A stretch of DNA of 64,000 nt from Pseudomonas profundi. GTDB taxonomy: Bacteria; Pseudomonadota; Gammaproteobacteria; Pseudomonadales; Pseudomonadaceae. Below, one piece after another: positions 1 to 64,000 of the stretch. Numbering within the stretch: the first letter of the stretch is position 1; every line of letters starts with the position of its first letter. The notes under the pieces are model-generated. The model did not search any database and had not been told where the DNA came from. It saw only the letters and a list, made by a program, of their open reading frames with translations. Made by a program: the position numbers and the translations under genes. Where the stretch lies: assembly GCF_008638305.1 (NCBI RefSeq), contig NZ_VTPZ01000003.1:124001-188000 (forward strand), in the 5' to 3' direction.

Positions 1-277
1 TGGCGGCCGCCATTTCGATCACCGCCTGGCCATCCTCCAGCCAGCCCCAATGGGCCTGCACCGGTTGGCCTAGCGGACCGCACACCCTCAGCTCGCGCCG
101 CTCGCCACCGCTGGCGGCCAGCACCGCATCCACGGTGCCTTCGCCGCCATCGGCCATCGGACACAGGCGGATATCCGCGTCGGGATAGACCGTCTGCCAG
201 CCCCGGGCAATGGCGCTGGCCACATCGTCGGCACTGAGGCTTTCCTTGAACGAGTCGGGGGCGATCACCAGTTTCAT
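1..277 (-). CDS. Glycerate kinase, N-terminal part (runs off left edge)
   Basis: Reading the minus strand from the ATG at 277-275 gives [20 protein letters not shown] and then an [12 protein letters not shown] stretch, both typical of the GarK/GlxK-type glycerate 2-kinase family (phosphorylates glycerate into lower glycolysis). About 92 residues are present; the C-terminus lies outside the window. The ATG overlaps the TGA of the upstream permease gene by one base (TGATG), so the two are very likely translationally coupled in one glycerate-uptake and -phosphorylation operon. The family is clear from the N-terminal motifs; which glycerate isomer or product is made cannot be read here. Confidence 0.85.
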
Positions 278-1635
278 CACAGCAGCACCAGGCTGAGCAG
301 CCATACCGTGAACATGCCCACCACACCCTGGATCAGGGTGGCGACCGTCTGCGCCTGATAAGCCGTGGCCACCTTCATGCGGCTGAACTGGGTGACCACC
401 CAGAAGAAGCTGTCATTGGCGTGGGATACCGTCATGGCGCCGGCACCGATTGCCATTACCGTGAGTACCCGGCCCATCTCGCTGTCCAGACCCAGTTGCC
501 CGAGCAGCGGCGCCACCAGCGCCGAGGTGGTGACCAGGGATACCGTGCTCGACCCCTGGGCGGTCTTCAACCCGGCAGCAACGAGGAAGGGCATGAACAG
601 ACCGATGCCCAGGGAGGACAGCGTCTGGCCCAGATAATCCCCCAGCGGCGTGGCACTGAGCACGGTACCAAAGGCACCACCGGCGCCGGTGATCAGTAGA
701 ATGGGTGCCGAAGCTACGATGCCTTGCGCCACCCGGTCATGCAGCTCCTGTCGCTTGTTGTCCGATTTGAGCAGCGTGCAGGCCAGCGCCAGACCAATCG
801 CCAGAGCTAAAATCGGCTGGCCGAGGAAAACGATCAGGGTATACAGCCCCCCTTCACCCACGGGGCGGGCAGGCAGGTTGGCCACCGTGCCCAGACAGAT
901 CAGCGCAATCGGCACGAAGATGGGGGCGAAGGCCTTGGCCGGGCTCGGCAGTTGACCATAGCTGTCGCGCATCGCCTGATAGTCATTGCTGTCCATGATC
1001 GGTGCGCCATTATCTTCCAGTTCGATGTCCTTGCCGATGAAGCGGTTGGCCCACAGCATGCCGGCCATGGCGGTAACGAAAGACACGACCAGACCCACCA
1101 GGATCACCAGCCCCAGACTGGATTCCAGCCCCAGATTACCGGCTGCGGCAATAGGCCCGGGCGTTGGCGGCACAAAGGTGTGGGTGGCATACAGGCCGGT
1201 CGCCAGTGCCACGCTCATCGCCACCACCGACACCTTCATCCGCGCCGCCAGGGCGTTTTTCAGCGAATTGAGAATGACGTAGCCGGAGTCGCAGAACACC
1301 GGAATCGACACCAGATAGCCGATGATCGACACCGTCAGCGTGGGAAAGCGTTCACCCAGCAGGCGAATCACCGATTCCGCCATGGTGATAGCTGCACCAC
1401 TGCGTTCGAGGATGACCCCGATGATGGTGCCAAACACAATGACGATGCCGATGTAACCGAGAATGCCACCGAAGCCTCGGGTGATGTGCCCGACAATCTC
1501 CAGGGTCGGCAACTGGTAGGCGAAGCCGGCCAGCAGCGCGGCACCGAGCAGGGCCAGGAAGGGATGCAGTTTGAGTCGCGTTGTCGCCAGGACAATAAAG
1601 ACAATCAGCGCGATCAGAATCAGGACCAGACCCAT
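277..1635 (-). CDS. GntP-family gluconate/glycerate permease
   Basis: This 452-residue protein is hydrophobic throughout, with about a dozen predicted membrane segments and the GntP-family landmarks ([18 protein letters not shown] near residue 55, FCDSGYVIL near 113, [16 protein letters not shown] near 150). The length is standard for the family, which imports gluconate and related hydroxy acids with protons. It lies directly upstream of, and overlaps by one base, the glycerate kinase gene, which suggests glycerate rather than gluconate as substrate (inference). The ATG follows an AAGGAA ribosome site. Confidence 0.9.
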
Positions 1636-1772
1636 TATCGTGTTTCCTTTATGTGTGTTGGAAGACGGCAGAGCGGCGGCGGAACAGCGTTCCAGCCAAG
1701 GCGCGTCATTATTGGGTATTCAGCCGTCACTGGACAGGCTTTGAGTCATTCAAGCATGCCGCCTCGATACTG

Positions 1773-2738
1773 TCAGCCTGGGGGCTGGCTTCCAGCGCCG
1801 GCCGGCCCACTGAAGTGCTCCGCCAAACGCCTGATCAAGGCACGCTCTTCCCGCATGAAGCCCAGAAAGGCTTCCGCCACGGGGCTCAGGCGCTTGCCCC
1901 GCGCATGCACGGCGCACCAGCTGCGATAGAGTGGCAACCCTAGGAAGTCCAGTTGTACCAGCTCACCGCTACGCAGAAAGGGCGCCGCGGCATGCTGGGT
2001 GACCAGCGTAACGCCCAGTCCGGCCAGCGCGCCCTGAATAATTGAATCGCCGGACCCCAGCTGCAATACGCGACGGGGATGCACACGCTTTTCATCGAGA
2101 AAATCGTCCGCCGCTTTCTGCGTGCCAGAGCCCGGCTCGCGCTGAAGCAACACATGCTGTTCCAGCTCCGCGAGCGCCAGGTCCTTGCGCCCCGCCAGCG
2201 GGTGATCCGGCCGCGCCACAGCGATAATCGGGTTATTCAGGAAAGGGAAAAACTCCAGCGCCCGATCCTCCGGCACCAGTGCCATCAGCACCACATCGTC
2301 ACGGTTATCCTGCAAGCGCTGTATCACCTGCGTTCGGCGGGTCACTTCGAGACGGAAGCTGACGTCCGGATAACGCTTCAGAAAGGCGGCCAGTAGATGC
2401 GGCGTCAGGTACTGAACGCTGCTGACAACCGCAATGCGCAATTCGCCGCGCAGGCTGCCCTTGAGCGTAGACAGACTCATGTCCAGGTTATCGAGCCGCT
2501 GAAACACGTCCTCGCTCGCCTCGAGCAAATGGTCGGCCGCCTCGGTGAGATACAGCTTGCGGCCAACATATTCAAACAGCGGCGCTCCGACCAGCTCCTC
2601 CAGCTGCCGGATCTGCTGGCTGACCGCAGACTGTGTCAATGCCATTTCATCGGCCGCGCGGCTATACGAACGCGTATGGCAGACCGCACGGAACACCTGC
2701 AGCTGACGCAAGGTGATACGCCACAGCGAACGGCGCAT
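1773..2738 (-). CDS. pycR: LysR-family regulator of pyruvate carboxylase (PycR-like)
   Basis: A 321-residue LysR-type regulator: winged helix-turn-helix at about residues 8-67 (LRQLQVFRAVCHTRSYSRAA, then ALTQSAVSQQIRQLEELVG), followed by a substrate-binding domain of the CysB/CbbR type. It is transcribed away from pycA-oadA across a 176-bp gap that holds a perfect 16-bp palindrome. The same divergent arrangement is known in Pseudomonas aeruginosa, where PycR controls pyruvate carboxylase; the symbol is assigned on family plus position. The effector is not known from sequence. Confidence 0.82.
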   Translation of the reverse strand: MRRSLWRITLRQLQVFRAVCHTRSYSRAADEMALTQSAVSQQIRQLEELVGAPLFEYVGRKLYLTEAADHLLEASEDVFQRLDNLDMSLSTLKGSLRGELRIAVVSSVQYLTPHLLAAFLKRYPDVSFRLEVTRRTQVIQRLQDNRDDVVLMALVPEDRALEFFPFLNNPIIAVARPDHPLAGRKDLALAELEQHVLLQREPGSGTQKAADDFLDEKRVHPRRVLQLGSGDSIIQGALAGLGVTLVTQHAAAPFLRSGELVQLDFLGLPLYRSWCAVHARGKRLSPVAEAFLGFMREERALIRRLAEHFSGPAGAGSQPPG

Positions 2739-2774
2739 GGCTATTCCTTAAAGGTTGTGAACTCAGCGTAATAC

Positions 2775-2790
2775 ATTAGTAATTACTAAT
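2775..2790. promoter_or_regulatory. Perfect 16-bp palindrome, candidate PycR operator
   Basis: ATTAGTAATTACTAAT is its own reverse complement and fits the T-N11-A core expected of LysR-type sites. It sits about 37 bp upstream of the lysR start and about 125 bp upstream of pycA, in the only divergent control region of the two. Binding by the adjacent regulator is inferred. Confidence 0.55.
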
Positions 2791-2914
2791 ACCTAGTGCA
2801 AATATTATTCGTTTCTCTCTGAGCGCGTGCAGGCGTAGCTTGATTACAGGTGCTCACCCGTCAAGGCCGTGACGGCAGCGAGGACCCTACCGACCACTCT
2901 CAGGAGGAACGGCC

Positions 2915-4330
2915 ATGATCAAGAAAATACTCATCGCCAACCGCGGTGAAATTGCCGTCAGAATTGTCCGCGCCTGCGCCGAGCTGAATATTCGCTCGGT
3001 CGCCATCTATGCCGAGGCGGATCGCTACGCGCTGCACGTCAAGCGCGCGGACGAAGCCTATAACGTTGGCAGCGACCCGCTGGCCGGCTATCTGAACCCG
3101 CGTCAACTGGTCAATCTGGCCGTGGAAACCGGCTGTGATGCGTTGCACCCCGGGTATGGATTTCTTTCCGAGAACGCCGAGCTGGCAGAGATCTGCGCCG
3201 AACGCGGCATCCGGTTCATCGGCCCCTCCGCCGAAGTGATTCGCCGCATGGGCGACAAAACCGAGGCCCGGCGCAGCATGATCAAGGCCGGCGTTCCGGT
3301 CACGCCCGGCACCGAAGGTAACCTCAGCGATTTGCAACAGGCGCTCTCGGAGGCCGAGCGTGTCGGCTATCCGGTCATGCTTAAGGCCACATCCGGCGGC
3401 GGCGGACGCGGGATTCGTCGCTGCAACAGCCAACAGGAACTGGAACAGGCCTGGCCACGGGTCATCTCGGAGGCCACCAAGGCATTTGGTTCGGCGGATG
3501 TGTTCCTGGAAAAGTGCATCGTCAACCCCAGGCACATCGAGGCGCAGATCCTGGCCGACAGTCATGGCAATACCGTGCATCTGTTCGAGCGTGACTGTTC
3601 GATCCAGCGGCGTAACCAGAAGCTCATCGAGATTGCGCCCAGCCCGCAGCTGACCCCGGAGCAGCGCGCCTATATCGGGGATCTGGCCGTGCGCGCGGCG
3701 CAGGCGGTGGGCTATGAAAACGCCGGAACGGTGGAGTTTCTGCTGGCCGAGGGCGAAGTGTATTTCATGGAAATGAACACCCGCGTGCAGGTCGAACACA
3801 CCATTACCGAACAGATCACCGGCATCGATATCGTCCGCGAACAGATCCGCATCGCCTCAGGCTTGCCACTTTCGGTAAAGCAGGAAGACATCAAACATCA
3901 GGGTTTTGCGATCCAGTTCCGCATCAACGCCGAAGACCCGAAGAATGACTTCCTGCCCTCCTTCGGCAAGATCACCCGCTATTACGCGCCGGGCGGGCCG
4001 GGCGTGCGAGTGGATACGGCGATCTATACCGGTTACAGCATCCCGCCCTATTACGACTCGATGTGCCTGAAGCTGATCGTTTGGGCGCTGACCTGGGAAG
4101 AAGCACTTGACCGTGGGTTGCGCGCGCTGGATGACATGCATCTGCATGGGGTCAAGACCACGACGCAGTACTACCAGGAAATCCTGCGCAACCCGGAGTT
4201 CCGCACGGGCGTATTCGACACCAGTTTCGTCGAGACCCATCCCGAACTCACACGTTACTCGACCAAGCGCAAGCCAGAGGAAATAGCCCTGGTGATCGCC
4301 ACGGCCATTGCTGCGCATGCAGGACTATAA
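2915..4330 (+). CDS. pycA: Pyruvate carboxylase subunit A (biotin carboxylase)
   Basis: 471 residues with the biotin-carboxylase layout: N-terminal domain starting KKILIANRGEIAVRI, ATP-grasp domain with the glycine-rich loop GGGGRGIRRC near residue 161, catalytic-loop EMNTRVQVEH near 286, and the C-terminal domain. It uses ATP and bicarbonate to carboxylate the biotin carried on the B subunit, so that pyruvate becomes oxaloacetate (anaplerosis). It is followed 85 bp later by oadA; this split two-gene enzyme is typical of Pseudomonas. The ATG follows an AGGAGG-like site (CAGGAGGAACGGCC). Confidence 0.95.
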   Translation: MIKKILIANRGEIAVRIVRACAELNIRSVAIYAEADRYALHVKRADEAYNVGSDPLAGYLNPRQLVNLAVETGCDALHPGYGFLSENAELAEICAERGIRFIGPSAEVIRRMGDKTEARRSMIKAGVPVTPGTEGNLSDLQQALSEAERVGYPVMLKATSGGGGRGIRRCNSQQELEQAWPRVISEATKAFGSADVFLEKCIVNPRHIEAQILADSHGNTVHLFERDCSIQRRNQKLIEIAPSPQLTPEQRAYIGDLAVRAAQAVGYENAGTVEFLLAEGEVYFMEMNTRVQVEHTITEQITGIDIVREQIRIASGLPLSVKQEDIKHQGFAIQFRINAEDPKNDFLPSFGKITRYYAPGGPGVRVDTAIYTGYSIPPYYDSMCLKLIVWALTWEEALDRGLRALDDMHLHGVKTTTQYYQEILRNPEFRTGVFDTSFVETHPELTRYSTKRKPEEIALVIATAIAAHAGL

Positions 4331-4334
4331 ATTC

Positions 4335-4398
4335 AGCTGAAAGCTGAAAGCCGGAAGCGGCAGGTCGAGACCCCGCTTCAAGCTTCGAGCTTCCAGCT
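4335..4398. repeat. Imperfect inverted repeat between pycA and oadA
   Basis: Arms 4335-4360 and 4373-4398 match in about 21 of 26 positions when folded, built from AGCTGAA / AGCTTC units that resemble the GCTGGAA heptamers found at 8794-8835. In the transcript it would form a long hairpin between the two pyruvate carboxylase genes and may tune the A:B ratio (inference). There is no U-tract, so it is not a standard terminator. Confidence 0.6.
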
Positions 4399-4415
4399 CA
4401 TGAGGAGACAAAACC

Positions 4416-6224
4416 ATGAGCAAACGCATCACAATCACCGATACCGTCCTGCGCGACGCCCACCAGTCCCTGCTGGCGACTCGCATGCGCACCGAAGACA
4501 TGCTGCCTATCTGCCCCAAGCTGGATCAGGTGGGATACTGGTCCCTTGAAGTCTGGGGTGGCGCGACCTTCGACGCCTGCATCCGCTTTCTCAAGGAGGA
4601 CCCCTGGGAGCGGTTGCGCCAATTGCGCGAAGCGCTGCCCAACACGCGCCTGCAGATGCTCCTGCGCGGCCAGAACCTGCTTGGCTATCGCCATTACAGC
4701 GATGACGTGGTGCGCGCCTTCGTCAACAAGGCCGCCGCTAACGGCATCGATGTGTTCCGCATATTCGATGCCATGAACGATGTGCGTAACCTGCGCACCT
4801 CCATCGAAGCGGTCAAGGCCGCCGGCAAGCATGCCCAGGGCACCATCGCCTACACCACCTCGCCGGTGCATACCGTCGAGGCGTTTGTTGCACAGGCCAA
4901 GCAGATGGAGGCCATGGGCTGCGATTCGCTGGCGATCAAGGATATGGCCGGCCTGCTGACCCCCTTCGCCACAGGTGAATTGGTCAAGGCGCTGAAGAGC
5001 GAGCAGTCGCTGCCGGTGTATATCCATTCGCATGACACCGCCGGCCTCGCCGCAATGTGCCAGATCAAGGCCATCGAGAACGGTGCTGACCACATCGACA
5101 CGGCCATTTCGTCACTGGCCTGGGGCACCAGCCATCCGGGCACCGAATCCATGGTTGCCGCCCTTAAAGGTACGCCCTACGACACCGGTCTGGATCTGCA
5201 ATTACTGCAGGAAATCGGCATGTACTTCCATGAGGTGCGCAAGAAGTATCACCAGTTCGAAAGCGAATTTACCGGCGTCGATACTCGGGTGCAGGTCAAC
5301 CAGGTGCCGGGCGGCATGATGTCCAACCTGGCCAACCAGCTAAAGGAACAGAACGCGCTTAACCGCATTCAGGAAGTATTCGAGGAAATTCCGCGGGTGC
5401 GCGAGGATCTGGGCTTTCCTCCGCTGGTGACACCAACCTCACAGATTGTCGGCACCCAGGCGGTCTTCAATGTGTTGGCGGGCGAGCGCTACAAGACCAT
5501 CACCAACGAAGTGAAGCTCTACTTGCAAGGCCGTTACGGCAAGGCGCCAGGGCCGATCAATCAGGATCTGCAGCGCCGCGCCATTGGCAACGAACAGGTG
5601 ATCGACGTGCGGCCGGCGGACCTGATCCAGCCGGAGATGGACAAACTGCGCGCAGAAGCCGGCAGCATCGCCAGCAGCGAGGAAGATGTACTCACCTACG
5701 CCATGTTCCCCGATATCGGGCGCAAGTTCCTCGAAGAGCGCGCCGCCGGTACGCTCAAGCCCGAGGAACTGCTGCCACAGACCGGCGAGCAAGCCAAGCC
5801 GATGTCCGAGGACGGTGTGCCGACCGAGTTCATCATTGACGTGCACGGCGAATCCTATCGGGTGGATATCACCGGCGTTAGCGTCAAATCGACTGGCAAG
5901 CGTCATTTTTATCTGAGCCTGGACGGCATGCCTGAGGAGGCCGTGTTCGAGCCACTCAATACCTTTACCGCCAGCGGCGAGTCAGGCCAGCGTCGTCAGG
6001 CCAGCCACCCGGGCCATGTCACCACCAGCATGCCGGGCAACGTTGTCGAAGTACTGGTTGCCGTTGGCGACTCGGTCAAGGCCGGCCAGGCTGTACTGGT
6101 AAGCGAGGCAATGAAGATGGAAAGCGAAATCCAGGCCGCGATCGCCGGCACCGTCAAGGCCGTGCATGTGGCCAAGGGCGACCGGGTCAATCCCGGCGAG
6201 ATCCTGATTGAAATTGAAGCCTGA
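4416..6224 (+). CDS. oadA: Pyruvate carboxylase subunit B (carboxyltransferase + biotin carrier)
   Basis: 602 residues. The N-terminal DRE-TIM carboxyltransferase barrel begins ITDTVLRDAHQSLLATRMR; a conserved C-terminal extension follows; the last 75 residues form a biotinyl domain with the biotin lysine in SEAMKMESEI. It transfers carboxyl from biotin to pyruvate. The sequence is often labelled oxaloacetate decarboxylase alpha subunit because the families are homologous, but there are no beta/gamma sodium-pump genes nearby and pycA is adjacent, so the pyruvate carboxylase role is preferred. Confidence 0.94.
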   Translation: MSKRITITDTVLRDAHQSLLATRMRTEDMLPICPKLDQVGYWSLEVWGGATFDACIRFLKEDPWERLRQLREALPNTRLQMLLRGQNLLGYRHYSDDVVRAFVNKAAANGIDVFRIFDAMNDVRNLRTSIEAVKAAGKHAQGTIAYTTSPVHTVEAFVAQAKQMEAMGCDSLAIKDMAGLLTPFATGELVKALKSEQSLPVYIHSHDTAGLAAMCQIKAIENGADHIDTAISSLAWGTSHPGTESMVAALKGTPYDTGLDLQLLQEIGMYFHEVRKKYHQFESEFTGVDTRVQVNQVPGGMMSNLANQLKEQNALNRIQEVFEEIPRVREDLGFPPLVTPTSQIVGTQAVFNVLAGERYKTITNEVKLYLQGRYGKAPGPINQDLQRRAIGNEQVIDVRPADLIQPEMDKLRAEAGSIASSEEDVLTYAMFPDIGRKFLEERAAGTLKPEELLPQTGEQAKPMSEDGVPTEFIIDVHGESYRVDITGVSVKSTGKRHFYLSLDGMPEEAVFEPLNTFTASGESGQRRQASHPGHVTTSMPGNVVEVLVAVGDSVKAGQAVLVSEAMKMESEIQAAIAGTVKAVHVAKGDRVNPGEILIEIEA

Positions 6225-6283
6225 TTACCCGTGCAGCGGTGCAATATTCGCCGCTGCGTGGGTCAGAAAACTGGAGGATAGAG

Positions 6284-6991
6284 ATGAGCGAAGATAATTC
6301 AGGCCAGCCGGAAACAGCTGAGGAAGCCCTGCAATCGATCGTCGTGGGACTGAAGCGGTTTCGTACCGAGGTGTATCCAGCGCAGCAGGAGCTTTTCAAG
6401 AAGCTCGCGCATGAGCAAAAGCCCAAGGCCATGTTCATCACCTGCGCCGATTCGCGCGTGGTGCCCGAGTTGATTACCCAGAGTGCGCCGGGCGATCTGT
6501 TCGTTACCCGGAATGTCGGCAACGTGGTACCGGCCTACGGTCAGATGATGGGTGGCGTCTCAACGGCTATCGAATTCGCCGTGATGGCGCTGGATGTGCA
6601 TCACATCATTATTTGTGGCCATTCCGATTGCGGCGCAATGAAGGCAGTACTCAACCCTGGCTCGCTCAAACGCATGCCGACGGTAAAAGCCTGGCTGCGC
6701 CATTCCGAGGTTGCCAGAGTGGTGGTTGAGGAGAACTGCGGCTGCGCCGATCACACCACCCTGGGTGCCCTGACCGAGGAGAACGTGGTGGCGCAGCTGA
6801 ACCATCTGAGCACTCACCCATCGGTGGCGGCGCGTCTGGCAAGCGGGCAGTTGTTCATCCATGGCTGGGTATACGATATCGAAACCTGCGAGATCCGGGC
6901 CTACGATGCTGAAACCGGGAAATTCCGCCTGATTGACGACGGCCCGCTACCCATGGCGACGCCCAAATCACGCTACTCCCCCACCCTGTGA
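6284..6991 (+). CDS. Beta-class carbonic anhydrase
   Basis: 235 residues from the ATG at 6284, chosen over the upstream in-frame ATG at 6239 because CTGGAGG lies just before it. Zinc ligands and the Asp-Arg dyad are visible: C54 and D56/R58 in CADSR, H113 and C116 in HSDCG. It interconverts CO2 and bicarbonate in the cytosol. It follows pyruvate carboxylase by 59 bp on the same strand, and bicarbonate is that enzyme's substrate, so a functional partnership is likely. No SulP transporter domain is attached. Confidence 0.93.
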   Translation: MSEDNSGQPETAEEALQSIVVGLKRFRTEVYPAQQELFKKLAHEQKPKAMFITCADSRVVPELITQSAPGDLFVTRNVGNVVPAYGQMMGGVSTAIEFAVMALDVHHIIICGHSDCGAMKAVLNPGSLKRMPTVKAWLRHSEVARVVVEENCGCADHTTLGALTEENVVAQLNHLSTHPSVAARLASGQLFIHGWVYDIETCEIRAYDAETGKFRLIDDGPLPMATPKSRYSPTL

Positions 6992-7043
6992 GGCTGGTGG
7001 TGAACTGAAGCTTAGCGCTGCGCTCATGCGCGGCGCAGATCAG

Positions 7044-7072
7044 TTCTGATCGCAGTCGAATGTGGTTATACT
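7044..7072 (+). promoter_or_regulatory. Candidate sigma-70 promoter of purEK leader
   Basis: A -10 TATACT (7067-7072) preceded by 17 bp and a weak -35 TTCTGA (7044-7049). Transcription would start near 7079, giving a leader of about 128 nt before purE that contains the terminator-like hairpin at 7127-7168. Confidence 0.45.
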
Positions 7073-7126
7073 GTGCCGCTTCATATTCCGCGCACTGATG
7101 GGGCATTCCCTCCAGCAGACTGCACC

Positions 7127-7168
7127 ACCAAGCCACGCCAGTCATTCTTGCGTGGCTTGTTGGTTTTT
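7127..7168 (+). terminator. Intrinsic terminator or attenuator in front of purE
   Basis: AAGCCACGC (7130-7138) pairs perfectly with GCGTGGCTT (7150-7158), extended by ACCA/TGGT, and is followed at once by TTTTT (7164-7168). It ends 38 bp before the purE start. It lies over 130 bp after the carbonic anhydrase stop and behind a promoter of its own, so it could end that upstream transcript, end a short leader RNA, or attenuate purEK. Confidence 0.7.
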
Positions 7169-7206
7169 ACCGCAATTGAGCGGCACAACTGAATGAGGCA
7201 ACAACA

Positions 7207-7698
7207 ATGACCGCACTGGTTGGCGTGATCATGGGCTCCAAGTCAGACTGGTCGACCCTGAGCCATACGGCCGATATGCTCGAGCAGCTTGGCATTCCCT
7301 ATGAGGTGAAGGTGGTTTCCGCTCACCGCACCCCTGATCTGCTGTTCCAGTATGCTGAAGAAGCCGACGGTCGCGGCATCGAAGTGATCATCGCTGGCGC
7401 CGGCGGCGCCGCTCACCTGCCCGGCATGTGCGCGGCCAAGACCCACCTGCCGGTGCTGGGCGTTCCGGTGCAGTCGTCTATGCTGTCCGGTGTCGATTCG
7501 CTGTTGTCGATCGTGCAAATGCCTGCCGGTGTTCCGGTTGCCACGCTGGCGATAGGCAAGGCCGGCGCGATTAACGCCGCGTTGTTGTCAGCGAGCATTC
7601 TCGGTGCCAAACACCCGCAGTTCCAGCAGGCACTGAAGGATTTTCGCAACAAGCAGACCGAGACGGTGCTGGATAACCCGGACCCGCGTCAGGCGTGA
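7207..7698 (+). CDS. purE: N5-carboxyaminoimidazole ribonucleotide mutase
   Basis: 163 residues, the usual length for class I PurE, with the signature GSKSDW near the N-terminus, SAHRTP near residue 42 and [11 protein letters not shown] near 68 (phosphate and substrate loops). It moves the carboxyl group of N5-CAIR to carbon 4 in purine synthesis. purK follows after 10 bp, forming the standard purEK operon. Confidence 0.97.
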
Positions 7699-7708
7699 GG
7701 ATAGCATC

Positions 7709-8791
7709 ATGAAGATTGGCGTAATCGGCGGTGGACAACTGGGACGGATGCTGGCGCTGGCGGGCACCCCCCTAGGCCAGCAGTTTGCATTCCTTGATCC
7801 GGCTCCGGATGCCTGCGCACAGGCGCTAGGCGAACATCTGCGCGCCGATTACAACGACCACGATCACCTTCGCCAGCTGGCGGATGAAGCAGACGTGGTG
7901 ACTTTTGAATTCGAAAGCGTGCCGGCCGAGACGGTGGCCTTTCTGTCGCAATTCGTTCCGGTTTATCCCAACGCCGAATCGCTGCGTATCGCCCGGGATC
8001 GCTGGTTCGAAAAATCCATGTTCCTCGAACTGGGCATTCCCACCCCGGAGTTCGCCGACATCCAGTCGCAGGACAACCTTGAAGCGGCCATCAAGCGAAT
8101 CGGCCTGCCTGCTGTACTCAAGACCCGCACGCTGGGTTACGACGGCAAGGGACAGAAGGTGCTGCGCTATCCTGAGGATGCACACAACGCCTTCGCCGAG
8201 CTGGGCAGTGTGCCCTGCATACTCGAAGGCTTCGTACCCTTTGAAGGCGAAGTCTCGCTGATCGGAGTGCGCGCCCGTGACGGCGAAACACGCTTCTATC
8301 CGCTGGTTCACAACGTTCACGAAGATGGCATCCTGCGCCGCTCGGTCGCCAGCAGTGAGCATTCCTTACAAAGCCTGGCCGAGGACTATCTGGGCCGGGT
8401 AATGAAAGAGCTCGATTACGTCGGCGTGATTGCCTTCGAATTCTTCGAGGTTGATGGCGGGCTAAAGGCCAACGAAATCGCCCCACGGGTGCATAACTCC
8501 GGGCACTGGACGATTGAAGGCTCGGAGTGCAGCCAGTTCGAGAACCATCTGCGCGCGATTGCCGGTTTGCCGCTTGGCTCCACAGCGCGGGTCGGCGAAA
8601 GCGCCATGGTCAATCTGATCGGGGAAGTGCCGCCGGTCGAGAAGGTTACGGCGATTGAGGATTGTCATTTGCATCACTACGGCAAGGCCTTCAAGCCAGG
8701 CCGCAAGGTCGGTCACGCCACGCTACGTTGTGCCGACAAGGCGACGCTGCAGGCGCGAATTGATGAGTTGGAGCAGTTGATTCAGGGGTAG
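7709..8791 (+). CDS. purK: N5-carboxyaminoimidazole ribonucleotide synthase
   Basis: 360 residues, an ATP-grasp enzyme that carboxylates AIR with bicarbonate and ATP. Visible signatures are GVIGGGQLGRM at the start, KTRTLGYDGKGQ near 137, and NEIAPRVHNSGHWTIEG near 255. Partner of purE in the same operon. It too consumes bicarbonate, which two carbonic anhydrase genes nearby could supply. Confidence 0.97.
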   Translation: MKIGVIGGGQLGRMLALAGTPLGQQFAFLDPAPDACAQALGEHLRADYNDHDHLRQLADEADVVTFEFESVPAETVAFLSQFVPVYPNAESLRIARDRWFEKSMFLELGIPTPEFADIQSQDNLEAAIKRIGLPAVLKTRTLGYDGKGQKVLRYPEDAHNAFAELGSVPCILEGFVPFEGEVSLIGVRARDGETRFYPLVHNVHEDGILRRSVASSEHSLQSLAEDYLGRVMKELDYVGVIAFEFFEVDGGLKANEIAPRVHNSGHWTIEGSECSQFENHLRAIAGLPLGSTARVGESAMVNLIGEVPPVEKVTAIEDCHLHHYGKAFKPGRKVGHATLRCADKATLQARIDELEQLIQG

Positions 8792-8793
8792 GG

Positions 8794-8835
8794 GCTGGAA
8801 GCTGGAAGCTGGAAGCTGGAAGCTGGAAGCTGGAA
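8794..8835. repeat. Six perfect tandem GCTGGAA heptamers
   Basis: Six uninterrupted copies of the 7-mer GCTGGAA start three bases after the purK stop codon. The unit is not a multiple of three and lies outside coding sequence. Related AGCTGAA/AGCTTC units are found at 4335-4398. Copy number in such arrays is prone to slippage. Confidence 0.95.
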
Positions 8836-8868
8836 GGGTTAGGTTGGGGTTGTTGATCGTTGCCCGCA

Positions 8869-9219
8869 AGCTTGGCGTAGCGCAGGCGCGCTACACCCCC
8901 AGGGATGCGTTGCCTGCCGCACCCTGCATTATCCATTTTGACGTAGCAGCTCCGAGCGGGGCTTCCCTGGGGTTGGCGTGCGCCTGCGCGCCGACAGGGT
9001 GTTATGAGCACGCGGGTTGCGTTCGGTCTCATTGACGGGCTTTGGTGTTGCTTGCGAGCTTGGCGTAGCGCAGGCGCGCTACACCCCCAGGATTGCGCCT
9101 CAGCAGCGGATTGGGCGTCCCTGGGGTTGGCGTGCGGCTCGGGCCGCGTTCGGACGCGCCGACGAGATTTAGCGTTGATTGCGAGCTTGGCGTAGCGCGG
9201 GCGCGCTACACCCCCAGGG
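8869..9219. repeat. Cluster of BIME-like palindromic repeats (5 copies)
   Basis: Three copies of a GCGTAGCGCAGGCGCGCTAC module ending in CACCCCCAGG (about 8870-8903, 9059-9091, 9185-9219) alternate with two copies of the inverted module CCTGGGGTTGGCGTGCG... (about 8965-8999 and 9119-9163; the second has an internal insertion). The same two modules, in the same alternation, build the array at 54366-55407. The region 8792-9267 otherwise holds no gene. Confidence 0.88.
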
Positions 9220-9267
9220 CCCCCAGACTGAGCCGGCGTGGGACGTCGGCTCGCTGTTGACGCCAGA

Positions 9268-10290
9268 TCAGTCGGCGATGTGAACCAGCTGCTTGCCGAA
9301 GTTCTTGCCCTTGAGCATTCCCTTGAACGCCTCGACTGCATTCTCCAGACCTTCAGCCACTGTCTCGCGGTATTTCAGCTGATGGTTAGCCACCTGATCA
9401 GCCAGTATGCCGGTAATTTCCTGATGACGGTCCTTCCATTCGGTCACCAGGAAGAAGCGGTGCTCCGGCGGATTGTCCATCGCCTTGAAGACATGGAAAG
9501 GCGTCTCGACCTTGCTCGCATCTTCGGCGTTGTAGGCTGACACATAACCGCAGATCGGCACGCGCGAGCCGGGGTTCAGCAGGGTAGCCACCGCCCGGGT
9601 GACTTCGCCGCCGACGTTTTCGAAGTACACATCAATGCCATCCGGGCAGGCCGCCTTCAGATCAGCCTGCAGGTTGCCGGCCTTGTAATCGACGCAGGCA
9701 TCAAAGCCCAGCTCTTCGACCACGAAGCGGCATTTTTCTTCACCGCCGGCGACACCGACCACGCGGCACCCCATCTGCTTGGCAGTCTGACCGACTACTG
9801 TACCAACCGGGCCCGACGCCGCAGACACCACCACAGTTTCGCCAGCCTTGGGCTTGCCAACGAATTTCAGACCACAATAACCGGTCCGCCCCGGCATGCC
9901 CGCGACGCCCAGATACGCCTGCAGCGGTACGCCCTTGGGCTCGATCTTGTAGACCATCTGCGCGTCGCCGGGGATGATGAAATATTCCTGCCAGCCGGTG
10001 TAGCAAGTGACCAGGTCGCCAACGCTGGAGTTATCGGATTTTGATTCGATGACGCGGCATACGCTTTCGCCAACGATGGTCTCGCCGATGCCGACCGGGT
10101 CCATATAGCCCTTGGCGTCGTTCAGACGGGGACGCATGTAGGGGTCGAGAGACAGCCAAAGGGTCTGGAGCAGAACCTCGCCGTCGCGGATGTCGCGTAC
10201 CGGCTCTTGCTCCATGACCAGATCGCCGTCGCGAATTTCGCCCTGAGGGCGCTGCTGGAGGATGATTTTGCGATTGGTAAGGTTGGTCAT
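9268..10290 (-). CDS. NADP-dependent MDR-family oxidoreductase (CurA/YncB type)
   Basis: 340 residues, a zinc-independent medium-chain reductase of the leukotriene B4 dehydrogenase / curcumin reductase group: substrate-site TLWLSLDPYMRPRL near residue 46 and an NADPH-binding fold with AASGPVGTVVGQTAKQMGC near 155. It should reduce the double bond of an alpha,beta-unsaturated ketone. It stands alone, read toward the BIME cluster. The natural substrate is unknown. Confidence 0.88.
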   Translation of the reverse strand: MTNLTNRKIILQQRPQGEIRDGDLVMEQEPVRDIRDGEVLLQTLWLSLDPYMRPRLNDAKGYMDPVGIGETIVGESVCRVIESKSDNSSVGDLVTCYTGWQEYFIIPGDAQMVYKIEPKGVPLQAYLGVAGMPGRTGYCGLKFVGKPKAGETVVVSAASGPVGTVVGQTAKQMGCRVVGVAGGEEKCRFVVEELGFDACVDYKAGNLQADLKAACPDGIDVYFENVGGEVTRAVATLLNPGSRVPICGYVSAYNAEDASKVETPFHVFKAMDNPPEHRFFLVTEWKDRHQEITGILADQVANHQLKYRETVAEGLENAVEAFKGMLKGKNFGKQLVHIAD

Positions 10291-10443
10291 GGTGCCTCGC
10301 GTGCTGAATGGTTGGAGAACAGCTTCGAGTGGAAGCAGCCCAGGATCATAAACCAGGTTCAGCAGCGCAACAGGTTCGCCGGGCTACTATTCATGGCTCT
10401 GATTCAGCAGTAATTAGCAGACCGAAACCATTCCTTGGCGCGA

Positions 10444-10986
10444 TCAGCCTGCCCAGTCTTCCGCGAGGTGTTCGTTTTTCAGGCGCACGTAGTTGTTGGC
10501 GGAATAGGTAAAGAAGGCTTTTTCGTCGTCGTTCAGCGGCCGGATTGCCCGCGCTGGACTACCCACATAGAGGTGCCCGCTCTTGAGCGTGCGATTGGCG
10601 GGCACCAGACTGCCTGCACCCAGAATCACCTCATCCTCGATCACGGCGCCGTCCATCACGATGCTGCCCATGCCAATCAGCGAGCGACTGCCGATGGTGC
10701 AGCCGTGCAGCAGCACCTTGTGGCCGATGGTCACGTCATCACCGATGATCAATGGATAGCCGGTAGGGTTGAACGGGCCGGCGTGGGTGATATGCAGCAC
10801 ACTGCCGTCCTGAATGCTGGTGCGCGCACCGACGCGGATATGCAGCATGTCGCCGCGTATGACGACTGCGGGCCAGACCGAACAGTCATCACCCAACACC
10901 ACGTCACCCAGCACCACGGCCGAGGGATCAACGAATACGCCCTGCCCGAGCTGCGGAATCTTGTCTGCGAAAGGTCTTACATTCAT
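10444..10986 (-). CDS. Gamma carbonic anhydrase-like hexapeptide protein (YrdA/PaaY family)
   Basis: 180 residues from the ATG at 10986, picked over the longer reading frame because GAGGTG lies 8 bases upstream. The left-handed beta-helix repeats are evident, and three candidate zinc histidines occur in HITHAG, IGHKVLLHG. The family includes active gamma carbonic anhydrases and proteins without measured activity, so the enzymatic role is tentative. It is divergent from prlC. Confidence 0.88.
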   Translation of the reverse strand: MNVRPFADKIPQLGQGVFVDPSAVVLGDVVLGDDCSVWPAVVIRGDMLHIRVGARTSIQDGSVLHITHAGPFNPTGYPLIIGDDVTIGHKVLLHGCTIGSRSLIGMGSIVMDGAVIEDEVILGAGSLVPANRTLKSGHLYVGSPARAIRPLNDDEKAFFTYSANNYVRLKNEHLAEDWAG

Positions 10987-11210
10987 GGCTTTGCACCTCA
11001 TGCGGGGAGCTCCCGGCAAATATCCGGCACCAGGACGCCGAAGGGTTATCAGGCTTGCACGGCTGCGTTTCATCTGCGGCCGGTCGAAAAATAATGTGCC
11101 GGCCGCACTTGTTTAGCGTTGGTGAAGCCACCATCCGTGCCAAAAGGCGTCATATTAAATAAGATGACGGTCAAAGTCCGTGTTTTCTCGAATCAGGATA
11201 CCCAAACGCC

Positions 11211-13259
11211 ATGTCGAATCCGTTATTGCAACCCTATGACCTGCCCCCATTCAGTGCCATCAAGGCCGAGCACGTCAAACCGGCCATCGAACAGATCCTG
11301 GCGGACAACCGCAAGCAGCTGCACGCGTTGCTGGCGACCAACCCAACCGAGTGGACCTGGTCAGACCTTATCGAGCCACTGGATGACCTGGGGGACCGGC
11401 TCTCCAGCGCCTGGTCCCCGGTAGGCCACCTGAACTCGGTAATGAACAGCCCCGAAATACGGGATGCCTATAACAGCTGCCTGCCGTTGCTCAGTGAATA
11501 TTTCACCGAGCTCGGCCAAAACCAGCCGTTGTTCGAAGCCTATACCCAGCTGGCGGAAAGCGATGGCTTTGCCAAACTGGACGCTGCCCAGCAGATCATC
11601 ATCGAGCACACCCTGCGTGACTTCCGCCTGTCCGGCATAGCCCTGCCCCCGGAACAGCAGAAGCGCTACGGCGAGATGCAGATGCGGCTGTCCGAGCTGC
11701 AGAGCAAATTCTCCAACCAGTTGATGGACGCCACGCAGGGCTGGACCAAACACATCACCGATGCCGCCGAGCTTGAAGGCCTGACCGAATCTGCCATGGC
11801 GCAGGCTCGGCAGGCTGCCGAAGAACGCGAGCTGGACGGCTGGCTGATCACCCTGGAATTCCCCAGCTATTTTGCGGTAATGACCCACGCCGATAATCGG
11901 GCGTTACGTGAAGAGGTGTATACCGCCTACAGCACGCGCGCCTCGGATCAGGGCCCAAATGCTGGCGACAACGACAACGGCCCGCTGATCGAAGAGATCC
12001 TCGCGCTGCGCCAGGAGCTGGCAGAACTGCTGGGTTACGCCAATTACGCCGAGCTGTCGCTGGCCACCAAAATGGCCGAAAGCACTGACCAGGTACTGGG
12101 CTTCCTGCGCGATCTGGCCAAGCGCAGCAAACCGGCCGCCGAAGCCGATCTGCAGGCGCTTCGCGACTATGCCGCCGAACAAGGCTGTAAGGATCTCCAG
12201 GCATGGGACCTGGGCTATTACGGCGAGAAACTGCGCCAGCATCGTTACGCCATTTCCCAGGAAGCACTGCGCCCCTACTTTCCAGTGAACAAGGTGCTGG
12301 ATGGCATGTTTGCTGTCGCTGGCCGCCTCTATGGCGTGGACATGCGCGAGGTCGAGGACTTCGATCGCTGGCACCCCGACGCGCGGCTATTCGAAATCGT
12401 CGAAGACGGCGAAGTCATCGGTCGCTTTTTCCTAGACCTGTACGCTCGCAGCAACAAGCGCGGCGGCGCCTGGATGGACGGCGCGCGTGACCGTCGCCTA
12501 TTACCGGGTGACGCGATCCAGCGGCCGGTGGCCTATCTGGTGTGCAATTTCACACCGCCGGTGGCCGGCGACAAACCGGCGCTGCTCACACACGACGAGG
12601 TCACCACACTGTTCCACGAGTTTGGCCATGGGTTGCATCATCTGCTGACCCGGGTCGATTATGCCTCTGCCTCCGGGATCAACGGTGTCGCCTGGGATGC
12701 GGTCGAGCTGCCGAGTCAATTCATGGAGAACTGGTGCTGGGAGCCGGAAGGGCTGGAGCTCATCTCAGGTCACTACGAGACTGGCGAGCCGCTTCCGCAG
12801 GACCTGCTGGAAAAAATGCTCGCGGCACGCAACTTCCAGTCCGGCATGGGCATGCTCAGGCAGATCGAGTTCTCCCTGTTCGACTTCGAGCTACATGCCA
12901 GACGCGAACCGGGCCGCAGCGTCCAGCAGGTACTGGATGCAGTACGTGACGAAACCTCGGTGCTGCGCCCGCCAGCGTTCAACCGTTTCCAGAACGGATT
13001 CGCGCATATCTTTGCCGGCGGCTATGCGGCCGGATACTACAGTTACAAGTGGGCTGAAGTGCTGTCTGCGGATGCGTTCTCGCGCTTTGAGGAAGAGGGC
13101 ATTTTCAACCGCGAAACCGGTCGCGATTTCCGCGAGGCGATTCTGGCGCAGGGCGGCAGCCGTGAGCCCATGGCATTGTTCGTCGCCTTCCGCGGGCGCG
13201 AACCGTCGATTGATGCGCTGCTGCGACACAGCGGCCTGACCGGAGAACAAGCGGCATGA
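11211..13259 (+). CDS. prlC: Oligopeptidase A (M3 zinc metallopeptidase)
   Basis: 682 residues, full length for OpdA/PrlC. The HEFGH zinc site is at residues 469-473 (TLFHEFGHGLHHLL) and the third ligand region near VELPSQFMENW. It is a cytosolic peptidase that clears oligopeptides, including cleaved signal peptides. The stop overlaps the start of the next gene by four bases (ATGA), so the two are coupled. Confidence 0.96.
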   Translation: MSNPLLQPYDLPPFSAIKAEHVKPAIEQILADNRKQLHALLATNPTEWTWSDLIEPLDDLGDRLSSAWSPVGHLNSVMNSPEIRDAYNSCLPLLSEYFTELGQNQPLFEAYTQLAESDGFAKLDAAQQIIIEHTLRDFRLSGIALPPEQQKRYGEMQMRLSELQSKFSNQLMDATQGWTKHITDAAELEGLTESAMAQARQAAEERELDGWLITLEFPSYFAVMTHADNRALREEVYTAYSTRASDQGPNAGDNDNGPLIEEILALRQELAELLGYANYAELSLATKMAESTDQVLGFLRDLAKRSKPAAEADLQALRDYAAEQGCKDLQAWDLGYYGEKLRQHRYAISQEALRPYFPVNKVLDGMFAVAGRLYGVDMREVEDFDRWHPDARLFEIVEDGEVIGRFFLDLYARSNKRGGAWMDGARDRRLLPGDAIQRPVAYLVCNFTPPVAGDKPALLTHDEVTTLFHEFGHGLHHLLTRVDYASASGINGVAWDAVELPSQFMENWCWEPEGLELISGHYETGEPLPQDLLEKMLAARNFQSGMGMLRQIEFSLFDFELHARREPGRSVQQVLDAVRDETSVLRPPAFNRFQNGFAHIFAGGYAAGYYSYKWAEVLSADAFSRFEEEGIFNRETGRDFREAILAQGGSREPMALFVAFRGREPSIDALLRHSGLTGEQAA

Positions 13260-13516
13260 CCGAAGTAAAAAAACGCTTCATCGCCGGGGCGGTATGCCCC
13301 GCCTGCAGCAAGATGGACACCATCGTCATGTTTGAGGAGGACGGCGCCCAGCATCGCGAATGTGTCGAGTGCGGCTTCGCCGACACGCTGGATGAGCGGG
13401 GCAATTCTGTGCCCCGCGAAATTCCGACCCGGGTGACCGTGGCCAAGCCGGCGAAGCCGGCCGCAACCTCTCATACGGTGCAGTTTTTTCCGAATCCGAA
13501 ACTGAAAAAGAAGTGA
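13256..13516 (+). CDS. YheV-family zinc-ribbon protein
   Basis: 86 residues with two CxxC pairs (CPAC near 14 and CVEC near 36) and the family's acidic middle and lysine-rich tail. The four-base overlap with prlC shows coupled translation; prlC plus this small gene is a recurrent pair in Pseudomonas. Its function is unknown beyond likely zinc binding. Confidence 0.88.
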   Translation: MTEVKKRFIAGAVCPACSKMDTIVMFEEDGAQHRECVECGFADTLDERGNSVPREIPTRVTVAKPAKPAATSHTVQFFPNPKLKKK

Positions 13517-13525
13517 AGCGGGAGA

Positions 13526-14170
13526 TCAGGCGGCCCCGCGCCACTTGATCTCAACCCCCAGCTCCTCGGACATGCACGGCCACTGGTCCCATAACCGGCG
13601 ACAGGTTTCGGGATCAATCTGCGCCTTGTAGGCCTGAAATGCCTCGCCTTCAAACAGCGTTTCCGGCACCAGGGCCTGCACTGCGCGTTCTACCTCTGCA
13701 TCCAGCTCATTGGAGAAAGGCTCGCCCAACAACTGATGCACAATCAGATTGGCGCGGGTCATGCCCAACGGAATCAGCGGACCGCATTCATGTATCACAT
13801 ACCGATCATTGACCTCTTCTACCAACCGATGGGACAGATACGCCTCATCAAGGAGCGCCAGCATGCCCTGGTGGTCAGCTGGTAAAGCAGGCGGCTGCAG
13901 AAAAAACGCTTCTGCGACTTTCAACACCGGAAGCAACTGGGTGCGGATCCGCGCAGCCTCTGCCACCGCTTCGGCTGCCTCGAGAATATCCGGCACCTGG
14001 GCAATGTACGCATTGATAAAGCGCAGCAACGCTGCGGTGGCACTCGGCTCGGGTGCTATGGCTGGGTGCAGGTCCGGCAGCCTGTGCTCCAGCCAGTCCT
14101 TCAGCGCTGCCTCGCCCTGCTGATCTGAGCGCGCCTCGGCGACACGCTCTCTTAATGCGGAAATATTCAT
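13526..14170 (-). CDS. Hypothetical protein, unknown family
   Basis: 214 residues from the ATG at 14170 (GGAG five bases upstream favours it over the start at 14224). The protein is soluble, rich in Ala, Leu and Glu, and mostly helical by composition, with no motif I recognise, signal peptide or membrane segment. It converges on the YheV gene with only 9 bp between the stops. Codon use looks native. I cannot assign a function. Confidence 0.75.
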   Translation of the reverse strand: MNISALRERVAEARSDQQGEAALKDWLEHRLPDLHPAIAPEPSATAALLRFINAYIAQVPDILEAAEAVAEAARIRTQLLPVLKVAEAFFLQPPALPADHQGMLALLDEAYLSHRLVEEVNDRYVIHECGPLIPLGMTRANLIVHQLLGEPFSNELDAEVERAVQALVPETLFEGEAFQAYKAQIDPETCRRLWDQWPCMSEELGVEIKWRGAA

Positions 14171-14360
14171 GGAGACTCCGTGCGGGATAATGAAGCTGCC
14201 CGCGGTGGGGATACGGTAAGCCATTCAAAGCTAGCAGAGGCTTTTGGCACCGTCAAAGTGACTCATTCATGAGCCATTAAACCTATTTGCGTGGCTTGTT
14301 GAACACGTCACAAACGGCCTTGAATGGGTTACTGACTAGCACAAGACTTCTGGCCGCTGC

Positions 14361-14374
14361 TTGACCTTTATCAA
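14361..14374. promoter_or_regulatory. ANR/FNR box upstream of the cytochrome oxidase operon
   Basis: TTGACCTTTATCAA matches TTGAT-N4-ATCAA at nine of ten fixed positions. Its centre lies about 60 bp before the transcription start expected from the promoter at 14394-14421, a spacing used by class I FNR-type activators. The region 14171-14576 holds no gene; this box and the promoter are its only recognisable contents. Confidence 0.6.
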
Positions 14375-14393
14375 AATAAACCGCAACGAGATA

Positions 14394-14421
14394 TTGCGAT
14401 CACCTCCGCCAGGTCTATACT
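14394..14421 (+). promoter_or_regulatory. Candidate promoter of the cox operon
   Basis: -35 TTGCGA (14394-14399), 16-bp spacer, -10 TATACT (14416-14421). The predicted start near 14428 leaves an untranslated leader of about 150 nt before coxB. Confidence 0.5.
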
Positions 14422-14576
14422 CGGATCTGTCTGGTAGCTGTTCGGGGGGCCAGGCTTCTGCCTGTCAGGACCTTTGGGGGAAATGTGGGCAAGCTTCTGC
14501 GAGACCGTTGCCGTATAGGTTGAACTCCCCGTTGCGCCAGTTTGGTTGATAAAAAAAATAAACAGGGGAACCGGGA

Positions 14577-15701
14577 ATGTTGCGATATGCAAGTGCCTGG
14601 CTGGGTGGTCTGTCACTGTCAGCAGTCAGCAGTTCCGCCAGCGCCGACTGGGAAGTAAACATGACCAGGGGGGTGACCGACGTCAGTCACTCGGTCTTCA
14701 ACCTCCATATGACCATTTTCTGGATCTGTGTGGCCATTGGCGTCATCGTCTTCGGGATCATGTTCTGGTCGATGTTCATGCACCGGAAATCCCGGGGAGC
14801 CGTTCCGGCCACCTTCCATGAGAACCTGACGGTCGAAATTCTCTGGACCGTTATCCCCCTGCTTATTCTGGTTGGCATCGCGATACCGGCCACCACAACG
14901 TTGATCGATATCTACGACGCAGACGATTCCGACATCGATATCATGGTGACCGGTTACCAGTGGCGTTGGCAATACAGCTATCTCGGCGAAGACGTCTCCT
15001 TCTTCAGCCACATGACCACCTCCCGCGACGCAATCAACAACCTGGCCGACAAGGGCGAGAACTACCTGCTTGAGGTGGACGAGCCGGTGGTCATTCCGGT
15101 GGGCCAAAAGGTTCGTTTTCTGGTCACGGCTGCGGACGTGATCCACTCGTGGTGGGTTCCCTCGCTGGCGGTCAAGAAGGACGCCATCCCCGGGTTCGTC
15201 AACGAAGCCTGGACCCGCGTGGAAGAGCCCGGCATCTATCGCGGACAATGCACCGAACTCTGCGGCCGCGACCATGCTTTCATGCCCATCGTGGTCGACG
15301 CTCGTTCGCAGGAAGACTATGACGCCTGGCTCGCAGAGAAGAAGGAGTTTGCCGCACGCGAAGCCGAACTGACTGAAAAGGAATGGACGCTCGAAGAGCT
15401 GATGGAACGGGGCGAGCGAGTCTATTCCAGCACCTGCGCGTCGTGCCACCAGCCTACCGGCCAGGGTATTCCAGGCGCTTTCCCTTCGCTCGTCGGCAGC
15501 GACATGGTGCTGAACGATCTCACCGGTCACATCGACATCGTGGTCAATGGCAGCCCCGGCACCGCCATGGCGGCTTTCGGTCCGCAGCTCTCCGAGGTGG
15601 ATCTGGCAGCGGTTATCACCTACGAACGTAACGCCTGGGGTAACGACACCGGCGACATGGTGACACCGCTCGACATCCTCGAATTTGAAGAAGATCAATA
15701 G
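14577..15701 (+). CDS. coxB: Cytochrome c oxidase subunit II with fused cytochrome c domain
   Basis: 374 residues: signal peptide-like start (to about residue 23), two membrane helices (about 42-64 and 83-103), a CuA cupredoxin domain with the ligand cluster CTELCGRDHAFM, then a C-terminal cytochrome c domain with heme site CASCH at 287-291 and a likely axial Met in GTAMAAFG. This fusion marks a caa3-type terminal oxidase. It is the first gene of the cox operon and is followed by coxA after 10 bp. Confidence 0.96.
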   Translation: MLRYASAWLGGLSLSAVSSSASADWEVNMTRGVTDVSHSVFNLHMTIFWICVAIGVIVFGIMFWSMFMHRKSRGAVPATFHENLTVEILWTVIPLLILVGIAIPATTTLIDIYDADDSDIDIMVTGYQWRWQYSYLGEDVSFFSHMTTSRDAINNLADKGENYLLEVDEPVVIPVGQKVRFLVTAADVIHSWWVPSLAVKKDAIPGFVNEAWTRVEEPGIYRGQCTELCGRDHAFMPIVVDARSQEDYDAWLAEKKEFAAREAELTEKEWTLEELMERGERVYSSTCASCHQPTGQGIPGAFPSLVGSDMVLNDLTGHIDIVVNGSPGTAMAAFGPQLSEVDLAAVITYERNAWGNDTGDMVTPLDILEFEEDQ

Positions 15702-15711
15702 GAGACCTGTC

Positions 15712-17295
15712 ATGAGTGCAGTGATCGATCACCATCACGCCGACCATGGACATGGTCCGGCCAAGGGCCTGATGCGCTGGGTGCTGACTACCAACCACAA
15801 GGACATCGGCTCGATGTACCTGTGGTTCAGCTTCGCAATGTTCCTGCTCGGCGGCAGCATGGCCATGATTATCCGCGCCGAGCTGTTCCAACCCGGTCTG
15901 CAACTGGTGCAGCCGGAATTCTTCAACCAGATGACCACCAGCCACGGTCTGATCATGGTGTTCGGCGCCGTGATGCCGGCCTTCGTCGGCCTGGCCAACT
16001 GGATGATCCCCCTGATGATCGGGGCGCCGGACATGGCGTTGCCGCGGATGAACAACTTCAGTTTCTGGTTGTTGCCGGCGGCCTTCGGTCTGCTGATTTC
16101 CACGCTGTTCATGGAAGGCGGTGGCCCGAACTTTGGCTGGACCTTCTACGCGCCGCTATCCACGACCTACGCCCCACCGAGCGTGACCTTCTTCATCTTC
16201 GCCATCCACCTGGCCGGTATCAGTTCGATCATGGGGGCGATCAACATCATCGCCACCATCCTCAACCTGCGCGCGCCGGGCATGACGCTGATGAAGATGC
16301 CGCTGTTCGTCTGGACCTGGCTGATCACCGCCTTCCTGCTGATTGCCGTGATGCCGGTTCTGGCGGGTGCGGTGACCATGATGCTGATGGATATCCACTT
16401 CGGCACCAGCTTCTTCAACGCGGCGGGTGGCGGCGATCCGGTGATGTTCCAGCACATTTTCTGGTTCTTCGGTCATCCCGAGGTGTACATCATGATTCTG
16501 CCGGCCTTCGGCACGGTCAGCATGATCATCCCGGCATTCGCCCGTAAGCCGCTGTTCGGCTATACCTCGATGGTCTATGCCACCGGCGCCATCGCATTCC
16601 TGTCCTTCGCGGTATGGGCTCACCACATGTTTACCGTGGGTATCCCGCTTACCGGCGAACTGTTCTTCATGTACGCCACCATGCTGATCGCGGTGCCCAC
16701 CGGGGTGAAGGTATTCAACTGGGTGTCGACCATGTTCCGCGGCTCACTGACCTTCGAAGCGCCCATGCTGTTCTCGGTGGCCTTCGTGATCCTGTTCACC
16801 ATCGGCGGCTTCTCGGGCCTGATGCTGGCGATGGCACCAGCGGATTTCCAGTATCACGACACCTACTTCGTGGTGGCGCATTTCCACTACGTACTGGTGC
16901 CCGGGGCCATCTTCGGCATCTTTGCCTCGGCCTACTACTGGCTGCCCAAGTGGACCGGCCACATGTACGACGAGGTACTGGCGAAGACGCACTTCTGGAT
17001 GTCCTTTATCGGGATGAATCTCGCGTTTTTCCCGATGCACTTTGTGGGTCTGGCAGGCATGCCGCGGCGGATTCCCGACTACAACATGATGTTCGCCAAC
17101 TTCAACATGGTGTCCTCCATCGGCGCCTTCATGTTCGGCGCGACCCAGTTGCTGTTCCTGTACATCGTCATCAAGTGCATCCGTGGCGGCCCGAAAGCTG
17201 CCGCCAAGCCCTGGGAAGGCGCGGAAGGTCTGGAATGGACCGTGCCCTCACCGGCTCCGTATCACACCTTCACCACCCCACCGGAAGTGAAGTGA
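15712..17295 (+). CDS. coxA: Cytochrome c oxidase subunit I
   Basis: 527 residues from ATG 15712 (GGAG ten bases upstream; the longer frame from 15685 is rejected). Twelve membrane helices. Heme-copper signatures: WFFGHPEVYIMILPAFG with the Cu-B histidine and cross-linked tyrosine, and DTYFVVAHFHYVL with the heme a3 and heme a histidines. It is the catalytic oxygen-reducing, proton-pumping subunit of an A-type oxidase. Confidence 0.97.
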   Translation: MSAVIDHHHADHGHGPAKGLMRWVLTTNHKDIGSMYLWFSFAMFLLGGSMAMIIRAELFQPGLQLVQPEFFNQMTTSHGLIMVFGAVMPAFVGLANWMIPLMIGAPDMALPRMNNFSFWLLPAAFGLLISTLFMEGGGPNFGWTFYAPLSTTYAPPSVTFFIFAIHLAGISSIMGAINIIATILNLRAPGMTLMKMPLFVWTWLITAFLLIAVMPVLAGAVTMMLMDIHFGTSFFNAAGGGDPVMFQHIFWFFGHPEVYIMILPAFGTVSMIIPAFARKPLFGYTSMVYATGAIAFLSFAVWAHHMFTVGIPLTGELFFMYATMLIAVPTGVKVFNWVSTMFRGSLTFEAPMLFSVAFVILFTIGGFSGLMLAMAPADFQYHDTYFVVAHFHYVLVPGAIFGIFASAYYWLPKWTGHMYDEVLAKTHFWMSFIGMNLAFFPMHFVGLAGMPRRIPDYNMMFANFNMVSSIGAFMFGATQLLFLYIVIKCIRGGPKAAAKPWEGAEGLEWTVPSPAPYHTFTTPPEVK

Positions 17296-17304
17296 GGTAA
17301 CGAC

Positions 17305-17874
17305 ATGAGCGAAGGCATTAGCACTAAGCGACTGGTGTCCCGACTGGCTTTGCTGGTGGTAGGCATGTTCGGCTTCGGGTTCCTGCTGGTGCCGATCTAT
17401 GACGTGATGTGCGATGCCTTCGGCATCAACGGCAAAACCCGCGGGACGGCCTATGAAGGCACCGTGTCGGCCATTGATGAGACCCGCTCGGTTCGCGTGC
17501 AGTTCGTTTCGACCAATGCCGAAGGCATGAACTGGTCGTTTGGCCCCGCCGCGAATCAACTGGTGATGCACCCTGGCGAAACCCGCGAGATGATCTTCAC
17601 CGCATACAACCCTACCGACAAGCCGATGGTCGCACAGGCGATTCCCAGCGTATCGCCATCCAAGGCCGCGGCGTATTTCCACAAGACCGAGTGTTTCTGC
17701 TTTACCCAGCAAGTGCTACAACCTGGCGAGCGGGTCGAAATGCCGGTGCGCTTCATCGTGGATGCCGCGCTGCCTGGTGAGGTCCAACGGCTCACCCTGG
17801 CCTACACTCTGTTTGATGTGACCGAACGTATGGCAGCCAGCCTTGATCTGGCTTCAATGCAGCACTCCAACTGA
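17305..17874 (+). CDS. ctaG: Cytochrome c oxidase copper-B assembly protein (Cox11)
   Basis: 189 residues, single N-terminal membrane anchor (about 10-30), then a periplasmic immunoglobulin-like domain bearing the copper-binding CFCF motif (TECFCFTQQ near residue 130). It delivers copper to the Cu-B site of CoxA. Placed between coxA and coxC as in other proteobacterial cox operons. Confidence 0.95.
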   Translation: MSEGISTKRLVSRLALLVVGMFGFGFLLVPIYDVMCDAFGINGKTRGTAYEGTVSAIDETRSVRVQFVSTNAEGMNWSFGPAANQLVMHPGETREMIFTAYNPTDKPMVAQAIPSVSPSKAAAYFHKTECFCFTQQVLQPGERVEMPVRFIVDAALPGEVQRLTLAYTLFDVTERMAASLDLASMQHSN

Positions 17875-17919
17875 TACTGCATGCCGCGTTAATCAGGCTG
17901 CCTATAAGGAGAACAAAAG

Positions 17920-18819
17920 ATGGCAAGTCACGACACGAGTCATGAAACCTACTATGTACCGCCGCAGAGCAAATGGCCGATTGTTGGCTCGATCGGGCTA
18001 TTGGTGACGGTGTTCGGTGCCGGCACCATGATGAACAACATGAGCGCCGACTCTGACAGCAGTATCGGTTACTGGATATTGTTGGCGGGCATATTGATCA
18101 TCGCCTATATGATGTTCGGCTGGTTCAGTAACGTCGTTAACGAAAGCCGTCAGGGTCTCTACAGTGCGCAGATGGATCGCTCGTTCCGCATGGGCATGGG
18201 CTGGTTCATTTTTTCTGAAGTGATGTTCTTTTCTGCCTTCTTTGGCGCCCTCTTTTACGTGCGCATGCTCGCCGGCCCCTGGTTGGCGGGCGAAGGGCAC
18301 AAGGGCGAATCCGGACTGCTATGGCCCGAGTTCCAGTTCGTCTGGCCCCTGTTGCAGAACCCCGACCCGGCGGTTTATCCCGGCCCCACCGAGACCATCA
18401 GCCCCTGGCAACTGCCGCTGATCAACACCGTGATACTGATTACATCGAGTATCACGGTCACCTTCGCCCACCATGCGCTGCGGGCAGCCAAGCGCACGGC
18501 TCTGACGCTCTGGCTGCTGCTGACAGTAATCCTGGCGGCCGTATTCCTGACGCTGCAGATCATGGAATATATGCATGCCTATAACGACCTGGGTCTGACA
18601 CTGGATTCGGGAATCTACGGCGCGACCTTCTTCATGCTGACCGGGTTCCACGGCTTCCACGTGGCGATGGGTACGTTGATTCTCACCATCATTCTGTTGC
18701 GCGTAATGAAGGGCCACTTCACACCGGATAACCACTTCGGGTTCGAAGCCGCTGCCTGGTATTGGCACTTCGTCGATGTAGTGTGGGTAGGTCTGTTTAT
18801 TTTTGTCTACGTCCTGTGA
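17920..18819 (+). CDS. coxC: Cytochrome c oxidase subunit III
   Basis: 299 residues with seven membrane helices and the subunit III hallmarks (FFSAFFGALFY near 105, TGFHGFHVAMGT near 247, WYWHFVDVVWVGLF at the end). A hydrophilic insertion lies between helices 3 and 4. It closes the structural-gene part of the operon; a terminator-like hairpin follows 6 bp after the stop. Confidence 0.96.
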   Translation: MASHDTSHETYYVPPQSKWPIVGSIGLLVTVFGAGTMMNNMSADSDSSIGYWILLAGILIIAYMMFGWFSNVVNESRQGLYSAQMDRSFRMGMGWFIFSEVMFFSAFFGALFYVRMLAGPWLAGEGHKGESGLLWPEFQFVWPLLQNPDPAVYPGPTETISPWQLPLINTVILITSSITVTFAHHALRAAKRTALTLWLLLTVILAAVFLTLQIMEYMHAYNDLGLTLDSGIYGATFFMLTGFHGFHVAMGTLILTIILLRVMKGHFTPDNHFGFEAAAWYWHFVDVVWVGLFIFVYVL

Positions 18820-18825
18820 AGCATC

Positions 18826-18849
18826 GCCAGCGCGGGCAACCGCGCTGGC
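18826..18849. terminator. Hairpin after coxC (bidirectional candidate)
   Basis: GCCAGCGCGG and CCGCGCTGGC form a perfect 10-bp stem with a GCAA tetraloop between the convergent coxC and DUF2909 genes. It lacks a strong U-tract. Confidence 0.65.
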
Positions 18850-18868
18850 AACTCATTCAGGGAATCTA

Positions 18869-19087
18869 TTAATTGAGCCAGGGCGTGTTCCAGCCAAACT
18901 GTCCGGACCAGAAGCCATACGCAATGAGTGCTACCACGGCAACGGTCAAGGTGATGCGTAGCGACAGAGCACTGAACAGTCGGCTGCTGCGCCCGGTATC
19001 CTTCATCAGAAAAAACAATCCACTGAACAGACTTGCTACCAGTGCCGCCAGCAAGACCAGAATGGCCAGTTTCAACCACATAAGCAT
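18869..19087 (-). CDS. DUF2909 twin-transmembrane protein
   Basis: About 72 residues with two membrane helices (WLKLAILVLLAALVASLFSG and ITLTVAVVALIAYGFWSGQ) separated by a short polar FFLMKDTGRSS loop, the pattern of DUF2909. It is usually found next to SURF1 in oxidase loci, which suggests a role in oxidase assembly (inference). The start is uncertain: ATG codons at 19096, 19087 and 19081 are all possible; a G-rich stretch favours the inner ones. Confidence 0.8.
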   Translation of the reverse strand: MLMWLKLAILVLLAALVASLFSGLFFLMKDTGRSSRLFSALSLRITLTVAVVALIAYGFWSGQFGWNTPWLN

Positions 19088-19147
19088 CCCATCCATGTTT
19101 ATTCGAATTTGCCCGAGTATAGCCTTCCATCCAGGCCGCACGAAGCC

Positions 19148-19885
19148 ATGTCTGCCGCGGTAATGCCGGCACGCTTCCGTCCCGGCTGGCTGCTGAGCCT
19201 GTGGGTGCTGGCGTTCATGCCCTTATTGCTTGGCCTGGGCTGGTGGCAGCTGGAACGCGCCGAGGAAAAACGCCAGATGCAGGCGGTAATCGATCAGGCC
19301 GAATCGGCAGTTCCTGTGCCCCTGCACGAGGCAATCCGCTTGTCCGATCCAGCCTGGCGTCCGGTCCACCTTGAAGGCCGCTTCGATTCACAATACATCT
19401 GGCTGCTCGACAATCGGATTCGCGATGGCCAGGCCGGTGTCGAGGTTCTGCAGGTTTTTCATGACCTACCCAGCGGCGAACAGGTACTGGTCAACCGGGG
19501 CTGGCTGCCGTGGCCGGATCGTCGTATTGCTCCACAGATCGACACACCGCAGGGCGAGCAGCGCCTCGACGCACAGATGGTGGCGCCGAGTGAAGCCGGC
19601 TTTCTTCAGCAAAACGGCAGCGTATCGGAGGCCTGGCCTCGGTTGATTTCCAGCATTGAGCTGGAGAGCATGACCGACCAGGCGGATATCGAACTACTGC
19701 CCCATGTGGCACGCTTACGCAGCGGCAGCCCCGCTGCTTTCACACTCGACTGGCCGGCTTTGCCAATGACAGCCAGCAAACACACCGGCTATGCCGTTCA
19801 GTGGTTCGCCCTGGCGCTGGCATTGCTGATTCTGTTTATCTGGGCCGGTTTTCGGCCTGAACCCGACGGGGATGCGAAACATTGA
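19148..19885 (+). CDS. SURF1-family oxidase assembly protein
   Basis: About 245 residues with the SURF1 topology: an N-terminal helix containing FMPLLLGLGWWQLERAEEK, a periplasmic domain (LLDNRIRDGQAGVEVLQVF, VNRGWLPWPD) and a C-terminal helix after HTGYAVQWFALALALLILF. It helps insert heme a into subunit I. The ATG at 19148 is preferred to the upstream TTG at 19109. Its TGA overlaps the next gene's TTG start by three bases. Confidence 0.92.
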   Translation: MSAAVMPARFRPGWLLSLWVLAFMPLLLGLGWWQLERAEEKRQMQAVIDQAESAVPVPLHEAIRLSDPAWRPVHLEGRFDSQYIWLLDNRIRDGQAGVEVLQVFHDLPSGEQVLVNRGWLPWPDRRIAPQIDTPQGEQRLDAQMVAPSEAGFLQQNGSVSEAWPRLISSIELESMTDQADIELLPHVARLRSGSPAAFTLDWPALPMTASKHTGYAVQWFALALALLILFIWAGFRPEPDGDAKH

Positions 19886-20484
19886 ACGCAACGAACCAAC
19901 AGACCGATCTCAATAACAAACCCCGCGGCCAGCTCAAGTTGCTGGCAATTATGAGTGTTGTTGCACTGCCAATATTCACTGCCTGGGTCATGGCGAAGTT
20001 CGACATTGGTATTCCGGATACGCAGAAGAACAAGTCGGACCTGGTGGAGCCGGTAGTCACCGCAGAAGACTGGGATATGCCGCTCGAGCCGGTCGGTTAC
20101 GGCGCGCCGTGGCGTCTGGTGGTGACCAGCGCAGAAGAGTGTACCGATACCTGCATGGAACTGGTGCACGAGGCGCGCCAGATCAACGTGGCGCTGGGCC
20201 GCGAAGCCGGCCGCGTTGTGCATGTGCTGGCCTCGGGGCAGGCACAGCCCGCCGGGCTCTCGGAGCGGTTGCAGAATGATTTCCCCAGGCTCGAGTATTC
20301 CACCCTGAGCACTGATGCTTATTTCCGCAGTCTGAACGAACATCCGGAATCCTGGCGTCAGGGCGCTCAGCTGTGGGTTATCGATCCGCTCGGCAGAATC
20401 GTGCTGCACCAGGACCCGGACGAACCCGGCAAGCAACTGCTGGATGATCTCAAGCATCTGTTGAAAGTCTCAAAGGTAGGATAA
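19882..20484 (+). CDS. Membrane-anchored protein of the cox assembly cluster, unknown function
   Basis: 200 residues starting at a TTG that overlaps the SURF1 stop (TTGA). One N-terminal membrane helix (LLAIMSVVALPIFTAWVMAK) then a periplasmic domain with a cysteine pair in EECTDTCMEL near 88, an arrangement that resembles thioredoxin-like or SCO-like folds (LWVIDPLGRIVLHQDP near 168). A gene of this type sits between SURF1 and ctaA in Pseudomonas; the exact role is not established here. Confidence 0.82.
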   Translation: MNATNQQTDLNNKPRGQLKLLAIMSVVALPIFTAWVMAKFDIGIPDTQKNKSDLVEPVVTAEDWDMPLEPVGYGAPWRLVVTSAEECTDTCMELVHEARQINVALGREAGRVVHVLASGQAQPAGLSERLQNDFPRLEYSTLSTDAYFRSLNEHPESWRQGAQLWVIDPLGRIVLHQDPDEPGKQLLDDLKHLLKVSKVG

Positions 20485-20490
20485 GCGAGC

Positions 20491-21531
20491 ATGCGCAGAA
20501 ATGTATCGATCGTGGCTCTGGTCGCCCTGGCGTTGGGCTTCGTGGTAGTGATCCTCGGAGCCTATACCCGCCTGGTGCACGCCGGGCTGGGCTGTCCGGA
20601 CTGGCCGGGGTGCTATGGCTTTCTCAGCGTGCCGCGCAGCGACTCGGCGCTTGAAATGGCGCAGATGCGTTTCCCCGATGACCCTGTGGAGGCGTTCAAG
20701 GCCTGGGCCGAAATGATCCATCGTTACGCCGCTGGCCTGCTCGGCTTGCTGATTCTCGGGCTCGCGGTGCTTGCCCTGCGCCGTCGCAACGAACCGGGTT
20801 ACCCGACTGCGCTCAGCCTGGGCTTGCTGGTGCTGGTCATCTGCCAGGCGTTGTTCGGCATGTGGACCGTAACGCTCAAACTCTGGCCGCAAATCGTCAC
20901 CACCCACCTGCTCGGCGGCTTCGCTACGTTAAGCCTGCTGCTACTGCTGAATCTGCGCCTGTCCTCTTCCTTGCCGCCCCTCACCCCTTCCCCGGCCGTG
21001 AATGGAACACGAAAGCTTGCACGGCTGGTGCTGCTGGTCGTTATTGGCCAGATCGCGCTGGGCGGCTGGACCAGCAGTAACTACGCCGCCGTCGCCTGTG
21101 TGGACCTGCCCACCTGCCATGGCGAATGGTGGCCGGACATGAACTTCGCCGCCGGCTTCAATGTCTTTCAGGAGATTGGTCCAAATTATCTCGGCGGTAT
21201 GCTCGACGGTCCCGGCCGTACGGCGATTCATTTCAGTCACCGAATCGGCGCAGTGGTGGCCAGCGTTCTGGTGCTGCTGCTGGCATGGCGACTGTTCAGG
21301 CTCGGCCAGACCGGCCTGGCGGGATTGCTGGTAGTGGTGCTTGGCACCCAGGTCAGCCTGGGTATAACCAATGTGCTGGCACACCTGCCACTGCCGGTTG
21401 CGGTGGCACACAATGCCGTTGGCGCCTTGCTGCTGCTGACTATGGTGGCGGTCAATTACCGTTTACGCACGTCGGCCAGGCGTGACCGCGGATTGGTGAA
21501 TAGCCATAGCACAGGGCTGGCAAGCATCTGA
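20491..21531 (+). CDS. ctaA: Heme A synthase
   Basis: 346 residues, eight membrane helices, with the COX15/CtaA motifs GAYTRLVHAGLGCPDWPGCYG near residue 26, heme-binding EMIHRYAAG near 73, and the second-half HFSHRIGA and VAHNAVGA. It oxidises the C8 methyl of heme O to make heme A for the oxidase. Six bp after the preceding gene. Confidence 0.95.
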   Translation: MRRNVSIVALVALALGFVVVILGAYTRLVHAGLGCPDWPGCYGFLSVPRSDSALEMAQMRFPDDPVEAFKAWAEMIHRYAAGLLGLLILGLAVLALRRRNEPGYPTALSLGLLVLVICQALFGMWTVTLKLWPQIVTTHLLGGFATLSLLLLLNLRLSSSLPPLTPSPAVNGTRKLARLVLLVVIGQIALGGWTSSNYAAVACVDLPTCHGEWWPDMNFAAGFNVFQEIGPNYLGGMLDGPGRTAIHFSHRIGAVVASVLVLLLAWRLFRLGQTGLAGLLVVVLGTQVSLGITNVLAHLPLPVAVAHNAVGALLLLTMVAVNYRLRTSARRDRGLVNSHSTGLASI

Positions 21532-21594
21532 GCCGTAACGCATACTGGCCGAAAACAAGACATATAAGGCGCACGAGCGCCCGGGGGGATTCAA

Positions 21595-22500
21595 ATGGCT
21601 AGCGTGAGCAGTGCTTTAACAGCCGGTGCCGGATGGCGCGACTATCTTGAGCTGACCAAGCCCAAGGTCGTAGCCTTGATGATCATCACCTCCGCAATCG
21701 GCATGTTGCTGGCCACAGACGGCTTCGTACCCTGGAGCGTGTTGTTGCTCGGCAATCTGGGCATTGCCCTCTGTGCGGGCTCCGCAGCGGCGGTTAACCA
21801 TGTCGTTGACCGGCGTATTGATCTGCACATGGCACGCACCCAGCGCCGACCGCTCGCCCAGGGCCGGGTCAATCCCATCAATGCGCTGTTGTTTGCCACT
21901 GTACTCGGCGGTGCCGGCCTCGGCATTCTTCTGCAATGGATTAATGCCCTGACCGCCTGGCTGACGCTGGGCTCGCTGCTCGGCTATGCGGTCATCTACA
22001 CTTCCTTTCTCAAACGCGCTACTTCACAGAATATCGTTATTGGCGGCCTGGCAGGCGCGGCGCCACCCCTGCTTGGCTGGACCGCTGTCACTGGTCAGAT
22101 CGATGCCGAGGGGTTGTTGTTGGTGCTGATCATCTTCGCCTGGACGCCACCGCACTTCTGGGCGCTGGCCATTCACCGCAAGGCCGAGTACGCCAAGGTG
22201 GACATCCCCATGCTGCCGGTGACCCACGGCGAGCGGTATACCAAGCTGCACATTCTGCTCTATACCTTCATCCTGCTCGCGGTGAGTCTGCTGCCCTATG
22301 CTATTCAGATGAGCGGGCCGCTGTACCTGGCCGTTGCGCTGATACTGGGCGTGCGTTTCATCGACTGGGCCTGGGCACTCTGGCGCGATAGCCGCCCACA
22401 TGCGGCAATACGCACCTTCAAGTTCTCCCTCTGGTACCTGCTGTGGCTGTTCGTGGCACTGCTGGTCGATCACTACGTGGGTATTGCTGGATGGCTGTAA
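21595..22500 (+). CDS. ctaB: Protoheme IX farnesyltransferase (heme O synthase)
   Basis: 301 residues, UbiA-type prenyltransferase with two diphosphate-binding motifs: NHVVDRRIDLHMARTQRRPL near 64 and YTSFLKRATSQNIVIGG near 136. It farnesylates heme b to heme O, the substrate of CtaA. Its 3' end overlaps the start of the SCO gene by 10 bp. Confidence 0.96.
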   Translation: MASVSSALTAGAGWRDYLELTKPKVVALMIITSAIGMLLATDGFVPWSVLLLGNLGIALCAGSAAAVNHVVDRRIDLHMARTQRRPLAQGRVNPINALLFATVLGGAGLGILLQWINALTAWLTLGSLLGYAVIYTSFLKRATSQNIVIGGLAGAAPPLLGWTAVTGQIDAEGLLLVLIIFAWTPPHFWALAIHRKAEYAKVDIPMLPVTHGERYTKLHILLYTFILLAVSLLPYAIQMSGPLYLAVALILGVRFIDWAWALWRDSRPHAAIRTFKFSLWYLLWLFVALLVDHYVGIAGWL

Positions 22501-23123
22501 GCGGCGTGCAAAAAACAGTCGTCATCCTGGTCGCCATTATCGCTCTGATTGTTGGGGCGCTGGTATACAAGACAACCCGCGAGCCCGCGCTGGACCGAGA
22601 AGTACTGTCCCGCTCGGGTATCTTTCTGTTCGATACCCCGCGCAGCGTTCCAGAGGTGGAGTTGGTATCTGCCGACGGCGAAGCCTGGACGCGGGAGGAT
22701 CTGAACGACCAGTGGGATTTACTCTTCTTTGGCTATACCTACTGTCCCGATATCTGTCCGACCACCATGGCCGAACTGCAGAAGATCGAAAACAACCTGC
22801 CGGCGGAGCAAGCCGATCAGTTGCAGATCACCATGATCAGCGTCGATCCGAACCGTGATACGCCCGAGCGCATGCGCGAATATCTGGAATACTTCAGTGA
22901 GGGTTTCAAAGGTGCCAGCGGTGATCCCGAGCAGCTCGCCAGCCTTGCCAGCGCCCTGTCGATTGCCTATATCGAGCCGGATACGAGTGAGGAAAACTAC
23001 ATGGTCGATCACAGCGGGCAGGTGATCATGATCAACCCTGAGGGTGAATACGTTGGTTTCCTCAGAGCGCCGTTACGCCCCGCGGAGCTGAGCCAATGGC
23101 TGCCGCGCATCATGAACAGATGA
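22491..23123 (+). CDS. SCO1/SenC-family copper chaperone
   Basis: 210 residues from ATG 22491, inside the end of ctaB. N-terminal membrane anchor (about 9-26), then a thioredoxin-like domain with the copper ligands C85 and C89 in CPDIC and H174 in VDHSGQV. It metallates the CuA site of CoxB. It ends the assembly part of the operon; a GC-rich hairpin follows at 23151-23169. Confidence 0.94.
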   Translation: MAVSGVQKTVVILVAIIALIVGALVYKTTREPALDREVLSRSGIFLFDTPRSVPEVELVSADGEAWTREDLNDQWDLLFFGYTYCPDICPTTMAELQKIENNLPAEQADQLQITMISVDPNRDTPERMREYLEYFSEGFKGASGDPEQLASLASALSIAYIEPDTSEENYMVDHSGQVIMINPEGEYVGFLRAPLRPAELSQWLPRIMNR

Positions 23124-23238
23124 AATAAAGAGGAAATACAGGCGGCACCTGCGGGTTTATTGAACCCGCTTGCTGTGCGCATAGCCGGATATCTATCACG
23201 TCGGTTTCGATAGCTGCACGGATTTCGACCGAAGACAT
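23110..23238 (-). CDS. Possible small protein (42 aa)
   Basis: A 42-codon frame starts at ATG 23238 with AAGGAG nine bases upstream and ends overlapping the SCO stop by 14 bp, convergent to it. The peptide starts MSSVEIRAAIETDVIDIRL and has one internal Cys, then ends in FPLYFICS. I do not recognise a family. The good ribosome site is the only support. Confidence 0.25.
   Translation of the reverse strand: MSSVEIRAAIETDVIDIRLCAQQAGSINPQVPPVFPLYFICS
23151..23169. terminator. Hairpin after the cox assembly operon
   Basis: GCGGGTT and AACCCGC form a perfect 7-bp stem with a five-base loop 27 bp after the SCO stop. No U-tract follows on the + strand, so termination strength is doubtful. Confidence 0.4.
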
Positions 23239-23321
23239 TGCTGATGGCTCCTTCGACTGGTCGTGTATGCCGTTTAACGCTACCAACACGCGCAAAACGA
23301 ATGGCCTTTCTTTTTTGCCAG

Positions 23322-25193
23322 TTAAATTTTGAAACTTCCGACGAGGGATCGCAGCTGGCTCACCTCTTGCTCAAGTGACGTACACGCGCGCAACGTCGAC
23401 TTCAGATTATCAACGCCTTCCTGGTTGAGCATGTTGATCTCGTTGATGTCGACGTTCAGGCTCTCAATTACAGAGGTCTGTTCCTCAGTCGCGGTCGCGA
23501 CCGACTGGTTCATGTTGTCGATCTCGCTCACACCGGCCGTGATCTCAACGAGCCTCTGACCAGCTTGCATGACTACTTCAACACTGCGCCGACTGAGCTG
23601 CTGGCTTTCACCCATCTGCTGCACTGCCGTCGAGGCGTCAGTGCGCAAGCTCTCAATCATGCTGTGGATCTCGGTCGCTGAGGTTTGCGTTCGGTGCGCC
23701 AGATTACGAACTTCGTCTGCCACTACGGCAAAGCCCCGGCCGGATTCGCCTGCTCGTGCCGCCTCGATCGCAGCGTTAAGTGCCAGTAGGTTGGTCTGCT
23801 CCGAGATTCCGCGGATAACATCCAGAATCTGGCCAATATCCGTTGTTCGGTTACTTAGAGACTCTATGGTTTCGCTAGACTGGCTGATCTTCGAGGACAG
23901 CTCTGCCATTGCCTGCACCGCCTGCTCCACTACTTGAGATCCCTGCTCTGCACCTTCGCGGGCGCCGCTGGCCAGCCGAGAGGCTTCTCCGGCATTGCGA
24001 GCAATCTCTTGTGCTGCAGCGCCAAGCTCGTTGATAGCCGCCGCCACATTGTTAGTTCGCGCCGACTGCTCATCAGAGCTTGCCATGCTCGCGTTCGAGG
24101 CATCGACGACTCTCAGTGCCACGTCATTAAGCTGCACGCTGGCCTCGGCTGTCTGCCCGATGGACACATGAATCCGCTCGACAAAGCGGTTGAAGGCACT
24201 GGCCAGGCGGCCGAATTCATCGTTCACGGTAATCGGCAGGCGACGGGTAAGGTCGCCCTCTCCCTGCGCAATATCTTCCAGCGCCGCGCTAAGCGATGTC
24301 AGGGGGCGGAGAAGATAGCCCATCAGCATCCCCAGCAACACAACGATAGCGACGATCGCAATCATCGTGGCCACGAAAGCCGACATGCGAAACTCCGACA
24401 CGCTGGCGAAAGCTTTTTCCTTGTCGATAGACAGGCCGACGTGCCAGTCAACGCCAAGCAGGCCTGTTACCGGAAGGAAGGTCAACAGGCGGTCACCTTC
24501 AACTGAAATGGCTTCTTGAAGCGCATCGGAGATCACCGGCACTGTCGTAGGAAACAGCTCATCCAGCGTCTTCATCTGGCGTTGTTTGTCTGGATGAACC
24601 AGCACTTTTCCGTCGCCGCTGACCAGGAAAGCGTAACCTAGCCCGTTGAAATCGAGGGCGTTGATGATCGATGAAATGACAGCCAGATCAAGATCCGCTC
24701 CAACGACGTTTTGGCCCGACGGGGTAGCGATCGACATGATCAGGCCACCACTGGACGCATCGATATAAGGCTGCGTGAGCACGGTTGCACCAGATGACTT
24801 CACCCCCATAAACCACGGCCGGGTTCGTGGGTCGTAATCCGCTGGTATATCGATTTGCGGATACATGGTGAACGTTCCGTCCGCCTCGCCGAGATAGCTG
24901 GTTTTGAAGGTGTTTACGAGAGTGCGGGACTCAAGGAAAGACCGCACATTCCAAGCTGAGCCGGAGTTCAGGTTGTACGCCAGATTTTCGAGCAACAGCA
25001 CCCGACCAGATATCCAATTGGTGATGTTTTCAGCTGTTAAATTGCCTGCGTCATTGACGTAGGTTCGCAGATTGTCCTTGATCGTTTCGCGCTGGAGAGA
25101 GTCGTTGTAAAGGGAAAACCCAAGGAAGACCGTGGTCACCACGACACACGCGGCGATCAGAACCTTGAATTTGAAGCTTACGGGGCGGGACAT
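23322..25193 (-). CDS. Methyl-accepting chemotaxis protein with dCache sensor
   Basis: 623 residues: membrane helix at about 10-30; a periplasmic dCache_1 domain to about 275 ([13 protein letters not shown] then PYIDASSGG resembles the amino-acid-binding Y..R..W[FY]...D pattern, with Phe in place of the usual second Tyr); a second helix at about 278-300; HAMP to about 350; and a long signalling coiled coil with the hairpin tip [19 protein letters not shown] near 465. The ligand may be an amino acid (inference). An excellent FliA promoter precedes it. Confidence 0.93.
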
Positions 25194-25223
25194 GGACGGC
25201 TACTCTGAAGACTAAAGGCCGAT

Positions 25224-25250
25224 GTAGCGGCCCAAAAGGGTAAAACTTTA
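25224..25250 (-). promoter_or_regulatory. FliA (sigma-28) promoter of the chemoreceptor
   Basis: On the minus strand TAAAGTTT, 11 bases, GCCGCTAC: the -35 octamer is consensus and the -10 matches GCCGATAA in six of eight positions. It lies about 30 bp before the chemoreceptor start, tying it to the flagellar regulon. Confidence 0.75.
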
Positions 25251-25493
25251 GGCCTGACCCACCGCTGCCCGACGACCAGCAATCATCGGCTGTGCTTGAA
25301 GTGAAATGTCCTTGTTTGGCTCCATTACGACGGGGCGCACGATCCGGTTATTCGTTGCCGGTGCAGGCAATGCCGGACATTGGGGTCTGCCGGAAATTGC
25401 GATTAATGGTCATCTGACACCAATTTACAGTAATGCTATTAGCGCCAGAATTAACAACCCATATGTCATGTCGCGTAGATGAAGCATGGTTGT
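25251..25493. other. Non-coding stretch left of the integron array
   Basis: No gene is supported. A motif TCATCTGACACCAATTTA at about 25410-25427 closely resembles the arms of the palindrome at 26157-26209 (TTCATCTGACCCCCATTTT), so the same repeat seems to flank the toxin-antitoxin cassette on both sides. Confidence 0.5.
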
Positions 25494-25571
25494 CCCTAAC
25501 GCCGGGTTCATGCGCCGGTCTGAAGCCGCGAAGCAGCGGAAAATCGATCGCTGTGCAGCCGATTGTTAAAT
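25494..25571 (-). other. attC site of the toxin-antitoxin cassette
   Basis: On the minus strand: R'' ATTTAAC (25571-25565), L''-like CGGCTGCA, central stem CCGC...GCGG, L'-like TGAACCCG, R' GCGTTAGGG (R' core 25500-25494). The length, 78 bp, matches the other attC sites. R'' is the exact complement of the cassette's first bases at the other end (GTTAAAT at 26134-26128). Confidence 0.72.
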
Positions 25572-25614
25572 CCATTTATGTACGGTATCCTGATCATGTC
25601 CATCATCCTGTACA
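25563..25614 (+). promoter_or_regulatory. yefM-yoeB promoter with TGTACA operator
   Basis: -35 TTGTTA (25563-25568), 17-bp spacer, -10 TATCCT (25586-25591). TGTACG (25579-25584) inside the spacer and TGTACA (25609-25614) just downstream match the TGTACA core hexamer known from the E. coli yefM-yoeB operator. The -35 lies in the R'' box of the cassette's attC, so the cassette carries its own autoregulated promoter up to its very edge. Confidence 0.65.
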
Positions 25615-25625
25615 GGAGCAACCTT

Positions 25626-25877
25626 ATGGATGCCATTAGCTACACAGCCGCTAGAACCAATCTAGCAAAAACCATGGAACAGGTCTGTGAAGACCATTCC
25701 CCTGTGATCATCACCCGGAGCAAGTCGCAGTCCGTGGTAATGATCTCCCTGGATGACTACGAGGCGCTGCAAGAAACTGCATACCTTCTGCGCGCACCAA
25801 AAAACGCACGGCGATTGCTGGAATCCGTCGCCGAGCTGGAGCAAGGCGGTGGTCAAGAGAAGGAACTTCTTGAATGA
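25626..25877 (+). CDS. yefM: YefM/Phd-family antitoxin
   Basis: 83 residues from ATG 25626 (CAGGAG nine bases upstream). N-terminal DNA-binding Phd/YefM fold (ISYTAARTNLAKTMEQVCED, VIITRSKSQSVVMISLDDYEAL) and an acidic, unfolded C-terminus that should wrap the toxin. It neutralises YoeB and represses the operon. The stop overlaps the toxin start by four bases (ATGA). Confidence 0.93.
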   Translation: MDAISYTAARTNLAKTMEQVCEDHSPVIITRSKSQSVVMISLDDYEALQETAYLLRAPKNARRLLESVAELEQGGGQEKELLE

Positions 25878-26128
25878 AACTCATCTTCTCCGAGAACGCT
25901 TGGGAAGACTATCTGTACTGGCAGAAAACCGACAAAAAGATTCTTAACCGAATCAACAAGCTGATCAAAGAGACCAAGCGAGAACCGTTCGAAGGTGTTG
26001 GCAAACCAGAGCCCCTCAAACACAGCCTCGCCGGGTACTGGTCTCGCCGGATCAACGAAGAACACCGAATAGTTTACAAAGTCACGGATGACGCTTTGCT
26101 TATCGCCCAGCTCCGGTATCACTACTGA
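25874..26128 (+). CDS. yoeB: YoeB-family ribosome-dependent mRNA interferase toxin
   Basis: 84 residues, exact family length, with the catalytic residues in place: Glu in GVGKPEPLKHSLAGYWSRRI (about E46), the Arg of RIVYK (about R65) and the C-terminal His in LRYHY (H83). It cleaves mRNA on the ribosome. It is encoded opposite to the integron reading direction inside its own cassette, whose right boundary (ATTTAAC, 26128-26134) starts at the last base of the stop codon. Confidence 0.94.
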   Translation: MKLIFSENAWEDYLYWQKTDKKILNRINKLIKETKREPFEGVGKPEPLKHSLAGYWSRRINEEHRIVYKVTDDALLIAQLRYHY

Positions 26129-26209
26129 TTTAACGCGCGGCGCACGTGCCGAAAAGAAAATGGGGGTCAGATGAAGGTTTACGGATAATGTTCATCTGAC
26201 CCCCATTTT
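26128..26209. repeat. Half attC interrupted by a perfect 19-bp palindrome
   Basis: 26128-26134 is the R' core (ATTTAAC, minus GTTAAAT) of the previous cassette's attC, with an L'-like CGGCACGTGCGCCGC next to it. Where the other attC half should be there is instead a perfect inverted repeat: arms AAAATGGGGGTCAGATGAA (26157-26175) and its complement (26191-26209) around a 15-base loop. The right arm codes the last residues of the adjacent gene. The palindrome seems to have entered and replaced half of the attC. Confidence 0.7.
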
Positions 26210-26628
26210 AATTCCCGACCGAGTACTAGCACACCTATACGGTGCAGAAGCAGCCCTAAGCCGAAGAAATAGAAGCAATACTGCGTAACGTCGCTTACAC
26301 CGTATAGAAGCGGAAACTCGAACACTGACCTGTGCAGGAGCGCGACGAGCGCGCCGACGAGCACAGCTGTGAGCATGTAGCATCGATTGACGTGCATTCC
26401 GAGATGCTTGCGCAGCCAGAACCAGTGAGACGCACCTGAACCTACGCCAGCCATTGCCGACGAAGGCAGAATCATTAAGCCCGCTAATTGCACGGTTCCA
26501 ATGGGCGAAAACTTTGGATCAACTTGGCCCAAAACGTAAACCATCACTGCCTGATACGTCACCGCAAGAACCGTAGCGACTGAAATTACAGTCAGGATGT
26601 GTATCAGCACGCCTCCAATTCTCTTCAT
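26179..26628 (-). CDS. Small membrane protein, unknown; 3' end altered by the palindrome
   Basis: 149 residues with four likely membrane helices (about 7-30, 45-63, 82-100, 115-135). No known family recognised. The last codons (KWGSDEHYP) fall in the palindrome at 26157-26209, so the native C-terminus has probably been replaced. Its orientation fits the cassette array, and half an attC lies after it, so it is probably a cassette gene; its right boundary was not found. Confidence 0.65.
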   Translation of the reverse strand: MKRIGGVLIHILTVISVATVLAVTYQAVMVYVLGQVDPKFSPIGTVQLAGLMILPSSAMAGVGSGASHWFWLRKHLGMHVNRCYMLTAVLVGALVALLHRSVFEFPLLYGVSDVTQYCFYFFGLGLLLHRIGVLVLGRELKWGSDEHYP

Positions 26629-26970
26629 CGGTGCTCTCGTGCATCTACGTTATGGGAAGGAGCGCAGGCTGTCCTTGCCTTTAGGCGGGATGAAACTGGC
26701 ATTCCTTTGCTGCAAAGCTGATCGCCAGAAAGCACAATCCCGACCCTGTGCTCTTTTCTTTTTGTTGGCGGCCCGGGTGGCTTCGCGGACGATGGCCTGC
26801 AATTCTTAGGGAAGCTGATCGAATAAGTCAGCTACTCTAACCCCATTGATCTCTACGATCAGACAGCCCAGCCACGCGGATCACGCAGGCGCCAAGGGCT
26901 TGCCCCGCATCTTGTGCGGTAACAACGGTTAGCGAAGCACCAGACCACTTAACTTTTTCAGGAGAAAAAA
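26629..26970. other. Gene-free region, no attC found
   Basis: About 340 bp between two divergent genes. I see no convincing gene. GTTATGG at 26646 resembles an attC core box, and CTAACC...GGTTAG pairs occur (about 26838 and 26929), but neither folds like an attC. AGGAG at 26961 serves the dehydrogenase downstream. Confidence 0.4.
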
Positions 26971-28098
26971 GTGTCAGATACCAACATCGAACTAACGTCG
27001 ACCATTAGCGAAGACAACAAACTGGAACTTGCCCTGCGCGAGATCGAGATCCCGCAGCCAGGCGAAAACCAGGTGGTCATCCGCATCGAAGCCGCCCCTA
27101 TCAACCCGTCTGACCTGGGAGTGATGTTCAGCGCAGCCGATATGACAACTGCCAAGCAATCCGGAAGCGCCGACCGCCCAGTCATCAGTGCCGATGTCCC
27201 GGCCAAATTCATGGGTGCCGTTAAGAAGCGGGTTGGTAAGGCTATACCCGTGGGCAACGAAGGCGCCGGTACAGTCGTCGCGGCTGGCTCATCAGCCGCT
27301 GCGCAAAGCTTGATGGGCAAAACCGTTGCGTGCATTGGCGGTGGTAGCTACCGCAAATATCTGTGTGCCAATGTTCAAAGCTGTCTGGAACTGGAGCCGG
27401 GTACGACTGCAGCCGAAGGCGCTTCAAGCTTTGTTAATCCGCTTACTGCATTGGCCATGGTAGAAACCATGCGAGCTGAAGGTCACAAGGCCATCGTTCA
27501 CGCTGCCGCCGCCTCTAATCTCGGACAAATGCTTAACCGCATCTGCATCGCCGACGGCATCGACCTGGTCAATATCGTCCGTAAGCCGGAACAGGAAGCA
27601 TTGCTGCGCGACCTGGGTGCCAAATACGTGGTCAATTCCAGTAGCGACAGCTTTATGGCAGACCTGACCCAGGCACTCATCGACACCGGCGCCACCATCG
27701 CCTTCGACCCTATCGGTGGTGGACGATTGGCTAGCGACATCCTCACCTGCATGGAAGCCGCCGTCTCTCGCAACATGACTGAATACAGCGTGTACGGATC
27801 TGACATCTACAAGCAGGTGTATATCTATGGCGGCCTTGATCGTGGCCCCATCACGCTCAACCGCACCTTTGGTTTTGCCTGGGGTGTAAACGGCTTCCTG
27901 TTGTTCAATGCGTTGGGGAAACTGGGTAAGGACACCGCCGCCGCCATGCGCAAGCGCATAGCCGCCGAAATCAAAACCACATTCGCCAGTCACTACACGC
28001 ACGAAGTATCTCTGGCCGGTGCGTTACAACTGGATGCGATCTCGGTTTACGGCAAACAGGCTACCGGAGAGAAGTTCCTGATCAAACCACAGAGCTAA
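26971..28098 (+). CDS. Zinc-independent MDR-family NAD(P)-dependent dehydrogenase
   Basis: 375 residues starting at GTG 26971 with AGGAG upstream. Quinone-reductase-like medium-chain fold: substrate domain with INPSDLGVMFS near 45 and VGNEGAGTVVAAG near 93; cofactor domain with AAAASNLGQMLNRIC near 175, where the usual GxGxxG is replaced. The C-terminal half belongs to the alcohol dehydrogenase-like superfamily. The substrate is unknown. Read opposite to the array; a strong hairpin follows. GC-rich and host-like. Confidence 0.82.
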   Translation: MSDTNIELTSTISEDNKLELALREIEIPQPGENQVVIRIEAAPINPSDLGVMFSAADMTTAKQSGSADRPVISADVPAKFMGAVKKRVGKAIPVGNEGAGTVVAAGSSAAAQSLMGKTVACIGGGSYRKYLCANVQSCLELEPGTTAAEGASSFVNPLTALAMVETMRAEGHKAIVHAAAASNLGQMLNRICIADGIDLVNIVRKPEQEALLRDLGAKYVVNSSSDSFMADLTQALIDTGATIAFDPIGGGRLASDILTCMEAAVSRNMTEYSVYGSDIYKQVYIYGGLDRGPITLNRTFGFAWGVNGFLLFNALGKLGKDTAAAMRKRIAAEIKTTFASHYTHEVSLAGALQLDAISVYGKQATGEKFLIKPQS

Positions 28099-28129
28099 GG
28101 TTTAGCGTCTGGCCGCAAGGCCATCCCAG

Positions 28130-28158
28130 GGCGCTGGAGTCAGGTTGACTCCAGCGCC
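28130..28158. terminator. Bidirectional hairpin terminator
   Basis: GGCGCTGGAGTCA and TGACTCCAGCGCC form a perfect 13-bp stem with a three-base loop between the convergent dehydrogenase and DUF2959 genes. Confidence 0.7.
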
Positions 28159-28179
28159 TGCATGAGAGGTATCCTGCCT

Positions 28180-28824
28180 TTAATCCTGGAGGCTGCTGAT
28201 AAAGGCTTCTGATTCAGCAATGGATTTTTCCATTTCCCTGATCAACTGGGCGACATCTGTTTCTATAGTCCCCAGCTCACCTTGTAACGAGTCAATGGCT
28301 CGCGCATTCAGATTGTGCTTCAGAAACAGCACCTGATCCTGGAAGGCCTGTAATACGGGCGCCATGCGGGCCTCCGCGCTACGCATCGCCCTGATGAGTC
28401 CCTGGTATTGCCGCCGGGTCTGGCTTAACTTCGCTGCACTTTGGCGCTTGAGGTTCGCATTGCTGTACAGCTCGATTTCTTCTTCCCACTCATCGAACAA
28501 TGCCTCGGACACGTCTTCGACCGCATCGATGCGATCGGTCACCGACTGAGCGGCAGCTTTGCTGTCTTCGTATTCGTCGTTCAGCCTGTCGTAGCGTGCT
28601 GCCAAGTCCTGGTCTTTGATCTGCACAATGGATCGGAATTGCGCCAGGGCGGATTCGAATTGTTCCTTGGCATCAGTCTGCGCCTCTTGGACCGACTCAA
28701 CGCGATCAACCATGATATCGCGCTTGTGAACGCCCACTTTCTCCATTGCGCCGTAATACGCCGACTGACAACCCGCCAGAGCCGCCACCAAAAAAACAAC
28801 TAAAAACCAACGACTTATCGACAT
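28180..28824 (-). CDS. DUF2959 lipoprotein
   Basis: 214 residues. Lipobox LAGC gives a mature N-terminal Cys at 18-19; the rest is almost all helical and charged, with heptad patterns (coiled coil) from about 45 to 210. This fits DUF2959, whose function is unknown. The upstream 150 bp (28825-28978) leads to the third attC and contains CAAGACCTGACCCTAATG, a motif common beside mobile elements. Codon use looks host-like, so this may be a core gene next to the array or a captured one. Confidence 0.82.
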   Translation of the reverse strand: MSISRWFLVVFLVAALAGCQSAYYGAMEKVGVHKRDIMVDRVESVQEAQTDAKEQFESALAQFRSIVQIKDQDLAARYDRLNDEYEDSKAAAQSVTDRIDAVEDVSEALFDEWEEEIELYSNANLKRQSAAKLSQTRRQYQGLIRAMRSAEARMAPVLQAFQDQVLFLKHNLNARAIDSLQGELGTIETDVAQLIREMEKSIAESEAFISSLQD

Positions 28825-28978
28825 GTATTCTTCCCTTTAGCTGAGTTCTTGCGAGCGTGAATAGGACAAATGATAGCCTTTTTAGAGGCTAGAAGGTCAT
28901 ACCCCCTGGCGCCGAGGCCTCTGCGGAGAAGGGCAAAAAGCAAGACCTGACCCTAATGTCCCACTCTCCGTGCTGATT

Positions 28979-29050
28979 CATAACGCTTTGCTCACCGGAA
29001 AATTGGGAGCGCAGCGAGCAATTTTTCCGCGTGCAGCAACTTGTTATATG
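28979..29050 (-). other. attC site of the giant cassette
   Basis: Minus strand: R'' CATATAAC (29050-29043), L'' GTTGCTGCAC, complementary arms GCGGAAAAATTG / CCAATTTTCCGG, L' GGTGAGCAA, R' AGCGTTATG. The unpaired extra base in L'' relative to L' is the usual strand-choice feature. R'' is the exact complement of the cassette start GTTATATG at 33092-33085. Confidence 0.88.
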
Positions 29051-29076
29051 ACGCCTTTAGAAGGCTGCCCCTAATA

Positions 29077-32000
29077 CTAATAAAGCCCAAATCCATGCTC
29101 TTCATCACGCTTTGATTCTTCGACTATTTGCCGATTTATATATGCAATATAATCTTTAACCCAGCGCCTTACACTAGAATTTTCATGCTCAATCAAGGGG
29201 CTTAGTGCTGATTTATCTGATTCTAGGTAGGGTACTAAAGACCCTGACCAACCACGGGTTCCCATATTGGCGCTCAGTTCACTCGCTACACGTTGGTCAT
29301 TTCCAAAGTTCTCAAGCAAGGCGACAAACAAAGCCGAAGGCTGCTGCATCTCATCAACTGTTTCTATGACATTTAAACAACGGGCAACAAAAACTGGGCC
29401 AAGATCTGGTTGCTTAAAGCACCATTCCATAACGCTTTGAACTGGAATAACAGAAAGTACACTTGGCACATTTCTTACCAACCTTGTTTCTCTATCTAAG
29501 AGCTGTTGCAACCAATACCTATCCATCCCTTCAGCTCGAACGATTGCCTCACCAAATATCGGCCAGATTACGTCACAATAGTCGCTCATTAGGTTTAACA
29601 TCAAAGGTTTGGTATAAGACCAGATATCACCATGATTTAAGCCGTATTTACTCGCCGAAATTAACTGATTAGTTAGCGCTACCGCAAACTCTATATCTCG
29701 CTCTTTTAATAGCTTTTCAGCCATGTCATGCCAATGATGTGTATTTGTTGCAGTGTTCTCTTGCCCTTTATGTAAAGGTACGGCTGTGACTAAATGCTTA
29801 AGCTGATCTCTTAGCTCATTGACGCTGTCTTTATTACTAAAACAATACATATAAATCACATTAAGTGCCGCCCAGCTGGCCTGATCGCCCAGCTCGGTTA
29901 ACTGTAGACAAAAACCGACCATCACATCCGGTTCAATGCTGTCAGTCACACTGCCATAACTAAGTGCATTCGCGCTATTTGGCGATAACACACCTCGCTG
30001 AATTAGCTCCAATAGATTATCTAAATGTGTCTTTTTGATATCTCCCGTTCGTATAAAGTCTGGATAAAGATGAACCAACTTCTCATTCGTAACTAACCGA
30101 TCGATATTTTCTTGCCAAAGCTCTGGCGACTGCTCAAACAAACCTCGATACAAACCTAAGACTAACCGAGAGTCAGGCCTTTCAACGGCTGCTAAACACT
30201 CTAGAGCCAAACCAAGTATTGGCACAACATCAGTTGAGTCATGAGCCAGTTGGCGGCCAAAAGCATAGGACTGCTTTTGCTCTCCCTGTAACAATAAGCT
30301 GAGGTGAGGGAGTAGTTCTTCAACATTATGGGAAAGTTCTGTCGCGAGTACTTTCGCATTTTCTGCTGCCACATCAACGTAGTGACCATCCTCACCTTTA
30401 TGATGCTCCCAGGGAGGATTCGTTACCAGAATCTTTAACTTCTCAGGCAGTTCTGCTTCATCGGGGCTTAGTAGCTCTAACCAGTTATTCAGCGCATCAG
30501 TCGTTTCTTGGTTGATATCTTCAGAATCATATTCAAAAGTGTTTTTGATACTATCTAGAGCTTCTGGCCAATAGCGGCCATTGATACTTACAACCCTCCT
30601 AATCGCCGAATCCAGCATTTCAATACGGCCATGAGCAACAAAGCCCCGAATTGAATGACCTATTTTTGACAAGACTTTTACTTTTTGTGCATCACCCCGT
30701 ACAAAAAGAACCAACATCAAATCAAAAGCTTGTTGCCAGAAATCAAAAATATCTTGCCATAGCTCTGGCCGCCACTCTTCAAGCGGTGCTTTAGTTCCTT
30801 GGTACTCGGCCCCAACTGTTCGTGTGCCACCATAAGTACTGATTGCTTGACCTAAAGCCTTAAGTACCACCATATCTATATCAGTCTGATTGACTGCAAT
30901 AGCCCGCTTTAAGATATCAAAGCGGATATTAGGCTTCGCTTGCGTTCCAGATAGATTCACTCGAAATAACTGAGCAAACATACCCGTTGCATTGTTGCTC
31001 CAACTTTCATTTTCTGCTGATGCCAGTAACAACATACACCATGCTGATTTTTCAAATACATCCGCATGAAAACATAGCTTTTCCAATGCCCATACTAGAT
31101 TTCTTCGCGTATCACCATCTATAGCCTGAAGTTGATCATGATTGTACTCCGACAGAACGCTGTATAAAGCATCGCTTGTTGACTCGGGGTTCACCTCAAC
31201 AAATGCGCGGAAGAGTTTCGAACCCCTTTCTGTAAGCAGCTCCTCCGCTCGAACAAAAGGGCTTTGCCCCCCAAATAGTCGATCTGAAAACCTTTGAACA
31301 CTCGGCTGGTCATCAAGATATGAAGCCTGAGTACAAAAACTCTGCATTAGAGAATCGGGAAGGGTATCAATTAGCTGTTTTTGACGGTCATATGACGTTT
31401 CCTCCCACCATTCTGACGCCAGTGTCAGTGCCAGCGGCTTAGGCACCAGTCTTGCGTACCGCCCCGCGCGATTTATGATTTGCCGACTGGTAAATATTTT
31501 TAATACTCTGTCAAATATTTTTAGGTCAGACCCAGCAACATTCTCAGCAATATATTTTGCCTCTTCGCCAGCTGTCCCCTCGGCTGTACCAAAGACATCG
31601 AACAAGGAGCAAGCAGATAACATTTCCTTCTCAACATCTGTTATGCCACCGTCACCATCGATCAATTTTCTTACGACAGAGCTGCTTTCTATCGAACCAA
31701 GCAATCGGCCCTCTTTCCGATACTGCTCTGCGATTAGAGTAGCCATAAGAGGATAACCCTGAGCAAACCTAGCTACACGATCAACGTCACTAGAATCCAT
31801 TCCAACTAATATTGGGGACAGGACCTGCTTTATGGCCTCATCTGACAATGGGGAAAGTTGAATATGAATAGATTCATCAACCTGTCCATCTGAATATCCA
31901 ACTGTAACAAGTTTTAGTAAGCAATCTGTTTTATTGACCTCCTTCGCCAAATGGTTGTGCAAATCAATATTACAATTCTCGATTACTACCAAGCCATGAA

Positions 32001-32976
32001 CACGATCTTCAACCATTGCCCGAATACTTTCTTTTATGACGGTGCCGTAACCAGGCGCATCAAAAATAAGAACGCAGGAACCATCGATAGAACTAGATGC
32101 ATCAATAGCTTCTAATAATAAGCGTGTTTTACCTAACCCAGATGCTCCTGTTAGCCGAATCACAGCACGCTCTAAATCCATAGCAGCAACAAACGACTTA
32201 AAATTATTTGTTCGTGTTTCATCAGTCGCATAATGGTAACTATGATTTCTTTCTACGCTTTTCCAGTCTTCAAGGTCTCGTGAGGAAGTATTTTTGTACC
32301 TTTTTACGGTATATTTTTCCAAAATAAAATTTTTAAAAACAATATATGAAGAGGACTCCATACTTTCCGGCTTAACAATTGTGCAGTGATCAACATCGTT
32401 AATTGTTTCAACCCGATGACGCCTAAAGATACTCTTTGAACTAGAAGAAGATACAATATCGTCATTTGCAGCGACAATACTCATAATCTCCAGAGAATTG
32501 TCCAACCCACTATCTACCCACTGATCATTCAATTCATCGAGCTCGCTGGAATCACGGCACAGACTTTTAAGATGCCGATTTCTAAATGAAATATACTTGC
32601 CAACATTTGCGAACCCTGACCCATCATGCGGAACGTCAAAAAAGCATACTTTTCGGATTTTATGGTTTATTTTTTTATCCTTCATGCGAAGGAGAAGTTT
32701 TTTAACCACTAAGCCGCCCAAGCTATGGCCAGCGAGTATAATTTCATCGTTGTCCAAGTCGCACCGAGCTTTTATATCGCTGAGTAGGCCGTTTGCTATA
32801 TTAAGAATACTGGGGGCACGTTGATAAAATTGTTTAAGTATATGGGGCGACTGATAGCCATATGAAACAATGCTGCAATCAAGATCTTTGTCCTTTTCCA
32901 AGAAATTTGGAAAGCTCCCCCATGTTCCATCGGAGGTACCGCCTAATCCGTGGACGAGTATTATTTTTTTTCCCAT
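29077..32976 (-). CDS. Alpha/beta-hydrolase - STAND NTPase - helical repeat protein (NLR-like, putative defence)
   Basis: 1299 residues from ATG 32976. Domains: (1) about 1-225, an alpha/beta hydrolase of the lipase/PGAP1/SERAC1 type, with oxyanion-side HGLGGTSDGTWG, nucleophile Ser85 in GHSLGG, acid Asp172 or 173 in AANDD, and His197 in DVDHCTIVKP; (2) about 245-430, a P-loop NTPase with Walker A GASGLGKTR (277-285), Walker B LVVIEN (about 329-334) and a GYPLMA motif (about 407) as in STAND ATPases; (3) about 450-1299, a long helical repeat-like region. This is an effector-NTPase-sensor design as in NLR and Avs proteins. Antiphage function is inferred. AT-rich compared with the host, and alone in a 4.1-kb integron cassette. 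Confidence 0.85.
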   Translation of the reverse strand: MGKKIILVHGLGGTSDGTWGSFPNFLEKDKDLDCSIVSYGYQSPHILKQFYQRAPSILNIANGLLSDIKARCDLDNDEIILAGHSLGGLVVKKLLLRMKDKKINHKIRKVCFFDVPHDGSGFANVGKYISFRNRHLKSLCRDSSELDELNDQWVDSGLDNSLEIMSIVAANDDIVSSSSSKSIFRRHRVETINDVDHCTIVKPESMESSSYIVFKNFILEKYTVKRYKNTSSRDLEDWKSVERNHSYHYATDETRTNNFKSFVAAMDLERAVIRLTGASGLGKTRLLLEAIDASSSIDGSCVLIFDAPGYGTVIKESIRAMVEDRVHGLVVIENCNIDLHNHLAKEVNKTDCLLKLVTVGYSDGQVDESIHIQLSPLSDEAIKQVLSPILVGMDSSDVDRVARFAQGYPLMATLIAEQYRKEGRLLGSIESSSVVRKLIDGDGGITDVEKEMLSACSLFDVFGTAEGTAGEEAKYIAENVAGSDLKIFDRVLKIFTSRQIINRAGRYARLVPKPLALTLASEWWEETSYDRQKQLIDTLPDSLMQSFCTQASYLDDQPSVQRFSDRLFGGQSPFVRAEELLTERGSKLFRAFVEVNPESTSDALYSVLSEYNHDQLQAIDGDTRRNLVWALEKLCFHADVFEKSAWCMLLLASAENESWSNNATGMFAQLFRVNLSGTQAKPNIRFDILKRAIAVNQTDIDMVVLKALGQAISTYGGTRTVGAEYQGTKAPLEEWRPELWQDIFDFWQQAFDLMLVLFVRGDAQKVKVLSKIGHSIRGFVAHGRIEMLDSAIRRVVSINGRYWPEALDSIKNTFEYDSEDINQETTDALNNWLELLSPDEAELPEKLKILVTNPPWEHHKGEDGHYVDVAAENAKVLATELSHNVEELLPHLSLLLQGEQKQSYAFGRQLAHDSTDVVPILGLALECLAAVERPDSRLVLGLYRGLFEQSPELWQENIDRLVTNEKLVHLYPDFIRTGDIKKTHLDNLLELIQRGVLSPNSANALSYGSVTDSIEPDVMVGFCLQLTELGDQASWAALNVIYMYCFSNKDSVNELRDQLKHLVTAVPLHKGQENTATNTHHWHDMAEKLLKERDIEFAVALTNQLISASKYGLNHGDIWSYTKPLMLNLMSDYCDVIWPIFGEAIVRAEGMDRYWLQQLLDRETRLVRNVPSVLSVIPVQSVMEWCFKQPDLGPVFVARCLNVIETVDEMQQPSALFVALLENFGNDQRVASELSANMGTRGWSGSLVPYLESDKSALSPLIEHENSSVRRWVKDYIAYINRQIVEESKRDEEHGFGLY

Positions 32977-33085
32977 TTTCAAACTCTAATCTAGTGGACT
33001 TTTAGGAAGCGATAAAACAATATCGCGCTTCGTTTTCCAGGACACATACTTAGCGTCCAACGCTGATACCCATGGAGCTAACGGC

Positions 33086-33162
33086 ATATAACGTTTGGTT
33101 AAGGGGCGGGCTTTAGCCCGTCCCGAGTGAGCGAAGCGAACGACTTGAACCAGTTGTTAGAC
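33086..33162 (-). other. attC site of cassette 2
   Basis: Minus strand: GTCTAAC (33162-33156), a central stem with CGTTCGCTTCGCTCACTCGG and GGGCTAAAGCCCG parts, then AACCAAACGTTAT. This is the Pseudomonas-type attC. The stop codon of the cassette gene (TAA) is inside the R'' box. Length 77 bp. Confidence 0.93.
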
Positions 33163-33861
33163 GAGGCATTGAGATAGTACATCGGTTTTCAATGTTTCAA
33201 TTAAGCTGTTCATCGATGCCAGATGGACTTCTTCGTGATTAATATCTTTGATAGAGTTTAATGCTGATTTTTTTACCCAGTCCGGCATGGCAGTGGAGCT
33301 GGATATAAATTTCTCACTTAGCTCAATGACTTTTTCTTGTGGAAGACGCTTATCCAGTAGGTTAAATTCTTCGAAATGCTCGAGGAAGGTATCCCTCACA
33401 ACACTTTCGCACTTCTCAATTACCTCAATCAGGTAATAGCCAAATGCGGTATGGGATACCACTCCGCTACGGTTGGTTACAGGAGATGGAGAGATAATAA
33501 GCGGGAAATCATCCTTGATATGTGCTGCTGAACTAATATCGAGACCTCTATGTATTATGCTGTTTCGGAGTTCTCGGAGATACGAATGGTTCTTTTCGCC
33601 ATCCGGGAAATTTTCAAAACTTAGCTTTTTATATAGTAGATCCCGGAAGCCGGCATTGTTGGGGTACTCTTTTTCTAAAAACAACTCAGTTGCGGACAGC
33701 AGACCCGCAAAGTATTGAGAATAATATTGCCGCAAATCTTTCTGGTTATCGATAGAAAGGGGGCATCGCAAAGCTAGGGCGTTGCGCAGTGAGAGGTTTT
33801 TAAGTTCAAAATACCACTTCACTGCTGAAAGCATTTCAGAGGTGCGGATAATATCTTCCAT
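33157..33861 (-). CDS. Cassette protein with HEPN-like R-x4-H motif
   Basis: 234 residues, largely helical. LRELRNSIIHRG places R99 and H104 in the R-x4-H arrangement used by HEPN ribonucleases, preceded by several helices with tyrosines. No membrane segment. No family is recognised with certainty; an HEPN-type RNase toxin or effector is a reasonable guess. The gene fills its 803-bp cassette and ends within the attC. It lies between the giant cassette and cassette 1. Confidence 0.78.
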   Translation of the reverse strand: MEDIIRTSEMLSAVKWYFELKNLSLRNALALRCPLSIDNQKDLRQYYSQYFAGLLSATELFLEKEYPNNAGFRDLLYKKLSFENFPDGEKNHSYLRELRNSIIHRGLDISSAAHIKDDFPLIISPSPVTNRSGVVSHTAFGYYLIEVIEKCESVVRDTFLEHFEEFNLLDKRLPQEKVIELSEKFISSSTAMPDWVKKSALNSIKDINHEEVHLASMNSLIETLKTDVLSQCLV

Positions 33862-33888
33862 GTGAACGTCCTTTTAAGAGCGCGGTTC

Positions 33889-33964
33889 GTCTAACGCTTG
33901 GTTAAGGGGCGGGCTTTAGCGCGTCCCAGTGAGCGAAGCGAACGATTTGAACCACTTGTTAGAC
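33889..33964 (-). other. attC site of cassette 1
   Basis: Minus strand: R'' GTCTAAC (33964-33958), GTGGTTCAAATCGTTCGC arm, GCCCGCCCCTTAACCA arm, R' GCGTTAGAC (to 33889). 76 bp; about 80 percent identical by eye to the site at 33086-33162, which points to cassettes of the same integron family. Confidence 0.95.
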
Positions 33965-33988
33965 CGGCGCCTGATTCGAACATTAAAC

Positions 33989-34627
33989 TCATTTATGCGA
34001 TGAAATACGCTGCTCAATTAACTCAATTTTATACTTGAAAAAAAGCGAAACGGCGAACTCAATAACTCTGTCACCACTGATTATTTTGCCTTCGTGTTCG
34101 TTTACGTATTTTTTGAAGTATTCATAAGCTTGAGTGCCATATTTGTCATCCTGACCCGGTATGTGAGTAGCTAAAAGCTCTTGGCTGAAACCCAACACAT
34201 CAAATGAACTGCCTCTTCCAGAAACTACCGCCAACGTATAGGCGGACGTTATTTTTTCAGAGTAATACTGAAGCTTGTTAAGTGTTGCAGAGTCCGATGC
34301 ATCTTTAAAGCTTGCGACAACTATCTTCAGTTCATTTTCTTTTTGTACAATATTGTCTTTAAGTTTTGATTGCTGACTATGCAACGATGCTATGTTGGAC
34401 TCAAGGGAGATTTTGTCTTGCTGTAGGACTGCCAGGGTAGAGCTTAGTTTTTGAACCTGTACGGATAAAGTTTGAGATTCCCCACGAAGATTTTGAAGTT
34501 CTATTTCTTTTTCAAAAACAGGATGAATCGTGTGGAAGTATGCCCAAGCACCGAAGCACACGCCTGCAATTGTTATAGATTTCGATACTCTATCAAGCAG
34601 GCCGTCGTCTTCTTTAAATATCTTCAT
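33989..34627 (-). CDS. Cassette 1: membrane-anchored coiled-coil protein, unknown
   Basis: 212 residues: a short cytosolic start, one membrane helix at about 17-33 (ITIAGVCFGAWAYFHTIH), a coiled coil from about 38 to 105 (regular Leu/Ile heptads) and a globular C-terminus with no known motif. It is the first cassette from attI, and therefore the most recently inserted under normal integron rules. Function unknown. Confidence 0.78.
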   Translation of the reverse strand: MKIFKEDDGLLDRVSKSITIAGVCFGAWAYFHTIHPVFEKEIELQNLRGESQTLSVQVQKLSSTLAVLQQDKISLESNIASLHSQQSKLKDNIVQKENELKIVVASFKDASDSATLNKLQYYSEKITSAYTLAVVSGRGSSFDVLGFSQELLATHIPGQDDKYGTQAYEYFKKYVNEHEGKIISGDRVIEFAVSLFFKYKIELIEQRISSHK

Positions 34628-34657
34628 GGCGCGAATTTGTGCTCGTGATAGTGATAT

Positions 34658-34664
34658 GCCTAAC
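34658..34664 (-). other. attI / first-cassette junction
   Basis: GTTAGGC on the minus strand fits the GTTRRRY core; crossover is expected between G (34664) and T (34663). It is 195 bp from the intI start. A 14-bp perfect palindrome GATGGAATTCCATC (34673-34686) lies just on the integrase side. No convincing Pc promoter was found for the cassettes. Confidence 0.68.
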
Positions 34665-34829
34665 AGTGATTAGATGGAATTCCATCATATTGCATATTCG
34701 TGGCTTCCAGATAACAACGCAGGCTTCCGCTCGAGTATATCGTTATCCCATGCAAAATCAGTCCTTAAAGACTGAGTCACAGCCTCGTATGTAATCGCTT
34801 GACTTCCACATTTGTCGATTTCAATACCA

Positions 34830-34845
34830 CTGTACATTTATACAG
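34830..34845. promoter_or_regulatory. LexA (SOS) box before the integrase gene
   Basis: CTGTACATTTATACAG is an exact CTGT-N8-ACAG. It ends 13 bp before the intI ATG and follows TTGACT (34799-34804), a candidate -35. LexA control of integron integrases is well established; here the box has outlived the gene. Confidence 0.85.
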
Positions 34846-34858
34846 CCACGGAATCGAT

Positions 34859-35262
34859 ATGAGCGCCACGCCGCGTCTGCAAGGCCAGTTCCGAGCCGTT
34901 ATTCGGCTGAACCATTACAGCATTCGCACGGAGAAGTCTTACTGGTACTGGCTACGATACTTTATCCGTTTCCACAAGCTGCGCCATCCTCTCGAAATGG
35001 GTCCGGCGGAAGTTAACGCTTTTCTCAGTTGGTTAGCGGTGGACCGAGACGTTGCTGCGGCCACGCAAAACCAGGCGTTGAATGCAATCGTGTTTCTCTA
35101 TGCTCGGATGCTCGATAAACCATTGGGGGAGATTGGTGACGGGGTAGAACCCTACCGAGGCGCTGGCAGTGATCCTTCTACGTGGGGAGCCATATCGGCT
35201 GCTGGCGTCCCTCATGCGATTTCAAAACCACAGGAATGAGCTGTACGCTGCGTAGGAGAACA
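34859..35262 (+). pseudogene. intI: Integron integrase remnant
   Basis: From ATG 34859 about 97 codons match the N-terminal SAM-like domain of IntI (LNHYSIRTEKSYWYWLRYFI, then MGPAEVNAFLSWLAVDRDVA and ATQNQALNAIVFLYARML). The frame is then lost: a different frame shows LLRGEPYRLLASLM (about 35190-35225), the start of the catalytic domain, joined directly to a QNHRNELYAA remnant and stop. The catalytic Arg, HxxR and Tyr regions are missing, so this cannot make a working recombinase. At least one frameshift and two internal deletions are implied. Confidence 0.88.
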
Positions 35263-35342
35263 CGAGCGTTACCAAGCCCCATGAGGTGAGTAAATATCGG
35301 GCACGCTACCGCCTACCATCGACGGCAAGCTGGCTACTTCTA

Positions 35343-35376
35343 CCCCAGCGTACCGCAGGTGCGCTACATCCCGCCA
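35343..35376. repeat. Degenerate single BIME-like repeat at the pdeM end
   Basis: CAGCGTACCGCAGGTGCGCTAC plus CATCCCGCCAG resembles the GCGTAGCGCAGGCGCGCTAC + CACCCCCAG module of the arrays at 8.9 and 54.4 kb. It contains the stop codon of pdeM and lies at the junction with the integron remnant. Confidence 0.6.
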
Positions 35377-36017
35377 GACAACCGAAACAGCTCTCCATCG
35401 ACCACCAGAACAGCGTCCTCCGCAGTGTCCGGTCTGATGTCCCAACCCCCCGTCAGCGCGCCGAATGAGGGCAGTACTGTTATCCCGTTGCGGAACCAGA
35501 ATACCGGGGCGCGTAGTCTGTCTCGCCCTACTGCCAGGGTATGCGCGGGGTGCAGGTGGCCGGCGAGGATGTGTTTGCCTGGCACGCTGGTTGGCTCATG
35601 GCAGAGCCGGAAGGGGCCGAGATCCAGGGTGGCGTGCCAGGTGATGCCGATGTCTATTCCTTCGGCATGCCGGTCATGATTGCCGATCACCGCCTCGACT
35701 TGCACGTCCGCATGGCGCTTAAGCCAGGCTGGGAACTGTTCGAGGAAAGGCTCGCCTTCCCTCGGGCGGTGGTGGAAGAAGTCGCCCAGAACGATCAGCC
35801 TCCTGGGGTTGAAATGATGAATCAGTGCTGTGAGGCGTCGCAGATCGTCCTGACTTTGCCCGGTGGGCACCGCCAGCCCCTTGCGGCGGAAGAAGGCGCC
35901 TTTGCCAAAGTGCGTATCGGCAACCATGAGGGTCGCGTGAGCGGGGTAGTACAGGGCCTTGTCACCATGCAGCACGACCTTCTCGCCCGCCAACTGCCAG
36001 TCCAGCGTGCGGCTCAC
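35364..36017 (-). CDS. pdeM: Ligase-associated DNA damage response endonuclease PdeM
   Basis: 217 residues from GTG 36017, which overlaps the helicase stop (GTGA). Calcineurin-like metallophosphoesterase motifs: ADTHFGKG, GDFFHH, GNHDRH and AGHLHP. It is the nuclease of the four-gene ligase-associated repair operon. The longer frame from 36128 lies inside the helicase gene and is rejected. Confidence 0.92.
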   Translation of the reverse strand: MSRTLDWQLAGEKVVLHGDKALYYPAHATLMVADTHFGKGAFFRRKGLAVPTGQSQDDLRRLTALIHHFNPRRLIVLGDFFHHRPREGEPFLEQFPAWLKRHADVQVEAVIGNHDRHAEGIDIGITWHATLDLGPFRLCHEPTSVPGKHILAGHLHPAHTLAVGRDRLRAPVFWFRNGITVLPSFGALTGGWDIRPDTAEDAVLVVDGELFRLSGGM

Positions 36018-38476
36018 TTGCGTTTCTTCGCGACGCGGTCCGCGTTGCGCTCCAGTGTTGCCAGCATGCGTTGCACCCGTTGACGCCAGTTCTCGGTACT
36101 CAGGCGGCTGCGCAGACGGTCGACCCATAGCGGAAAGCCTAGTGGCGAAAAATGCTTTGGTGTGACGATGGTCAGCTCCTGTCCGGCGGCGCGCTCAAGC
36201 ACATCGCGCAGCCGGCGGATGTCGAGTTGATCTTCCAGCACTTCGCGGCGCGCCTGATCGAGTAATCGGTGATCGGGATCGTAACGTGCCAGGGTGTCGT
36301 AAAGCAGGCCCGTCGACGCCTGCAGCTGACGATCGGTCTTACCGCGCCCCGGGTAACCCTGAAATACCAGCCCGCTGATCCGCGCAATATCGCGAAACTG
36401 CCGGCGCGCCAGCTCGCTGGCATTTAGCGCCGCCAGTACGTCATCGAGTAAACGCTCCGGGCTGAGCAGCGTGCGCCACACCGCTTCGGTCAGCTCGGGC
36501 GGCTCGGTGGAGGTCAGCAGTTCAAGGCCGTAATCATTCACCGACAGTGAAAAGGTCGCCGGCTGAATTTGCCCGATGCGCCAGGCCAACAGGGCAGCAA
36601 GGCCTTCGTGGGCCAGCCGGCCGGCGAAGGGATAGATAAACAGATGGTGCCCTTCCCGTGATCGGCAGCGCTCAATCAGCAGATGATGCCGGCCGGGCAA
36701 GGCGGACTGGTCCCGCTGCACTTCCAGCACCGGACGTATGGCTTCGACTTCGGCGTCCCGGTAGATACCCTTCTCCACCTCTTCGAGAATCTCCAGCACG
36801 GTATCGGCCAGCTCCGAAGACAACGGCAGCCTGCCGCCGTACCAACGCGGCACACTGTGTCGCCGGGTACTGGCCGGGCGCACGTAAGCGACCAGATCAC
36901 GAACCTTGATCAACTCCAGCGCACGGCCGGAAAACAGAAATACATCGCCGGGATTGAGCCGTGCGACAAAGGACTCTTCCACCGTGCCGAGCGAGCCGCC
37001 GCGCATGAATTTCACCCGCATCTGCGCGTCACTGGTAATGGTCCCGATGGCCATGCGGTGTCGCCGCGCAATGCCGGTATTCTCCACGCGGAACAGGCCA
37101 TCCTGCTCGACCACCCGCTGAAACTGCGGATAGTGTTCCAGCACCGGCCCGCCCTGGGTGATGAACACCAGGCACCAATGGAACATCTCCTCTGTCAGCT
37201 CGGCAAACGCATGGGTCGCCTGGGCTTCGGCCAACGCTTGCTCGGCGTTAAAACCGGGGCCGGCGGCCAGCGTGACCAGATGCTGAACCAGCACATCCAG
37301 ACACAGCCGGAGCGGTCGGCGGGCTTCCACTCGACCGGCCTCCCAGGCGCGGCGCGCGGCGGCTATTTCCACGAGCTCGAAGGCATGGCTCGGTACACAA
37401 AGGATTTCACTGTTGGCGCCGGGCTGGTGGCCGGAGCGTCCGGCGCGTTGCATCAGACGCGCAACGCCCTTGGGGCTGCCGACCTGGACCACGCGATCCA
37501 CCGGCGAAAAATCCACGCCCAGGTCCAGACTCGAGGTACAGACCACGCAACGAAAGCTGCCGTCGCGCAGGCCATCCTCGATGCGTTTGCGCAGCTTGCG
37601 ATCGATCGAGCCGTGGTGCAGGCCAATCTCGGTCAGCCAGTCCATGCGCGCCTTGAGCACCGATTCGAACCACAGCTCAGCCTGCGAGCGAGTGTTGGTG
37701 AACAGCAATGCAGTAGCGCCCTGCTCCAGATACTCGAGCACACCATCAAGCTGCGCCAGACCCAGGTGGCCGGCCCACGGGACGCGCTCCAACGTCGGGG
37801 GCAGCAGGCCGCGAACGGTCAGTGTTTTGTGCGTATCGCCGGCCACGCTGACGCCCGGCGCTGCGCCTTGGCCGAGCAACACCTGCATCGCCTCATCAAG
37901 ATTGCCCAGCGTGGCGGACAATCCCCAGACCGGCAGACCGGGACGCCGCGCGCGCAACCAGGCCAGACACAGTTGCAGCTGGACGCCGCGCTTGGTACCC
38001 AGCAGCTCATGCCATTCATCGACGATCACCGCGTCCAGATGGCGAAAACTGTCTTCTACGTTGCGGTAGGACAGCAACACAGACAGGCTCTCGGGCGTGG
38101 TGACCAGCGCCTCAGGTAACTTGCGCCGCTGCCTGGCACGCACGCTTGCGCTGGTATCACCGGTGCGGGTTTCCACGCGCCAGTTAAGTCCCAGCGCGTC
38201 GACCGCCTCCTGCAGATTGCCCGCGGTATCCGAAGCCAGCGCCCGCAGGGGCGTGATCCATAACACCCGCAGCCCGGCCGGTGCTCTGGCTTGCTCCAGC
38301 GCCATGGATACCGGGCCCAGCCAGGCAGCGAGCGTCTTGCCGGAACCGGTGGACGCATGGATCAGGCCCGACTGCCCGTCACGAAAGGCCGCCCAGGTGC
38401 GACGCTGAAAAGGCGCCGGTTTCCAGCCGCGGCTGGCGAACCAGTCTTCAATCGCCTTGATGCCGTCAGCTGCCAT
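36014..38476 (-). CDS. lhr: Ligase-associated Lhr-like DEXH-box helicase
   Basis: 820 residues, superfamily 2: Walker A ASTGSGKT near 42, motif II VDEWHEL near 149 (DEWH), motif III LSATLGN, motif VI QRAGRSGHQPG near 340, then the Lhr winged-helix and DUF4145-like C-terminal region. A 3'-5' helicase believed to work with the ligase and nucleases. Overlaps the ligase stop by 11 bp. Confidence 0.93.
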   Translation of the reverse strand: MAADGIKAIEDWFASRGWKPAPFQRRTWAAFRDGQSGLIHASTGSGKTLAAWLGPVSMALEQARAPAGLRVLWITPLRALASDTAGNLQEAVDALGLNWRVETRTGDTSASVRARQRRKLPEALVTTPESLSVLLSYRNVEDSFRHLDAVIVDEWHELLGTKRGVQLQLCLAWLRARRPGLPVWGLSATLGNLDEAMQVLLGQGAAPGVSVAGDTHKTLTVRGLLPPTLERVPWAGHLGLAQLDGVLEYLEQGATALLFTNTRSQAELWFESVLKARMDWLTEIGLHHGSIDRKLRKRIEDGLRDGSFRCVVCTSSLDLGVDFSPVDRVVQVGSPKGVARLMQRAGRSGHQPGANSEILCVPSHAFELVEIAAARRAWEAGRVEARRPLRLCLDVLVQHLVTLAAGPGFNAEQALAEAQATHAFAELTEEMFHWCLVFITQGGPVLEHYPQFQRVVEQDGLFRVENTGIARRHRMAIGTITSDAQMRVKFMRGGSLGTVEESFVARLNPGDVFLFSGRALELIKVRDLVAYVRPASTRRHSVPRWYGGRLPLSSELADTVLEILEEVEKGIYRDAEVEAIRPVLEVQRDQSALPGRHHLLIERCRSREGHHLFIYPFAGRLAHEGLAALLAWRIGQIQPATFSLSVNDYGLELLTSTEPPELTEAVWRTLLSPERLLDDVLAALNASELARRQFRDIARISGLVFQGYPGRGKTDRQLQASTGLLYDTLARYDPDHRLLDQARREVLEDQLDIRRLRDVLERAAGQELTIVTPKHFSPLGFPLWVDRLRSRLSTENWRQRVQRMLATLERNADRVAKKRK

Positions 38477-40061
38477 AGATGCGTAGCAGCTCTTTGACCT
38501 GATCGAGGGTGTCGGCCTCCTCCACCGGCTTGTCCTGACGCCAGCGTGCGATCCGCGGGAAACGCAGAGCGATGCCGGACTTGTGCCGGGGCGAAGGCTG
38601 AATGCCCTCGAAGGCGATTTCCAGCACTTGCTGAGGTTTGAGCGAGCGCACCGGGCCGAACTTCTCGACGGTATTGCGGCGAATCCAGTGATCGAGCTGC
38701 TGGATCTCCTTGTCAGTCAGGCCGGAATAAGCCTTGGCGATGGGCACAAAGCTGTCGCCGTCGCGCACCGCCAGGGTGTAATCGGTGTACAGATTGGCGC
38801 GCCGGCCATGCCCCGGTTGGGCATACAGCAGCACGGCATCGATGCTCAGTGGGTCGATCTTCCATTTCCACCAGTCGCCGCGTATTCGACCACTGCGATA
38901 GGGGCTGGCGCGGCGCTTGAGCATCAGGCCCTCGACGCGGCGTTCGCGGCTGGAGTCCCGCAGCGTCGCCAGGGCCGGCCAGTCACTGGCGTCGGTCATC
39001 GGGCTCAACCGTATCGCGGGTTGCGCTGCTTCGGCGAGAACGTGTTCGAGCGCACTGCGCCGCTCTTCCAGCGGCTTTTGCCGCCAGTCTTCGCCCTGAT
39101 ATTCGAGCAGGTCATAGGCGAGAAACACCACCGACACTTCCTTGAGCAGTTTCGGGCCCACCGTCTTGCGCTGGATGCGTCGCTGCATCTGCGAGAAGGG
39201 CAACACATCGGCGTCCCATGCCAGCAGCTCGCCATCCAGCACCACTTCAGGCAGCGCCAGCGCAGCCTCCTCCACCTCGGGGAAGCGCCCGCCCATCGGC
39301 TCTTCGCCACGCGACCAGAGCCACACGCCGCTGGGCCGGGCAATCAGCTGTGCGCGGATGCCATCCCATTTCCATTCCGCCAGCCACTGGTGCAAATCGC
39401 CCAGATCCGAAGGCTCGCCCTCCAGCGGGGACGCAAGAAAAAACGGGTAGGGTTGGCCCTTGCGCTCTTCGCGATGCTCCTCGTCAAACAGCCGTGAATA
39501 GAACTCGGCGCTGGGCTCAAACTCGCCCATCAGGCGACGTGCGATCAGTGCGCGGGGCTTGCCACTCAGCGCTGCCAAAGCACGCTCCACCAGGCCCCGG
39601 GAAACACCGACGCGCAGACTGCCGGTCAGCAGCTTGTTGTAAAGAAAGCAGGCGTGGCGCGGCAGGGCACGCCATAGCGCGATGACGTGTTCCTTGCGCT
39701 GCTCTTCTTCCAGGGTGCGCAGACTGAGGATGCTTTGCTCGATCCACTCGGCGAGGCTGCCCTGCACCGCCGGCCGCTCGGCGTCGCCTTCCATCAACAG
39801 GCTGATGGTTTCCGCCAGATCACCCACGTGCTGATAGGTCTCTTCAACCAGCCATTCCGGCAGGGCGCTGGCCTCGGCCAGCCATTCACGCAGTTTGCTC
39901 GGCCCAACCAGCCGTTTCATGCGCCGCCCGGTCAGTATGTAGACCGCCCAGGCGCCGTCGTGCGGATCGATGCCGTCGAAATAGGCGGTGAGCACATCCA
40001 GTTTGGTCTGGGTCCGCGTCGTCGCGTCCAGCGCGGTGTACATATCGGCGAAGGCCTGCAT
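38466..40061 (-). CDS. ATP-dependent DNA ligase (repair operon)
   Basis: 531 residues from ATG 40061; the longer frame from 40118 lies inside the upstream gene. Domains: helical DNA-binding domain (1-200), adenylation domain with catalytic Lys in EWKWDGIRAQL and DGELLAW, EGLMLKRRASPYRSGRI near 390, then OB fold with WWKWK. It is the bacterial LigC/B-type ligase of the Lhr cluster. The ATG overlaps the TGA of the exonuclease by one base. Confidence 0.93.
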   Translation of the reverse strand: MQAFADMYTALDATTRTQTKLDVLTAYFDGIDPHDGAWAVYILTGRRMKRLVGPSKLREWLAEASALPEWLVEETYQHVGDLAETISLLMEGDAERPAVQGSLAEWIEQSILSLRTLEEEQRKEHVIALWRALPRHACFLYNKLLTGSLRVGVSRGLVERALAALSGKPRALIARRLMGEFEPSAEFYSRLFDEEHREERKGQPYPFFLASPLEGEPSDLGDLHQWLAEWKWDGIRAQLIARPSGVWLWSRGEEPMGGRFPEVEEAALALPEVVLDGELLAWDADVLPFSQMQRRIQRKTVGPKLLKEVSVVFLAYDLLEYQGEDWRQKPLEERRSALEHVLAEAAQPAIRLSPMTDASDWPALATLRDSSRERRVEGLMLKRRASPYRSGRIRGDWWKWKIDPLSIDAVLLYAQPGHGRRANLYTDYTLAVRDGDSFVPIAKAYSGLTDKEIQQLDHWIRRNTVEKFGPVRSLKPQQVLEIAFEGIQPSPRHKSGIALRFPRIARWRQDKPVEEADTLDQVKELLRIYGS

Positions 40062-41056
40062 CAGTCGTCCTCGCCGCCGTAGAGCGTTTCCAGCTCGTAG
40101 GCCTCGACGCCCTCGCATTCTCGCAGGTAGCGCACCAGATCATCACTGCGGCCGTGGGTGGTCAGCACGGTACTGGCGCCGGATTCGCGGATGGTGCGCA
40201 GCAAGGCCGGCCAGTCGGCATGGTCGCTGAGCTCGAAGCCATGGTCATAGCCGCGCCGGCGACGGTTGCCGCGTATACGCATCCAGCCGGAGGCAAAGCC
40301 GGTACTGGCGTTGCGGAAGCGTCGCATCCACGACGAACAGGCGGCAGAGGGTGGGGCCAGGATCAGCTCACCGCCAAAATCATGATCAGCGGGCAGTTCC
40401 GAGATGGGCGTTGTCGGCAGCATGGTCACGCCGGCCTGCCGGTAAATATCGGTCATCGCCACCATCGCGCCGTGGACATACACGGGACGATCAGTATGTT
40501 CGGTGAGCGCGGCCAGCACCCGCTGCGCCTTGCCCAGCGCGTAGGTGAAGAGAATGCAGGGGCGTTCAGGATGCGCCGCCCACCATTGCCAGATCTGCTC
40601 GGCAACGTGCTCCACCGGGGGCCAGCGGTAACAGGGCAAGGCAAAGGTCGCCTCGGTGATCAGGGTATCGCAGGGGACGACTTCGAAGGGTGCGCAGGTT
40701 GGGTCCGGGTCACGTTTGTAATCCCCGGTCACCACCCAGACGCGGCCATCATCGTGGGCCAGGCGCGCCTGGGCGCTGCCCAGCACATGGCCGGCCGGGT
40801 GCAGGCTCAGGGTGATGGGGCCGAACCGGCGCTGCTCGCCGTAATCCATACCGGTGAAGCGATGCTCTCCCAGCCGGTGGCGCATGATCGGCAGACTGTC
40901 GTGCTGGGCCAGATAATGTTCACTGCCCGCGCGGGCATGATCGGCGTGGGCATGGGTGATGACTGCAGTAGCCACCGGGCGCCACGGATCGATATGAAAA
41001 TTGCCCGCCGGGCAGAACAACCCTTCATCGGTCGGAATGATGATCGGATCACGCAT
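40061..41056 (-). CDS. Ligase-associated DNA exonuclease (metallo-beta-lactamase fold)
   Basis: 331 residues with the MBL/beta-CASP DNA-processing motifs: THAHADHARAG near 34, GHVLGSAQ near 88, TGDYKRDPDP near 108 and a C-terminal ELSDHADW. First gene of the exo-ligase-helicase-PdeM operon; all four overlap, so stoichiometric, coupled expression is expected. The cluster starts directly next to the znu genes (divergent side 100 bp). Confidence 0.92.
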   Translation of the reverse strand: MRDPIIIPTDEGLFCPAGNFHIDPWRPVATAVITHAHADHARAGSEHYLAQHDSLPIMRHRLGEHRFTGMDYGEQRRFGPITLSLHPAGHVLGSAQARLAHDDGRVWVVTGDYKRDPDPTCAPFEVVPCDTLITEATFALPCYRWPPVEHVAEQIWQWWAAHPERPCILFTYALGKAQRVLAALTEHTDRPVYVHGAMVAMTDIYRQAGVTMLPTTPISELPADHDFGGELILAPPSAACSSWMRRFRNASTGFASGWMRIRGNRRRRGYDHGFELSDHADWPALLRTIRESGASTVLTTHGRSDDLVRYLRECEGVEAYELETLYGGEDD

Positions 41057-41161
41057 GCGGTACGGCGCCCCTGTGACACGTCGAATATCGACACCTGTAA
41101 GTGGGACAATCGAAGCGCGACGGTGTTACAGGGGTTGGCGTAATCCGAGCTCAGGCGCGGC

Positions 41162-41947
41162 TCAGGCGCGTCTGGGCACTGCCAATACCAGCATGAACAG
41201 AGCCGCCGCGCAGACCACGATCGACGGGCCGGCCGGAGTGTCCAGATTCCATGACATGCTCAGCCCGCCCAGCACCGCCAGGCAGCCCAGCACGCTGGCG
41301 CCAAGAGCCATTTGTTCCGGGGTGCGCGCGTGACGCTGGGCAGCGGCCGGCGGAATGATCAGCAGTGAGGTGATCAGCAGCACGCCGACGATCTTCATTG
41401 CCACAGCGATGACGATCGCGATCAGCAGCATCAAGGCCATCTGAATGGCCGTCACTGGCTGACCCTCGACCCGGGCCAGCTCCTCGTGCACGGTGACCGC
41501 CAGCAGGCGGCGCCAGAGCAGTGCCAGCAATACTAAGACCACCGCGACGCCGCCAAGCATCCAGCCGAGATCCGCAGTACTGATGGCCAACAGATCGCCG
41601 AACAGGTAGGCCATCAGATCGACCCGCACGTTATCGGTCAGCGCTAACACCACCAGGCCGAGGGACAGCGTGCTGTGAGCAAGAATACCCAGCAGGGTAT
41701 CGCTGGCCAGCCACTGGCGGTTCTGCATCACCACCAGCAGTACCGCCAACAGTACGCAGCCAGCGGTAACCGCGATGGTCAGATTGATGTCCAGCAGCAT
41801 GCCCATGGCGATGCCGAGCAGTGCCGAGTGCGAAAGGGTATCGCCAAAATAGGCCATGCGCCGCCAGACCACGAAGGATCCCAGTGGGCCGGCAACCAGC
41901 GCCAGCCCCAGTCCTGCGACCAGCGCGTAAATCAGAAAATCAGGCAT
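41162..41947 (-). CDS. znuB: Zinc ABC transporter, permease
   Basis: 261 residues from ATG 41947, with seven to eight membrane helices and the ABC-3 family pattern ([38 protein letters not shown]). It overlaps znuC by eight bases. Membrane channel of the high-affinity zinc importer. Confidence 0.95.
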
Positions 41948-42716
41948 GCTTACAATTCGGTCCGTGTTGATGCCCAGCGGGCGTTTCGACCACCTCGCCG
42001 TGCAGATCATGGTCATGATCGTGGTGATGGTTATATACCGCCAGCGCGCTGGCCTGTTCGCCAAACAGCGCGACGAAGGCCGGATCCAGGCTGACCTGCT
42101 CCGGACGGCCGGAACAGCAGACGTGCCGATTGAGGCAGACCACGGTATTGGTCGTGGACATCACCAGATGCAGATCATGCGAAACCATCAGTACACCGCA
42201 ACCGTAACGGTCGCGCAGCCGGGTGATGAGTTCGTAGAGTTCGATCTGGCCGTTGACATCGACCCCCTGCACCGGCTCGTCGAGCACCAGCAGATGCGGT
42301 TTGCGCAGCAGCGCCCGCGCCAGCAATATGCGCTGCAGTTCGCCACCGGACACCTGTTGCAGCGGACGCTGGGCCAGATGCCCTGCTCCGACCTCTTCAA
42401 GCGCCTCGACCGCCGCGGGACGCTTGACGCGCGGTGCGAGCATCAGGAAACGCAATACGGTCAGCGGCAGCGTTGCATCGACCTGCAGTTTCTGCGGCAT
42501 ATAGCCGATCCGCAGTCGCGATTTGCGTGTGACCGTGCCTGAGTCAGCCTTGAGCAGCCCAAGCACGATGCGCACCAGGCTGGTCTTGCCGGCGCCGTTG
42601 GGCCCGATCAGCGTAACGATCTCGCCCGGTTCAACGCGAAGATTCACTTGGTCGAGAATGGCGTTGCCGTGCAGTCGCAGACTGACGGACTCCAGTGTGA
42701 GCAGTGCGTCGCTCAT
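41940..42716 (-). CDS. znuC: Zinc ABC transporter, ATPase
   Basis: 258 residues from ATG 42716. Walker [10 protein letters not shown] near 39, signature [15 protein letters not shown] near 142, Walker [13 protein letters not shown] and the switch His in VSHDLHLV. A histidine-rich tail ([15 protein letters not shown]) probably binds zinc. ATG overlaps the zur TGA (ATGA). Confidence 0.95.
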
Positions 42717-43207
42717 GCAGCCACCTGGCACTGAGCGCAGAGCCCGGTGATCTCCACGGTTTCGCCTTCCACCGCAAAGCCCACACTCGCAGCACTGGCG
42801 CCAATGGCGTCGCGGATAGCCGGCTGATCCAGCTCGATGGCGATGCGGCAGGACCGGCAGATCAGAAACTGCCCTTCGTGTCGATGCTCCGGACTGGCGC
42901 AACCGATAAAGGCATTCAGCGAGGCAATGCGGTGCACCAGACCCTGCTCCAGCAGGAAATCCAGCGCGCGGTACACGGTGGGCGGTGCCGCGCGGCGGTC
43001 ATCCTCGCGCGCCAGCGCTTCGAGAATATCGTAGGCACCGAGCGGTTTGTGGCTCTGCCAGACCAGTTCAAGCACACGTTTGCGCAACACCGTAAAGCGC
43101 ACGCCAGCCTGCGCGCACAATTGCTCGGCAGCGTCCAACGCCTCGCTGACACACTGGCTGTGGTCATGCGGGTGATGGGGATCGATCTGGATGAATGCGT
43201 CCGTCAT
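42713..43207 (-). CDS. zur: Zinc uptake regulator (Fur family)
   Basis: 164 residues: N-terminal winged helix ([37 protein letters not shown]) and C-terminal dimerisation domain with CxxC pairs (CRSC, CAQC). It represses the znu genes when zinc is plentiful. First gene of the zur-znuC-znuB operon, divergent from znuA, with a Zur box between. Confidence 0.95.
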
Positions 43208-43240
43208 TGGTCTGGCCTATATGCCCAGGAAGGAATGGGC

Positions 43241-43255
43241 TGTTATCATATAACA
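43241..43255. promoter_or_regulatory. Zur box
   Basis: TGTTATCATATAACA: arms TGTTAT and ATAACA around three bases, the shape of proteobacterial Zur operators. It lies 34 bp before zur and 25 bp before znuA, so one site can repress both promoters. Confidence 0.82.
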
Positions 43256-43279
43256 CTTGACTGGTCCGAGGTATCTCCC

Positions 43280-44224
43280 ATGTTGTTCCGTCGTCTGGTG
43301 TTGTTGCTTGCCGGGCTGAGTGTGAGTTGGTCCGCCGTCTCAGCCACCGCCCCCACCGTGCTGACCACTATCAAGCCGCTGCAATTGATCGCCGCTGCCG
43401 TGCTGGATGGTGTCGATGCGCCTGGCGTGCTGCTGCCACCAGGCGCCTCACCGCACAGTTATGCATTGCGGCCATCGGATCGCCGCGCCGTGCTACAGGC
43501 TGAACGCATTTACTGGGTGGGCCCGGATCTGGAGATGTTCGTCGAGCGGCTGTTGAACAACAGCCAGACTGCCGTCGAGCTGATGGACATTCCGCAACTG
43601 GCACTACGAGACATGCGCCAGACGCTCCCCGGTGCAGACAACCATTCCGATTCGCCGGGTGCACAGGCTCATCAGCACGAACATGGACACGAGCACACAC
43701 CCGGTAGTCTGGACGCGCATATCTGGCTGGACCCGCACAACGCGCTGACTATCGCGCGTTACATGGCTGCCGATCTGCAGGCTCTCTACCCTGATCAGGC
43801 AGACAAACTGACTGATAACCTGACCGCATTCGAAAGCCGCCTGACGCAACTGGACACCCGCCTGCGTGCGCGCTTCGAGCCACTGCATGACAAGCCGTAC
43901 TTTGTATTCCATGACGGCTACGGTTACTTCGAAGACCATTACAATCTGGCGCCGCGGGGGATATTCAGTCTGTCCCACGAGGTGCAGCCGGGCGCGCGAC
44001 ATATCAATGCGTTACGTGACCAGCTGCAGCAGGCCGGCCCTGCCTGTGTGTTCAGCGAGCCCCAGTTCACCCCGCGACTGGTCGATACCCTGACCCGCGA
44101 CCTGCCGATCCGCAAGGCCGAGCTGGACCCGCTGGGCAGCGAGATCAAGGTGGACGCGCGAGGCTATCAGGCGTTACTCGAAGGGCTTGCCGATCAGCTG
44201 GCGGGCTGTCTGGAAAAACTCTGA
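43280..44224 (+). CDS. znuA: Zinc ABC transporter, periplasmic binding protein
   Basis: 314 residues from ATG 43280 with a signal peptide (LFRRLVLLLAGLSVSWSAVSA). The long in-frame N-terminal extension starting at 42704 crosses zur and is rejected. Zinc ligand histidines are in GASPHSYAL, DAHIWLDPHN and VFHDGYGYF, and a histidine-rich loop (AHQHEHGHEH) is at about 130-140. It captures zinc in the periplasm for ZnuBC. Confidence 0.95.
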   Translation: MLFRRLVLLLAGLSVSWSAVSATAPTVLTTIKPLQLIAAAVLDGVDAPGVLLPPGASPHSYALRPSDRRAVLQAERIYWVGPDLEMFVERLLNNSQTAVELMDIPQLALRDMRQTLPGADNHSDSPGAQAHQHEHGHEHTPGSLDAHIWLDPHNALTIARYMAADLQALYPDQADKLTDNLTAFESRLTQLDTRLRARFEPLHDKPYFVFHDGYGYFEDHYNLAPRGIFSLSHEVQPGARHINALRDQLQQAGPACVFSEPQFTPRLVDTLTRDLPIRKAELDPLGSEIKVDARGYQALLEGLADQLAGCLEKL

Positions 44225-44241
44225 GGCGAGGCCTGCCAGGA

Positions 44242-45195
44242 TCAGCTGGATACCGGCAGCGCTATCTCCACCCGGCGGTGATTCGCCAGTATTGTCTGGA
44301 AGTGACCCGGATCCTTGATCAACACGCCCGCATGCTCGGCGTGCGCCCGTGCTGCAATTTCTCTGGATAGCCAGAACCGCAGCGCGGCGATGCGCAACAT
44401 AGGCGGCCAGCACTGAGCCTCAACGGTAGTGAAGGGACGGCGCGCCGCATACGCCTTGAGCAAGGCGTCGGTACGGACCGGGTCGAGTTGATCAGCATCG
44501 TCCGAGCACCAGTCGTTCACGCATATGGCGACGTCATAGAGTGTCGAGCCACTGGCAGCGTTGTAGAAATCAATCACGCCGGTGAGCTTGTCGCCTTCAA
44601 ACATGATGTTGTCGCGGAACAGGTCTGCGTGCAGCACGGCCTGGGGTAGCTTTTGCCTGAATGTTGCAAACTGGTCCAGCGCCTGCAATGCCTCATCAAG
44701 CAGCACTGATGTGTCGCCCGACGCATGCTGGCGTAGCAATGCGGCTTCGTGCTTCATCCACTCGACACCGCGATCGGTCTTGCGGGCAAGTCCACAATCG
44801 GCGCTGACCTGATGCAAGCGCGCCAGCGTGTCACCCACAGCGCTGCAATGCCTGGCGTCGGGCTGCTGCACGTGAGAGCCCCGCAGGCGCGGCTGGAGCA
44901 GTGCCGGTCGACCGTTCAAGGTGCCTATGGCCTGTCCGTATCGATCTGGAATGGCGTAAGGCACCGGCAACGCGGCCTGGTGCAGGCACTCCAGTAGCGC
45001 GACGAAAAACGTCAGCTCATCGGCAGGACCGCGCTCGACAAGGGTCAGTACAAACTCCCCCGTCTCGCAGGTCACGAAGAAATTGCTGTTCTCGCTGCCG
45101 CCGTCGATGCCCCTGAACTCAATCAGCTTGCCCAGATCGAAGGTCTGCAGAAACTGCTCGAGCTGGGCGCGGCTGACCGGGGTAAATACCGACAT
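44242..45195 (-). CDS. thrB: Homoserine kinase (APH-fold, ThrB2 type)
   Basis: 317 residues with the aminoglycoside phosphotransferase fold: catalytic HADLFRDNIMF near 190 and metal-binding GVIDFYNA near 210. In Pseudomonas this unrelated fold replaces the GHMP-type ThrB and phosphorylates homoserine for threonine synthesis. Converges on znuA with 17 bp between stops; the DUF2782 gene is 8 bp upstream, likely cotranscribed. Confidence 0.9.
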   Translation of the reverse strand: MSVFTPVSRAQLEQFLQTFDLGKLIEFRGIDGGSENSNFFVTCETGEFVLTLVERGPADELTFFVALLECLHQAALPVPYAIPDRYGQAIGTLNGRPALLQPRLRGSHVQQPDARHCSAVGDTLARLHQVSADCGLARKTDRGVEWMKHEAALLRQHASGDTSVLLDEALQALDQFATFRQKLPQAVLHADLFRDNIMFEGDKLTGVIDFYNAASGSTLYDVAICVNDWCSDDADQLDPVRTDALLKAYAARRPFTTVEAQCWPPMLRIAALRFWLSREIAARAHAEHAGVLIKDPGHFQTILANHRRVEIALPVSS

Positions 45196-45203
45196 GAGTT
45201 ATC

Positions 45204-45488
45204 TCACCACTCGAAAATCTTCCAGGATGGGATACGCATGCCCTCAGGCTGATCGCCACGGGTGAAGTTGCCTTCGTCATCCACGGCTACCAGAAAATAG
45301 GGCGGGCCGACCTTCGGGGTAACCTTGACGGCATAGAGAAAGCCGTTGACCCGATATTCCTCGACGGTGCGGTCACCTTCCTGACGAATGGTGACATCAG
45401 GCTCTGCGGTAATCTGATCCTGGGCCATGAGCGGCAGACTCACTGCCAACACTGCGGCGCCCAACCAACGGTTTAATATGCGTGACAT
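45204..45488 (-). CDS. DUF2782 periplasmic protein
   Basis: 94 residues, signal peptide to about residue 22 (AAVLAVSLPLMA), then the short DUF2782 domain (EEYRVNGFLYAVKVTPKVGP, YFLVAVDDEG). Function unknown. Its position before thrB and divergent from polA is conserved in Pseudomonas. Confidence 0.88.
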   Translation of the reverse strand: MSRILNRWLGAAVLAVSLPLMAQDQITAEPDVTIRQEGDRTVEEYRVNGFLYAVKVTPKVGPPYFLVAVDDEGNFTRGDQPEGMRIPSWKIFEW

Positions 45489-45581
45489 GTTACTCTTGCC
45501 CTTTGCCCGGAATGTTCGGAATGTCCCTTCTACTGCTGACCATTCTAGCCCTTTTTACCTATGGATACGTTGACCTGACGC

Positions 45582-48323
45582 ATGACTGATAATGCACCCC
45601 TGATCCTGGTGGATGGCTCGTCCTACCTGTACCGCGCCTTCCACGCCCTACCGCCGCTGATGACCTCCACCGGCAAGCCGACCGGCGCAGTGAAAGGCGT
45701 GCTGAACATGCTCAACAGCCTGCGCAGGCAATATCCCCACAGCCCCTTTGCGGTGGTCTTCGATGCCAAGGGACCGACCTTTCGCGACGCGCTGTTCGAA
45801 AGCTACAAGTCTCACCGTCCACCCATGCCCGACGACCTGCGCGTGCAGATCGAGCCGCTGCACGCCAGTGTAAGAGCGCTGGGTCTGCCACTGCTGTGTG
45901 TAGAGGGCGTCGAAGCCGATGATGTGATCGGTACGCTGGCGCGGCAGAGTGCAGCGGCAGGCCGGCCGGTAATTATTTCCACCGGCGACAAGGACATGGC
46001 GCAGCTGGTCGACGAGCACATTACGCTGGTCAACACCATGAGCGGCACGGTGTTGGATATTGCCGGCGTGCATGAGAAATTCGGTGTCGGCCCGGAGTGC
46101 ATCATCGATTATCTGGCGCTGATGGGCGATAAATCCGACAACATCCCGGGCGTACCCGGTATCGGCGAAAAGACTGCCCAGGGCCTGGTTACCGGGCTCG
46201 GCGGCGGGCTTGAGGTGATCTATGCCAATCTGGAAAAGATACCCGAGCTGCCGATCCGCGGCGCCAAGAAACTGGCCGACAAGCTGGTCGAGAACCGCGA
46301 GATGGCCTATCTCTCCTACCAGCTGGCCACCATCAAGGTCGACGTCGAGCTGGAGCTGCGCGCCGATGCGCTGATGCCCGGCGAACCGAACCGCGACGCA
46401 TTGATCGAGCTTTATCAGCAACTGGAATTCCGCAACTGGCTGGACGATCTGCAACGCGAAGCCAAAGCCGCGGATGCCGCCATCCCCGGCCCGGCCAAGG
46501 CGGAAACTGTCGAGCCGCATTACGAAACCATCCTGGAGAAGGCCGATTTTGAGCGCTGGGTCGACAAGCTCAAGGCCGCCAAGCTGTTCGCCTTCGATAC
46601 CGAAACCACCAACCTGAATGCACAGCTGGCCGAACTGGTGGGCATCTCGCTGGCGGTCAATCCGCACGAGGCAGCCTATATTCCGCTCGGGCATAGCTAT
46701 ATGGGTGTACCGCAGCAGCTCGACCGCGAGTATGTGCTGGCAACACTGAAACCGCTACTGGAAGACCCGTCGCGCGCCAAGGTCGGTCAGCATTTCAAAT
46801 ACGACATGAATATCCTTGCTCACTACGGCATCGATATCTGTGGGGTGTCGTACGACACCATGCTCGAGTCCTACGTGCTGAATTCGACCGCCAGCCGCCA
46901 CGACATGGACAGCCTGGCGCTGAAGTATCTGGGCCACGGCACCATCCGCTTCGAGGACGTTGCCGGGAAGGGCGCCAAGCAGCTGACCTTCGATCAGGTA
47001 TCGCTGGAGCAGGCCGGACCTTACGCCTGCGAGGATGCGGACATCACGCTGCGCCTGCACCAGACGCTGCTGCAGAAGCTTTCGGCTACGCCATCTTTGG
47101 TCAGCGTGCTGAAGGACATCGAGATGCCGCTGGTACCGGTGCTGGCGCGCATCGAGCGTTACGGCGCGCTGGTCGATGCCCAACTGCTTGGCATCCAGAG
47201 CCGCGAACTGGGTGAGAAAATGCTCAGTCTGGAACAGCGCGCCCACGAGCTTGCTGAACAGCAATTCAATCTGGGTTCGCCCAAGCAGCTGGGCGTCGTG
47301 TTGTATGAAAAGCAGGGCCTGCCGGTCATCTCGAAGACCGCCAAGGGCCAGCCCAGCACCGCCGAATCGGTACTCGCCGAGCTGGCCGAGCAGGGTTACG
47401 AGCTGCCCCAGGTAATCATGCAGTACCGCACGGTGAGCAAGCTCAAATCTACCTATACCGACCGCCTGCCCGAGCAGATCAATCCGCGCACCGGTCGTAT
47501 CCATACTTCCTATCACCAGGCGGTAACGGCCACCGGTCGGCTTTCTTCATCCGACCCGAACCTGCAGAACATTCCGATTCGCACCGCCGAAGGCCGCCGA
47601 ATCCGTCAGGCGTTCATCGCGCCGCAGGGTTATAAGGTACTGGCGGCGGACTATTCCCAAATCGAGTTGCGGATCATGGCGCACCTCGCCCAGGATGCCG
47701 GTTTGCTGGATGCCTTCCGACATGACCGGGATGTGCACCGCGCCACTGCTGCGGAAGTATTCGGCGTGTCGCTTGAAGAAGTGAGCAACGATCAGCGGCG
47801 CAGCGCCAAGGCGATCAACTTCGGCCTGATCTATGGCATGAGCGCTTTTGGGCTGGCCAAACAGCTTGGCGTCGGACGCAAGGAAGCCCAGGAATACATC
47901 GACCGCTATTTCGCGCGTTATCCCGGCGTACTCGGATACATGGAACGCACCCGTCAGCAGGCCGGCGACCAGGGCTTCGTCGAAACCCTGTTCGGGCGCC
48001 GTCTGTACCTGCCGGAGATTCATTCGCGCAACCAGGCACTGCGCAAGGGCGCGGAACGCACGGCGATCAACGCACCGATGCAAGGCACCGCGGCCGATAT
48101 CATCAAACGCGCAATGATCACGGTGGATAACTGGCTCGCCGAATCCGGGCTGGATGCGCGGGTCATCATGCAGGTTCACGACGAACTGGTACTGGAAGTG
48201 CGTGAGGATCTGGTCGATGACATCCGCGCCGGCCTCTGCGAACGCATGAGTGCCGCGGCAACGCTGGATGTTCCGCTGGCGGTGGAAGTGGGCGTGGGCA
48301 ACAACTGGGACGAGGCGCACTGA
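45582..48323 (+). CDS. polA: DNA polymerase I
   Basis: 913 residues. 5'-3' exonuclease domain at 1-290 ([33 protein letters not shown]); proofreading 3'-5' exonuclease with intact [10 protein letters not shown] near 335; polymerase domain with motif [17 protein letters not shown], motif [21 protein letters not shown] and motif [12 protein letters not shown]. All three activities should be present. It replaces RNA primers and fills repair gaps. Confidence 0.97.
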
Positions 48324-48339
48324 CCCTGATCATTGCTCT

Positions 48340-48364
48340 GCAGGCCGCGCCAGCCGCGGCCTGC
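48340..48364 (+). terminator. Hairpin after polA
   Basis: GCAGGCCGCG and CGCGGCCTGC form a perfect 10-bp stem 16 bp after the polA stop, followed by A6 and, 13 bases further on, T8. Confidence 0.6.
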
Positions 48365-48395
48365 AAAAAAGTTCGATTTTTTTTGCGTGCTGATT

Positions 48396-48423
48396 GAACT
48401 TTTTCGGAACCCTTTCGGTCAGA
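48396..48423 (+). promoter_or_regulatory. Sigma-22 (AlgU) promoter of the ErsA sRNA
   Basis: GAACTT (48396-48401), 17 bases, TCAGA (48419-48423): the AlgU/RpoE extracytoplasmic stress pattern. ErsA in P. aeruginosa is known to depend on this sigma factor. Confidence 0.78.
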
Positions 48424-48429
48424 GCTTAT

Positions 48430-48565
48430 GAATGGCCAGTCAAGCCTTTCTTGCTCCTTAGATGTGATTTTAGTGTTGGCAGAAAAACCCGGGCACCCTT
48501 TCCTAGCACAGCCCGGTCGTTAAACCCCGATCCTTCCCTCCCCATAGAAGCTCGGGGTTTTTTTT
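48430..48565 (+). ncRNA. ersA: ErsA-like small RNA
   Basis: The stretch between polA and engB has an AlgU promoter ending at 48423 and a clear intrinsic terminator (CCCCGA 48525-48530, TCGGGG 48552-48557, T8), defining an RNA of about 136 nt. Position (the Spot 42 locus), promoter type and size agree with ErsA, an Hfq-dependent envelope-stress sRNA of Pseudomonas. Exact ends are estimated. Confidence 0.82.
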
Positions 48566-48574
48566 GGCTGCGAT

Positions 48575-49261
48575 TTACTCCGCGGACACGTCCTCGCTCT
48601 CGTCCTCATCCTCGCTAAAGAACCACACGTCGAGCACCTCGTACGCCTCTTCCAGGCCCTGACGCTTGGGTGCAGAGAACAGCTGTACCGTCGCCCGGTT
48701 GCCGTATTCCTTGCGAACCGTCGATTGCACCTTGAGCAGCACATTCTTTGCTGCGCCATACGCCAGTTTGTCCGCCTTGCTCAACAGGATATGCGCAGGC
48801 AGACCGCTGACATCCGCCCATTCGAGCATCATCCGGTCAAAATCGGATAATGGATGGCGAATATCCATCACCAGCACCAGGCCGACCAGCGAATCCCGCT
48901 GTGTCAGGTAGGCATCCAGATGTTGTTTCCAGTGTTCCTTCAGCGCCAGCGGCACCTTGGCATAACCGTAGCCGGGTAAATCGACCAGCCGGCGCTGTTC
49001 ATCCAGTGCAAAGAAATTGATCAGCTGGGTCCGACCCGGCGTCTTCGATGTTCTGGCCAGACGCGCGTGAGTCAAGGTATTCAGCGCGCTGGATTTGCCC
49101 GCGTTGGAGCGCCCGGCGAAGGCGACTTCGTAGCCGACGTCCATGGGGCATTGGTCGACCTGGCTGGCGCTCTTGATGAAAGTGGCTTGCTGACAGAGGG
49201 AAACAAGGGGTGTAGCTGAGGACATGGACGATCCATTGGGGCTGACGAGGGCTGATGACAT
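48575..49261 (-). CDS. engB: Ribosome-biogenesis GTPase EngB (YihA/YsxC)
   Basis: 228 residues (or 216 if the ATG at 49225 is used; neither start has a good ribosome site). GTPase motifs G1 GRSNAGKSS near 50, G2 Thr in KTPGRTQ, G3 DLPGYGYAK near 93 and G4-like LSKADKL. It acts in large ribosomal subunit maturation. The acidic C-terminal tail ([12 protein letters not shown]) is longer than in E. coli. ErsA ends 10 bp from its stop, convergent. Confidence 0.94.
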
Positions 49262-49494
49262 TCACCTGAGCCGGTAGCTTAGTATATACTGCTGCGGTTT
49301 TATATCCTGAAAGCGTAACTGCGACAGTATGGACATTGCTTCGCTTTAGAGCGACCGATAGCATGGCGTTGGCAAACCGACCTCTGCTTCATTTATCGAG
49401 CAATAACAAACGAGGCGGTCTGTCCTAGAGCGCGTTGCAGACCGTAGCGACGGGTACAGCCCACACATTCTTTTAGCCGTAATTGGATTAGCCG

Positions 49495-50103
49495 ATGAAT
49501 AAATTACTCGTGAGCCTGGTGTTATCTCTCGGTGTGGCCGGTTCGGCCCATGCACTGGAAGGCAACGCCGAAGCTGGACAGGGCAAGGTCGCCGTTTGTG
49601 GCGCCTGTCATGGACCAGACGGAAATAGCCCTCTCCCGAATTTCCCCAAGATCGCCGGGCAAGGCGAACGCTACCTGCTCAAGCAGTTAGTGGACATCAA
49701 GGAAGGCGCTCGAGTAGTTCCGGAAATGACTGGCATGCTGGAGCCTTTCAACGAACAGGATCTGGCTGACATCGCGGCTTATTTCTCAGAACAGACCGCG
49801 ACCAAGGGCGTCGCCGATCCCGCACTGGTCGAGCGTGGCGAAGAGCTGTATCGCGGCGGCAATCTGGAAGTCGGCCTTCCTGCCTGTACCGGCTGCCATT
49901 CCCCGACTGGCCAGGGCATCGATACAGCTGGTTTCCCGCAACTGGCTGGTCAGCACGCTCAGTACACCGCCAAGCAGCTGGCTGATTTCCGGGAAGGGGA
50001 CCGCACCAACGACGGTGAGGCGCAGATCATGCAGACCATCGCCAGCCGCCTGAGCAACCGCGATATTGAAGCTGTTTCGGATTACATTCAGGGTCTGCGA
50101 TAG
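49495..50103 (+). CDS. Cytochrome c4 (diheme)
   Basis: 202 residues: signal peptide with AHA cleavage at about residue 20, then two cytochrome c domains with heme sites CGACH near 36 and CTGCH near 139 and methionine ligands in EMTGML and QIMQTI. A periplasmic membrane-linked electron carrier that may feed the cytochrome oxidases. Confidence 0.94.
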   Translation: MNKLLVSLVLSLGVAGSAHALEGNAEAGQGKVAVCGACHGPDGNSPLPNFPKIAGQGERYLLKQLVDIKEGARVVPEMTGMLEPFNEQDLADIAAYFSEQTATKGVADPALVERGEELYRGGNLEVGLPACTGCHSPTGQGIDTAGFPQLAGQHAQYTAKQLADFREGDRTNDGEAQIMQTIASRLSNRDIEAVSDYIQGLR

Positions 50104-50139
50104 ATCTCGATGTATTGCCATCTGTAACGGCAGACTTCA

Positions 50140-50169
50140 AAAAAAGGGTGGCTTCGGTCACCCTTTTTT
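50140..50169 (+). terminator. Intrinsic terminator after cytochrome c4
   Basis: A-rich tract, GGGTG, inner GC/TTCG/GT, CACCC, T6: a textbook hairpin with U-tract about 36 bp after the stop; A-tract on the other side makes it possibly bidirectional. Confidence 0.9.
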
Positions 50170-50312
50170 GTCCCTGCGGGCGTTACAGTGGCTATACCAT
50201 GCAAGCAGTGTTTTAAATTACCCCCGGCCCGTGTTGCGTTGCCGGACGATATCAGGGAAGCTCCGAGCTCATCGAATTCCCTGAATACCAGCGTTCTGTA
50301 CAGGAGAACTAC

Positions 50313-50948
50313 ATGCGCGCGATGTTAACAGTTGGTCTGATCTGGCTCTTGGGCAGTTTCGCCATGGCGACCGCACAGGAAGCTACCAACTACCAGGAAG
50401 GCAAGCATTACGTGAAACTGCCGAGCCCGGCACCCGTGGAAGAGCCCGACAAGATCGAAGTCGCCGAGCTGTTCTGGTATGGCTGCGGTCATTGCTTCAG
50501 CTTCGAGCCGATCATCGGCGAATGGAAGAAAGACCTGCCAGAGGACGTACATTTCCGTCCTGTTCCGGCATTCTTTGGGGGCGCCTGGGATACCCACGGC
50601 CAGCTGTATTACACCCTCGACAGCCTGGACAAGCTTGATGAAACACACACTGCTGTGTTCCAGGCGATGCATAACCAGAAAAACCGCCTCGCTGATCAGG
50701 AAGCCATGATCAAGTTCCTTGAGCCCTACGGCATCACCGAAGAAGAGTTCACCAAGGCGTGGTCATCCTTCGGCGTACGCGCGAAAATCGAGCAAGCCAA
50801 ACGCCTGGCCAAGGCCTACCGCGCCAGTGGCGTACCGACTCTGATCGTCAACGGCAAATACCGGATCGAAGGCGGCATGGCCGGCAGTTTTGAGGATATG
50901 CTGAAAGTGGCCGACTATCTGGTCGAGCAGGAGCGCGAGGCACTTTAA
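50313..50948 (+). CDS. dsbA: Thiol:disulfide interchange protein DsbA
   Basis: 211 residues with signal peptide (cleavage near AMATA at about 21), thioredoxin fold with active-site CGHC at 58-61 and the cis-proline loop in SGVPTLIVNG. It introduces disulfides into periplasmic proteins. AGGAG precedes the ATG. Confidence 0.95.
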   Translation: MRAMLTVGLIWLLGSFAMATAQEATNYQEGKHYVKLPSPAPVEEPDKIEVAELFWYGCGHCFSFEPIIGEWKKDLPEDVHFRPVPAFFGGAWDTHGQLYYTLDSLDKLDETHTAVFQAMHNQKNRLADQEAMIKFLEPYGITEEEFTKAWSSFGVRAKIEQAKRLAKAYRASGVPTLIVNGKYRIEGGMAGSFEDMLKVADYLVEQEREAL

Positions 50949-51108
50949 CCGCTCCGTTTCTGGAGCCTGGCGAGTACCGCACAGAGGGTGATGGCCGACA
51001 AACGGACAGGCTATTACCAGGGGCTCTGAAAGGGCCCCGCTGTGCAGTTTGCGCTTCTGACCAGGGACTGGCCACGCAGTTTTTCCACGATGGCTACGAG
51101 GGGGTTAG

Positions 51109-51984
51109 ATGATTGCAGCGGGAAACATACCGGCGAAGCGCTCCACCCATGGCGCAATGGCGACTGCCAGTCTGCAAACCAACCCGCACTGTGTGCACGG
51201 CGAGCAAGCGCTGCCTGAAGTACTACGCCTGCTGAGTTTCAATATCCAGGTCGGTATCAATACCCAGCGCTATCGACACTATGTTACCCGCAGCTGGCAA
51301 CATCTGTTGCCCCACGCAGGGCGCAGCACCACGCTGGATCTGATCAGCCGCATCCTCAACGATTTCGACCTGGTTGCCTTGCAGGAGGTTGATGGCGGCA
51401 GTATGCGCTCGGGCTATATCAACCAGGTTGAGCACCTTGCCCGCGAAGGCAAGTTTCCTTACTGGTACCAGCAACTTAACCGCAATCTCGGGCGCTTCGC
51501 CCAGCATTCCAATGGCCTGCTCAGCCGTTATGCACCGCAACTGCTCGAAGACCACAAGCTACCGGGTGTACTACCCGGGCGCGGAGCCATCCTCACCAGC
51601 TTCGGTGAAGGTCCCGATTCGCTGCTGGTGGTCATGATGCATCTAGCGCTCAGCCCGCGCACCCGTGCAAATCAGCTGGCATATATCCGTGAGCGCATCG
51701 CTGATCACAAGCACGTAGTGCTGATGGGCGACATGAACACCCACGCCGAGGATCTGCTGGAAAATTCGCCCCTGCGCGGCTCGAAAATGCACACCGCGAC
51801 GCTGCCGGGCACCTATCCAAGCTGGAAGCCCGCGCGGGTGCTGGACCACATTCTGCTCAGCCCCAGCCTGTCCATCGAACAGGTCGATGTACTGCCCCAT
51901 CCGATCTCTGATCACCTACCGGTGTCGATGCATATCCGCCTGCCGTCCGGCCTCTGCGTACCCGCCCATAAGGCGGATAGCTAA
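51109..51984 (+). CDS. Endonuclease/exonuclease/phosphatase family protein
   Basis: 291 residues with the EEP motifs: LSFNIQVG near 42, LQEVDGG near 95 (metal Glu), LMGDMNTHAED near 202 and ISDHLPVSMH near 268 (catalytic Asp-His). Substrate unknown (DNA, lipid or sphingomyelinase-like). A gene of this type follows dsbA in Pseudomonas. The start may be ATG 51157 instead. Confidence 0.88.
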   Translation: MIAAGNIPAKRSTHGAMATASLQTNPHCVHGEQALPEVLRLLSFNIQVGINTQRYRHYVTRSWQHLLPHAGRSTTLDLISRILNDFDLVALQEVDGGSMRSGYINQVEHLAREGKFPYWYQQLNRNLGRFAQHSNGLLSRYAPQLLEDHKLPGVLPGRGAILTSFGEGPDSLLVVMMHLALSPRTRANQLAYIRERIADHKHVVLMGDMNTHAEDLLENSPLRGSKMHTATLPGTYPSWKPARVLDHILLSPSLSIEQVDVLPHPISDHLPVSMHIRLPSGLCVPAHKADS

Positions 51985-52185
51985 CCGACAGATCTTCCTG
52001 CTGGTACCCCTCGCATTAGGTAACGGACATGCTAGGCTAGCCTTCGATTTCCATCGGCGTCCGGGCCAGTGCCGTTTCATTGCGGCCGCGCCCAGGAGCC
52101 GTTTGGCGTGAACAGGACGCGAGGAGTGAAGTGTGTTCAGCACATCCATGTGCGTTAACCGGGGACAGACCGGCAAGGGGCCCAG

Positions 52186-53067
52186 GTGAGATTTACCGCA
52201 CTGTTTTTTCTCGTCATGCTCCTGGTTGGCTGTACCGGCGGTCCCCGCATCGATACCAGTCACCAATCCAGAAGCCATGACAGCCGTGTACGTTACGTAG
52301 TGCTGCATTACACATCGTCCGGCTTCGACCGGTCCCTGAACGCCCTGACCCAGGGGCCCGTCAGCAGTCACTACCTGATCGATGAAGGTCCGGCCACCAT
52401 CTATCGACTGGTGGACGAAGATCGCCGCGCCTGGCATGCAGGGGAAAGCAGCTGGCAGGGGCGCACCTACGTCAATGGCATATCGATCGGGATCGAACTG
52501 GTACATCGGGGATTTATTGAGACGCCCGAGGGCAGGCGCTGGTATCCCTGGGAGCAGGAACAGATCGACAACCTGGTCACTCTGCTCGAGGATATTCTTC
52601 AGCGCCACGATCTGGCACCGGAACAGGTTGTGGGACACAGCGATGTCGCGCCGCAACGCAAGGTCGATCCGGGTCCGCTGTTTCCGTGGTTTCAACTCGC
52701 GGAGGCGGGCGTGGCAATCTGGCCGGACGCCGATTCGGTAGCCCTCTACCAGGCGCAACTAGCCGGACTCACCCCATCGATCAGCTGGTTCCAGCAGGCG
52801 CTGGCCGGCTTCGGTTACGAGGTTCCGCAAACCGGGCTGTTGGACAAGCCCACACTGAATGTCATCGCGGCCTTTCAGATGCGCTTCCGGCCGGCGCGCC
52901 ATGACGGCCAGCCAGACACCCAGACGGCAGCCCTACTCGCAGCGCTGGTACCCACAGCAGCACAATCGCCCCTATGGTGTGCATACAAGCAGACGTCTGA
53001 AAGCACGACGCCGCCCTGTCTGCTGCCGTTGCCCGACGCAAGCCCCAACCAGGACATTCTTGACTGA
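52186..53067 (+). CDS. Lipoprotein N-acetylmuramoyl-L-alanine amidase (AmpDh2-like)
   Basis: 293 residues from GTG 52186 (AAGGGG upstream). Lipobox LLVGC, so likely anchored in the outer membrane. Amidase_2 domain with zinc ligands in VVLHYTSS and GHSDVAPQRKVDPGPLFPW, and a C-terminal peptidoglycan-binding helical domain (about 200-260). It cleaves the sugar-peptide bond of murein and takes part in recycling and beta-lactamase control in Pseudomonas. Its stop overlaps the next start (TGATG). Confidence 0.9.
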   Translation: MRFTALFFLVMLLVGCTGGPRIDTSHQSRSHDSRVRYVVLHYTSSGFDRSLNALTQGPVSSHYLIDEGPATIYRLVDEDRRAWHAGESSWQGRTYVNGISIGIELVHRGFIETPEGRRWYPWEQEQIDNLVTLLEDILQRHDLAPEQVVGHSDVAPQRKVDPGPLFPWFQLAEAGVAIWPDADSVALYQAQLAGLTPSISWFQQALAGFGYEVPQTGLLDKPTLNVIAAFQMRFRPARHDGQPDTQTAALLAALVPTAAQSPLWCAYKQTSESTTPPCLLPLPDASPNQDILD

Positions 53068-54296
53068 TGCTGAACGGAATCTGGCTCGGCTTTTTTACCG
53101 CTGCGTTCGCCGCCGCGCTCTGGCAATGGCTCGGCGTCGGCGATAGCGAAGTCTTCAGCCGTCTGGTGGCGTCACTGTTTGATATGGCGCGGTTGAGCGT
53201 CGAAATCGTATTGGTGCTGGTCGGCACCATGACGCTATGGCTGGGTTTCCTGGCCATCGCCGAAAAAGCCGGCCTGATCAGGGTACTGGCACGCGTGCTG
53301 GATCCCCTGTTCCGGCGCCTGATGCCCGAGGTGCCCAGCGGCCATCCGGCGCTGGGGCATATCACCATGAATTTCGCCGCCAATGTGCTGGGGCTGGACA
53401 ATGCCGCCACGCCGATCGGCCTCAAGGCCATGCACGCCCTGCAGAGCCTGAACCCGAACAAGGAAACCGCCACCAACGCACAGATCCTGTTCCTGGTGCT
53501 GAATACCTCGTCGCTGACGCTGCTCCCGGTCACTATTTTCATGTACCGGGCGCAACAGGGCGCAGCGGATCCTACTGCGGTGTTTCTGCCGATTCTGCTG
53601 GCGACTACCGCCTCAAGCCTGGTTGGCCTGTTGTCCGTGGCGGTGATGCAACGCCTGCGGCTGTGGGACCCGGTCGTGCTGGCCTATCTCCTGGGTGGCG
53701 CACTCGCCCTGGGCGCGCTGCTGGCCACGCTCGCCGGCATGTCTGCCCAAGCATTGAGCGCCACCTCGACACTGGTCGGCAACCTGACGCTGTTCGGCAT
53801 CATCATGGCGTTTTTGCTGGTAGGCGCGCTGCGCAAGGTAAACGTCTACGACACCTTTATCGAAGGCGCAAAGGAAGGCTTCAGCTTCACCATGTCACTG
53901 CTGCCGTTCCTGGTGGCGATGCTGGTGGCGGTCGGGGTGCTGCGCGCCAGCGGCGTACTGGACGCCGGCCTGGACGGGATTCGCTGGGTGGCTGATGCGC
54001 TGGGTTGGGATACGCGTTTCATCGATGCGCTGCCCACGGCCTTTATCAAACCGCTATCGGGCAGCGGCGCCCGGGCCATGATGATAGAGACCATGGATAC
54101 CTTTGGTGTCGACAGCTTCCCGGCTCTGATGGCCGCGACCTTCCAGGGCAGCACCGAAACGACCTTCTATGTCATCGCCGTGTATTTTGGCGCGGTCGGT
54201 ATCCGTCGCGTCCGCCACGGGCTGGGCTGCGCGCTGCTGGCTGATCTGGCAGGGATGCTGACTGCCATAGCAGTCTGTTACTGGTTTTTTGGGTAG
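53067..54296 (+). CDS. SpmA-SpmB fused Gate-domain membrane protein
   Basis: 409 residues with about ten membrane helices and two nucleoside-recognition (Gate) halves, as in spore maturation proteins SpmA and SpmB joined (GHITMNFAANVLGLDNAATPIG near 93; KPLSGSGARAM near 325; QGSTETTFYVIAVYFG near 365). Coupled to the amidase by a one-base overlap. Transport or envelope role suspected; no substrate is known. Confidence 0.88.
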   Translation: MLNGIWLGFFTAAFAAALWQWLGVGDSEVFSRLVASLFDMARLSVEIVLVLVGTMTLWLGFLAIAEKAGLIRVLARVLDPLFRRLMPEVPSGHPALGHITMNFAANVLGLDNAATPIGLKAMHALQSLNPNKETATNAQILFLVLNTSSLTLLPVTIFMYRAQQGAADPTAVFLPILLATTASSLVGLLSVAVMQRLRLWDPVVLAYLLGGALALGALLATLAGMSAQALSATSTLVGNLTLFGIIMAFLLVGALRKVNVYDTFIEGAKEGFSFTMSLLPFLVAMLVAVGVLRASGVLDAGLDGIRWVADALGWDTRFIDALPTAFIKPLSGSGARAMMIETMDTFGVDSFPALMAATFQGSTETTFYVIAVYFGAVGIRRVRHGLGCALLADLAGMLTAIAVCYWFFG

Positions 54297-54365
54297 GGTC
54301 TGCTGGCATCTCACCGCAGCTCGATATGAAAGTTGGGATCTGCCGCATTAGCTGCAGCAGGCCGC

Positions 54366-55407
54366 CCTGGGGTTGGCGTGCGCCTGCGCGCCGACAGGCA
54401 AAGCTTGATGCCACGTGCGGGCACGGCGTAGCGCAGGCGCGCTACACCCCCAGGTGCGTTGTGCGATAGCTCATATTCATGACCCAACGCAGCGGATCGA
54501 ACGGGTCCCCCTGGGGTTGGCGTGCGCCTGCGCGCCGACAGGCAAAAGCGTGAGGTCAAGCGCGAGCACGGCGTAGCCCAGGCGCGCTACACCCCCAGGT
54601 GCGTTGCGCGATAGCTCATACTCATGATCCAACGCAGCGGATCGAACGGGTCCCCCTGGGGTTGGCGTGCGCCTGCGCGCCGACAGGCAAAAGCGTGAGG
54701 CCAAGCGCGAGCACGGCGTAGCGCAGGCCCGCTACACTCCAGGTGCGTTGTGCGATAGCTCATATTCAGGATCCAACGCAGCGGATCGAACGGGTCCCCC
54801 TGGGGTTGGCGTGCGCCTGCGCGCCGACAGGCAAAAGCGTGAGGTCAAGCGCGAGCACGGCGTAGCCCAGGCGCGCTACACCCCCAGGTGCGTTGCGCGA
54901 TAGCTCATACTCATGATCCAACGCAGCGGATCGAACGGGTCCCCCTGGGGTTGGCGTGCGCCTGCGCGCCGACAGGCAAAAGCGTGAGGCCAAGCGCGAG
55001 CACGGCGTAGCGCAGGCGCGCTACACCCCCAGGTGCGTTGCGCGATAGCTCATACTCATGATCCAACGCAGCGGATCGAACGGGTCCCCCTGGGGTTGGC
55101 GTGCGCCTGCGCGCCGACAGGCAAAAGCGTGAGGCCAAGCGCGAGCACGGCGTAGCGCAGGCGCGCTACACTCCAGGTGCGTTGTGCGATAGCTCATATT
55201 CAGGATCCAACGCAGCGGATCGAACGGGTCCCCCTGGGGTTGGCGTGCGCCTGCGCGCCGACAGGCAAAAGCGTGAGGTCAAGCGCGAGCACGGCGTAGC
55301 GCAGGCGCACAACTCCCAGGTGCGTTGCGCCCTAGCTCATATTCAGGAACCAACGCAGCGGACCGAACGGGCTCCCCTGGGGTTGGCGTGCGCCTGCGCG
55401 CCGACAA
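54366..55407. repeat. BIME-like tandem array, eight units of about 144 bp
   Basis: TTGGCGTGCGCCTGCGCGCC starts at 54373, 54517, 54662, 54806, 54951, 55096, 55240 and 55383, a spacing of 143-145 bp. Each unit has this module and, in inverted orientation, a GCGTAGCGCAGGCGCGCTAC module, with nearly identical spacers between. The last unit is cut short. Reading frames across it on both strands (several of 75-108 codons) are by-products of the repeat. The gap 54297-55572 has no other gene. Confidence 0.95.
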
Positions 55408-55572
55408 AGGTTGGCACCCTTGCATAGCGCTGAGCTGCCTCAAACGGGCTTCATCGTGGAGTGGCGTGCGCTCGCCCAGGTTACCGCTCGCGATCGACGG
55501 CCAATACCCCCTTCCTGCGGGGCCGGAATCATCTGTTAAGCTGTCAAAACAGCCTCACACAGGACCGCGCCG

Positions 55573-56910
55573 ATGTCTGCACCCCGATTCGATCAGCTTC
55601 ACCGCGAGCCAGGCCCCTTCTTTGTCGCCCTTGGGGGCGCCGGCATGTTCGGTGCCAATTTCTATCTGTACGGCTCGGCTGGCGAATGGATCGCGGTGGA
55701 TTGCGGTTTCGCTCTGCAATCGGCCCCCGGGGGCGCAACACAGGTATCGATTCCGGACGTCGGCGCTCTTGAGCGTCACGACATCAAACTTTCGGCGATC
55801 CTGATTACCCACGGGCACGAAGATCATATCGGCGCGATCCCTTATCTCTGGCGACAGCTGGACTGTCCACTCTATGCCAGCCCTTTCACCGCAAGGCTTA
55901 TCCGTAACAAGCTTGATCCAGCCCTCAGCTGGCCAACCCTGCGTGAGATCAAGCCACTGCAACCGGTGGGCATTGGCGCCTTTCAGGCTGAATGGATACC
56001 GGTCACCCACTCGATCCCGGAATCGCATGGCATTGTGCTCGACGTCGCGGGCAAACGGCTTTACCACAGTGGCGACTGGAAGCTGGATCCGCAGCCGGTC
56101 GTGGGTGGCCTGACCGCACAGGGTCGGCTGCAGGCGATTGGCCGCAGTGGTGTGGACGTGATTATTGGCGACTCCACCAATGCGCCGACGGCTGGAGCCA
56201 GTTATTCCGAAGCAAGCGTACAGAACGGTCTGCTCGACACCATCCGGGCATGCCGCAAACGGGTCATCGTGACCTGTTTCGCCAGCAATCTCGCGCGCCT
56301 GCACAGTCTTGCGGAAATCGCCTTCGATACTGCGCGTTACGCAGGCCTGCTCGGGCGCAGCCTGCTGACCATGCACCGGGCCGGCCGTGCGCATGACTAT
56401 CTGAGCGCCCGCCCCGGATTTATCGATCCCTGGGAGCTGGGCTATTTGCCGCGCGAGCAACAACTGTGGATCTGCACCGGTAGCCAGGGCGAGCCCGCTG
56501 CGGCTCTGGGCAGGCTGGCCAGCGGAAGCCATCCGCATCTGTCACTGGAGGAAGGCGACACTGTGGTGTTTTCCTCGCGATTGATTCCGGGAAATGAGGA
56601 GTCGCTGGCTGCGATCAAGTCAGGTTTGAAGGAGCAGGGCGTCACAGTCATCGATGACGACATGGCGCCCATCCACGCCTCCGGCCACCCGCCTCAGGAT
56701 GATCTGCGCCAGCTATATGGATGGTTGAACGCGCGCTATTTACTGCCGGTGCACGGCGAGCCCTACCATCAGCAAGCTCACCTCAAGTTCAGTCGCAGCC
56801 TGGGATTGAGCGGCCTGGTGCCGGCCAACGGCGACCTGATAGACCTGCGCGGACGGCCGTGCAAGGTGGCGCAGATGTCGACGGGGTTGGTTGAGATTCA
56901 GCGGGATTGA
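55573..56910 (+). CDS. RNase J-like metallo-beta-lactamase nuclease
   Basis: 445 residues: MBL core with HGHEDHIGA near 81, beta-CASP insert, GDSTNAPTAG near 200, and the RMMBL tail with VHGEPYH near 395. RNase J enzymes degrade and mature RNA; in Pseudomonas with RNase E the role is uncertain, and this short form lacks the C-terminal domain of Bacillus RNase J. Stands alone between two repeat regions. Confidence 0.86.
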   Translation: MSAPRFDQLHREPGPFFVALGGAGMFGANFYLYGSAGEWIAVDCGFALQSAPGGATQVSIPDVGALERHDIKLSAILITHGHEDHIGAIPYLWRQLDCPLYASPFTARLIRNKLDPALSWPTLREIKPLQPVGIGAFQAEWIPVTHSIPESHGIVLDVAGKRLYHSGDWKLDPQPVVGGLTAQGRLQAIGRSGVDVIIGDSTNAPTAGASYSEASVQNGLLDTIRACRKRVIVTCFASNLARLHSLAEIAFDTARYAGLLGRSLLTMHRAGRAHDYLSARPGFIDPWELGYLPREQQLWICTGSQGEPAAALGRLASGSHPHLSLEEGDTVVFSSRLIPGNEESLAAIKSGLKEQGVTVIDDDMAPIHASGHPPQDDLRQLYGWLNARYLLPVHGEPYHQQAHLKFSRSLGLSGLVPANGDLIDLRGRPCKVAQMSTGLVEIQRD

Positions 56911-56933
56911 GTGTGATGGCCGTTAACCCCGTA

Positions 56934-57291
56934 ATCCCCCCTAGCCCCCGTTTTTCAAAGTGGGGAACGTTACCGTGCGAGTCTGGGTTACCTGCGTCAT
57001 TCTGACGGCGGGCTATCGCCCAGGATAAAAAACCCTCGGCCGTTCGGACCAGCCCCCCACTTTGAAAAGGAGGGACGTTCGTGCGGGTCTGACGCATCTG
57101 CGCCGTCCTGCTGGATAGCTTCTGCCAGGAAATGATAAGCCGGTAACCGGCTCCTTTTTTGAAAGAAGAGGGAAGCTCGTATGGCACTTTTGCACCTGTG
57201 TCGCCGCGTCAAATGGCTATCCCTGAGAATACAACAACCAGCAGCCGCTCGGACCAGTCCCCCACTTTGAAAAAGGGGGGCTAGGGGGGAT
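56934..57291. repeat. 358-bp element bounded by 32-bp inverted repeats (MITE-like)
   Basis: 56934-56965 and 57260-57291 are inverted copies with 31 of 32 matches (ends ATCCCCCCTAGCCCCC and complement). Two further CACTTTGAAAAGGAGGG-type copies are inside at about 57056 and 57150. No transposase gene is inside; the whole gap 56911-57312 has no supported gene. Confidence 0.8.
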
Positions 57292-57312
57292 TCGCTTTTA
57301 AACAAAGCCCAA

Positions 57313-58608
57313 TCACACCACTTCCTTGACCTTCTGCCACAGCATGCCCAGCGCCAGCAGCGGTGCGCGGAAACGATCACCGCCCGGAAACGCCATATGC
57401 GGTACGCGGCTGAACAGATCGAAGCCGCGGCTGGCCTGCCCGGTAATCGCCTCGCTGAGGATTCTCGCAGCCAGGTGCGTGGCGTTCACGCCATGCCCGG
57501 AATACGCCTGCGCATAGAACACGTTAGCCTGCCCCGGCATCTTTCCAATCTGCGGCAAGCGATTGGCGCCGATGCCGATCATGCCGCCCCATTGATAGTC
57601 GATTTTCACATCCGCCAACTCAGGAAATACCCGCAACATCTTCGGGCGCATATAGCCGGCGATGTCCGCCGGATCACGCCCGGAATAATGACAGGCCCCG
57701 CCGAACAGCAGGCGGCGGTCTGCGGACAAGCGGTAATAATCCAGCGCCACGCGCTGATCACACAGCGCCATATTCTGCGGTATCAACCGCTGCGCTCGCG
57801 CTTCGCTCAAGGGTTCGGTGGCGATGATGTAACTGCCTGCCGGGATGACCGTGCCGCTCAGGTGTTTGTCCAGCGTACCAAGATAGGCATTACAGCCGAT
57901 CACCAGATGCTGCGCGCGCACCGTGCCGCCAGCAGTGTGCACCGTAACCGTCGGGCCATGTTCAATACGGGTCACTTGGGAGTTCTCGAACAGCCTGACA
58001 CCCAGGCTCTCAGCCGCTGCGGCCTCGCCCAGCGCCAGATTGAGCGGATGCAGATGGCCGGAGCCCATGTCACTCATGCCGCCTACATATACATCCGAGC
58101 CCACCACGCTGCGCATGTTGTCCGGCTCGACAATGCGCAGCTCATGCGGATAACCCAGGGATTCCAGATCGGCTTTTTCCTCACGGAACTGCTCCAGGTG
58201 GCGCGGCTTGTTCGCCAGATCGCAGTAGCCCCAGGTGAGATCGCAATCGATATCAAACTCGGCTACGCGGTCCCGCACGATCTGCACCGCCTCGATGCCC
58301 ATGCGTTTGAATTCCCGCACACCCTCGGCACCGACCTGGTTTTCGAACTGTTCCAGATCATGCCCAACGCCGCGGATCAGCTGACCACCGTTGCGTCCAC
58401 TCGCGCCCCAGGCGATCTGATGCGCCTCCAGCAAAATAACCGAGAGTCCGCGCTGGGCCAGTTCAATAGCCGTATTCAGCCCGGTAAAGCCGCCGCCTAC
58501 CACGCAGACGTCAGCCTGGGCCTCGCCCTTCAGTTCTGGAAATGCCAGGGATTTGCCCGGTGTGGCGGCGTAATAGGAGGGCGCATGATGATCGGTATGG
58601 CAGAGCAT
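57313..58608 (-). CDS. FAD-dependent amine oxidoreductase (PuuB/gamma-glutamylputrescine oxidase type)
   Basis: 431 residues, DAO family: N-terminal dinucleotide fold DVCVVGGGFTGLNTAIELA near 34, GASGRNGGQL near 68, and C-terminal GVNATHLAARILSEAI. The closest known functions are gamma-glutamylputrescine oxidases in polyamine breakdown. A cupin regulator of the PuuR kind lies nearby (60167), but no glutamylation enzyme is in the window. Confidence 0.87.
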   Translation of the reverse strand: MLCHTDHHAPSYYAATPGKSLAFPELKGEAQADVCVVGGGFTGLNTAIELAQRGLSVILLEAHQIAWGASGRNGGQLIRGVGHDLEQFENQVGAEGVREFKRMGIEAVQIVRDRVAEFDIDCDLTWGYCDLANKPRHLEQFREEKADLESLGYPHELRIVEPDNMRSVVGSDVYVGGMSDMGSGHLHPLNLALGEAAAAESLGVRLFENSQVTRIEHGPTVTVHTAGGTVRAQHLVIGCNAYLGTLDKHLSGTVIPAGSYIIATEPLSEARAQRLIPQNMALCDQRVALDYYRLSADRRLLFGGACHYSGRDPADIAGYMRPKMLRVFPELADVKIDYQWGGMIGIGANRLPQIGKMPGQANVFYAQAYSGHGVNATHLAARILSEAITGQASRGFDLFSRVPHMAFPGGDRFRAPLLALGMLWQKVKEVV

Positions 58609-58627
58609 AGGAACGTTCCATTAGGAC

Positions 58628-58711
58628 CAGGGAACCTCCGGACAACTGCTGCGCTCGGCCATGCTGCGTTGCAACTGACCTTCGCTCGCCAGGTTCTCCA
58701 GAGGCTTCTGA
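58628..58711 (-). repeat. Internally deleted MITE-like copy
   Basis: The reverse complement of this stretch shares GCGAGCGAAGGTCAG and CAACGCAGCATGGCCGAGCG with the element at 59989-60144 but lacks its middle. Ends CAGAAGCCTCTGGA and TCCGGAGGTTCCC are decayed terminal repeats. Together the two copies flank alr. Confidence 0.72.
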
Positions 58712-58847
58712 AGAAAACATGTTGACCAAAATAACCGATCCCGCTGCGCCGGGTACAGAAAACGTCCGCTGCGATTGATTCCCGGCGTCCGCGCGCCCGC
58801 TCCGGTCTGCTAATCTAGGCACCTGCCGTCCTCCGGAATACGCCGCC

Positions 58848-59918
58848 ATGCGCCCAGCCCACGCTCTGATCAACCTCGCCAACCTGCGTTACAACTACCT
58901 GTTGGCCAAACAGCTTTCCTCCAGCAAAGCCCTGGCCGTGGTCAAGGCCAATGCCTACGGCCATGGCGCGGTACGCTGCGCCGAAGCGTTGGCCGATCTG
59001 GCAGACGGTTATGCGGTCGCCTGCATCGAAGAAGCTCTGCAGCTGCGCCAGGCGGGGCTCGAGCATCCGATACTGCTGCTGGAAGGCTGGTTCGAAGCGA
59101 GCGAGCTGCCGCTGATTGCCGAACAGCAATTGTGGGTTGTGGTTCACCATCATGGGCAACTGGCGGACCTCGAGCAGGCCAACCTGAGCCAACCTGTCCA
59201 TGTATGGCTGAAACTGGATAGCGGCATGCATCGGGTGGGCTTTACGCCGGAGGAGTACCCGGCGATATGGCAAAGGCTGCAGGCAAATCCTAACGTGACC
59301 AGTCTGACCAAGATCACTCACTTCTCACGCGCCGACGAGCCCTCTACGGGACGTACCGAACAGCAGCTGGCGGTCTTCGAACAGGCCACGAAAAACCTCG
59401 ATGGGCCAAGCAGTCTGTGCAATTCAGCCGGCGTGCTGGCCTGGCCCCAGGCACACGGCGACTGGCTGCGGCCGGGCATCATGCTGTATGGCGCGACGCC
59501 CTTTGATTTCGCACAGGACAGCGCAACCAACCTGAAACCCGTCATGCAGCTGGATTCGAAAATCATCGCTGTGCGCCACGTGCCCGCCAACGAACCCATT
59601 GGTTACGGTTCGCGCTTCGTCACCGCCCGCCCTACGCGGGTGGGCGTGGTGGCCATGGGCTATGCGGACGGCTATCCACGCCACGCGCCCGACGGCACGC
59701 CGGTGCTGGTCGATGGCTTGCGCACCACCCTCGCCGGGCGCGTATCCATGGATATGCTGACGGTTGATCTGACCGACTTGCCGGAGTCCGGACTCGGCAG
59801 CCATGTGCGGTTATGGGGTGAAGGGCTGAATGCCAGCGAGGTCGCCGGCTGGGCGGGCACCATTGCCTATCAACTGTTCTGTAATCTGAACCGCGTACCC
59901 CGTCATTATCAGCAATAA
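58848..59918 (+). CDS. alr: Alanine racemase
   Basis: 356 residues, PLP fold type III: PLP lysine K33 in AVVKANAYGHG, LKLDSGMHRVGF near 125, second catalytic base Tyr in NEPIGYGSRF near 253, and the C-terminal domain with GRVSMDMLTVDL. It makes D-alanine for peptidoglycan. Whether it is the biosynthetic Alr or catabolic DadX paralogue cannot be told; no dadA is adjacent. Confidence 0.95.
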   Translation: MRPAHALINLANLRYNYLLAKQLSSSKALAVVKANAYGHGAVRCAEALADLADGYAVACIEEALQLRQAGLEHPILLLEGWFEASELPLIAEQQLWVVVHHHGQLADLEQANLSQPVHVWLKLDSGMHRVGFTPEEYPAIWQRLQANPNVTSLTKITHFSRADEPSTGRTEQQLAVFEQATKNLDGPSSLCNSAGVLAWPQAHGDWLRPGIMLYGATPFDFAQDSATNLKPVMQLDSKIIAVRHVPANEPIGYGSRFVTARPTRVGVVAMGYADGYPRHAPDGTPVLVDGLRTTLAGRVSMDMLTVDLTDLPESGLGSHVRLWGEGLNASEVAGWAGTIAYQLFCNLNRVPRHYQQ

Positions 59919-59988
59919 GCTGCGTTGAAAATTTCGAACGGCCGTGCAATGATTCGCCTCAAATTGCCCCCTAGTATTGATTCGCCTT

Positions 59989-60144
59989 AGGAGCCTCTGA
60001 AGAACGTAGCGAGCGAAGGTCAGGCAAGGCGAAAGCCGACGAAAAAGCGGAGTTTACGTGCTGTAAATGAGCATTTTGAGACGCCGAGTTTCGGGAGGAT
60101 TTCAACGCAGCATGGCCGAGCGCAGTAGTTATTCAGAGGCTCCT
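59989..60144. repeat. 156-bp MITE-like element with 13-bp perfect terminal repeats
   Basis: AGGAGCCTCTGAA (59989-60001) and TTCAGAGGCTCCT (60132-60144) are perfect inverted ends. The interior has no gene. A shortened copy is at 58628-58711. It ends 23 bp before the next gene's start, so it probably supplies part of that gene's upstream sequence. Confidence 0.88.
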
Positions 60145-60166
60145 GAGCTCCCGGAGGATCCAAACC

Positions 60167-60715
60167 TTGGATGTTGGCGCCCGTCTCAAAACCATTCGGA
60201 AGCTGAAGGGCTTATCCCAGCGTGAACTGGCCAAACGCGCCGGCGTCACCAACAGCACCATCTCCATGATCGAAAAGAACAGCGTCAGTCCCTCTGTGAG
60301 TTCTCTGAAGAAAGTGCTCGCGGGCATCCCCATGTCGCTGGTGGATTTCTTTTCCTCCGAAGCCGAGCAGGTCAACCAGCGCAAGGTGATCTTTCGCAAG
60401 GATGAACTGCTGGAAATCGGTTCAGGCCAGGTGTCCATGAAACTGGTCGGCAAGAGTCACCAGAACCGGGCGTTTTCATTCCTGAACGAAACCTACCCAC
60501 CCGGCTCTGACACCGGGCCGGATATGCTCAACCACGAAGGCGAGGAGGCTGGAACGGTGGTTGCCGGCAAGCTGGAAATCACCATCGGCAGCGAGGTGTA
60601 TGTACTCGATACCGGCGACAGCTACTATTTCGAAAGTAGCCAGCCACACCGCTTTCGCAACCCCTTCGATGTATCCTGCATTCTGATCAGCGCAACCACG
60701 CCGGCCAATTTCTGA
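60167..60715 (+). CDS. XRE/cupin transcriptional regulator (PuuR-like)
   Basis: 182 residues beginning at TTG 60167 (GGAGG nine bases upstream). Helix-turn-helix at 1-60 (LKGLSQRELAKRAGVTNSTI) and a cupin domain at about 105-180 (HEGEEAGTVVAGKLEITIG, LDTGDSYYFESSQPHRF). The class includes the putrescine regulator PuuR. Likely regulates polyamine or amino-acid use, given the PuuB-like gene 2 kb away (inference). Confidence 0.9.
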   Translation: MDVGARLKTIRKLKGLSQRELAKRAGVTNSTISMIEKNSVSPSVSSLKKVLAGIPMSLVDFFSSEAEQVNQRKVIFRKDELLEIGSGQVSMKLVGKSHQNRAFSFLNETYPPGSDTGPDMLNHEGEEAGTVVAGKLEITIGSEVYVLDTGDSYYFESSQPHRFRNPFDVSCILISATTPANF

Positions 60716-60748
60716 CTGGTTCGCAGGATAACCAGCCTGTTTGCCGGG

Positions 60749-61303
60749 TCAGTAGGGTGGATAGCCCTCAAGCACTTCACGCGCCATCTCGTGTGTGCTC
60801 TGGGTGCGGTCAGTGGGTGATCGCTGACGCTGATTCAGCACCTCGCTGGTGCTCCCGCGCCAGACCAATTTGTCATCCGCAGCATCGGTCAGATCGATCT
60901 GCATGGTGGCCACATCGTAGGTCAGGGTACGGGTCTGACTCATCGGTCCCATCATGCCCCAGCCCCAGTAATAATGGCCGCCACCGTAGTGAGTGGTCAC
61001 GTTGTCCTGCCGTTGCTCAACAATCATGTACACCCGCACCAGCAAATCAGGCTCGCCGTCGTTGGACGGGCGCAGTCCGCGCGCATCCAGTTGGCCGCTG
61101 ACCGCCTCCTTGATTCGCTGCGTGGTCAGATCGCTGGTGATACGCGGGTCATCAGCGGGCCTATAGCTCACCGCCGGCTCACTCCAGCTCCAGTCGCGAT
61201 ATTGAGTGAAGTCGCGGTTGCTGTCGAAATCGCGCTGGCCCTGTGTGGTCTGGCAAGCGCCAAGCAATAACACCAGGGTCATCGGATAGAGAAAGCGCAA
61301 CAT
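60749..61303 (-). CDS. DUF4136 lipoprotein
   Basis: 184 residues from ATG 61303 (GGAGTAGG just upstream). Lipobox LLGAC at about 14-18, then the DUF4136 domain (YRDWSWSEPAVSY, IKEAVSGQLDARGLRP, PDLLVRVYM). Exported, function unknown. Divergent from the BON gene with about 290 bp between. Confidence 0.88.
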   Translation of the reverse strand: MLRFLYPMTLVLLLGACQTTQGQRDFDSNRDFTQYRDWSWSEPAVSYRPADDPRITSDLTTQRIKEAVSGQLDARGLRPSNDGEPDLLVRVYMIVEQRQDNVTTHYGGGHYYWGWGMMGPMSQTRTLTYDVATMQIDLTDAADDKLVWRGSTSEVLNQRQRSPTDRTQSTHEMAREVLEGYPPY

Positions 61304-61532
61304 GGTCCTACTCCGCTGCAATGCCGGCCAGATGGCCTGCTCTTAACCTTGAGATATAGCAGAGATGATCGCAGCAGCAAATCCCGCGGCTGCCGCGCGG
61401 CGTGCGCCGCGCATTGGCGATTCCGTGCAATCTGCATGCAGGCATACGGCCATTTCGTGCAGAGTGCATAAGGGCGAACCTGTGGCGCTTCAATAAGCGA
61501 TTGAAACTTAATGAAAAAAGCCCAAGTCCAAT

Positions 61533-61548
61533 TGGCACGGGGATTGCC
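61533..61548 (+). promoter_or_regulatory. Sigma-54 (RpoN) promoter
   Basis: TGGCACG, four bases, TTGCC matches the -24/-12 consensus TGGCACG-N4-TTGC fully at its conserved positions. It lies 47 bp before the BON-domain gene. The needed activator protein is not in the window. Confidence 0.85.
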
Positions 61549-61594
61549 CTGTTCCTGAAGCAATTCAAACGGATCTGATAGAAGAGGAATCGCC

Positions 61595-62440
61595 ATGCAT
61601 AAGTTGAAACAACTCGCCGTTGCCACCGCGACCGCCGGTCTGGTCGCACTGTCGCCAATGGCTGCCCATGCCGATGACGGCGACCTGAATCGCCAGCTGG
61701 ACGATGCACGTGCCGAAGGCTCGGTCTCCACCGCAATCGCCACCAACCGCAATCTCAGTCCTTTCTCGATTGATGTCGAAGTCGAGGGCGACACCGCGGT
61801 GCTGACGGGGGAGGTCGAGTCTGACGTCGAAAAGGACCTGGCTGAACAAATCGCAGCGGACATCGAAGGCATCGATAACATCGACAACCAGCTACAGGTG
61901 GGTAAAGAAAGAGAGCACGGCAAGGCGGCTGGCGAACGGTCCCTGGCCGAGCGCATGAGCGATTCCACCACTACCGCCACTATCAAATCCAAGCTGCTAT
62001 GGAACAGCAGCACCGAAGGCCTGGATATTCACGTCGACACCGAGAATGGCGTGGTCACGTTAACCGGTGAAACCGATTCATCCGCATCCAAGGAACTGGC
62101 CGAACGCCTTGCCGAGGATACCGATGGCGTCCGGGAGATTCGAAACGAACTGCAGGTAACCGGTGAAGATGCCAACGAAGCAGAGGGCACGGTGGCCGAA
62201 ACGGCGGACGACGCCGGTAACGCTATCAGTGACGCATGGATCACCAGCAAAGTGAAGTCGAGCTACCTGTTCAGCCGCAGTCTCAGCGGCCTGGATATTT
62301 CCGTCGATACCAATAACGGCAAGGTGGTGCTGGAGGGCTCGGTGGATACCGACGCGGAAAAAGACCTGGCCGAGCAAACCGCGAAAAACATCCGCGGCGT
62401 AAGGGAAGTCGACAGCTCGGCATTGAGCGTGGCCGAGTAA
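61595..62440 (+). CDS. Periplasmic protein with three BON domains (OsmY-like)
   Basis: 281 residues: signal peptide (ending AHA at about 26), then three BON domains at about 38-102, 122-190 and 212-280, each with the pattern ...I.V.V..G.V.L.G.V.S....A. OsmY-type proteins protect the envelope under stress and bind phospholipids. A clean sigma-54 promoter precedes it. An RBS AAGAGGAA is before the ATG. Confidence 0.9.
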   Translation: MHKLKQLAVATATAGLVALSPMAAHADDGDLNRQLDDARAEGSVSTAIATNRNLSPFSIDVEVEGDTAVLTGEVESDVEKDLAEQIAADIEGIDNIDNQLQVGKEREHGKAAGERSLAERMSDSTTTATIKSKLLWNSSTEGLDIHVDTENGVVTLTGETDSSASKELAERLAEDTDGVREIRNELQVTGEDANEAEGTVAETADDAGNAISDAWITSKVKSSYLFSRSLSGLDISVDTNNGKVVLEGSVDTDAEKDLAEQTAKNIRGVREVDSSALSVAE

Positions 62441-62533
62441 CAGCATCAGGCCGGAGGGCCACGGAACAATATTGGCCGCCCGGTCGTATCAAGCAGAGCC
62501 TCGCATGCAGCCAAGGACCTCCTTCAGCCTCTT

Positions 62534-62653
62534 GATGTTGGCTTCGGTGGCATAGCCGGCACCGCCACCAGCATTGCCAGGATACTGTTCGTCGTATTCC
62601 TTGTGCTATTTGTCATTTCGCTGGTGATGGGCCGTCGCGTCCCCCGAGCCTGA
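62534..62653 (+). pseudogene. DUF1328 small membrane protein, 3' fragment
   Basis: In-frame codons from GAT 62534 to TGA 62651-62653 read [20 protein letters not shown] followed by a hydrophobic tail ending MGRRVPRA, which is the second half of DUF1328/YtjA proteins. The first 15-20 residues (MLYWA-type start) are missing and no start codon is present, so the gene is truncated. It follows the BON gene, a common neighbour. Confidence 0.68.
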
Positions 62654-62705
62654 CCGGAACAACGCAGGGCAGCCTCCGAGCGGCCCTGCTTTCCAGCTCG
62701 TTACC

Positions 62706-63638
62706 TCAAGCGGGAGCGGGCCGACGCCAGGGATTGTTTTCCAGTCGGTTATGTACGGCGGTCGCGGCCTGAGCAGCCTGCCCAACTGCCACGCTGATCT
62801 GCTTGAGACCCACCACCACATCACCCACCGCATACAGGCCCTCGATCGACGTCTGCTGATGGCCGTCCACGATCAGGGCACCGTTTCCGTCTTGCTTTGC
62901 ATCCAGATGATGTACCAGCGTGGCACGACAGGTATTTCCAAGGTTCGGGTAGATAATGTCGAACACGTAACGGCTGCCCTGAGCTGTCGTCACCTCTATT
63001 CGATCATCCCTGGTCAGGCTTATGCGGCGGACCTCGTCGCTGATCAGCGTAATATCGTAACGCGCAGCTTTGGCCAGCGCATCGGTGCAGGCGTCCGGCT
63101 CGCCATGAACGATTACCGTCACCCGATCGGTGAAGGTGCGCAAAAATACCGCATGATTGATCGCATTCTCAGCCTCGCCATATACCGCAATATCATCGCC
63201 ATTTACTTCATAACCATCACAGATAGCGCAGAGCCGGACGATCCCGGAGGTGATAGCCCGTTCTATATCAGGCATATCCGGCAATATATCTTCAATGCCC
63301 GTGGCTAGAATCACGCTGCTGGCGGTAATTTCGCGTGCGCCTATATGCGCCGCGAAAACATTACCCTTGCGCCCAAGACGCTCGACCGTACCGGTCTCTA
63401 TGCGCGCACCGTATTCGAGCGCCTGAGTGCGCAGCCGTGAGAGCAGCTCAGGGCCGCTTATACCAGGCGGAAACCCGGGATAATTGTGACTGGTAGGGAT
63501 ATAGGAAGCGCGGCTGGCCCCTGCGTCGACTATCAGGCAGCGCCGGTGAAAGCGCGCAAGATAGATCGCAGCGGTCAGGCCCGCGGGGCCGCCACCAATG
63601 ACCAGACAATCGAGTTCTGTTGCGGGTATCTCGGACAT
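62706..63638 (-). CDS. Thioredoxin reductase-like FAD/NAD(P) oxidoreductase
   Basis: 310 residues from ATG 63638. FAD motif [19 protein letters not shown] near 10, redox-active-like CAICDGYEV near 138 (both cysteines of the CxxC kept), NAD(P) domain and C-terminal GLYAVGDVV near 268. It could reduce a thioredoxin- or glutaredoxin-like partner; the adjacent glutaredoxin-domain gene is upstream on the same strand. Confidence 0.86.
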
Positions 63639-63709
63639 ATCGCTTCCTCGGCTGAATGTCAGGTAGAGAACCATTGTCCGTAGAAGTTCTGTGCCAGCAG
63701 GTGTTTCAC

Positions 63710-64000
63710 TCAGACGGCAGCGAAACGGCCCTCGAGGTAACTGACGATCGCCCTGGATTCGTACAACCAGGTCGTCTGACCATCTTCCTCGATACGCAGA
63801 CAGGGCACCTTGATACGCCCGCCCTGTTCAAGCAGCGTCTGTCGGTCCTGTTGGTTGTTCTTCGCGTCATGCAGCGCCACCGGGACGTTCAATTTGTGCA
63901 TTGTGCGGCGCACCTTGACGCAGAACGGGCAGGCCTTGAACTGGTACAGCGCCAAATGCGCTGCGGCCTGGTTGACCACCGCCTGGGCTTCGGGCGAGCG
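63710..64000 (-). CDS. Glutaredoxin / GST-N domain protein, partial at the window edge
   Basis: At least 96 residues; the frame stays open to 64000 (RSPEAQA before the GTG at 63979), so the true start is outside. Glutaredoxin fold with active-site CPFC in [22 protein letters not shown] (cis-Pro loop) and [10 protein letters not shown]. It probably acts with glutathione. It sits 72 bp upstream of the reductase. Confidence 0.86.

Follow-up and report, generated by a model that had tools for sequence, protein, structure and literature searches.

What fills the 1.3-kb gap that separates a Gate-domain gene from an RNase J-like gene in Pseudomonas profundi, how did it get there, and does it do anything for the cell? 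The gap lies within the window analyzed here, a stretch of 64,000 nucleotides (contig NZ_VTPZ01000003.1, positions 124,001 to 188,000). Most of the gap consists of repeats that belong to a known kind. The reading that we hold with high confidence is that of a tandem REPIN (BIME) array that began as an ancestral insertion, would have owed its mobility to a REP-associated tyrosine transposase (RAYT), was multiplied and homogenized in each species on its own, and is mostly a tolerated by-product. In what follows, G000 is this genome (4.21 Mb, a draft of 56 contigs), G021 is its nearest relative, and G016 is the next relative.

Structure of the array

The array consists of REP-B elements on the minus strand (eight copies) alternating with inverted REP-A elements of the GTAG type on the plus strand (seven copies). 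A first-pass annotation of this DNA had described alternating inverted palindromes at a spacing of about 144 bp, and both the description and the coordinates (54366-55406) were confirmed. It had also counted eight units; the array is made up of seven full units of 143-145 bp plus a lone terminal REP-B, for a total of about 1.04 kb (Table 1). Successive unit starts are 144, 145, 144, 145, 145, 144, and 143 bp apart. All eight copies of REP-B, GTCGGCGCGCAGGCGCACGCCAAC, are without any difference, and the seven copies of REP-A show 0-3 differences from GGCGTAGCGCAGGCGCGCTACAC.

Table 1. Positions of the array, its parts and its surroundings in the window
Feature	Position	Strand	Remarks
Tandem REPIN/BIME array	54366..55406	.	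From unit comparison and TRF
Array unit 1	54366..54509	+	Edge unit; inner spacer is the most sister-like
Array unit 2	54510..54654	+	Same sequence as unit 4
Array unit 3	54655..54798	+	1 difference from unit 6
Array unit 4	54799..54943	+	Same sequence as unit 2
Array unit 5	54944..55088	+	Hybrid: start of 3/6 and end of 2/4
Array unit 6	55089..55232	+	1 difference from unit 3
Array unit 7	55233..55375	+	Edge unit, most diverged; 3 changes in REP-A
REP-B copy 1, GTCGGCGCGCAGGCGCACGCCAAC	54372..54395	-	Other copies start at 54516, 54661, 54805, 54950, 55095, 55239
Terminal REP-B	55382..55405	-	No REP-A partner
REP-A copy 1	54425..54447	+	5' GTAG type; DNA fold -8.1 kcal/mol, z -2.67
Further REP-A copies		+	Start at 54570, 54715, 54859, 55004, 55149, 55293
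Second cluster of the same REP family (locus L153)	8874..9211	.	3 REP-A, 1 exact REP-B, 1 long REP-B variant
Upstream gene, Gate domain (nucleoside recognition) protein	53067..54296	+	PF07670, 72 bits
Left flank	54297..54365	+	Alike in G021, not in the G016 gap; aligned by eye
Right flank	55407..55513	+	Partly alike in G021, not in the G016 gap; by eye
RNase J-like leader	55514..55572	+	Block TCTGTTAAGCTG at 55532-55543; equals the whole 59-nt G016 gap, by eye
Downstream gene, RNase J-like beta-CASP metallo-beta-lactamase-fold protein	55573..56910	+	

In each pair, REP-B is followed by a spacer of 29-30 nt and then by REP-A, with the GTAG-type ends pointing inward, and the distance from one pair to the next is 66-68 nt. 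The CCTGGGG...CCCCAGG ends of the pair are able to form one long hairpin, and in units 1 and 5 this is visible as 24-nt arms that are 83% complementary and 41-42 nt apart. DNA folds of the pair gave z scores of -2.08 and -3.32 on the plus strand and -1.31 on the minus strand. The pair thus has the inverted REPs, the short spacer, and the common hairpin of a REPIN or BIME, and unit comparison and Tandem Repeats Finder (TRF) place near-identical REPINs head to tail together with their flanks, as in a tandem (ordered) REPIN cluster. The mobile unit may be either REP-B/REP-A or REP-A/REP-B, and loci differ in which spacer is the shorter one: the median from REP-B to REP-A is 24-30 nt at 11 of the 21 loci holding such pairs, and at others, such as L133, L134, L138, and L157, the distance from REP-A to REP-B is the short one (31-43 nt, with 64-67 nt from REP-B to REP-A). 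A hairpin of REP-A and the next REP-B folds too (z -2.09).

A CRISPR-like or RNA-gene reading of the array was rejected. The Rfam scan of the window at gathering thresholds had no match within the array and gave only Pseudomon-1/ErsA outside it, and a tRNA scan of the window found none. The ErsA/Pseudomon-1 sRNA itself is at window positions 48451-48573 (RF01719, 65.1 bits against a gathering score of 50).

The units are not all equally alike. The edge units, 1 and 7, show 9-20 differences from the others, and units 2-6 show 0-8 among themselves. The first-pass annotation had seen an alternating two-unit pattern and suggested duplication of a 290-bp dimer. Alternation does exist, but it runs through units 1-5 only: the GTAGCCC/GTAGCGC variant reads G, C, G, C, G, G, G from unit 1 to unit 7. 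The TRF scores are 1832 for a period of 145, 1853 for 289, and 1909 for 434, the highest being the one for three units, and 290-bp blocks spaced 434 bp apart share 99% identity. A clean duplication of a 290-bp dimer was rejected on the unit comparison and the top TRF score. We read the pattern of units as one that repeated unequal exchange, rather than a single dimer duplication, would leave behind.

Repeats of this kind also raise the matter of assembly. The number or order of the units could have been invented by the assembler, given a draft of 56 contigs in which units 2 and 4 are identical and those 290-bp blocks match so closely, but such an artifact is extremely unlikely in view of the single-contig genome of G021, which has an array at this site too, and of edge units that are distinct and joined to flanks resembling those of G021.

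The REP family and its transposase

The modules are dispersed elsewhere in the genome, as the first-pass annotation had supposed. REP-A is present in 133 copies at up to 3 mismatches and the same pattern reversed in 0, which excludes a chance origin; REP-B is present in 47 copies, again with 0 for its reversed control. REP-A has the form expected of a GTAG-type REP, a short palindrome with GTAG or GTGG in front of it and many intergenic copies: it reads GTAGCGC-AGGC-GCGCTAC, and 48 of 50 clusters are outside predicted ORFs as called heuristically. REP-B bears the tag GTCG rather than GTAG, and its hairpin alone is weak (z -0.71).

In the 46 genome stretches taken round REP places there are 195 REP-like elements, and the array between the Gate and RNase J-like genes is the REP-richest single cluster among them, with 15 REPs. 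It had been called unusually regular, a description that does not survive comparison with the rest of the genome. Judged by eye, regular arrays are found in nine of the 46 stretches, counting the present one (periods of about 113, 126, 144, 145, 149, 149, 154, 197, and 267 bp), so that regularity is a general outcome in this genome. The second cluster of the family in the window (Table 1) adjoins a 7-bp repeat, GCTGGAA, in six head-to-tail copies at 8794-8836.

The genome has five Y1 transposase genes, and the search for a RAYT with the same REP ends was successful with one of them. It lies at contig C1:444879-445517 and codes for 212 aa, including HVH and YIHQNP, which we take to be its RAYT motifs. 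The protein passes NF047646, "REP-associated tyrosine transposase," with 87.5 bits (cut-off 80) and scores 40.8 bits against PF01797 (cut-off 23). A REP-A overlaps the 3' end of the gene, an inverted REP-B with 2 mismatches lies upstream, and more REPs are found on both sides, so the locus has the structure of a REPtron, a Y1/HUH RAYT between inverted REPs of the same type. Three of the other four Y1 genes have neither REP in their stretches (at up to 4 mismatches for REP-A and 6 for REP-B), and the fourth, at L001, has just one REP-A, at a distance of about 1.2 kb. On this sequence comparison, the C1 gene is the probable cognate of the array's REP family. Near it, L003 1-475 resembles a polysaccharide export gene.

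The abundance of REPs also goes with the cognate RAYT across the genus, as it would for a REPtron. A RAYT at least 65% identical is found in 5 of the 37 genus genomes, which have 46, 95, 125, 133, and 205 copies of REP-A; the other 32 have 0-50, with at least one copy in ten of them (Mann-Whitney p 4e-5, with a post hoc cut-off and with kinship ignored). None of 21 genomes from other genera has a copy of REP-A. The exception is G016, with 50 copies of REP-A and a best RAYT match of 51%. In that genome, the syntenic RAYT site (L226, contig C22, 8362-9171) has both flanking genes and no RAYT. According to a model in the available part of PMC3686654, REPs decay slowly after the loss of the RAYT, and G016 fits such a history, in which a lost RAYT would have left slowly decaying REPs behind. 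The co-occurrence of RAYTs and REPs is described in PMC2817692, and recognition and cutting of REPs by TnpA-REP in PMC8266576, as far as the accessible text of each goes. From this association and the published biochemistry of other RAYTs, mobility would come from the cognate RAYT, which would cut and rejoin single-stranded REP DNA.

A general crowding of REP loci round the RAYT was considered and rejected: they are denser near it in G021 and G003 and not in G036. In G021, 10 REP loci lie within 100 kb of the RAYT (C1, about 1525039) against 2.46 expected, a number reached by 2.1% of random centers; at 50, 150, 250, and 500 kb the corresponding shares are 5.1%, 7.0%, 3.6%, and 10.8%. With the 100 best places per genome taken, 16 of 76 listed clusters in G003 are on the RAYT contig (C11) against 5.0 expected, and 3 of 56 in G036 against 3.5. 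The density in G021 and G003 is possibly local dispersal. REP-A showed no strand bias by half-chromosome in G021 (22+/16- and 7+/6-, one call per locus, with the replication origin assumed near the contig start).

History of the site

Gate loci were surveyed in 30 genomes, this one and 29 relatives, of the 43 with a Gate match. In 23 of the 30, the RNase J-like gene was located downstream (the protein encoded here stays below both NCBIfam cut-offs, that for RNase J1 and that for the RNase J family). REPs occupy the gap between the two genes in just 2 of these 23 loci, those of G000 (1276 nt) and G021 (819 nt). Without REPs the gap is short, with 59 nt in G016, 58 nt in G014, and 60 nt in G030, and it measures 43-63 nt in 11 of the 23. 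In the DNA of the Gate gene, G021 is 91.4% identical to G000, G016 is 88.1% identical, and seven other relatives reach at most 81.1%. Because of these identities and the REP-free gap of G016, the simplest reading is that REP DNA was inserted in the common ancestor of G000 and G021. Synteny suggests that it would have entered a gap of roughly 60 nt, after the stop codon of the Gate gene and upstream of the RNase J-like leader. That leader, including the block TCTGTTAAGCTG, has been retained beyond the array in G000 as well as in G021.

The insertion may have been more than a simple one. In addition to the array, G000 has 69 nt on the left and 107 nt on the right that G016 lacks, and this DNA is mostly not REP when aligned by eye, although a REP-B-like remnant is seen near 55461-55476 in the right flank. 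The extra flanks indicate that more than a single bare REPIN entered at first, and the insertion may have been larger or compound.

Other repeats are found after the Gate gene in relatives. By eye, the gaps at L087, L089, L090, and L095 contain 7-bp tandem repeats such as GCTTGAA, GCTGCAA, GCTGGAA, and GGCTGAA, meaning that unrelated repeat types have entered the gap between the Gate and RNase J-like genes. Another palindrome of roughly 90-140 nt, CTGACCTGTTCTGGACACGCC...GGTCCAGAACAGGTCAGC and variants, follows the Gate gene in four species (L082, L083, L084, and L085, also by eye).

Turnover between sister species

Copy number in sister strains was one of the checks proposed in the first-pass annotation, and it differs in the nearest relative. 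At the same site, G021 has four units and a terminal REP with a period of 153 bp, as opposed to seven and a REP in G000. The distance between units is at most 0.12 within G000 (21 pairs) and at most 0.098 within G021 (6 pairs), compared to at least 0.236 between the two (28 pairs). The inner spacers are 29-30 nt long in G000 and 38-39 nt long in G021, and their sequences differ too. Edge unit 1 of G000 scores 20-23 against the G021 spacers, and units 2-7 score 13-19; it is expected that unit 1 should be the closest if the interior was homogenized and the edge was not. These comparisons suggest that the site of the array was fixed and that expansion and homogenization then took place separately in G000 and G021. 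The multiplication of unit and linker head to tail, and their homogenization per species, can be read from the pattern itself, and the agent would be slippage or unequal recombination between units, leading to 144.5-bp units in G000 and 153-bp units in G021.

One could also consider that the whole array was copied in ready-made from elsewhere instead of being multiplied on site. According to the available part of PMC3116915, one genome has a pair of near-identical 12-REP arrays in separate places, and here, among the matches listed, stretches of 80-230 nt to other loci of the genome reach 69-81% identity. Even so, a ready-made copy is most improbable. Among the matches listed of at least 80 nt outside the array, the best has 81% identity (C54:9267-9353), with shorter, REP-only matches reaching 100%, the units within the array differ by just 0-20 positions, and in this place G021 has units of its own. 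Multiplication on site remains the preferred reading.

Changes in REP number are seen at other sites as well. There are 29 REP sites common to G000 and G021 on both flanks, with 80-95% DNA identity; REP number is equal at 11 of them, higher in G000 at 13, and higher in G021 at 5. At common sites with at least 4 detected REPs in either genome, 12 of the 15 differ in REP number. Some of these differences may reflect decay, which can look like loss, as the number detected varies with the mismatch limits. The 29 sites exclude the one-flank matches (L127/L215, L141/L219, L143/L197, L166/L208, and L167/L207), the RAYT locus (L133/L190), and the cross-matches L133/L191 and L134/L190. REPs that are 1.7-3.1 kb from the common site are uncounted at L132/L187, L136/L192, L140/L195, and L148/L209. 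On the side of G021, the comparison covers 40 of the 46 merged REP stretches, the six left out being single-copy.

A bolder generalization would be that the REPIN arrays of the genus are fixed in place and that their units, spacers, and periods are replaced and re-amplified within a species faster than point divergence, possibly driven by the RAYT via single-stranded intermediates instead of ordinary recombination. We consider this quite unlikely. If it is true, REP loci would be RAYT-dependent, length-variable 3' elements, here between the Gate and RNase J-like genes. The pair of G000 and G021, with a REP-free outgroup, makes it testable whether turnover needs the RAYT or only recombination. 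No title among the papers listed joins REPINs with concerted evolution, and a search under the genus name Halopseudomonas (the older species names being outside it) gave none on repetitive extragenic palindromic sequences.

Possible function

The role of the array, if any, has to be judged from where REPs are found and what they contain. Heuristic gene calls (ORF length and GC3 minus GC2) were used to sort 50 REP clusters by their neighbors: 22 are at convergent gene pairs, 23 at co-directional pairs, and 3 at divergent pairs, with the remaining 2 inside ORFs. The heuristic missed the RAYT, so one "convergent" cluster is in fact co-directional, and the corrected numbers are 21 convergent and 24 co-directional. 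The difference between convergent and divergent clusters has a p of 1.6e-4 before the correction and 2.8e-4 after it. Since convergent and divergent gene pairs are about equally frequent, the 22 versus 3 indicates that REPs appear to spare promoter regions.

The first-pass annotation had listed gyrase or IHF binding, mRNA end protection, and termination after the Gate gene as possible roles, and these fared differently. We took WATCAANNNNTTR as the IHF consensus for a scan, and no match with up to 1 mismatch was found in 54366-55406, which leaves IHF binding of the BIME-1 kind without a site there; over the window there are 28 such matches against 23.6 expected. Termination fares no better, in that the array has no intrinsic terminator consensus (a hairpin with a T run). 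The one site of this type is at 55636-55656, inside the downstream gene, compared to a shuffle mean of 1.0. A promoter consensus scan of the array found none. Gyrase binding and mRNA end protection would both agree with the position of the array, 3' of the Gate gene.

In E. coli BIMEs, DNA gyrase binds and cleaves within BIME-2, and an IHF site lies between the REPs of BIME-1. With these as a precedent, mentioned in the available portion of PMC3686654, the array could be a BIME-2-like chromosome organizer, a site for DNA gyrase (and IHF) that relieves supercoils, and the fact that convergent pairs have more REP clusters than divergent ones would suit such a role. The missing IHF-like site and the position of this array between co-directional genes argue against it, and we regard it as very unlikely.

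A regulatory element under selection is unlikely as well. Here, array length would tune read-through from the Gate gene into the RNase J-like gene, or the array would protect the 3' end of the Gate mRNA, in the manner of a BIME attenuator or stabilizer. The two genes are co-directional and only 43-63 nt apart in 11 of 23 loci, divergent gene pairs are spared, and the RNA of one unit folds into a strong plus-strand hairpin (-49.6 kcal/mol, z -3.2, as compared to z -1.7 for the minus strand). In addition, PMC3116915, in the part of the paper available, proposes that ordered clusters have specific functional roles. What weighs against selection is that 21 of the 23 measured gaps are without REPs, that period, spacer, and copy number differ between sister species, and that the array lacks the terminator consensus. 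REP number also varies at 12 of the 15 multi-REP sites, and this has the appearance of neutral turnover.

Since the sisters share neither copy number nor spacer nor period, neutral turnover of a tolerated insertion is most likely. The array would be mostly a by-product of little cost, being 3' of a gene and sparing the downstream leader. An effect on the 3' end of the Gate mRNA or on read-through is possible, and if there is any effect, the likeliest is that successive hairpins at the 3' end of this mRNA would slow 3' decay or lower read-through into the RNase J-like gene.

Comparison with known systems

The array belongs to the ordered tandem REPIN clusters that have already been described. 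Those of P. fluorescens SBW25 (Bertels and Rainey 2011, PMC3116915) are the closest, according to the part of the paper available: near-identical REPINs run head to tail together with their flanking sequence, and some of the clusters adjoin RAYTs. The REP sequence family is different here. The array of seven REPINs and one REP (about 1.04 kb) is also longer than the largest ordered SBW25 cluster of four and one (over 700 bp); tandem REP arrays of SBW25, described separately in the same text, have up to 12 REPs.

The E. coli BIMEs of the BIME-2 type, as presented in the accessible parts of PMC2817692 and PMC8266576, are alike in having REPs and inverted REPs alternate in tandem with linkers between genes. 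They differ in the sequence of the REP (that of the E. coli RAYT REPs is given in PMC2817692), and the array here is without an IHF-like site. The GTAG-tagged REP super-family (PMC3733652) shares the tag at one end of the palindrome and the dimers with tags inside, and tandem reiteration of GTAG repeats including flanking DNA is reported there; the likeness is one of description, and REP-B differs in having GTCG. The names aestusnigri and pertucinogena are absent from the available text of PMC3733652.

For the formation of ordered clusters, PMC3116915 infers, in the part available, a "second mechanism" that it does not name, and the 29 common REP sites bear on it, the detected REP number differing at 18 of them and agreeing at 11. 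A difference from the SBW25 clusters is that the present array has a counterpart in a sister species with which it can be compared. The comparison adds a case of an array site common to two sister species and rewritten in each of them on its own, with an outgroup that is REP-free at that place.
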